The translations under genes were made by a program, and so were the position numbers. A stretch of DNA of 34,943 bases, from contig VGDZ01000030.1 of assembly GCA_016869515.1 (NCBI GenBank), forward strand, positions 1-34,943, written 5' to 3'. The notes beneath the pieces are model-generated. The model ran no database searches. It had not been told where the DNA came from and worked only from the letters and a program-made list of their open reading frames with translations. Shown here one piece after another: positions 1 through 34,943 of the stretch. Position 1 is the first letter of the stretch, and each line of letters opens with the position of its first letter. This DNA comes from Alphaproteobacteria bacterium. Its GTDB lineage: Bacteria > Pseudomonadota > Alphaproteobacteria > VGDZ01.

Positions 1-150
1 GAGGCGCTGCTGGCCGGACCCGAGGCCGCGGTCGCGGCGATGCTGGCGGCCATGCGCCAGGGCCCGCCGGCGGCGCGGGTCGAGGACGTGGTCAGCGCGC
101 ATGACCGGCCTCCGGCCGAACCCGGCTTTCGCCAACTGCCAACGGAATGA
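1..150 (+). CDS. Acylphosphatase, C-terminal part (5' end outside window)
   Basis: Frame 1 is open from the window edge to a TGA at 148-150 and encodes the last 49 residues. The pattern E-x-x-x-x-GP-x-AAV, then M-x-x-GPPAARV-x-x-V, ending in PGFRQLPTE matches the C-terminal half of the small (about 90 aa) acylphosphatase fold, which hydrolyses carboxyl-phosphate bonds in the cytoplasm. The catalytic Arg/Asn lie upstream of the window and cannot be checked. The last 59 bases overlap the 3' end of lipB on the opposite strand, so the two genes are convergent and overlapping. The call rests on a short segment, but the GPPAARV block is characteristic. Confidence 0.75.
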
Positions 151-763
151 AGCTGGCCTCCAGCGCCAGGTCGAGATCGGCCAGCGTCGTGCCGTGGCCG
201 AGATCGGCCAGCGAAGTCACGCCGTAATCGCTGATGCCGCAGGGCACGATGCCGGCATAGGCGGCGAGGTCGGGATCGACGTTGACGGCGAAGCCGTGGC
301 TGGTGACCCAGTGGCGGATGCGCACGCCGATGGCGGCGATCTTGCGCTCGGCGCCGCCATCGCGGGTCCAGACCCCGATCCGATCGTCGGCGGTGAAGGC
401 GCGGACGTTGAGCCGGTCGAGCGCGCGGATAATCCAGTCCTCGAGCCAGCGCACATAGCGCCGCACGTCCTCGCCGCGGCGCCGCAGATCGAGCATGACG
501 TAGCCGACGCGCTGGCCGGGCCCGTGCCAGGTGTAGCGGCCGCCGCGGCCGGCGGCGTGCACCGGCAGCGACGCCGGGTTCAGCAGCTCCTTGGGATCGG
601 CGCTGGTGCCGGCGGTATAGAGCGGCGGGTGCTCCAACAGCCAGATCAACTCGGGCGCGCGACCGGCCCGGATCGCCTCCTGGCGCTCGGCCATCGCCGC
701 CAGCGCCACGGAATATTCCACCGGCCGATCCGTTATTCGCCACTCGATCCCGTCGCGTTCCAT
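92..763 (-). CDS. lipB: Octanoyl-[acyl-carrier-protein]:protein N-octanoyltransferase LipB
   Basis: Transfers octanoate from octanoyl-ACP to the lipoyl domains of 2-oxoacid dehydrogenases and GcvH, the first step of lipoate synthesis. The 223-aa product has the family blocks in order: [11 protein letters not shown] (43-52), the [12 protein letters not shown] loop (73-84), the catalytic lysine K141 in [17 protein letters not shown] (154-162), and the acyl-thioester cysteine C175 in VPCGI. The start at 763 gives the expected N-terminus; an in-frame ATG at 778 would add five residues. The upstream 60 bp is shared with the divergent FliN-like gene. The 3' end overlaps the acylphosphatase gene by 59 bp. 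The same frame stays open far upstream, but that is antisense to real genes and not part of lipB. Confidence 0.95.
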
Positions 764-823
764 GGCCTTCCCTAGCATGGCGCGGCGAAACGGCGTAGAC
801 TCGCCCCCGAGGCGGAGATCGCA

Positions 824-1081
824 ATGTCCGAACTGCCGCAAGTCGACAAGTCGATCGACAAGGTCAAGATCGACATCTCGGTCGTGCTGGGCAAGGCCAT
901 CATGCCGGTCCATCAGCTGTTGAAGATGGGCCGCGGCGCGGTGATCGAGCTCGAGGCGCGGGTCGACGATCATGCCTGGATCTACGCCAACGGCACGCTG
1001 ATCGCGCGCGGCGAGGTGGTGCTGGTCGGCGACACCGTGGCGGTGTCGATCACCGAAGTCATCAAGGGCGTGCAGTTCTAG
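824..1081 (+). CDS. FliN-like SpoA-domain protein (flagellar motor switch family)
   Basis: An 85-aa protein that is essentially one SpoA (FliM/FliN C-terminal) domain. Residues 14-81 read [52 protein letters not shown] and VSITEVI, the standard FliN C-ring core with the GRG turn and the ARGEVV strand. FliN polymerises on the cytoplasmic face of the flagellar rotor and takes part in CheY-dependent switching and export. The gene has a good ribosome site (GAGGCGGAG about 7 nt before the ATG at 824). No flagellar neighbour is present: lipB is divergent and a tRNA follows. It could be the cell's only FliN, placed apart from the flagellar operons, or a second copy; the window cannot decide. Confidence 0.85.
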
Positions 1082-1137
1082 CTTCGTCCTGCGGGCCTTG
1101 CCCGGCCCGGGCGCGGTTGCTATACCGCAGCCGCCTT

Positions 1138-1224
1138 GCGGTCGTGGCGGAACTGGCAGACGCGCAGCGTTGAGGTCGCTGTGGGGGCAACCCCGTGGAA
1201 GTTCGAGTCTTCTCGACCGCACCA
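1138..1224 (+). tRNA. tRNA-Leu (anticodon GAG)
   Basis: An 87-nt cloverleaf with a long variable arm. The acceptor stem GCGGTCG (1138-1144) pairs with CGACCGC (1214-1220), followed by A and an encoded CCA (1222-1224). The anticodon stem CAGCG/CGCTG encloses loop TTGAGGT, giving anticodon GAG at 1172-1174, which reads CUC/CUU leucine codons. The extra arm TGGGGGCAACCCCG is class II. The T loop is TTCGAGT. No integrase or attachment-site duplication is visible nearby. Confidence 0.96.
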
Positions 1225-1294
1225 AGGGCCCTTGGTATCCCGGTTTCCCTCCCGCCCGGTCATGGTTTAGGGTTCTGCGGGCGAGGGGACCGGC

Positions 1295-3589
<2,295 letters not shown>

Positions 3590-3604
3590 GTTCGGAGAAA
3601 CCGC

Positions 3605-4777
3605 ATGCGACCCAACAGCTATCCGACGCTGGATTTCGATCTGGGCGAGAACGCCGATTTGCTGCGCGGCTCGGTCGCGGCCTTTACCGCCAAGGAATTG
3701 GCGCCGCGCGCCGCCGCCATCGACCGCGACAACGAGTTCCCGGCCGACATGTGGCGCAAGCTGGGCGAGCAGGGCCTGCTCGGCATCACCGTCGAGGAGC
3801 AATACGGCGGCGCCGGCATGGGCTATCTCGAACACGTCGTGGCGATGGAGGAGCTGAGCCGCGGCTCGGCCGCGGTCGGGCTGAGCTACGGCGCGCATTC
3901 CCAGCTTTGCGTCAACCAGATCCGCCGCAACGGCAGCGAGGCCCAGAAGCGGCGTTTCCTGCCCAAGCTGATCTCGGGCCATCACGTCGGCGCCTTGGCG
4001 ATGAGCGAGCCGGGCGCGGGCTCGGACGTGGTGTCGATGAAGCTGCGCGCCGAGAAGAAGGGCGATCGCTACGTCCTCAACGGCTCCAAGTTCTGGATCA
4101 CCAACGGCCCCAATGCCGATCTGGCGGTGGTCTACGCCAAGACCGACCCGGCCGCGGGGCCGCGCGGCATCACCGCCTTCGTGGTCGAAAAGGGCATGAA
4201 GGGCTTCGGCCAGATGCAAAAGCTGGACAAGCTGGGCATGCGCGGCTCCAACACCGGCGAGCTGGTGTTCGAGGACTGCGAAGTGCCGGCCGAGAACGTG
4301 CTGGGCGAGATCGGCCGCGGCGTCAACGTGCTGATGTCGGGGCTGGACTACGAGCGCGCGGTGCTGGCGGGCGGGCCGCTCGGCATCATGCAGAGCTGCA
4401 TGGACGTGGTGGTGCCCTACCTTCACGAACGCAAGCAGTTCGGCCAGGCGATCGGCAGCTTCCAACTGATGCAGGGCAAGCTGGCCGACATGTACACCAC
4501 CATGAATGCCGCCAAGGCCTATGTCTACGCCGTGGCCAAGGCCTGCGATCGCGGCCGGACCACGCGCAAGGACGCGGCCGGCGCCATCCTTTACGCCTCC
4601 GAGCGCGCCACCTGGATGGCGCTGGAGGCGATCCAGTGCCTGGGCGGCAACGGCTACATCAACGACTATCCGACCGGGCGCCTGCTGCGCGACGCCAAGC
4701 TGTACGAGATCGGCGCCGGCACCTCGGAGATCCGCCGCATGCTGATCGGGCGCGAGCTGTTCGAAGAAACCGCGTGA
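3605..4777 (+). CDS. ivd: Isovaleryl-CoA dehydrogenase (acyl-CoA dehydrogenase family)
   Basis: A flavoprotein that oxidises isovaleryl-CoA to 3-methylcrotonyl-CoA in leucine breakdown and passes electrons to ETF. The 390-aa product shows the acyl-CoA dehydrogenase signatures [10 protein letters not shown] (132-141) and the C-terminal [10 protein letters not shown]. Two features point to the isovaleryl subfamily. The catalytic base lies in the [14 protein letters not shown] block (E250). The glutamate that serves as base in most other family members near the C-terminus is replaced by glycine in [12 protein letters not shown]. The start at 3605 follows GGAGAAACCGC, 15 bp after maeB. The usual partners (methylcrotonyl-CoA carboxylase, liuC, HMG-CoA lyase) are not adjacent, so substrate choice is inferred from the protein alone. 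Confidence 0.9.
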
Positions 4778-4814
4778 GAAAGGCGCATGCCCGCGCGGAA
4801 CGGCGCGAAAAAAC

Positions 4815-5100
4815 GCCGGTTCGGCACTATTAAGCGCGGAACGAGTCCCCAAAGGCGCGGAGCCGAGGCGGAAATGCGCGGAAATGCGCGCAAACGGCCA
4901 ATTTTTAACCACCCATGTCTTTGATTGTATTGATGAATTAAGGTATGTCGGGTGCAAGAGCCGCAATTGGCCGTTAACCCCTGCCTCCGCCCCGGACTTG
5001 AACGCGGGACGGATAGCAAGGGAGGCCATAGGGTAGGGCGGTCCTTCGATAGGTTGGTAGAAGAACAGTATATATAGCGAACATTGCAGAACTTGTCAAG
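4815..5100 (-). repeat. Dispersed ~260-bp repeat, copy A (direct partner at 30315-30591)
   Basis: Aligns with 30315-30591 in the same orientation. The core 4834-5020 aligns without gaps, and by hand I count about 23 differences over about 188 bp. The outer 5060-5100 segment is also conserved after a 9-nt length difference. Within it: words AAAGGCGCG, AAATGCGCG, AAATGCGCG and AAACGGCCA begin at 4851, 4872, 4882 and 4892, spaced 21/10/10 (one DNA face). Inverted arms AACGGCCAATT (4893-4903) and AATTGGCCGTT (4965-4975) enclose a 61-nt loop. A minus-strand promoter sits at the right end (see 5071-5099). It lies between ivd and the MntA/HepT pair. No transposase and no target-site duplication are evident. 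Confidence 0.88.
5071..5099 (-). promoter_or_regulatory. Sigma-70-type promoter inside repeat A, with GAAC-N6-GAAC in the spacer
   Basis: On the minus strand: -35 TTGACA (5094-5099), a 17-nt spacer, and -10 TATATA (5071-5076), a near-consensus housekeeping promoter. The plus strand shows GAAC at 5079-5082 and 5089-5092, 10 bp apart, both inside the spacer and thus placed like a repressor site. Transcription would start near 5064 and run through the repeat toward the 3' end of ivd. The same arrangement is kept in copy B. It resembles the alphaproteobacterial LexA operator (GAAC-N7-GAAC) but is one base shorter. Confidence 0.6.
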
Positions 5101-5236
5101 CACACGCCGATTGACCATCGGCGCCGCGAACAAGGCCAAGGGCGTGGTGCCGGCCGACGCATTGCGCAGCATCGCCCGCAGCCCCTTGCATGGCGGGGCC
5201 GGGCGGATTGGCGTATGATCGCGGGCGAGGCCGATC

Positions 5237-5548
5237 ATGCTGGCATTGTCCGACGATACCCGCGAACGCATCGCGGCGCTGTGCCGCCGCCACCGCGTCG
5301 CGCGGCTGGAACTGTTCGGCTCGGCGCGGACCGAACGCTTCGATCCGACGCGCAGCGACGCCGACTTTCTGGTCAGTTTCGAGCCGGCTTCGCGCGACGA
5401 TCTGACCGCCTACCTCGATTTCAAGGAGGGGCTGGAGGCCCTGCTGGGACGGCCGGTCGACCTGATCGAGCGACGTGCGATCGAGGCCAGCCGCAACTAC
5501 ATCCGTCGCCGCCGCATCCTGGGCGAAGCCGAGGCGGTATTTGGCTAA
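5237..5548 (+). CDS. mntA: MNT-type nucleotidyltransferase antitoxin (MntA family)
   Basis: A 103-aa minimal nucleotidyltransferase. The NTase motif is G28-S29 followed by S40-D41-A-D43 in FGSARTERFDP..SDADFLVSF, with the third acidic residue D75 in PVDLIE, so the active site looks intact. In characterised MntA/HepT systems the antitoxin neutralises the HEPN RNase by adding AMP units to a tyrosine of HepT. Its stop codon (5546-5548) overlaps the start of the HEPN gene, and the pair is transcribed toward the CoA operon. It lies 136 bp from dispersed repeat A. The ATG at 5237 has no strong ribosome site. Confidence 0.85.
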   Translation: MLALSDDTRERIAALCRRHRVARLELFGSARTERFDPTRSDADFLVSFEPASRDDLTAYLDFKEGLEALLGRPVDLIERRAIEASRNYIRRRRILGEAEAVFG

Positions 5549-5897
5549 GGCCGACCCCGGCCGCGACGCGGCCTTGCTGTTGGACATGGTTCTGGCCGCG
5601 CGCGATGCGAGGGGATTCCTGTCCGGTGTCGACAAGGCAGCCTTCTTGGCCAGCGCGCTGCATCAAAGCGCGGTGATTCGGAAATTGGAAGTCATCGGCG
5701 AGGCGGCGGGCAGGGTCTCGACTGAATTGCGCGCCAAGCACGCGGCCGTGCCATGGCGCGAGATCATCGGCATGCGTCATCGACTGATCCACGGCTACGA
5801 CGATATCGACCTCGACACGGTCTATGCCGTGGTGCGCGACCGGCTGGGCCCGCTGATCGCCGCGCTGGAACCCTTGATTCCCAAGGACCAGGTTTGA
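5541..5897 (+). CDS. hepT: HEPN-domain toxin (HepT / DUF86 family)
   Basis: A 118-aa all-alpha HEPN protein, the likely RNase toxin of the pair. The catalytic motif R-x4-H-x-Y is complete: R79, H84 and Y86 in MRHRLIHGYDDID. The tyrosine is the residue that MntA AMPylates in studied systems. I chose the TTG at 5541, which overlaps the antitoxin stop by 8 nt and gives a normal-length N-terminus. An ATG at 5586 would remove 15 residues, including the start of the first helix. The gene ends 36 bp before a palindromic repeat that separates it from the convergent CoA-transferase gene. Confidence 0.83.
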   Translation: MAKADPGRDAALLLDMVLAARDARGFLSGVDKAAFLASALHQSAVIRKLEVIGEAAGRVSTELRAKHAAVPWREIIGMRHRLIHGYDDIDLDTVYAVVRDRLGPLIAALEPLIPKDQV

Positions 5898-5933
5898 CGC
5901 TGGCCTGGCATCTTGGTCCGGCCTTCAATTCCT

Positions 5934-5989
5934 AGGGCATGATCGATCTGTCTTGAACCGCCCGGTTCATGACGAAACGATCATGCCCT
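5934..5989. repeat. Palindromic intergenic repeat, family 1, copy 1
   Basis: The outer arms AGGGCATGATCG and CGATCATGCCCT are perfect 12-mers. The inner arms GAACCG/CGGTTC close a 2-nt loop. The middle arms pair only partly. It lies between the convergent hepT and CoA-transferase genes, where it could end transcription from both sides, although no T-tract follows. Related copies lie at 12579, 33802, 34535 and 34609. Confidence 0.85.
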
Positions 5990-5997
5990 TACCCCGC

Positions 5998-7194
5998 CTA
6001 CCTTGTTCGTCGCGTCTCGGCGACGGTGCCGGCGGCGATCAGGGAGTCGATCTCGGCCTTGGCGTAGCCGGCCTCGGCCAGCACGGCGCGGCCGTCGGCG
6101 CCGAATTGCGGCGGCAGGCGGCGCAGGCTGGGCTTGGTGCGGGCCAGCTTGACCGGCATGCCGGTGCCGCGATACCCGTCCTTGGCGATCGTCATCTCGC
6201 GGTGCTTGGCGTGGGGATGTTCGAGCACGTCGGGCACTTCCAGCGCCGCGCCCGCCGGCACGCCGGCCTGCATCAGCCGCATCGCCAGCTCCTCGCCCTC
6301 GGTCTCGGCCACCAGCGCGCGCAGCTCCTTGTCGAGCGCGGCGCGGTTGGCGTTGCGGTCCTGGTTGGTCTTGAAGCGCGCATCCTTGCCCAAATCGGGC
6401 CGGCCCAGCACCTCGCACAGCTTGCGGAACTGGGGATCGTTGCCGGCGCCGATCAGCACCAGCCGCGTCTTGGTCGGGTAAAGATCGTAGGGCACGATGT
6501 TGGGATGCGCGTTGCCGGCGCGCCGCGGCGGCTTGCCCGACATGAACCAGTTGGGCGCGTGCGGATGCAGAAGCGCGATCGCCGCGTCGTAGAGCGTGAC
6601 TTCCAGGAACTGGCCTTTGCCCGAGCGATGGCGCTCGTTGACCGCCATCAGGATGCCGATGGCGGCGTTCAGCCCGGTGCCGAGATCGACCACCGGCACG
6701 CCCAGCCGCACCGGATCGCCTGCCGCCGGGCCGTTGACCGCGATCAGCCCGGTCCAGGCCTGGACCATGGCGTCGTAGCCGGGAAACCCGCCCATCGGCC
6801 CATCGCCGCCGAAGCCGGTGATGCGGCAATGAATCAGGCGCGGGAAGCGCTTGGCCAGGACCGCGTCGTAGCCGAGGCCCCATTTCTCCATCGTCCCCGA
6901 CTTGAAGTTCTCGATCAGCACGTCGGCGCCGTCCAGCAGCCGCAACAGCACGGCGCGGCCGGCCTCGCTCCCCACGTCCAGCGCCAGCGAACGCTTGTTG
7001 CGGTTGACCCCCGAGAAATAGGCCGACAGCCCGTCCTGGAAGGGCGGGCCCCAGTCGCGGGTCTCGTCGCCCTGGGGCGGCTCGATCTTGATCACATCGG
7101 CGCCGTGGTCGCCCAGGATCTGGGTGCAATAGGGCCCGCCCAGCACCCGCGACAGATCGATCACCTTGAGTCCGTCCAACGCGCCGCCGCTCAT
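5998..7194 (-). CDS. Class III (CaiB/BaiF) CoA-transferase
   Basis: A 398-aa family III CoA-transferase, which moves CoA between carboxylic acids through an aspartyl-CoA thioester. It has the N-terminal LxGLKVIDLSRVLGGP block, the HGADVIKIEPPQGDETR strand (30-46), LIENFKSG (93-100), and the catalytic Asp141 in FPGYDAMVQA. The gene is last in a minus-strand operon, 4 nt after the acyl-CoA synthetase stop. Its partner carboxylates cannot be read from sequence. The context (synthetase, two crotonases, a second CoA-transferase and a divergent TRAP transporter) suggests breakdown of an imported acid. Start ATG at 7194. Confidence 0.88.
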   Translation of the reverse strand: MSGGALDGLKVIDLSRVLGGPYCTQILGDHGADVIKIEPPQGDETRDWGPPFQDGLSAYFSGVNRNKRSLALDVGSEAGRAVLLRLLDGADVLIENFKSGTMEKWGLGYDAVLAKRFPRLIHCRITGFGGDGPMGGFPGYDAMVQAWTGLIAVNGPAAGDPVRLGVPVVDLGTGLNAAIGILMAVNERHRSGKGQFLEVTLYDAAIALLHPHAPNWFMSGKPPRRAGNAHPNIVPYDLYPTKTRLVLIGAGNDPQFRKLCEVLGRPDLGKDARFKTNQDRNANRAALDKELRALVAETEGEELAMRLMQAGVPAGAALEVPDVLEHPHAKHREMTIAKDGYRGTGMPVKLARTKPSLRRLPPQFGADGRAVLAEAGYAKAEIDSLIAAGTVAETRRTR

Positions 7195-7198
7195 GGTC

Positions 7199-8716
7199 TC
7201 ATCCCTTGTCCCGCAACCCGAAATCGACCAGCGCCTGGGCGCGTAGCTTGGTCTTCTGCACCTTGGCGCTGCCGGTCATGCCGATGCCCTCGAAGCCCTC
7301 GACCAGCCGAAGATAGCGCGGCACGCGGAAATTGGCGCAGGCCGCGCGGCAATGCGCGATCAGGTCGTCGGCGGTGACGGCGTGGCCGGGATTGGCGACG
7401 ACATAGGCCGCCGCGACCTCGCCCAGCCGCGCATCGGGCACGCCCACCACCTGCGCCTGCTTGACCGCCGGATGGCGGTGCAGGACTTCCTCGATCTCGG
7501 CCGGGGCGACGTTCTCGCCGCCGACCCGGAACACGTCCTTGGCCCGGCCGATGAAGCGCAGCCGGCCCTGGGCGTCGAGCGCGCCGAGATCGCCGGTGCG
7601 AAGGAAACCCTCCTCGTCGAACGCGGCCCGGGTCTCGGCCGGCTTGGCCCAATAGCCCTGCATCAGGTTCCAGCCGCGGACCCGGATTTCGCCCGCGACG
7701 ATGCGCAGCTCGATCCCGGGATGGGGCCGCGCCAGCCCGGCGATGCGGTCGGCCAGCGGATCGTCGTGCGCCGACAGCACGACATTGGGCGCGGCCTCGG
7801 ACAGGCCATAGGCGAAGCAGAGGTCGCGCATGCCCATGCGGTGGTGGATCTGACGCATGACCTCGGGCCCGGCCGCGGCCCAGCCGCCGCGCAGACTCAG
7901 GCGATACTCCGCGAAGCGCGGATGGTTCATCATCGCCAGGAACAGCGTGTCGTTGCCCGAGGTCAGGGTGCAGGCCTCGCGCGCCATCGTCTCCAGCGCC
8001 GCCTCGGCCTCGAAAACCGGCGCGGTCAACAGCGTGCAGCCGGACGCCAGCGCCACCAGGATCGAGAGCGTGGTGCCGGCGACGTGATAGAACGGCCGCG
8101 CGCTGTAGTAGCGGTCCTCGGCCCGCGCCCCCAGGCGATGGGCGACGTTGGCGGCGTTGCGCAACATCGCGTCCTGGCTGAGCATCACCCCCTTGGGCTG
8201 GGCGGTGGTGCCGCTGGTGTATTGGATCAGGCCGGTGCGGCTCGGGTCGATGGCGCGGGGCGCGAGCGGCGGTCCCAGCACTCGATCGGGATCGAGCAGG
8301 ACATGCCGGAGTTTCGGCAGGCCGGCACGATCCAGCCGCCCGAACATGCCGGCGAAGTCCTGGGAGAGAAAGCGCTCGACCCCGATCAGGGCGACGATGT
8401 CGGCCTGGCGCAGGGCGTAATCGATTTCGGTGTCTTTCCAGCGGGTGTTGAAGGGCACGGTGACCGCGCCCAGCAGCGAAGCGCCGTAGAACAGCTCGAT
8501 CCAGGCGGCGCCGTTGGGAAGGCACAGCGCGACCCGATCGCCTGGGCCGATGCCCAGCGCCGCCAGCGCGCCGGCGCGGGCCTGGGCGCGCTGCCACAAC
8601 GCGCGCCAGTTCAGCCGCGCCTCGAGGCAGACGAAGGCCTCGGCGGCGGGGCGCTCGGCCGCGCGCTCGGCCAGCACTTCGCCCCAGGCCCGCGGCGACC
8701 ATGGCTCCAGTTTCAT
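7199..8716 (-). CDS. AMP-forming acyl-CoA synthetase
   Basis: A 505-aa member of the adenylate-forming (ANL) superfamily, which activates a carboxylate with ATP and CoA. The phosphate loop is YTSGTTAQPKG (the usual second glycine is alanine). Other blocks are the adenine motif YGLSEAAPN, GWNLMQGYW, the hinge-containing RTGDLGALDAQGRLRFIGRAKDVF in two parts, VGGENVAPAEIE, and the C-terminal catalytic lysine in GSAKVQK. The chosen ATG at 8716 overlaps the upstream crotonase stop as ATGA, so translation is coupled. Chain length and substrate are unknown. Synthetases in such operons often act on carnitine-like, aryl or branched short acids. Confidence 0.9.
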   Translation of the reverse strand: MKLEPWSPRAWGEVLAERAAERPAAEAFVCLEARLNWRALWQRAQARAGALAALGIGPGDRVALCLPNGAAWIELFYGASLLGAVTVPFNTRWKDTEIDYALRQADIVALIGVERFLSQDFAGMFGRLDRAGLPKLRHVLLDPDRVLGPPLAPRAIDPSRTGLIQYTSGTTAQPKGVMLSQDAMLRNAANVAHRLGARAEDRYYSARPFYHVAGTTLSILVALASGCTLLTAPVFEAEAALETMAREACTLTSGNDTLFLAMMNHPRFAEYRLSLRGGWAAAGPEVMRQIHHRMGMRDLCFAYGLSEAAPNVVLSAHDDPLADRIAGLARPHPGIELRIVAGEIRVRGWNLMQGYWAKPAETRAAFDEEGFLRTGDLGALDAQGRLRFIGRAKDVFRVGGENVAPAEIEEVLHRHPAVKQAQVVGVPDARLGEVAAAYVVANPGHAVTADDLIAHCRAACANFRVPRYLRLVEGFEGIGMTGSAKVQKTKLRAQALVDFGLRDKG

Positions 8717-9468
8717 TCCGGCTTGCCCTTGCGGCGGGCGAAGGCGGCGACGCCGTCCTGCCATTCGCGCGCCGCCAGCGCCCGGTCGATGGCCTCCAAT
8801 TCGACCGCGAGCCCGGACTTCAGGTCGATCTCGGTGCCGCGGTCGATGGCGCGCTTGATCAGCGACAGCGCCAAAGGCGGCACGGCCGCGATCTTCTCGG
8901 CCGTGGCCGCGACCTCGGCCGCGAAGCGGTCGCTTGGGATCACCCGATTGACCAGGCCGATGCGCAGCGCTTCCTCGGCCGGAAGCTCGCGGCCGGTGAA
9001 GATCAGCTCCTTCGCCATCGCCTTGCCGACGATGCGCGGCAGGCGCTGGGTGGCGCCGACCGTTCCCCATTGCGCCTCGGGATAGCGGAAGACGGCGCGC
9101 TCCGAGGCCAGGATGAAATCGCACGAGGTCGCGATCTCGGCCCCCGAGCCGATGCACGCGCCGTCGATGGCGGCGATCGCCGGCTTGGGGCAGTCGGAGA
9201 TCGCTTGGTAGGCGGCGAAGGCGGCGAGGCGGCGCTCGCGCACCCAGGCGGCGTCCTTGCCGGCGCGCTCCTTGAGATCGGCCCCGGCCGAGAACACCGG
9301 GCCGTCCGCCGCCAGCACGACGACCCGCACCGCCGCGTCGGCGGCCAGACTTTCCATCGCCGCCTTGAGATCGAGACACAGCGCCAGGTTGACGGCGTTG
9401 CGGGCCTCGGTCCGGGCCAGGCGCAGCGTCGCCACGGCGCCGCTTGTCTCGATGCGGACGGTGCTCAT
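8713..9468 (-). CDS. Enoyl-CoA hydratase/isomerase (crotonase) family protein 1
   Basis: A 251-aa crotonase. Oxyanion-hole segments are FSAGADLKE (about 59-67) and the CIGSGAE turn. Both catalytic glutamates of classical enoyl-CoA hydratase are present: one in GSGAEIATSCDF, the other in RYPEAQWGT. Ordinary hydration of a trans-2-enoyl-CoA is therefore feasible. The ATG at 9468 overlaps the preceding CoA-transferase stop as ATGA, and the gene's own stop overlaps the synthetase start. It is the third of five minus-strand genes. Confidence 0.88.
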   Translation of the reverse strand: MSTVRIETSGAVATLRLARTEARNAVNLALCLDLKAAMESLAADAAVRVVVLAADGPVFSAGADLKERAGKDAAWVRERRLAAFAAYQAISDCPKPAIAAIDGACIGSGAEIATSCDFILASERAVFRYPEAQWGTVGATQRLPRIVGKAMAKELIFTGRELPAEEALRIGLVNRVIPSDRFAAEVAATAEKIAAVPPLALSLIKRAIDRGTEIDLKSGLAVELEAIDRALAAREWQDGVAAFARRKGKPE

Positions 9469-10655
9469 TTGATCGCTCCGGCCTTGCGCAGGCGCGCGAA
9501 ATCCGAGGCATCGAAGCCGAAGAACTCGGTCAGCACCGGCTCGGTATGCTCGCCCAGCAGCGGCGGCCGGCCGATCTCGGGATCGCGATAGCCCGCGAAC
9601 TTGATCGGCAGGGCCAGCGCCGGGAAGCGGCCGACGGTGGGATGATCGAACCGCCCGACCACGCCGCGGGCGCGAATGTGCGGGTCGCTCAGGGTCTCGT
9701 CGACGGCGTTGACCGGGCCGCAAGGCACCTCGCGCGCCTCCAGCGCCGCCAGCACCTCGGCCCGCTTGCGGCGTGCGCAGGCCTCGCGCAGCCCCGCCAT
9801 CACCCGCTCGCGCTGGCGGACGCGTTCGGCGTTTTTGGCCAGCGCCGCATCGGCCGCCAGCGCGTCCAGCCCCAGCGCCGCGCACAGCGGCTGCCAGTGC
9901 TGGTCCGATCCGGTGATGTGCAGCCATTTGTCGTCGGCGCAGCGGAAAGCGGCCGAGGGCACGCGCCCGGGATGCTCGGTGCCGCTGCGCCCCGGCACCT
10001 CGCCCAGCGCGAACCAGCGCGCGGCGGCGATGGTCAGCAGGCTGGCCTGGGCATCGAACATCGACAGATCGATCAGGCAGCCATGGCCCGAGAGATTGCG
10101 CCCGGCCAGCGCCGCCAGCACGGCAATGGCGTCCCACAATCCCGAGGTCAAATCGGCGGTCGGCAGCCCGGCCTTGACCGGGCCGCCGCCGGCCTCGCCG
10201 GTCAGGCCCATCATGCCGCCCATGGCCTGGAACACGGTGTCGTAGCCCTTGCGATCGCTGTAGGGGCCGGATTGGCCGAAGCCGGTATTGGCGAGATAGA
10301 TCAGCCGCGGGTTCTCGGCCGCGAGCGCGGGATAGTCGAGACCGAAGCCGGCCATGGTGCCGGGCGGAAAGTTCTCGACCAGCACGTCGGCCTGCAGCGC
10401 CAGGGCGCGGGCGAGGTTGCGCGCCTCGGCCTGCTTGAGGTCCAGGGTCACCGATTCCTTGGCGCGGTTGAAGGCGAAGAAATAGGCGCTTTCGGATTCG
10501 CTCAGGCGCGGCTCCCAGCCTCGGGTCTCGTCGCCGCCCTTGGGGTGCTCGATCTTGATCACGCGCGCGCCCAGCTCGGCCAGGATCATGGTCGAAAACG
10601 GCGCCGCCAGCACGCGCGAAAAATCCACCACCAGCAATCCGGCCAGCGGCTTCAT
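9465..10655 (-). CDS. Class III (CaiB/BaiF) CoA-transferase 2
   Basis: A 396-aa CoA-transferase, a clear but diverged paralogue of the product of 5998-7194. It has LAGLLVVDFSRVLAAPF at the N-terminus, LGARVIKIEHPKGGDETRGW (29-48), LVENFPPGTM, and the catalytic Asp139 in RKGYDTVFQAMGG. Two CoA-transferases in one operon suggests separate steps, for example CoA loading of the imported acid and recycling of CoA from a product; this is inference. It overlaps both neighbours by 4 nt (ATGA). Confidence 0.88.
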   Translation of the reverse strand: MKPLAGLLVVDFSRVLAAPFSTMILAELGARVIKIEHPKGGDETRGWEPRLSESESAYFFAFNRAKESVTLDLKQAEARNLARALALQADVLVENFPPGTMAGFGLDYPALAAENPRLIYLANTGFGQSGPYSDRKGYDTVFQAMGGMMGLTGEAGGGPVKAGLPTADLTSGLWDAIAVLAALAGRNLSGHGCLIDLSMFDAQASLLTIAAARWFALGEVPGRSGTEHPGRVPSAAFRCADDKWLHITGSDQHWQPLCAALGLDALAADAALAKNAERVRQRERVMAGLREACARRKRAEVLAALEAREVPCGPVNAVDETLSDPHIRARGVVGRFDHPTVGRFPALALPIKFAGYRDPEIGRPPLLGEHTEPVLTEFFGFDASDFARLRKAGAIK

Positions 10656-11404
10656 GGCGCTTTCCGAAAGCCGCGCATGGCGATGCTGACCTCGCGCCCG
10701 GCCTGCATCGCCGCCTCGAAGGGTAGTTCGGCCGCGCGATAGAACAGGCCCTTCAGCGCCGCCATCGCCTGGGGCGAGGCCTTGGCCAGATCGGCGGCCA
10801 TCTCCAGCGCCGCCGGCAGGAGCTGGGCGTCCGGCACGACGCGATTGACCAGGCCCAGCGCCAGCGCGCGGGCGGCGTCGATCGGCTTGCCCAGCGCCAC
10901 CAACTCGAACGCGGCTTTGGATCCAAGCTGGCGCACCAAGGCCGACATCACCACCGCCGGCACGATGCCATGGCCGATCTCGGGATAGCCGAGATTGAGG
11001 GTCTCGGAGGCCACCACCAGATCGCAAGCCGAAAGCAATCCCGCGCCGCCGCCCAGCGCATGCCCGCGCGCCGCCGCGATCACCGGCTGGGGCAGGTCGC
11101 GGATCATGGCGTGCAGGCGCGAGGTCAGTTCGGCCCGCGCCGCCACCGCCTCGGGCGCGGCCGGAGTCAGGGCCGAAAACTCCCCGGTGTCGGCCCCGGC
11201 CGAGAACGACTTGCCGGCGCCGGTCAGGACGATGGCGCGGATCTCCGGCGCCTTGCCAGCCGCCGCCAGCGCCTCGACCAAGGCGCGGGTCAGCGCGCTA
11301 TCGAAGGCGTTGTGGCGCTGGGGGCGGTTCAGGGTCAGCAGGCGCACCGCGCCGCGATCCTCGCACAACAGCACTTCGGTCGCGGCGGCCTGGGTCGCGG
11401 TCAT
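10652..11404 (-). CDS. Enoyl-CoA hydratase/isomerase (crotonase) family protein 2
   Basis: A 250-aa crotonase and the first gene of the minus-strand CoA operon. It keeps FSAGADTGEF and the second catalytic glutamate (GYPEIGHGIVPAV). The first glutamate position is glycine (HALGGGAGLLSACD). The GGGxGL plus IVPAV pattern is like the LiuC/methylglutaconyl-CoA hydratase-related branch, so it may act on a branched enoyl-CoA or as an isomerase or lyase; the activity is not decided. The chosen ATG at 11404 faces the TRAP operon across a 113-bp divergent spacer. Confidence 0.85.
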   Translation of the reverse strand: MTATQAAATEVLLCEDRGAVRLLTLNRPQRHNAFDSALTRALVEALAAAGKAPEIRAIVLTGAGKSFSAGADTGEFSALTPAAPEAVAARAELTSRLHAMIRDLPQPVIAAARGHALGGGAGLLSACDLVVASETLNLGYPEIGHGIVPAVVMSALVRQLGSKAAFELVALGKPIDAARALALGLVNRVVPDAQLLPAALEMAADLAKASPQAMAALKGLFYRAAELPFEAAMQAGREVSIAMRGFRKAP

Positions 11405-11435
11405 GGCGGCCAAGCTAACCCATGCGTTTCGCTTG

Positions 11436-11490
11436 GCAAATGCCTGCGACCGTGGGCAGGCTTGCATCGCGCCCGGGCTTCGGCTGTACT
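11436..11490 (+). promoter_or_regulatory. Candidate dctP promoter with overlapping imperfect palindrome
   Basis: In the divergent spacer between the CoA operon and dctP, TTGCAT (11462-11467) and TGTACT (11485-11490) are separated by 17 nt, 27 nt before the dctP ATG. An imperfect palindrome (GCAA..GCCTGC at 11436-11447 against GCAGGC.TTGC ending at 11465) overlaps the -35 and could bind a regulator serving both directions. Similarity to consensus is modest. Confidence 0.35.
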
Positions 11491-11517
11491 CGCGCGGTCC
11501 CGATGGAGGGGAATGCG

Positions 11518-12540
11518 ATGAAGCGGTACCTGACTTTGGCCGGCGTTGCGGCGCTGGCGGTGGCATGGTCGCTGACCGCGACCGCCCAGAGCTACAAGCC
11601 CGAATACAAGCTGTCGACCGTGGTCGGCAAGCCGTTCCCCTGGGGCAATGGCGGCGAGAAATGGGGCGATCTGGTGCGCGAGCGCACCCAGGGCCGCATC
11701 AACATCAAGATGTATCCCGGCGCCGCGCTGGTGGCGGGCGACCAGTCGAAGGAGTTCACCGCGCTGCGCCAGGGCGCGATCGACCTGGCGATCGGCTCGA
11801 CCATCAACTGGTCGCCGCAGGTCAAGGAACTCAACCTGTTCTCGCTGCCCTTCCTGATGCCGGACTACAAGGCGATCGACGCCCTGACCCAGGGCGAGGT
11901 CGGCAAGCAGATCTTCAAGGCGATCGAGGCGCGCGAGGTGCTGCCGCTGGCCTGGGGCGAGAACGGCTTCCGCGAGATCACCAATTCCAAGCGCGCGATC
12001 CAGAAGCCCGAGGACCTCAAGGGCCTCAAGATCCGCTTCGCGGTGTCGCCGATCTTCGCCGAGACCCTGACCGCGCTGGGCGCCAACCCGACGCAGATGT
12101 CGTGGGCCGACGCCCAGCCGGCGCTGTCGACCGGCGCGGTCGACGGCCAGGAAAACCCGCTGACCATCTTCACCGTCGCCAAGCTGCACACCGTCGGCCA
12201 GAAGCACGTCACGCTGTGGGGCTATGTCGCCGATCCGCTGATCTTCGCCGTCAACAAGGAAGTGTGGGCGTCGTGGTCGGCGGCCGATCGCGATGTGGTG
12301 CTGAAGGCGGCGCAGGACGCCGGCCGCGGCATCATCGCCGAGGCCCGCGCCGGCATCAAGCCGGGCGACGACGACAAGGTGCTGAAGGACATCGCCGCGC
12401 TGGGCGTGACCATCACCCGCCTGTCGGACGCCGACCGCAACGCCTTCCGCGCCGCGACCAAGCCGGTCTACGACAAATGGGCCAGCCAGGTCGGGGCCGA
12501 TCTGGTCAAGCTGGCCGAAAGCTCGGTCGCCAAGCGCTAG
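11518..12540 (+). CDS. dctP: TRAP transporter solute-binding protein, DctP family
   Basis: A periplasmic binding subunit of a tripartite ATP-independent transporter. The 340-aa precursor has a Sec signal peptide (MKRYLTLAG..AVAWSLTATAQS, cut near residue 24). The DctP fold follows: GEKWGDLVRERTQGRINIKMYP, the ligand-arginine region KGLKIRFAVSP, and the WADAQPALSTGAVDGQENP block. The start at 11518 follows GGAGGGG. It is the first gene of dctPQM. The ligand is unknown, but the divergent CoA-activation operon suggests a carboxylate. A palindromic repeat sits between this gene and dctQ, which may stabilise the dctP message so that more binding protein than membrane protein is made. Confidence 0.93.
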   Translation: MKRYLTLAGVAALAVAWSLTATAQSYKPEYKLSTVVGKPFPWGNGGEKWGDLVRERTQGRINIKMYPGAALVAGDQSKEFTALRQGAIDLAIGSTINWSPQVKELNLFSLPFLMPDYKAIDALTQGEVGKQIFKAIEAREVLPLAWGENGFREITNSKRAIQKPEDLKGLKIRFAVSPIFAETLTALGANPTQMSWADAQPALSTGAVDGQENPLTIFTVAKLHTVGQKHVTLWGYVADPLIFAVNKEVWASWSAADRDVVLKAAQDAGRGIIAEARAGIKPGDDDKVLKDIAALGVTITRLSDADRNAFRAATKPVYDKWASQVGADLVKLAESSVAKR

Positions 12541-12578
12541 CCCGGGACCGCGGCCCCCTCGCGCCGGAGCCGAATACG

Positions 12579-12637
12579 AGGGCATGATCCGCGACCGGTC
12601 TTGAACCCTTCGGTTCGAGACCGGTCGTCCATGCCCT
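12579..12637. repeat. Palindromic intergenic repeat, family 1, copy 2 (inside the TRAP operon)
   Basis: The outer arms are AGGGCATGATCC and an imperfect complement ending ATGCCCT. The inner stem is strong: GACCGGTCTTGAACC against GGTTCGAGACCGGTC with one mismatch and a 3-nt TTC loop. It lies 39 nt after the dctP stop and 31 nt before the dctQ start, within one operon. There is no T-tract, so full termination is unlikely. Confidence 0.88.
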
Positions 12638-12667
12638 GGTGCCGGACGAGGGGGTTTGCTTTCGGCC

Positions 12668-13195
12668 ATGAGCGACACGCCGCCGCCCGAGCCCGCGACC
12701 GCATCGCCGGTGCCGATCCGCCTCGCGCGCGCCTTGGCCGGCGCTGGCCTCGAGCGCGCCCTTGCGGGCGCGGCGATGGGCGTGATCTTCGTCATCACTT
12801 TCGCCAACGTGGTGGTGCGCTACCTGACCGACGTCTCCTTCGCCTTCACCGAGGAGCTGTCGATCTTCCTGATGGTGGTGATGACCTTCCTCGGCGCCTC
12901 GGCGGCGTTCGCGCTGAACCGGCATTTGCGCATGGACGCGGCGGTCGGGCTGTTGGGCGCGGGCGCCAAGCGCGGCATCGAAGTCCTGGTGATGGCGCTG
13001 TGCCTGACCATGTTCGGCCTTCTGGTCTGGTACGGCTGGAAACTGGCCTGGGACGATTTCAAGTTCGACACCACCTCGCCCGGGCTGGGCGTGCCGCAAT
13101 GGTGGTACACCATCTGGTTGCCGCTGCTGGCGACGGTGATCATGGCGCGCATCGCCGAGCGGCTGTGGCGGATCTGGCGGGGCGGGCCGTGCTGA
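12668..13195 (+). CDS. dctQ: TRAP transporter small membrane subunit, DctQ family
   Basis: A 175-aa inner-membrane protein with four predicted membrane segments (about 36-60, 70-92, 108-130 and 142-165). It has the family pattern NVVVRYLTDVSFAFTEELSIF and, after the third helix, VPQWWYTIWLPLL. It joins DctM to form the membrane complex. The ATG at 12668 is preferred over an upstream TTG at 12656. The last codons overlap the dctM start by 7 nt, so expression of the two is coupled. Confidence 0.9.
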   Translation: MSDTPPPEPATASPVPIRLARALAGAGLERALAGAAMGVIFVITFANVVVRYLTDVSFAFTEELSIFLMVVMTFLGASAAFALNRHLRMDAAVGLLGAGAKRGIEVLVMALCLTMFGLLVWYGWKLAWDDFKFDTTSPGLGVPQWWYTIWLPLLATVIMARIAERLWRIWRGGPC

Positions 13196-14484
13196 CCGCC
13201 AGCCTGGTGCTGCTGTTTGGTTTCGCGGCGCTGCTGGTGATCGGCACGCCGCTGATGGTGGCGCTGGGCCTGACCGGGACCTTCGTCCTCTTGACCAACC
13301 AGCTTGGCATCATGGCGCTGCCGACCAACGTCTATGCCGGCATCGCCAAGTTCCCGCTCTTGGCGCTGCCGATGTTCGTGCTGGCCGGGCTGGTGTTCGA
13401 GCGCGCCGGCGTGGCGGCGCGGCTGGTGGCCTTCGCCACTTCGCTGGTCGGCAACCGGCCGGGCGGCCTCGGCATCGTCGCCATCATCGTCTGCATGATC
13501 CTGGGCGGGATATCGGGCTCGGGCCCGGCCGACGCCGCGGCGGTGGCGATGGTGATGGTGCCGGCGATGGCGGCGCAGGGCTATCCCAAGCCGTTTTCGG
13601 CCAGCCTGATCGCCGCCGCCGGCTCGACCGCGATCCTGATTCCGCCCTCGATCGCCTTCATCGTCTATGCCGTGCTGGTGCCGGGGGCGGCGGTGCCGTC
13701 CTTGTTCGCGGGCGGGCTGGTGCCGGGATTGCTGGCCGGGCTGTCGCTGATCCTGCCGACGCTTTATCTCGCCCGTCGCCACGGCATGGGCGGCGAGGGG
13801 CGAGGCGAGGCGGTGCGGCCGGTTTGGGAGACCTTCCGCGAGGCCTCCTGGGGGCTGATGGCGCCGGTGATCATCCTCGGCGGGCTGCGTTCGGGCGCCT
13901 TCACCCCGACCGAGGCGGCGGTGGTGGCCGCGGCCTACGGCATGTTCGTCGGCATGGCGGTCTATCGCTCGCTGTCGTTCCGCGCCTTGTTCGAGGTCAT
14001 GATCGAGGCGGCCGAGATCTCGGCGGTGGTGATGATCGTCATCGCCCTCGCCGGGATCTACGCCCATGCCGGCTCGACCCTGGGGGCGTTCGATGCCTTC
14101 GCCAAATGGCTGATGGCCACCACCCAGAGCGAGACCGCCATGCTGCTGGCGATCACGGTCATGATCCTGATCGCCGGCATGCTGCTGGACGGGGTGTCGA
14201 TCTTCCTGATCTTCCTGCCGATCCTGATCCCGATCGCCCAGGCCTATGGCTGGAGCATGGTGTGGTTCGGCATCGTCCTGACCATGAACATCGCCATCGG
14301 CCAGTTCACTCCGCCGATGGCGGTCAACCTGATCGTCACCGCGCGCATCGCCGGGGTGACGATCGAATCGACCGTGCCCTGGGCGATCTGGATGGTGGGG
14401 GCGATGCTGGGCGCGCTGATGCTGGTCAGCTTCGTTCCCGAACTCGCGCTGTTCCTGCCGCGCTGGCTGGGTTACCCGGTCTGA
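13189..14484 (+). CDS. dctM: TRAP transporter large membrane subunit, DctM family
   Basis: A 431-aa polytopic protein of about 12 hydrophobic segments that carries the sodium-coupled transport activity. Typical blocks are LALPMFVLAGLVFERAG, GGISGSGPADAAAVAMVMVPAM read in two parts, ILIPPSIAFIVYAVL, and near the end TPPMAVNLIV. The GTG at 13189 overlaps dctQ by 7 nt and gives the usual short N-terminus before the first helix. The 3' end overlaps the convergent deacylase gene by 13 nt. Confidence 0.93.
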   Translation: MLTASLVLLFGFAALLVIGTPLMVALGLTGTFVLLTNQLGIMALPTNVYAGIAKFPLLALPMFVLAGLVFERAGVAARLVAFATSLVGNRPGGLGIVAIIVCMILGGISGSGPADAAAVAMVMVPAMAAQGYPKPFSASLIAAAGSTAILIPPSIAFIVYAVLVPGAAVPSLFAGGLVPGLLAGLSLILPTLYLARRHGMGGEGRGEAVRPVWETFREASWGLMAPVIILGGLRSGAFTPTEAAVVAAAYGMFVGMAVYRSLSFRALFEVMIEAAEISAVVMIVIALAGIYAHAGSTLGAFDAFAKWLMATTQSETAMLLAITVMILIAGMLLDGVSIFLIFLPILIPIAQAYGWSMVWFGIVLTMNIAIGQFTPPMAVNLIVTARIAGVTIESTVPWAIWMVGAMLGALMLVSFVPELALFLPRWLGYPV

Positions 14485-15935
14485 GCCTCGTCCAGCAAGG
14501 CCTGGCGCCGCAGCACGCGGCCAGGCCGGGCGCCGGTGGCGGCGCCGTCGCGCCAGACGATCTGGCCGTTGACCATCACCATCTCGATGCCGTCCGAGGC
14601 CTGGGTCGGCCGTTCGAAATCGGCGCGATCGATCACCTGGCTCGGGTCCAGCATCACCAGATCGGCATAGGCGCCGGGCGCGATGCGGCCGCGGCCGCTA
14701 AGGCCGAAGACCTCGGCCGGATGGCCGGTCATCTTGCGCACGGCGGTCGGCAGGTCGAACAGGTTCTGGTCGCGCGAATAGTGCCCCAGCACGCGGGCGA
14801 AGGTGCCCCATAGCCGCGGATGCGGGTGGCGGTCGACCGGCAACCCGTCCGAGCCGATCATCGCCAGCTTGTGGGTCATGATCCGGCGGACATCGCCCTC
14901 GTCCATCATGAAATAGATGCCGCCGGCAGGACTCAGGCGGTCGACCGCGGCCTCGAGCCCGACGCCCCAGGACTTGGCGATCGCCGCCAGATCCTGGCCG
15001 GCCAGTTCGGGATGGGGTTCGGACCAGGCCACCAGCACGCGCTCGGCCTCGGCCAGCCGGCCCTTCATCAGCATGGTCGAGCTGGCGACATAGGGATAGA
15101 CGTCGAAGGCCAAGGGCTGGGTGGCGGCGGCGCGCTCGATATGGGCCAGGGTCTCGCGCGAGCGGCCGGCATTGCGCTTGCCGCCCAGCTTGTGATGCGA
15201 GATCACGGTCATGCGCGCCCCGGCGCGGCCGATCGCCAACGTCTCGTCGATGGCGGCAATGATGCGATCGCCCTCGTCGCGCATATGCGCGGCGTAGACC
15301 CCTTGCGCCGGTTCCAGCACCGTGGCGATCTCGACCAGTTCCTCGGTGGTGGCGGCCTGGGCCGGCGGATAGAACAGCCCGCTCGACAGGCCGATGGCGC
15401 CGGCGTCGAGGCCGTCGTCGAGGTGATCGCGCATCTGGTCGATCTCGGAGGGCGTGGCGACGCGGCCGAGGTCCTTGCCCATCACCCGCATGCGCAAGGA
15501 GGAATGCCCGACCAGGAAGGCCGCGTTCAGCGCCGGCTTGGCGAAGTCGACCCGATCCAGCAATTCGTCGACGCTGCGCGGCAGCGATTCGGGCTTGGGC
15601 GTCAGCAGCTTGAAGAAATCGACCCCGCCATGCAGCGGGCAGGGCGCGGCAGACAGCCCGCAATTGCCGCAGATCACGGTGGTCACGCCCTGGCTGATCT
15701 TCATGGTCATGTCGGGACGGTCGAACAGCGCGGCGTCGTCATGGGTGTGCACGTCGATGAAGCCCGGGGTCACGGTCCGCCCGGCGGCGTTGACGCGGCG
15801 TTCGGCGGTCCAAGTCCGCAGATCGCCCACCGCGGCGATGCGGTCGCCGCGCACCGCCACGTCGGCCTTGCGGGCCGGGGCGCCGCTGCCGTCGATCACC
15901 TGGCCGCCCGCAATCATCACATCCGCGTGAGACAT
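14472..15935 (-). CDS. N-acyl-D-amino-acid deacylase (D-aminoacylase, amidohydrolase family)
   Basis: A zinc amidohydrolase that removes the acyl group from N-acyl-D-amino acids. The 487-aa product has the metal and catalytic residues of D-aminoacylases in register: H63 and H65 in DVHTHDD, C92 in CGNCG, H217 in AAHMRDEGD, H247/H248 in SHHK, and D363 in GSDGLPVD. A C-terminal beta-sandwich (APGAYADLVMLDP) completes the fold. The ATG at 15935 follows CGGAGGACGG; an in-frame ATG at 15983 has no better site. The gene is divergent from the bufferin operon. It could serve D-amino-acid salvage or D-amino-acid-containing peptides. Confidence 0.9.
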   Translation of the reverse strand: MSHADVMIAGGQVIDGSGAPARKADVAVRGDRIAAVGDLRTWTAERRVNAAGRTVTPGFIDVHTHDDAALFDRPDMTMKISQGVTTVICGNCGLSAAPCPLHGGVDFFKLLTPKPESLPRSVDELLDRVDFAKPALNAAFLVGHSSLRMRVMGKDLGRVATPSEIDQMRDHLDDGLDAGAIGLSSGLFYPPAQAATTEELVEIATVLEPAQGVYAAHMRDEGDRIIAAIDETLAIGRAGARMTVISHHKLGGKRNAGRSRETLAHIERAAATQPLAFDVYPYVASSTMLMKGRLAEAERVLVAWSEPHPELAGQDLAAIAKSWGVGLEAAVDRLSPAGGIYFMMDEGDVRRIMTHKLAMIGSDGLPVDRHPHPRLWGTFARVLGHYSRDQNLFDLPTAVRKMTGHPAEVFGLSGRGRIAPGAYADLVMLDPSQVIDRADFERPTQASDGIEMVMVNGQIVWRDGAATGARPGRVLRRQALLDEAQTG

Positions 15936-16039
15936 GCCGTCCTCCGAACTAAAACCGCCCGCTTGACGTATTCGTGAATTCACCCCGGCGGTCCGCGGCG
16001 CCTATGCTGGCGCCAGTCCAAACCTAGAAAGGATCGTCC

Positions 16040-16291
16040 ATGAAAACCACCACCTTGTTGATCGCCTCGGCGGTTTCGGCCGCGCTGGCCATGCCGCTGG
16101 TGGCCCAGGCCCAGGCCAAGACCGAGAATTGCTACGGCATCGCCAAGGCCGGCAAGAACGACTGCAAGACCGCCAACTCGTCCTGTGCCGGCACCTCGAA
16201 GAAGGACGCCCAGACCGACGCCTTCGTCGCCGTGCCCGCCGGGCTGTGCGAAAAGATCGTCGGCGCCAGCCTGCAGCCGCGCAAGAGCTGA
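16040..16291 (+). CDS. bufA: Bufferin precursor BufA (DUF2282), copper-binding RiPP
   Basis: An 83-aa precursor peptide with a Sec signal (1-26, ending AQAQA). The mature part has the DUF2282 signature with four cysteines, C31, C42, C49 and C70, in [24 protein letters not shown] and [11 protein letters not shown]. In described bufferins a DUF692 oxidase turns cysteines into thiooxazoles, and the exported product binds copper in the periplasm and protects the cell. AGAAAGGA precedes the ATG at 16040, and bufB begins 2 nt after the stop. The divergent upstream spacer contains a perfect GTGAATTCAC palindrome (15974-15983), a possible operator. Confidence 0.9.
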
Positions 16292-16293
16292 GC

Positions 16294-17145
16294 ATGCGCG
16301 CACCGCTTTCGACCGGCGTCGGCCTGCGCACCCCGCATAGCGCGGCGTTCGCGGCCCGCCGGCCGAAAGTCGGTTTTCTCGAAATCCACGCCGAAAACTA
16401 TCTTGGCGGCGGGCCGGCGCGGGCGGCGCTCGAAGACCTGCGCCGCGACTACCCGCTCTCGATCCATGCCGTCGGCCTGTCGCTGGGCTCGGCCGAGGGC
16501 GTCGATGCCGACCACCTCGCGCGCGTATCCGCGCTGGTCGAGCGCCTGGCGCCGGCGCTGATCTCGGATCACTTGTCCTGGAGCGCCGTCGACGGCACCT
16601 ATTTCAACGACCTGCTGCCGCTGCCCTATACGATCGAGGCGCTGCGAATCGTGGCCGAGAACGTGGCGCGGGTGCAGGACCGCTTGCGGCGCCGGATGCT
16701 GATCGAGAACCCCTCGCGCTATGTCGGTTTTCGCGGCGCCGCGATGAGCGAGACCGCGTTCCTGGCGGAACTGGTCGAACGCACCGGCTGCGGCATCCTG
16801 CTCGACGTCAACAATCTGCATGTCTCGGCCCATAATCTGGGCGGCGATGCGGAGGCGGCCATCGCCGATCTGTCGTCGGCGGCGGTCGGAGAAATCCATC
16901 TTGCCGGTCATGCTCGCGTCGAAGCCGATGGCGAGACCATCCTGATCGACGACCATGGCAGCGCGGTCGACGCGGCGGTGTGGCGGTTGTTCGAATCCGC
17001 CGCGGCGCGCTTCGGCCATGCGCCGGCGCTGATCGAATGGGACAGCAACCTGCCTTCGCTCGATGTCCTGGTGGCCGAGGCCGAAAAGGCGGATCGCTGC
17101 CGGGCGACGGTCGAGGCGCGGAGGCATCGTGCCCGCGCTGCATGA
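16294..17145 (+). CDS. bufB: Multinuclear non-heme iron oxidase, DUF692 family (BufB)
   Basis: A 283-aa TIM-barrel enzyme of the MbnB/TglH type that modifies cysteines of the BufA precursor using iron and oxygen. Candidate metal ligands occur in the expected family blocks: H58 (SIHAVGLSLGS), H93 (ISDHLSW), E138 (LIENPSRY), D171/N173/H176 (LLDVNNLHVSAHN), H202 (EIHLAGH), D220-H221 (DDHGSAV) and E248 (IEWDSNLP). The ATG at 16294 lies 2 nt after bufA, and the 3' end overlaps bufC by 17 nt. All ligand blocks look intact, so the enzyme should be active. Confidence 0.92.
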   Translation: MRAPLSTGVGLRTPHSAAFAARRPKVGFLEIHAENYLGGGPARAALEDLRRDYPLSIHAVGLSLGSAEGVDADHLARVSALVERLAPALISDHLSWSAVDGTYFNDLLPLPYTIEALRIVAENVARVQDRLRRRMLIENPSRYVGFRGAAMSETAFLAELVERTGCGILLDVNNLHVSAHNLGGDAEAAIADLSSAAVGEIHLAGHARVEADGETILIDDHGSAVDAAVWRLFESAAARFGHAPALIEWDSNLPSLDVLVAEAEKADRCRATVEARRHRARAA

Positions 17146-17884
17146 AATCCAGCAATCCTTCGGGCGCGGCCTGCGCTCGGGCGATTTCGGCGCCGTGGCG
17201 GCGTCGGTGACGCATCCCGCGCGGCTGTCGATCTATCGCAATCATTTCCTCATCAGCCTGGGCGAGGCCTTGGCCGCGACCTATCCGGCGGTGAAGGCCG
17301 CGGTCGGCGAGGCTTGTTTCTCGGGCCTGGCGCGGCGCTTCGTGCTGGCGAACCCGCCGGTGGCGCCGGTGCTGGCCGAATACGGCGCGGAGTTCGCGGA
17401 TTTTCTAGCCGATCAAGCGGAGGTGGCGGGGCTGCCCTATTTGCCCGATCTGGCGCGGCTGGAATGGGCGATGAATCGGGCGGCGGTGGCCGCGGACGCG
17501 CCGTCGGTAGGGTTGCCCGAATTGGCCGCGATCGCGCCCGAACGCCTGACTGCATCGCGGCTGGCGCAGCATCCTGCGATCGCCCTGGTCGACTCGGCCT
17601 ATCCGGTTTCTGCGCTGCGTGACGCGGTTTTGGCCGGTGAAGGATTCGATCTGACCGGCGCCCGCGAGGAATGCCTGCTGGTGTATCGGCGGGACGGCGC
17701 GGTGGCACTGCGGAACATGGATGCGGGCGGGTTCGCGCTGCTGCGGGGAATGTTCGAACAGGGTCGGCCGCTCGGCCAAGCCTTCGAGGCAGCGCGGCTG
17801 AGCGAGGCCGAACTGGCATCGGTATTGGCCATGTTGGGCGAAATCGGAGCGATAACCGGAGTGGAGTTCGACCATGAGCGGTGA
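17129..17884 (+). CDS. bufC: DUF2063-family RiPP partner protein (BufC)
   Basis: A 251-aa protein with the DUF2063 N-terminal domain (about 5-95: LHEIQQSFGRGL, YRNHFLISLGEALAATYPAV, FVLANPP) and a C-terminal part (about 130-250) that resembles the precursor-binding partner domains of MbnC/TglI-type systems. It is expected to present BufA to BufB. Despite an older annotation as DNA-binding, no helix-turn-helix evidence is needed here. The start is a GTG at 17129 preceded by GCGGAGG, overlapping bufB by 17 nt; no in-frame ATG fits. Its end overlaps the DoxX gene by 11 nt. Confidence 0.85.
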   Translation: MPALHEIQQSFGRGLRSGDFGAVAASVTHPARLSIYRNHFLISLGEALAATYPAVKAAVGEACFSGLARRFVLANPPVAPVLAEYGAEFADFLADQAEVAGLPYLPDLARLEWAMNRAAVAADAPSVGLPELAAIAPERLTASRLAQHPAIALVDSAYPVSALRDAVLAGEGFDLTGAREECLLVYRRDGAVALRNMDAGGFALLRGMFEQGRPLGQAFEAARLSEAELASVLAMLGEIGAITGVEFDHER

Positions 17885-18311
17885 CTGGCGGTCCGGTGCG
17901 GCGTCCTTGCGGCAGTGGCTGGGGCGGTTTCCGGCGCCGGCGTTCGACCTGATGGCGCGCATCGGCGTGGCCTCGGTGTTCTGGAAATCGGGCCTGACCA
18001 AGATCGCCAGCTGGGAATTGACGGTGGGTCTGTTCGAATCCGAATACGCCGTGCCTTTGCTGCCGGCAGAGTCGGCGGCGTGGCTGGCGACCGCGGCCGA
18101 GCTGACCTGTCCAGTGCTGCTGGTGCTGGGCCTGGGCGCGCGGTTGGGTGCCGCCGGCCTGTTGGGCGTGACCGCCGTGATCCAGCTCTTCGTCTATCCC
18201 GGAAATTGGGGCGAGCACCTGATCTGGGCCGCGCTTTTGATTCACGTCCTGACCCGTGGCGCGGGCCCGATTTCGCTCGATGCCCTGATCCTCCGTCGGC
18301 TGGCGCTCTAA
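17874..18311 (+). CDS. bufD: DoxX-family membrane protein (BufD)
   Basis: A 145-aa integral membrane protein with four hydrophobic segments and the DoxX pattern LMARIGVASVFWKSGLTKI near residue 26, then a charged ESEYAVPLLP loop and a second pair of helices around 68-107. DoxX genes commonly close bufferin operons; the role is unclear, perhaps a redox or quinone-linked function. It overlaps bufC by 11 nt, so the four genes form one coupled unit. The next gene (bdhA) has its own ribosome site 69 bp on. Confidence 0.88.
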   Translation: MSGDWRSGAASLRQWLGRFPAPAFDLMARIGVASVFWKSGLTKIASWELTVGLFESEYAVPLLPAESAAWLATAAELTCPVLLVLGLGARLGAAGLLGVTAVIQLFVYPGNWGEHLIWAALLIHVLTRGAGPISLDALILRRLAL

Positions 18312-18380
18312 TCCCGCGAGACCGCAAGCAAGAATTGCTCTAATCTCGGCGCCCTCGGACCGCATCTCGCGAGGAGCGCC

Positions 18381-19178
18381 ATGACCGCCGCCAATTCGCT
18401 CAAGGGCAAGGGTACCATCGTCACCGGATCGACCTCGGGCATCGGCCTCGGCATCGCCCGCGCCTTCGCCGCCGAGGGCGCGCATGTCATGCTCAACGGC
18501 TTCGGCGACGCCGGCGAGATCGAACGCTTGCGCCAGGAGATCGCCACGCGCCACAACGTGCAGGTGGCCTACTCCTCGGCCGACATGTCCAAGCCCGACC
18601 AGATCGAGCGCATGGTGCGCGAGGCCGAAAGCGCCTTCGGCTCGGTCGACGCCGTGGTCAACAACGCCGGCATCCAGTTCGTCTCGCCGGTCGAGTCCTT
18701 CCCGATCGAGAAATGGGACGCCATCCTGGCGATCAACCTGTCCTCGGCCTTCCATGTCGTCCGCGCGGCGCTGCCCGGGATGCGGGCGCGCAAATGGGGC
18801 CGCATCGTCAACGTCGCCTCGGCCCACGGCCTGACCGCCTCGGCCTTCAAATCGGCCTATGTCGCGGCCAAGCACGGCGTGGTCGGATTTACCCGCACCA
18901 TCGCGATGGAAGGCGCGCCCGACGGCATCACCTGCAACGCCATCTGCCCGGGCTATGTGCTGACGCCGCTGGTCGAGAAGCAGATCGACGACCAGGCCAA
19001 GGCCCACAAGATCCCGCGCGAGCAGGTGATCCGCGACATCATGCTCAAGCAGCACGCCATCAAGGAATTCGTCACGGTCGAGGATCTGGCGGCGCTAGCG
19101 GTGTTCCTGTGCTCGAACGCCGCCCGCACCATCACCGGCACCGCCATCGCCATGGACGGCGGCTGGACCCAGCATTGA
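18381..19178 (+). CDS. bdhA: 3-hydroxybutyrate dehydrogenase (SDR family)
   Basis: A 265-aa classical short-chain dehydrogenase that interconverts D-3-hydroxybutyrate and acetoacetate with NAD, a step of polyhydroxybutyrate turnover. The cofactor motif TGSTSGIGLGIA (15-26), NNAG (94-97), and the catalytic S147, Y160 and K164 (NVASAHG..SAYVAAK) are all present. The substrate-specific region KHGVVGFTRTIAME and the late segment LKQHAIKEFVTVEDLA are typical of 3-hydroxybutyrate dehydrogenases. The ATG at 18381 follows GCGAGGAGCGCC. The stop overlaps the start of the patatin gene (TTGA). Confidence 0.9.
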   Translation: MTAANSLKGKGTIVTGSTSGIGLGIARAFAAEGAHVMLNGFGDAGEIERLRQEIATRHNVQVAYSSADMSKPDQIERMVREAESAFGSVDAVVNNAGIQFVSPVESFPIEKWDAILAINLSSAFHVVRAALPGMRARKWGRIVNVASAHGLTASAFKSAYVAAKHGVVGFTRTIAMEGAPDGITCNAICPGYVLTPLVEKQIDDQAKAHKIPREQVIRDIMLKQHAIKEFVTVEDLAALAVFLCSNAARTITGTAIAMDGGWTQH

Positions 19179-20194
19179 GCGCGGCCGTCAAGCGGGTCAA
19201 CCTGGCGCTGCAGGGCGGCGGCGCCCACGGCGCCTTCACCTGGGGCGTGCTGGACCGGCTGCTGGAGGACGAGCGCATCGGCGTCGACGGCATCGTCGGC
19301 ACCTCGGCGGGCGCGATGAACGCCGCCGTCACGGCCTATGGCCTGGCGATCGGCGGCAATCGCGGCGCGCGCGACGCGCTGGCCGAGTTCTGGCGCAAGG
19401 TCTCGGAACGCGGCAAGTCGGGTCCCTTGCAGCCCAGCCCGCTCGATCGCGCCATGGGCGGCGGCGGGATGGAATATTCGCCGATCTACCAGGCCTTCAC
19501 CGCCATGATGCGCGTGGTCTCGCCCTATCAGGTCAACCCGGGCAATTGGAATCCGCTGCGCGAGGTGCTGGAGGAAGTGGTCGATTTCGAGCGCCTGCGC
19601 GCCGCCACCGACGTCAAGCTGTTCCTCTGCGCGGCCAACGTGCTGACCGGAAGGCTGAAGGTGTTCGAGCGCCACGAGGTCTCGGCCGCGGCGGTGCTGG
19701 CCTCGGGTTGCCTGCCCTTTCTGTTCCAGGCGGTCGAGGTCGACGGCCAGCATTATTGGGACGGCGGCTACATGGGCAATCCGCCGATCTTCCCGGTGAT
19801 CTACGCCTGCCAATCGCGCGACGTCGTCATCGTTCAGATCAACCCGGTCGCGATTCCCGAACTGCCGACCACCGCCCAGGCGATCCACGACCGCATCAAC
19901 ACGCTGTCGTTCAATTCCTCGCTGATGCGCGAGCTGCGGGCGATCTCCTTCGTCACCAAGCTGATCGACGGCGGCTTCGACGACGGCGGGCGGCTCAAGC
20001 GCATGCTGATCCACACCATCGACGCCGAGGACTTCATGAACCGGCTGTCGGTGTCCTCGAAGCTGAATGCCGACTGGGACTGGATCTGCCGGCTGCACGA
20101 GCTGGGCCGGGCGCGGGCCGAGGACTTCATCGCCCGCCACTTCGACAAGATCGGCCGCGAAAGCTCGACCGATATCGCCGCCAAGTTCATGTAG
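19175..20194 (+). CDS. Patatin-like phospholipase/esterase
   Basis: A 339-aa patatin-fold serine hydrolase with the oxyanion loop QGGGAHGAF (13-21), the nucleophile S44 in GTSAG, and the catalytic aspartate D196 in YWDGG, so the Ser-Asp dyad is intact. There is no signal peptide, which suggests cytoplasmic or granule-associated action. No ATG or GTG fits near the conserved N-terminus. The TTG at 19175 gives MSAAVKRVNLALQGGG and overlaps the bdhA stop by 4 nt, so I take it as the start. Coupling to 3-hydroxybutyrate dehydrogenase suggests a role in storage polyester or acyl-lipid turnover; that is inference. Confidence 0.85.
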   Translation: MSAAVKRVNLALQGGGAHGAFTWGVLDRLLEDERIGVDGIVGTSAGAMNAAVTAYGLAIGGNRGARDALAEFWRKVSERGKSGPLQPSPLDRAMGGGGMEYSPIYQAFTAMMRVVSPYQVNPGNWNPLREVLEEVVDFERLRAATDVKLFLCAANVLTGRLKVFERHEVSAAAVLASGCLPFLFQAVEVDGQHYWDGGYMGNPPIFPVIYACQSRDVVIVQINPVAIPELPTTAQAIHDRINTLSFNSSLMRELRAISFVTKLIDGGFDDGGRLKRMLIHTIDAEDFMNRLSVSSKLNADWDWICRLHELGRARAEDFIARHFDKIGRESSTDIAAKFM

Positions 20195-20204
20195 GTCCCG
20201 ACCC

Positions 20205-21290
20205 TCACACCCCGGCGATGCGCAGCGCCTCGGCCCGCGGCAGGCCGACCGCGGTGCCGGCGGCGAGGATGTCGGTCCAGGTCGCAAGCTCGATCGGGAT
20301 GCCCGCGCGGATGCGGGCGGCGCGCGCGATGCGCTCGGGCTCGCCCGCCACCAGCACCGGCAGGCCGCGCTTGGCGGCGCGCGCCGACTTGGTGTAGGCG
20401 ATCACGGCGCGGCGCTCGGCGACGATCGCTTTCGGATTGCCCAATCGGCGCGGATCGATCGCCACCGTCAGCATGCCGTTGATGATCGAGCCGCGGCGCG
20501 GATTCTTGGGCGCGATCGAGCCCGCCCCGCCCAGCGCGCCGGCAAACAGCTCGGCGATCAGCGACAGGCCGTAGCCCTTGTGCTCGCCGAACGCCACCAG
20601 GCTGCCGTGCGGATTGGCCCACATCACGTTGGGATCGTTGGTCGGCCGGCCCTTGGCGTCGATCACCAGGCCGTCGGCCACCGGCTTGCCGCGCTGCTTG
20701 GCGACCCGCACCTTGCCCAGCGCCACGCGCGAGGTGGCGAAGTCGAGGACGATCGGATGCTCGCCCTTGCCGCCGGGCATGGCGATGCAGATCGGGTTGG
20801 TGCCGAAGCGCGCCTCGGCGCCGCGGAACGGCGCCACCCAGGGATCGTGATCCAGCACGTTGACGAAATGCAGCGACACCAAGCCGGCGGCGGCGCAGCG
20901 CTCGCCGTAGGTGCCGACGCGGCCGATGTGATGGGCGTTGCGCAGCGCCACCACCGCCACGCCGTGCTTGCGCGCGCGCGCGATCGCCAGCTCGGTCGCC
21001 TCCATCGCCACCACCTGGCCGATGCCGAGGCGGCCGTCGACCACCGCGGTCGAGCCGCCGTCCTTGACCACGCGGATATGCTGATTGAGGTTGAGCCGCC
21101 CGCCGAGCAGGTTGTTGACGTAGGCCGGGATCATGCCGACGCCGTGGCTGTCGTGGCCTTTGAGGTTGGCTTCGACCAGGTGATCGGCGCAGGCCTTGGC
21201 CTCGCGCGCCGAACTGCCGGCGCGACGCAGCAGCGCCATGATCACGCGGCGCAGGCGCAGATGATCGACGGTAACCGAACGATAGGCCAC
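20205..21290 (-). CDS. Ldh family NAD(P)-dependent oxidoreductase (malate/L-lactate dehydrogenase type 2)
   Basis: A 361-aa member of the Ldh2/YiaK/ComC fold that oxidises 2-hydroxyacids or reduces 2-oxoacids. Family landmarks: the catalytic HDSHGVGMIPAY (about 45-56), AHHIGRVGTYGERCAAAGL, FGTNPICIAMPGG, DFATS and the HKGYGLSLIAELFAGALGG block. The start is GTG at 21290 with an AAGGAG site 7 nt upstream. The gene is divergent from iorA (64 bp), so the two may share control, for example in 2-oxoacid metabolism. The precise substrate is not readable from sequence. Confidence 0.87.
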   Translation of the reverse strand: MAYRSVTVDHLRLRRVIMALLRRAGSSAREAKACADHLVEANLKGHDSHGVGMIPAYVNNLLGGRLNLNQHIRVVKDGGSTAVVDGRLGIGQVVAMEATELAIARARKHGVAVVALRNAHHIGRVGTYGERCAAAGLVSLHFVNVLDHDPWVAPFRGAEARFGTNPICIAMPGGKGEHPIVLDFATSRVALGKVRVAKQRGKPVADGLVIDAKGRPTNDPNVMWANPHGSLVAFGEHKGYGLSLIAELFAGALGGAGSIAPKNPRRGSIINGMLTVAIDPRRLGNPKAIVAERRAVIAYTKSARAAKRGLPVLVAGEPERIARAARIRAGIPIELATWTDILAAGTAVGLPRAEALRIAGV

Positions 21291-21354
21291 GTGTGGCTCC
21301 TTCCGAAAATCAGGCGAGAGGAATAGCATAGCCGCCGCCGAGCGGGGGAGATTC

Positions 21355-23478
21355 GTGGAGCGATCCTTCAAGCGCGAAGTCCAGCAGCTGCGATTGGGCG
21401 CCAACCAGGTGTTCCGCGGCGAGGGCATCGTCGCCGTGGCCAAGGCGCTGCTGCAGTCGGGCGTGTCCTATGTCGGCGGCTATCAGGGCTCGCCGGTCAG
21501 CCACGTCATGGACGTGCTGGTCGATGCCGAGGACATCATGGCCGAGCTCGGCGTGCACCTCGAGACCAACGCCAACGAGGCCGCGGCCGCGGCCATGCTG
21601 GGCGCCTCGATCAACTATCCGATGCGCGGCGCGGTGGGCTGGAAGTCGGTGGTCGGCTCGAACGTCGCCGCCGACGCGCTGTCGAACCTGGCTTCGCCCG
21701 GCGTGATCGGCGGGGCGATGATCATCTCGGGCGAGGATTACGGCGAAGGCGCCAGCGTCATCCAGGAGCGCACCTACGCCTTCGCCCTCAAGTCCGGCCT
21801 GTGCCTGATCGATCCGCGGGCCTCGCTGCCGACCATCGTCCGCCTGGTCGAGGAGGGCTTCGCCCTGTCCGAGGCCTCGAACTGCCCGGTGGTGTTGCAG
21901 ATGCGCATCCGCTCCTGCCACATGCAGGGCAAGTTCGTCTGCAAGGACAACGTCGCGCCCGCCATCGGCACGCGCCGCAAGCTGGCCGAGCCGGCCGGAT
22001 TCGATTTCGACCGGCTGTCGCATCCGCCGGCGACCTACCGCCAGGAGAAGCGCAAGCTCGAACAGCGCATGCCGGCGGCGCGGCGCTTCGTGGTCGAGCG
22101 CGGCCTGAACGAAATCCTGGACGGCGAGCTGGGAGACATCGGCATCGTCGTCACCGGCGGGCTGGCCGACACCGTGCTGCGCCGGCTGGCGCGCATCGGC
22201 CTGGCCGACGGCTTGGGCGGAAGCCGCGTGCCGATGCTGATCCTCAATGTGACCTATCCGCTGGTGCCCGAGCAGATCGCGGCCTTCTGCGCCGGCAAGC
22301 GCGCCGTGCTGACGGTCGAGGAAGGCTCGCCCGAATACATCGAACAGCAGATCAACGTCATCCTGCGCAAGGCCGATCTGCAGACCCGCGTCCATGGCAA
22401 GGACGTGCTGCCGGGCGCGGGCGAATACACCGCCGAGGCGCTGGACGACGGCCTGGCCGGGTTCCTGCGCGCGGCGCGGCCGGTCGGCTACGATCTGAAT
22501 GCGGTCGAGAGCGCGGCCGCGCGCCGGGCGGCGATCAAGGCCAAGGGCCGCGCCCTGGTGCCGGTCGAACTGCCGCCGCGGCCGCCGGCGCATTGCACCG
22601 GCTGTCCCGAGCGGCCGGTGTTCAGTGCGATCAAACTGCTGGAGCGCGAGATCGGCAAGGTCCATGTCGCGGCCGATATCGGCTGCCATTCCTTCGCCAT
22701 CTTCGCGCCGTTCAACCTCGGCCACAGCATTCTCGGCTACGGCATGGGCCTGGCCTCGGCGGCGGCGGTGGCGCCGATGCAGCAACGCCGGCCGATCGCC
22801 ATCATGGGCGATGGCGGCTTCTGGCATAACGGCCTGCAGACCGGCGTCATCGGCACCCAGTACAATCGCGGCGATTCCGTCCTGGTGATCATGCAGAACG
22901 GCTTCACCTCGGCCACCGGCCAGCAATATCTGCCGTCCTCGACCACCAGCCGGTTCGACGCCCCGGGCGGGATGGACATTCGTCGCACGCTGGAAGCCTT
23001 GGGCATCGGCTGGCTGCGCACGGTGCGCACCTATTCGATCGCCAAGATGGTGGCGACGCTGCGCGAGGCGATGGCGACGGCCTACCAGGGCCTCAAGGTG
23101 ATCATCGCCGACGGCGAGTGCATGCTGGCGCGGCAGCGGAGGCTGCGGATCGAGGTCGCCGAGCGGCTGAAGCAGGGCTTGCGCGTGGCGCGGGCGCGCT
23201 TCGGCGTCGACGAGGAAATCTGCACCGGCGATCATTCCTGCATCAGGCTGTCGGGCTGTCCTTCGCTGACGGTCAAGACCCATCCCGATCCCTTGCGCAC
23301 CGATCCGGTGGCGCATGTCGTGCAGTCCTGCGTCGGCTGCGGCGTCTGCGGCGAGGTGGCGCATGCCGCCGTGCTGTGTCCGTCGTTCTATCGCGCCGAG
23401 ATCGTGCGCAATCCGGGCCGGTTCGAGGCCTGGCGCGCGCGCTTCAACCGGCGCGCCATCGGCTGGCTGGCGGCATGA
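21355..23478 (+). CDS. iorA: Indolepyruvate:ferredoxin oxidoreductase, alpha-type subunit
   Basis: A 707-aa TPP enzyme subunit that oxidatively decarboxylates aryl-pyruvates from aromatic amino acids to the acyl-CoA. It has the pyrimidine-domain GYQGSPVSHVMDVL and NANEAAAAAMLGA blocks at the N-terminus and the TPP-binding IMGDGGFWHNG with MQNGFTSATGQQ (about 482-523). The cysteine-rich C-terminus has CTGDHSCIRLSGC and CVGCGVCGEVAHAAVLCP, which should ligate Fe-S clusters, though the spacing differs from the standard double ferredoxin repeat. GTG start at 21355 after GCGGGGGAG. iorB overlaps by 4 nt. Confidence 0.9.
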   Translation: MERSFKREVQQLRLGANQVFRGEGIVAVAKALLQSGVSYVGGYQGSPVSHVMDVLVDAEDIMAELGVHLETNANEAAAAAMLGASINYPMRGAVGWKSVVGSNVAADALSNLASPGVIGGAMIISGEDYGEGASVIQERTYAFALKSGLCLIDPRASLPTIVRLVEEGFALSEASNCPVVLQMRIRSCHMQGKFVCKDNVAPAIGTRRKLAEPAGFDFDRLSHPPATYRQEKRKLEQRMPAARRFVVERGLNEILDGELGDIGIVVTGGLADTVLRRLARIGLADGLGGSRVPMLILNVTYPLVPEQIAAFCAGKRAVLTVEEGSPEYIEQQINVILRKADLQTRVHGKDVLPGAGEYTAEALDDGLAGFLRAARPVGYDLNAVESAAARRAAIKAKGRALVPVELPPRPPAHCTGCPERPVFSAIKLLEREIGKVHVAADIGCHSFAIFAPFNLGHSILGYGMGLASAAAVAPMQQRRPIAIMGDGGFWHNGLQTGVIGTQYNRGDSVLVIMQNGFTSATGQQYLPSSTTSRFDAPGGMDIRRTLEALGIGWLRTVRTYSIAKMVATLREAMATAYQGLKVIIADGECMLARQRRLRIEVAERLKQGLRVARARFGVDEEICTGDHSCIRLSGCPSLTVKTHPDPLRTDPVAHVVQSCVGCGVCGEVAHAAVLCPSFYRAEIVRNPGRFEAWRARFNRRAIGWLAA

Positions 23479-24878
23479 CCCCGACCACCATCCTGATCGC
23501 CGCCATGGGCGGCGAGGGCGGGCAGGTGCTGGCCGATTGGCTGGTGCTGGCGGCCGAGGCCGAGGGCCTGGCGGTGCAGGCGACCTCGATCGCCGGCGTC
23601 GCCCAGCGCACCGGCGCCACCACCTATTACCTGGAAATGACTCCCTGGCCCAAGGACGGGCGCACGCCGGTGCTGGCGCTGAACCCGGCCGCGGGCGAGG
23701 TCGACGTGCTGGTGGCGACCGAGCTGTTGGAAGCGGCGCGCGCGGTCCAGGCAGGCTTGGCGACGGCGCAGCGCACCACCCTGATCACCTCGACCCACCG
23801 CGTGCTGGCGATGGGCGAGAAGATCGCCATGGGCGATGGCCGGGTCGACGGCGCCATGATGCTGCGCGCCTGCCGCGAGGGCGCCAAGCGCGCTTTGCTG
23901 TTCGATGCCGAGGCGCTGATGGCGGCCGACTCTGCCGCCCTGAACGCGCTGATGTTGGGTGCGATCGCGGCCTCCGGCACCCTGCCGATCGCGGCCGAGC
24001 GCTACGAGGAGGCGATCCGCGAACGCGGCGTCGCGGTCGAGGCCAACCTGGCGGGGTTTCGGGTTGGTCTCGAGGCCACGCGTGGGGGCGATGCGGCGGC
24101 GGTCGCCGATATCCGCCTGCCGGATTCGGTCGAGCAGGTGGTGGCGCTGGCGCTGCCGCGCCTGGTCGACTACCAGGACCAGGACTATGCCGCGCTTTAT
24201 CGCCGCCGCATTGAGGCCTGCGGCGACCTGCCCGAGGCGGTGCTGCGCGAGGTGGCGCGGCATCTGGCCCTGCGCATGAGCTACGAGGACATCGCCCGCG
24301 TCGCGCAGGCCAAGCTGCGGCCCGAGCGCCTGGCGCGCATCCGGCACGAGCTCGGCGCCGAGGATGCGACGCCGGTGCGGATCCACGAATTCCTCAAGCC
24401 CGGGATCGGCGAGCTTTGCGACATGCTGCCGGGCTTCTTGGCGCGACCGATCCTGGCGCTGGCGCGATCGCGCGGCTGGATCGGGCGGGCGCATTGCGGC
24501 ATGGAAATCGAGACCACCGCTATCGGCGGCTATCTGGCGCTGGCGGCGCTGGCCAAGACCCGGCGGCTGCGGCGTTGGACCCATCGCTACGCCGTCGAAC
24601 AGGAACTGATCGAGGAGTGGCTGCACGCGGTGCGTGGCGCGGCCGCGCTGTCCCCGGCCTTGGCGATGGAGGTCGCGGGCTTGGCGCGGCTGATCAAGGG
24701 CTATGGCGACACCCATCGCCGCGGCCTCGGCAACTACCGCCTGATCATGGATCGGCTGGTGCTGGCGGCCCTGGCCGGCAGGGCCGAGCCCGAGCTGGCG
24801 CCGCGCATCGCCCGCGCCCGCGAGGCAGCGCTGGCCGATCCCGAGGGCCGGGCGTTGGAGCGGGCGCTGGCGGCGTGA
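23475..24878 (+). CDS. iorB: Indolepyruvate oxidoreductase, beta-type subunit (long form)
   Basis: A 467-aa protein. Residues 1-190 are the gamma/beta-type pyruvate-ferredoxin-oxidoreductase domain (MGGEGGQVLADWLVLAAEAEG; ATSIAGVAQRTGATTYYLEM; VLVATELLEAAR). Residues 200-467 are the extra C-terminal domain found in the long proteobacterial form (DUF6537-like), of unclear role. The ATG at 23475 overlaps the iorA stop (ATGA) and its own stop overlaps the following HAD gene (GTGA), so the three are one coupled operon. Confidence 0.87.
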   Translation: MTPTTILIAAMGGEGGQVLADWLVLAAEAEGLAVQATSIAGVAQRTGATTYYLEMTPWPKDGRTPVLALNPAAGEVDVLVATELLEAARAVQAGLATAQRTTLITSTHRVLAMGEKIAMGDGRVDGAMMLRACREGAKRALLFDAEALMAADSAALNALMLGAIAASGTLPIAAERYEEAIRERGVAVEANLAGFRVGLEATRGGDAAAVADIRLPDSVEQVVALALPRLVDYQDQDYAALYRRRIEACGDLPEAVLREVARHLALRMSYEDIARVAQAKLRPERLARIRHELGAEDATPVRIHEFLKPGIGELCDMLPGFLARPILALARSRGWIGRAHCGMEIETTAIGGYLALAALAKTRRLRRWTHRYAVEQELIEEWLHAVRGAAALSPALAMEVAGLARLIKGYGDTHRRGLGNYRLIMDRLVLAALAGRAEPELAPRIARAREAALADPEGRALERALAA

Positions 24879-25522
24879 GCCCTCATCTCGACAGCGAAGG
24901 GATTTGGCGCGAGGTGCTGCGCCGGCCGGCGACGGCAAAGCCGCGGCCGGCGCTGTTCCTCGATCGCGACGGCACGATCAATGTCGAGATCGGCTATCTG
25001 CACGAACCGGCCAAGGCGGTGCTGGTGCCGGGCGCCGCCGCGGCCATCGCCGCCGCCAATCGCGCCGATTGGCTGGTGGTGGTAATCACCAACCAGGGCG
25101 GGGTCGGCCGCGGCTATTACGGCTGGGAGGCGTTTCGCGACACCCAGCGCCGGATCGAGGCCATGCTGGCGGACGATGCCGGCGCAAAGGTCGACATGGT
25201 GTTGGCCTGTCCCTTCCATCCCGAAGCGCCCGAACCGGCGCTGCGGCACAAGGACCATTACGCCCGCAAGCCCCATCCCGGAATGCTGTTCAAGGCCGCG
25301 GCCGATCTGCCGATCGATCTCGCCCGCTCGATCGTGGCCGGCGATCGGGCGAGCGATCTGATGGCCGGGCGCGCGGCGGGCTGCGAGCAAGGGGTGTTGG
25401 TCGACAGCGGCTTTCAGGCCGCCGAGCGCAAGGCGGCCGAGGCCCTGGCGCGCGAGGGCTACAGGGTGCGGGTCGCGCCCGACCTGTCCGCACTCACGCC
25501 TGGATTCGGCGCCGCCAAATAG
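24875..25522 (+). CDS. HAD-IIIA family phosphatase, GmhB/HisB-N-like
   Basis: A 215-aa HAD hydrolase: nucleophile pair D30 and D32 in LFLDRDGTIN, motif II TNQ (72-74), motif III lysine K132 in ARKPHPGM, and the acidic motif VAGDRASD. The fold matches D-glycero-D-manno-heptose-1,7-bisphosphate 7-phosphatase, but the zinc site is incomplete. CPFHP (C112, H115) is present, while the usual second pair CxC before RKP is replaced by HYA. The true substrate may therefore differ. The GTG at 24875 overlaps iorB by 4 nt. The 3' end overlaps the convergent kinase gene by 29 nt. Confidence 0.8.
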   Translation: MSPHLDSEGIWREVLRRPATAKPRPALFLDRDGTINVEIGYLHEPAKAVLVPGAAAAIAAANRADWLVVVITNQGGVGRGYYGWEAFRDTQRRIEAMLADDAGAKVDMVLACPFHPEAPEPALRHKDHYARKPHPGMLFKAAADLPIDLARSIVAGDRASDLMAGRAAGCEQGVLVDSGFQAAERKAAEALAREGYRVRVAPDLSALTPGFGAAK

Positions 25523-26351
25523 CCCACAGGCCGCGCGCCGCCATGTCCTCGCCCAGGATGTCGGCGCGGGAATCGCCCAGCGCTCTGGCATAGCGCGCCG
25601 CCAGCGCCGGTGCGCCGATCAGGGTCACGCGCGCGCTGGGAAAAAGATTGGACGCGCCGACGATCTCGGCCCCGATCAGCAGGCCCGAAAGATAGGCCGC
25701 ACCCGATGGGCGTCCAAACAGATCGAGCGTGCGCACGCCGAACAGGTGGTGGCTGAGCCCGCCCTCGTCGCGCGAACGGCGGACTCCGGCGGCGAAGGCG
25801 GCAGCGTCGTCGCGCTCGGCGGCGGTGGAATGAGCCAGGATCGAATGGCGCCGCAGCAGCGCATAGAACTCGCCGGTGAGGAAGGTCGCGAAGCGCCGCA
25901 CCTTGCCGCCTTCGATCCGCGCCCATTTGCTGTGGGTGCCGGGCAGGCAGAGCACGCCGTCGACGATGCCGCTGCCCAGGATCTGGCATTCCTCGCCGCG
26001 CATGACGTCGGGCTGGACGCCGTCGCAGCAAAGGCCCGGCGCCAGCCAGATGCCGTCGGCGACCTGGATCAGCCGCGCCGCCACTTCGTCGAGGCCGGCC
26101 GGGCAAGGGACATAGGGCGCCTCGACCCAACCCTGGCGGCTGCCGACCATGCCGCACATCGCCACCGTCGCCTTGGGCAAAGGGGCGAGCAGGCGGGCGA
26201 GGGTCGGGGCGAAGGCCTCGCGCGACAAGCCGGCGCAACCAGCCGGTTCGGCGACGCGGCCGACGATGGTGCCATCTTCGGCATGCGCCCAGGCGCGGAA
26301 GGAACTCAGCCCCCAATCGACCGTGATCAAAGCGACCATGCGCGCTACCAT
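25494..26351 (-). CDS. dgoK: 2-dehydro-3-deoxygalactonokinase (DgoK family)
   Basis: A 285-aa sugar-acid kinase that phosphorylates 2-keto-3-deoxy-galactonate at C6 in the De Ley-Doudoroff galactose route. Family blocks: ITVDWGLSSFRAWA at the N-terminus, MCGMVGSRQGW, YVPCPAG, LPGTHSKWA, FLTGEFYALLRRHS and the C-terminal GxxALAARYA. ATG codons at 26351 and 26339 are both possible; the shorter one gives MVALITVDWG, closer to the family start. It is divergent from an aldolase-family gene across only 26 bp. Together they suggest sugar-acid degradation, although the standard DgoA aldolase is absent here. Confidence 0.85.
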   Translation of the reverse strand: MVARMVALITVDWGLSSFRAWAHAEDGTIVGRVAEPAGCAGLSREAFAPTLARLLAPLPKATVAMCGMVGSRQGWVEAPYVPCPAGLDEVAARLIQVADGIWLAPGLCCDGVQPDVMRGEECQILGSGIVDGVLCLPGTHSKWARIEGGKVRRFATFLTGEFYALLRRHSILAHSTAAERDDAAAFAAGVRRSRDEGGLSHHLFGVRTLDLFGRPSGAAYLSGLLIGAEIVGASNLFPSARVTLIGAPALAARYARALGDSRADILGEDMAARGLWAIWRRRIQA

Positions 26352-26377
26352 GCCCGGAATCGCCCGGAGTGAAAACC

Positions 26378-33652: not shown

Positions 33653-33801
33653 TCGCCGAAGGCGACGCAAGCATGCCCATGAGCCCATGAACGCCCGCGG
33701 CGTTCCTATGGCCGGTTTTTGACTTGAGTGGGCTTCGCGACCGGATGAAATTGCTTGCGCGATTCGTTCGGTTCGCGGATCGCGGTCCAGAGCGGGATAC
33801 A

Positions 33802-33860
33802 AGGGCTTGATCCGCGATCGGCCTTGAACCATGCGGATCGTGACCGATCGATCTTGCCCT
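33802..33860. repeat. Palindromic intergenic repeat, family 1, copy 3
   Basis: AGGGCTTGATC at the left end and GATCTTGCCCT at the right, with middle arms CGATCGG/CCGATCG and a degenerate centre TTGAACCATGCGGATC. The outer arms have a two-base mismatch that is repaired in copy 4. It lies between the convergent caspase-FGE and higA genes. Confidence 0.8.
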
Positions 33861-33885
33861 GGATCCAAGCCGGATGGCCTTGCCT

Positions 33886-34176
33886 TCACGCCGCCTGGGC
33901 GATGCGGCGGACCTTGATGCGGCCGGCTCGCTTCATCGCCCGCGCCAGGTCGTAGGCCGCCTGCAAGCGGCACCAGACGTCGGCGCCGCCGCCGAAAGCC
34001 TTGTCCAGCCGGATCGCCATTTCGGGCGAAATCCCGGCGCGGCCGTTGACGATGTCCGACATCTGCTTGCGGCTGATGCCCAGCCGGGTCGCCGCCTCGG
34101 TCACGCTCAGGCCGAGCGGCTCGAGGCAGTCGTGGCGCACCGACTTTCCGGGATGGGGCGGGGTCTTCATCGGCAT
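33886..34176 (-). CDS. higA: HigA-family antitoxin (XRE helix-turn-helix)
   Basis: A 96-aa antitoxin of the VapI/HigA branch, with [23 protein letters not shown] leading into an XRE helix-turn-helix (about 22-60: [26 protein letters not shown]) and the typical [12 protein letters not shown] helix. It should bind HigB and repress the shared promoter. ATG at 34176 (an in-frame ATG at 34170 is also possible); AGGAG lies upstream. The gene starts 13 nt after higB, in the usual toxin-first order. Confidence 0.92.
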
Positions 34177-34189
34177 GGTTGCTGCGCTC

Positions 34190-34468
34190 CTAGCGGTAGT
34201 CGACCAGATCGACATCGGCGACGTGGGTGCCGACGAAACGGAAGACGATCCGCCAATTGGCGGATACGCTCACCGACCAAAAGCCCGCCCGATCGCCTTT
34301 CAGGGGGTGCAGGCGATAGCCGGGCAGGTCCATGTGCCCGGGCGCCGAAGCCTGGTCGAGGCGGGCCAGGATGCGCGCGATCTTGTCGGCGGATTCCGGC
34401 GGCACGCGCCGCCGCTCGCCCCGCTCGTACAGCAGCCTAAGCCCTTTATGGCGAAAGCCGACGATCAC
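34190..34468 (-). CDS. higB: HigB-family mRNA interferase toxin
   Basis: A 92-aa RelE-superfamily toxin. The start is a GTG at 34468, giving the family N-terminus [M][16 protein letters not shown]. It is followed by [40 protein letters not shown] and VDYR, the full HigB core including the basic active-site region. The toxin should cleave mRNA on the ribosome. No ribosome site precedes the GTG; a promoter ends 6 nt upstream, so the message may be leaderless. Confidence 0.92.
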
Positions 34469-34474
34469 CCGACA

Positions 34475-34503
34475 AGTGTAACGTGTCTCCTATCGGGCGG
34501 CAA
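34475..34503 (-). promoter_or_regulatory. Candidate higBA promoter giving a leaderless message
   Basis: Minus strand: TTGCCG (34498-34503), 17-nt spacer, TACACT (34475-34480). The -10 ends 6 nt before the higB GTG, so transcription should begin at or very near the start codon. HigA would be expected to bind here. The non-coding stretch from 34469 to 34807 holds only this promoter and four palindromic elements. Confidence 0.5.
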
Positions 34504-34534
34504 GCGCCGGTGGCTCGGACAGGATGCGGTGCCG

Positions 34535-34591
34535 GGGCAAGATCGTTTCGTCGCCAACCAGACGGATCGTGACGAAACGCGAATCTTGCCC
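34535..34591. repeat. Palindromic intergenic repeat, family 1, copy 4
   Basis: The outer arms GGGCAAGAT/ATCTTGCCC are perfect. The middle arms CGTTTCGTC/GACGAAACG are perfect and unlike those of other copies. The centre CCAACCAGACGGATCG is degenerate. Confidence 0.82.
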
Positions 34592-34608
34592 TTGGCTTGC
34601 GCGCCACA

Positions 34609-34667
34609 AGGGCATGATCGATCCGCCTAGAACCATGCGGTTCAGGGCGGATCGCGGATCATGCCCT
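34609..34667. repeat. Palindromic intergenic repeat, family 1, copy 5
   Basis: The outer arms AGGGCATGATC/GATCATGCCCT are perfect. The middle arms GATCCGCC/GGCGGATC and inner arms GAACC/GGTTC around an ATGC loop are also perfect. This is the best-paired member, 17 bp after copy 4. Confidence 0.88.
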
Positions 34668-34681
34668 CGTATCCCCCGCTG

Positions 34682-34732
34682 GAGTGCGATTCACGGTCCG
34701 AACGGAAGGCCCCATCCGGACCGATCGCACTC
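34682..34732. repeat. Unclassified two-arm palindrome
   Basis: Arms GAGTGCGAT (34682-34690) and ATCGCACTC (34724-34732) with inner CGGTCCG/CGGACCG. It has the same size and architecture as family 1 but a different sequence. It lies 14 bp after copy 5. Confidence 0.75.
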
Positions 34733-34757
34733 TAGGCGCGCGGCCGCGATGGCCGTT

Positions 34758-34795
34758 CCAAGCCGCGATGAGTCAAGCGCATCGCAGCTTGGTAT
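34758..34795. repeat. Family 2 palindromic element upstream of ribD
   Basis: CCAAGCCGCGATG (34758-34770) pairs with CATCGCAGCTTGG (34780-34792) with one mismatch and a 9-nt loop. The right arm plus TAT is the reverse complement of the 16-mer at 30740. TATAAG (34793-34798) follows, 9 nt before the ribD ATG, and could act as a -10. Confidence 0.75.
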
Positions 34796-34807
34796 AAGAC
34801 TGTTTCC

Positions 34808-34943
34808 ATGACCGCCGTCACATCCGTCGATCTGGGCCACATGGCCGCCGCGCTGAACCTGGCGCGGCGGGCGCTGGGCCGGGCCTGGCCCAATCCGGCA
34901 GTGGGCTGCGTGGCGGTCGATGCCGAGGGCCGCGTCGCCGGGC
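34808..34943 (+). CDS. ribD: Riboflavin biosynthesis deaminase/reductase RibD, N-terminal part (3' end outside window)
   Basis: 45 codons are visible. VDLGHMAAALNLARRALGRAWPNPAVGCVAVD is the start of the cytidine-deaminase-type domain of RibD, with the family signature P-N-P-x-V-G-C. It deaminates the pyrimidine intermediate of riboflavin synthesis; the zinc ligands lie beyond the window. ATG at 34808. No clear ribosome site and no FMN-riboswitch-like sequence is seen upstream. Its distance from nrdR is unusual. Confidence 0.9.
   Translation, partial: MTAVTSVDLGHMAAALNLARRALGRAWPNPAVGCVAVDAEGRVAG

Follow-up and report, generated by a model that had tools for sequence, protein, structure and literature searches.

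The window analysed here, a stretch of 34,943 nt corresponding to contig 30 of an alphaproteobacterial genome (G000; 3.69 Mb in 166 contigs), carries two copies of a repeat, and the question raised by this locus is what kind of element it is and what reads it. The initial annotation described a two-copy repeat built around helically phased words, arranged as in a protein-bound array, and located between a housekeeping gene and a toxin-antitoxin-like pair. We surveyed the whole assembly for further copies, mapped their flanks and analysed the aligned family for periodicity, covariation and resemblance to known elements.

An apparently lineage-specific family of dispersed copies

The genome-wide search proposed in the initial annotation gave 35 BLAST matches to copy 2 in G000, while a sequence profile built from 27 copies recovered 36 distinct dispersed loci in the 3.69-Mb genome (E<1e-10). 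With 36 copies, not two, the two-copy description does not hold and a single recent duplication is excluded. Copies 1 (4794–5033) and 2 (30294–30533) align in the same orientation, as had been described, and do so without gaps at 82% identity; over the 188-bp core we counted 29 differences instead of the approximately 23 given earlier. The element also begins before positions 4815 and 30315, where it had been taken to start: its left end lies at around 4794/30294, where the array reaches the upstream gene, and its right end at a minus-strand CTTGAC box (~5100/30591). Core positions are numbered below from window position 30294 (copy 2) or 4794 (copy 1), and the features of the window are collected in Table 1. 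The right halves of the element are mosaic among copies, and the members of a near-identical pair, L013 and L021 (95.6% over 339 bp), have unrelated flanks.

Table 1. Features of the two window copies of the element and of their surroundings.
Feature	Position	Strand	Remarks
Copy 1, left periodic wing	4794..4908	+	~11 helical turns, 16 nt after the acyl-CoA dehydrogenase stop codon; 10.5-bp GC period, power 20.0
Copy 1, AT-rich aperiodic centre	4909..4944	+	TTGAT and AATC conserved columns; near-match to IHF site
Copy 1, right periodic wing	4945..5004	+	family-mean periodicity
Copy 1, predicted sigma70-like promoter	5071..5099	-	TTGACA-N17-TATATA, leftward, GTTC-N6-GTTC inside; right boundary of family homology
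MntA-HepT type toxin-antitoxin pair, right of copy 1	5237..5897	+	Pfam NTP_transf_2, HepT-like
Duplicated ligA 3' end, 85 bp (AGSKLTQARALGVAVPSEAERRKLLAG*), carried with copy 2 to the nrdR locus	30187..30271	+	alignment with L005, translation
Copy 2, left periodic wing	30294..30408	+	power 21.8, highest among all copies
Copy 2, AT-rich aperiodic centre	30409..30444	+	conserved; family GC profile aperiodic here
Copy 2, right periodic wing	30445..30504	+	family-mean periodicity
Copy 2, predicted sigma70-like promoter	30562..30590	-	TTGACA-N17-TATGTA, leftward
Short zeta/AAA_33-like ORF, right of copy 2	30907..31191	+	weak; Pfam AAA_33 6.9e-07
Second palindromic repeat, copies in the window	5934-5989, 33805-33850, 34534-34579, 34609-34654		

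A counterpart of copy 2 (L005) is linked to ligA, which encodes a full-length LigA there (Pfam). At L005 a caspase gene, a paralogue of that at window 31526–33586, directly follows the element; in the window, ~830 bp with a zeta-like ORF that is absent at L005 separate copy 2 from the caspase-FGE gene. Because both flanks are common to copy 2 and L005, copy 2 is part of a segmental duplication, which was subsequently split at the right end of the element; the same shared flanks led us to abandon one-ended transposition from the ligA copy. The gene at 31526–33586 encodes a protein with caspase (Peptidase_C14), SH3_3 and FGE-sulfatase domains. Its paralogues are located right of two other repeat copies (C149, C32), and partial DNA similarity was seen at a third (C9). 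The caspase and FGE-sulfatase domain pair is known in targets of diversity-generating retroelements.

Other small repeats accompany the element. A second dispersed repeat is palindromic (AGGGCATGATCG...GAACCG / CGGTTC...CGATCATGCCCT); in the window some of its copies flank a gene for a HigB-like toxin (34190–34468), a further toxin gene bordered by repeats, and it also adjoins phased-element copies L003, L010, L011, L012, L022 and L026. A third one, with an inverted core (GCGTTGACCGGGCACGGTCAACGCG), was found at ~30780–30806 of the window and near many other element copies.

The source genome is the sole member of its genus, family and order among the genomes compared, and the identity of its 16S fragment to Azospirillaceae reaches ~85–86% at most in a comparison with plasmid-borne 16S copies, so that it represents a deep alphaproteobacterial lineage. 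Searches of 385 alphaproteobacterial genomes, none of the same order, gave chance-level matches only, and a 19-nt array word had 13 single matches and no family members in 85k genomes. Phages, plasmids and viral contigs contained no match to the element. In Rfam, the window had no match at the gathering threshold, and 17 loci searched at E<=2 gave three sub-threshold matches to microRNA models only.

Helical phasing and the aperiodic centre

The 170-bp core of the element aligns almost without gaps at a mean column identity of 70% and is exactly 170 bp long and gap-free in 23 of 30 copies; the clear core indels, +10 (L020), +11 (L028) and +32 (L012), correspond to about whole helical turns. 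GC content oscillates at 10.5 bp with a normalised power of 22.9 (permutations reach 12.4 at most), and each individual copy has its peak at 10.3–10.6 bp. For comparison, 366,000 background windows were drawn from 390 kb of the genome: all 36 copies exceed the 99.9th percentile of background periodicity and 35 exceed the highest background window (12.0). The AAA(T/G)GCGCG-type words pointed out in the initial annotation do begin 21, 10 and 10 bp apart (4851, 4872, 4882 and 4892; 30351, 30372, 30382 and 30392). The helically phased array proposed there stands and is consistent with a site that is bound or wrapped by protein, but it is not confined to three words and extends over ~115 bp and a second wing.

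The pattern is conserved as GC/AT class more than as base sequence. Agreement in S/W class peaks at lags 10, 20–21 and 31 with a modest rise in within-class identity, and G<>C exchanges account for 30% of the differences in the array versus ~20% in the centre. In the close pairs L001/L005 and L010/L011 the right half is nearly identical, and the array differs in patches yet stays periodic. These patchy differences may plausibly stem from an exchange of array segments among copies, which would itself demand that the phase be preserved. The array contains partial tandem units of 10 and 21 bp; a simple slippage repeat was nonetheless rejected, since such runs are short and class agreement persists where base identity shows a modest rise. 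A coding sequence was rejected as well, in line with the earlier view that no coding function explains the repeat: some copies have stops in every frame, no frame is open in all copies, there is no 3-bp period and the indels are not multiples of 3. Left of the core, copies L008, L010, L013, L016 and L006 carry a further tandem array of longer units (e.g., GAGAGTCGCGCACACTTGCGCGCA, ~24 bp), which is possibly an extension of the phased array.

The family-mean GC profile is periodic over positions 1–115, aperiodic and AT-rich over ~116–151 and periodic again, with a phase shift, over ~145–211. In the right wing the family mean has a period of 9.9–10.7 (windows 145–191 and 152–198; permutation p<=0.018), and the centre is aperiodic (positions 116–162, all copies pooled; permutation p 0.37). 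The best contrast was obtained at position 124, with wing amplitudes of 0.230 and 0.138 and a centre of 0.037. Among the aligned copies, neither the conserved centre nor the array displays RNA covariation, and a structured RNA over this part was rejected.

A similar layout is on record for DNA gyrase. The Topo-Seq motif of the E. coli enzyme spans 130 bp, namely 47 periodic (10.75 bp), 36 central and 47 periodic positions, and high scores for this motif are obtained with BIME-2 elements (PMC6379681). A GC periodicity of 10–11 bp is common to the gyrases of all three species tested (PMC12324340). By our measure, the strong gyrase site of phage Mu, taken at its annotated cut site, has wings of 0.118 and 0.146 and a centre of 0.108, the latter not low, so that a single site shows the tripartite pattern uncleanly. 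Gyrase cut sites further prefer -4G/+8C, -2A/+6T and +1G/+4C (PMC12324340). In the family, the bases -4G, -2A, +6T and +8C are unconserved, with no copy having all four at any of the seven best-scoring positions, and the cut-site base score has a weak local maximum at 124–125.

The GC phase of the wings also fits any DNA-wrapping protein. The array could be a site of polymerisation or wrapping for a protein other than gyrase, either nucleoid-associated of the IHF/HU type or an Lrp-like oligomeric regulator, which would insulate the 3' end of a gene from the module beyond. The same phasing evidence speaks for such a protein, as do the near-match to an IHF site in the centre (AATCAAAGACATG vs WATCAANNNNTTR), an array longer than gyrase wraps and the position of the element between a housekeeping gene and toxin-antitoxin modules. 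However, one mismatch to the IHF site is fixed, the copies have no regulator gene linked to them, and the wing-centre-wing layout closely matches gyrase; we consider this explanation worth keeping in sight but rather unlikely.

Gene neighbourhood and a putative opposite-strand leader

Both window copies lie just 3' of a housekeeping gene, as had been noted, coding for an acyl-CoA dehydrogenase (ivd-like) in the case of copy 1 and NrdR in the case of copy 2. Mapping the flanks of the family, also suggested earlier, showed that in 26 of 35 copies a co-oriented gene has its 3' end toward the left end of the array (binomial p=0.006). About 16 copies are located within 25 nt of a stop codon, often 2–25 nt after it, although single gene ends may be off in these calls, which come from a simple codon-score script. 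The remaining nine copies are positioned upstream of a gene, including groES and rpsF (Pfam) and an FtsH-like gene (by inspection). The toxin-antitoxin-like pairs reported beyond the window copies were recovered as MntA-HepT and as the zeta-like ORF, the latter weak and short. Across the family, toxin-antitoxin genes occur right of the element within ~1.3 kb in 11 of 33 copies (zeta-like, MntA-HepT twice, RelB-YafQ, PIN-Phd, Fic/Doc, DUF4258-MqsA, HEPN-NTase, ParD, ParE and HipA) and on the left, where translations were read by eye, in none (Fisher p 0.0004, computed with 10/33). As a control, 20 small genes elsewhere were sampled and ten scanned, two of which were toxin-like. It is plausible that toxin-antitoxin modules were inserted at the element's right end.

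Dispersed copies and a near-identical pair with unrelated flanks could also be the remains of a non-autonomous, MITE-like mobile element that spread and decayed without any cellular function, its period being a by-product of the duplication of 10- and 21-bp units. The partial tandem units, the constant CTTG at one end and the seemingly exchanged array patches agree with such an origin, which we nevertheless hold to be improbable. No terminal inverted repeats or target-site duplications were seen in the near-identical pairs inspected, and RAYT (Y1_Tnp) transposases are absent from the genome, the controls of this search being positive. Moreover, the copies diverge by 30% with almost no indels but whole turns, are biased in orientation and distance toward gene ends and keep a covarying leader hairpin (see below). 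A search for Y2 transposases of IS91/ISCR-like rolling-circle elements, which have CTTG as target, had 0 matches in the genome, with control genomes equally silent.

Homology within the family ends at CTTGA(C/A), which forms the -35 box of a predicted minus-strand promoter. A sigma70-like promoter was seen on this strand in 10 copies and is perfect (TTGACA-N17-TATAAT) in L013, L021 and L055, while several copies have lost it and kept the array. Many full-length copies hold, in addition to what was described initially, a predicted opposite-strand promoter and an rRNA-like leader. The leader, found on the minus strand of 15 copies, comprises a hairpin and GCTGATGGACAAGTGAAA, with the motif GCTGATGGA(C/A)nnGTGAA, which neither window copy has. 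In these 15 copies the hairpin closes 1 nt before GCTGATGGAcnnGTGAAA. A strong hairpin at exactly the -1 offset is present in 13 of the 15, and the best hairpin energies average -17.6 kcal/mol at this offset versus -4.8 one base further, a control independent of the folding-based strand choice. The outer seven pairs are 94.5% standard, and covariation amounts to 1.126, compared with 0.304 when shuffled and <=0.34 when slid, with the caveats that the 5' strand of the hairpin was picked by folding and that two copy pairs are recent duplicates.

Besides the elements, the leader model finds one further strong site, the leader of the 16S rRNA operon (C49; E 2.7e-7), which shares 17 identical nt with L013 (GCTGATGGACAAGTAAA); searched across the class, the model gave weak single matches at chance level. 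At the matching place, rRNA leaders of Azospirillaceae have a hairpin and TCTTTGACAAGT...GAGAAGGGATG. Alignment of the leader to the Azospirillaceae boxA region beats nearly all shuffles in two of three comparisons, and the third is weak (48/500 shuffles as good). In E. coli, boxB and boxA follow just after promoter P2 and constitute an antitermination signal (PMC10250234). Based on this order, the shared motif and the Azospirillaceae alignments, we read the minus-strand motif, with moderate confidence, as a boxB/boxA-like leader, although the first half of the motif deviates from the boxA core. In locus L118 (C49), ~270 nt before the 16S gene, GCTGATGGACAAGTAAAGG occurs where Azospirillaceae carry TCTTTGACAAGT, and may be a divergent boxA in the rRNA leader of this lineage.

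Two other readings were discarded. A three-codon mini-ORF (ATG GAM NNN TRA) at the leader motif fits 14 of 15 copies; against it, one copy is out of frame and the ATG lies too close to the closing hairpin to allow a ribosome site. A hammerhead ribozyme (CUGAUGA...GAAA) was rejected by inspection, as it has no stem II. No intrinsic terminator was found on either strand. On the minus strand of L013 and L021, near position 340, the perfect sigma70 promoter overlaps GTTC-N7-GTTC, the alphaproteobacterial LexA box; SOS control of some copies is possible.

The promoter sequence, the covarying 5' hairpin, the boxA-like motif and the lack of a coding frame would suit a family of non-coding RNA genes transcribed from the right end behind an rRNA-like leader, with the DNA phasing incidental, but we judge this very doubtful, because the most conserved half (centre and array) is without RNA covariation and yet strongly phased, phase being of consequence only for double-stranded DNA, and because promoter-less copies retain the array and Rfam holds no match.

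A putative DNA-wrapping site and its known counterparts

The explanation that we favour, tentatively and at somewhat less than an even chance, is a lineage-specific, dispersed BIME-like element that wraps DNA, with gyrase as the likeliest partner and with an opposite-strand promoter and leader. The ~11 phased turns, the ~36-bp AT-rich centre and the ~5 turns beyond it would cause the DNA to wrap around a complex of proteins, for which gyrase is the best candidate. Each copy would then represent a strong, BIME-like gyrase site at the 3' end of a gene, where transcription piles up positive supercoils. The right-end promoter and leader would drive a Rho-resistant, untranslated transcript convergently across the element, and this convergent transcription would make the element a collision point of supercoils, resolved by gyrase. 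Gyrase wrapping, right-end transcription, antitermination and the convergent supercoil trap are all steps that we infer from sequence features. Against gyrase, the cut-site signature is missing, the left wing is overlong and the window copies are without the boxA-like motif; moreover, the toxin-antitoxin neighbours are left unexplained by this reading.

It seems unlikely, though conceivable, that the chromosome as a whole possesses ~36 built-in strong gyrase sites, the complete copies of which are coupled to an rRNA-like antiterminated promoter directed toward the 3' end of the neighbouring gene, with supercoils made and resolved at fixed points. A supercoil-domain system of this sort, if true, would be previously undescribed.

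The sequence preferences of gyrase are diffuse, and most of the mapping has been done in E. coli. With 36 aligned sites of strong phase in one natural family, the way in which sequence directs DNA wrapping would become open to comparison, and the family would indicate an independent origin of BIME-like topological elements in this deep alphaproteobacterial lineage. Its coupling to an rRNA-like leader would connect antitermination with the topology of the chromosome. Even with a partner other than gyrase, no other sequences in the ~390 kb of the genome examined are phased at 10.5 bp as strongly as these, and the phase must have some reader.

In the literature we found no gyrase-linked or helically phased repeat family in alphaproteobacteria. 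Among known systems, CRISPR leaders provide one parallel, as boxA at CRISPR arrays has been reported in work cited in PMC7862264: in the element, too, a predicted promoter and a boxA-like signal precede an untranslated repetitive array, which, unlike CRISPR, has no spacers and no CRISPR-type direct repeats. With the rRNA operon leader the element shares a predicted promoter, a hairpin of variable sequence and then a motif also found in the genome's own rRNA leader; in contrast, its leader precedes the conserved centre and phased array instead of rRNA and is missing from the window copies.

Like BIME/REP sequences, some of which bind gyrase or IHF, the element is extragenic, present in many copies, mosaic in its right halves and located at gene 3' ends. 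It contains no REP palindrome unit, however, and its hallmark is helical phasing; an identity with REP/RAYT elements was rejected because of the absence of a Y1 transposase and because the repeated unit is a phased array and not a palindrome. It is best read as a lineage-specific extragenic interspersed element, probably of gyrase-site-like DNA with unrelated sequence and an added transcription leader. From the gyrase motif and the strong gyrase site of Mu it differs in a left wing of 115 bp versus 47, in a conserved centre without the gyrase cleavage preferences and in forming a dispersed 36-copy family with an opposite-strand promoter, and its membership in the class of gyrase sites is only putative. 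It nonetheless resembles gyrase-wrapped DNA in its geometry, having the same 10–11 bp alternation of GC and AT and two wings around an aperiodic centre of ~36 bp.

Follow-up and report, generated by a model that had tools for sequence, protein, structure and literature searches.

The two copies of an intergenic repeat in the 34,943-nt window (the whole stretch of alphaproteobacterial DNA that was analysed) probably belong to a multi-copy family of noncoding RNA genes or intergenic elements that carries a housekeeping promoter of the sigma-70 type, CTTGAC-N17-CTATAT. Judged from the sequence, the repeat would be transcribed, RNA rather than DNA would be its functional form, and expression would be constitutive. 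The genome (3.69 Mb in 166 contigs) holds approximately 30 copies of the repeat at E ≤ 0.001, which differ in the leader and share a core. The coordinates of the features are collected in Table 1.

Table 1. Features of the two repeat copies in the window and of their promoter-side neighbours
Feature	Position	Strand	Remarks
Repeat copy 1	4834..5100	-	Complete type-A element, extent taken from alignment to other copies
Repeat copy 2	30334..30591	-	82% identity to copy 1
Conserved core	4860..4980	-	GTTAACGG...AATTGGCCGTTTGCGCGCATTT; common to about 30 loci
-35 hexamer TTGACA, copy 1	5094..5099	-	Preceded by C (CTTGAC); invariant across seven copies
Spacer, copy 1	5077..5093	-	AGTTCTGCAATGTTCGC, 17 nt; GTTC at 5092-5089 and 5082-5079 (GAAC-N6-GAAC on the plus strand)
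-10 hexamer TATATA, copy 1	5071..5076	-	CTATAT in the alphaproteobacterial register
-35 hexamer TTGACA, copy 2	30585..30590	-
Spacer, copy 2	30568..30584	-	AGTTCTTTTATGTTCCC, 17 nt; GTTC-N6-GTTC at 30583-30570
-10 hexamer TATGTA, copy 2	30562..30567	-
Predicted noncoding transcript, copy 1	4790..5064	-	Start and end predicted; runs into the repeat toward the convergent acyl-CoA dehydrogenase-like gene
Predicted noncoding transcript, copy 2	30294..30555	-	Start and end predicted
Predicted 5' hairpin, copy 1 transcript	4978..5022	-	z -3.2
Predicted hairpin, copy 2 transcript	~30522-30478	-	z -2.55 for the whole copy 2 transcript
MNT-like nucleotidyltransferase and HepT-like pair (toxin-antitoxin type)	5237..5897	+	Pfam PF01909, PF01934; divergent from the copy 1 promoter
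Short AAA/zeta-toxin-like fragment	30909..31193	+	Pfam PF13671; PF06414 below cut-off; promoter side of copy 2

Promoter at the Edge of the Repeat

The minus-strand sites pointed out in an earlier note read as described there, namely TTGACA, 17 nt, and TATATA (5099-5071) in copy 1 and TTGACA, 17 nt, and TATGTA (30590-30562) in copy 2, each with a GAAC pair at a 10-bp step (GAAC-N6-GAAC) in the spacer. The sequence CTTGAC-N17-CTATAT is the alphaproteobacterial sigma-70 consensus (MacLellan et al. 2006, as used in PMC2573895 and PMC2873474) and has been found upstream of 101 Sinorhizobium sRNA candidates (PMC2873474). Copy 1 matches it at all 12 positions and copy 2 at 11 of the 12. The hexamers and the 17-nt spacing are thus common to this promoter class and both window copies; however, the window sites add an invariant GTTC after the -35 and an invariant TTC before the -10. 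Across the six full type-A copies, identity amounts to 100% in the -35, 84% in the -10, 71% in the spacer, 65% in the leader, and 90% in the core, and the retention of the hexamers inside a drifting spacer and leader argues for a functional promoter. The promoter assignment made in the earlier note is upheld by this conservation together with the fit to the consensus, and it is well supported, at the level of sequence, that the window sites are ordinary housekeeping-type (sigma-70) promoters. In the genome as a whole, TTGACA-N17-TATNNT occurs at just 10 places, and the reversed control has none. Five of the 10 are located within members of the repeat family or immediately upstream of them (C2, C65, C39, C58, and C79).

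The repeat is noncoding and comprises approximately 300 bases, with the alignment among copies extending from CTTGACA (5100) to about 4834, and farther in some. Among the six full copies, homology starts exactly at CTTGACA, which places the promoter at the extreme edge of the repeat and sets the direction of reading into it. The promoter had been described as pointing outward; instead, it lies at the repeat end and points inward, from 5064 to about 4790 in copy 1 and from 30555 to about 30294 in copy 2.

Types of Repeat Copies

The promoter of the window type defines type A, which consists of seven copies: the two window copies and a single copy on each of contigs 149, 150, 25, 102, and 15. 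About 18 sister copies form type B, in which a promoter is followed by a hairpin, GCTGATGGANNNGTGAA, a second hairpin and, in most, the same core; these include L171 (C65:5744-5842), L176 (C2), L169 (C39), L170 (C58), L147 (C79), L151 (C114), and L152 (C35), among others. The type-B motif is present at 15 genomic places at up to one mismatch and at none in the control, and the sequence directly before GCUGAUGGA in the leader folds into a hairpin that is stabler than its shuffles in all 16 instances tested (mean z -1.7). The type-B leader, i.e., GCUGAUGGA with its preceding hairpin, is a candidate new RNA motif if it is transcribed. Most type-B copies keep ATG-GAN-NNG-TGA/TAA, and in all three changed copies TGA has become TAA; selection may act here on a very short start-stop frame or on an RNA motif.

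The sister copies C2 and C65 carry a perfect consensus promoter, TTGACA-TGTTCCATTCAAGTTCC-TATAAT. The promoters of the type-B copies L164 (C1), L178 (C86), L172 (C66), L174 (C96), and L168 (C17) approximate TTGAA[AT]-N17-CATAT, which we take to resemble the alphaproteobacterial heat-shock (RpoH) type, and different sigma factors may be used by sister copies. The type-C copies L161 (C80), L163 (C20), L162 (C7), and L160 (C87) lack TTGACA and keep ATGTTCACTCT....TATATGAG, and in them GTTC precedes a -10-like hexamer (TATATG) by 12-13 nt; the copy on C20 is flanked by the palindrome CCTCATAT/ATATGAG.

Predicted Transcript

From the housekeeping promoter, RNA polymerase would initiate at about 5064 and 30555, and the product would be a noncoding RNA of approximately 250-300 nt in which a stable 5' hairpin comes first and the conserved core follows. 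The 5' hairpin is stabler than shuffled sequences in all six full copies (mean z -2.7, all values below zero), and the fold of the whole predicted RNA scores z -1.4 and -2.6 in the two window copies. A secondary structure of the repeat transcript is plausible from these predictions. RNA covariation, checked in both the 5' hairpin and the core, is not above chance, and a role at the DNA level is for this reason conceivable.

No frame of the repeat appears to be maintained for a protein. The ratios of nonsynonymous to synonymous change range from 0.78 to 1.61 over the six frames, with no purifying selection in any, and the family thus comprises several homologous copies free of coding constraint, as expected for a multi-copy noncoding family. 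A protein product was considered separately for the frame that is open in types A and C from an ATG shortly after the promoter; this frame extends beyond the repeat to random lengths without signs of purifying selection, and the candidate was rejected. On the transcript strand, no site resembling an intrinsic terminator was found inside either repeat copy.

In most copies, the predicted transcript would approach a convergent neighbour gene from the 3' side of that gene. Among the called genes within about 600 nt downstream, selected by a GC3-based gene pick, 16 of 20 neighbours are convergent and often end near the element; in the window, these are an acyl-CoA dehydrogenase-like gene ending at 4777 (copy 1) and an nrdR-like gene ending at 30175 (copy 2). 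The plus-strand codons at 30190-30272 finish in ...SKLTQARALGVAVPSEAERRKLLAG* and, by reading only, resemble the C terminus of a DNA ligase; this fragment abuts copy 2, and the copy on C149 shares bases around the stop codon of the DNA ligase-like fragment.

The GTTC Pair and Its Possible Regulators

In a random 17-nt spacer with the same composition, GTTC-N6-GTTC is expected at a probability of approximately 2.7e-4, a value that applies to a single spacer, since the copies share descent and are not independent. The direct repeat had been called conserved, which is borne out in part: in the seven type-A spacers, the invariant columns are GTTC (2-5), TTC (13-15), and C17, while the bases between them vary. 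The -35-proximal GTTC and the TTC are thus kept in seven of seven, whereas the second GTTC is complete in four, column 12 being G in four copies, T in two, and A in one. The spacing of the pair is not kept among further copies, an outcome that the earlier note had named as refuting its reading: it is N7 in C2 and C65, where the promoter spacer still measures 17, and in C39, C58, C79, C114, C35, and others the -35-proximal GTTC is absent and only GTTC(C) or TTCC stands just before the -10. The common denominator among the copies is the -35, the -10, and the 17-nt spacing, not the GAAC pair. It is probably these three elements that are under constraint, with GTTC and TTC being intrinsic to the promoter or inherited; the GTTC beside the -35 and the TTC beside the -10 would reflect the sequence preferred by the promoter or shared descent, not a LexA operator. 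A GAAC direct repeat that recurs in two related copies does not by itself indicate an operator.

The main rival to this reading is that the GTTC pair serves as operator for a non-LexA repressor or activator, which would contact one face of the DNA between the -35 and -10 and control all type-A copies together. The positive support for it is the invariance of exactly GTTC, TTC, and C17 between variable bases, which could reflect a bound protein; in a post hoc test, eight invariant columns placed at random give GTTC and TTC 10 bp apart about 1% of the time. The GTTC at 12-13 nt before the -10-like hexamer in type-C copies also fits such a site. However, the G of the second half-site is lost in three of the seven copies, the sister types share only the -10-proximal TTC(C) or shift the pair to N7, and the genome shows no excess of N6 pairs (57 against 89 in the reversed control). 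Such a regulator is possible, although we judge it unlikely.

The resemblance of the pair to a LexA operator, also raised in the earlier note, is of the general kind that a GTTC direct repeat within a promoter is common to both. The Caulobacter LexA motif is GTTC-N7-GTTC (PMC12700426), and the genome itself encodes one LexA gene over the family cut-off, with a GAAC-N7-GAAC site 69-83 bp upstream of the lexA start, at the lexA promoter; no clear LexA-type site was found at recA. Genome-wide, GAAC pairs at N7 are likewise not enriched (34 against 80 in the reversed control). Since the genome's own lexA site is N7 and neither spacing is enriched, LexA control of the repeat promoter is unlikely on sequence grounds.

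A Possible Mobile-Element Origin and Neighbouring Genes

The repeat could also be a mobile or recombining DNA element resembling RIME, REP, or MITE sequences, kept as DNA rather than as RNA, with the promoter as a by-product. Its dispersed, intergenic distribution and the mosaic 5' ends (types A, B, and C) on one core are what such an element would present, as are the toxin-antitoxin genes that flank several copies on their promoter side and the other insertions found inside the copies on C150 and C39. Target-site duplications, the mark of an insertion sequence or MITE, were looked for at the repeat copies and are absent, and no terminal inverted repeats were seen; moreover, the -35 and -10 are conserved above their surroundings, suggesting selection on the promoter. 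A DNA element of this kind is therefore distinctly unlikely. A LexA-controlled promoter with an unusual operator one base shorter is very improbable, since the perfect LexA spacing of two sister copies and the presence of a single LexA gene are set against N6 in both window copies, a spacing that varies among copies, and a half-site broken in three of seven.

Genes of toxin-antitoxin type stand on the promoter side at 5237-5897 and 30909-31193 in the window and at L158 (C15), L152 (C35), L145 (C58), L150 (C91), and L078. They comprise MNT/HepT, RelB/YafQ, ParD/ParE, a zeta-like fragment, DUF4258, and nucleotidyltransferases. Paralogous caspase-like genes, so assigned by reading, occupy the promoter side of three family copies (window 31526 onward, L154 on C149, and L075). 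An integron attC site, prompted by GTTAAC and the adjacent toxin-antitoxin genes, was rejected, since GTTAACG/C departs from GTTRRRY and no array is present.

Two further repeats accompany the family. The first is MITE-like, is bounded by ATACCAA...TTGGTAT, and contains GCGTTGACCG..CGGTCAACGC; it forms an insertion of approximately 144 nt between promoter and core in the C150 copy (L155), a relative lies near window copy 2 (about 30738-30820), and L146 (C39) is a further locus. The second is a palindromic dispersed repeat, AGGGCATGATCGATC...GATCATGCCCT, with at least four copies in the window (5934-5989, 33805-33850, 34534-34579, and 34609-34654) and others inside or beside further family copies.

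Relation to Known Families

Searches for relatives were largely negative. Against Rfam, the window had no match at the gathering score and copy 1 none at E up to 1, while the type-B loci yielded, besides a single tRNA, just weak matches that did not reach the gathering score, none of them to the type-B motif. The type-A repeat gave two short weak matches, neither convincing, in 57 genomes of other families of the same class, and no convincing match in plasmid and phage collections; the core pattern had no match in viral contigs. One or two matches to the type-B motif occur in 10 of 384 other genomes of the class, none with the promoter or core, and were attributed to chance; a scan of all genome contigs with TTGACAAGTTCNNNNATGTTC returned 47 scattered matches in unrelated phyla, at about the chance level.

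The promoter is of a known kind, and the repeat family appears to be undescribed in the libraries searched and akin to alphaproteobacterial multi-copy noncoding elements or sRNA genes. The multi-copy trans-encoded sRNA families of Rhizobiales (such as SmelA075/SmelA099, PMC3927594) likewise have paralogous noncoding copies per genome and hairpin modules; the likeness is drawn without direct sequence comparison, and the present family differs in its approximately 30 copies, the absence of an Rfam match and of a visible terminator, and its predicted transcription. The Rhizobium-specific intergenic mosaic elements (Osteras et al. 1995, cited in PMC2873474) are also dispersed alphaproteobacterial mosaic repeats of intergenic regions, a likeness by description alone; in contrast to these, the present repeat has a consensus promoter at one end.

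A more far-reaching proposal, which we regard as doubtful, is that the approximately 30 loci constitute an undescribed lineage-specific family of structured, promoter-driven RNAs, in which at least two leader types (type A, and type B with hairpin-GCUGAUGGANNNGUGAA-hairpin) are joined to one core. Its members would lie where convergent genes have their 3' ends, frequently beside toxin-antitoxin pairs, and would answer to a common regulator acting on the GTTC and TTC boxes. For the housekeeping-promoter reading favoured here, the regulatory site itself is ordinary, and the weight lies in the family of about 30 loci, in several of which a consensus promoter is retained at one edge of the noncoding element. 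If transcribed, these loci would give an isolated lineage of the Alphaproteobacteria an abundant family of noncoding RNAs.
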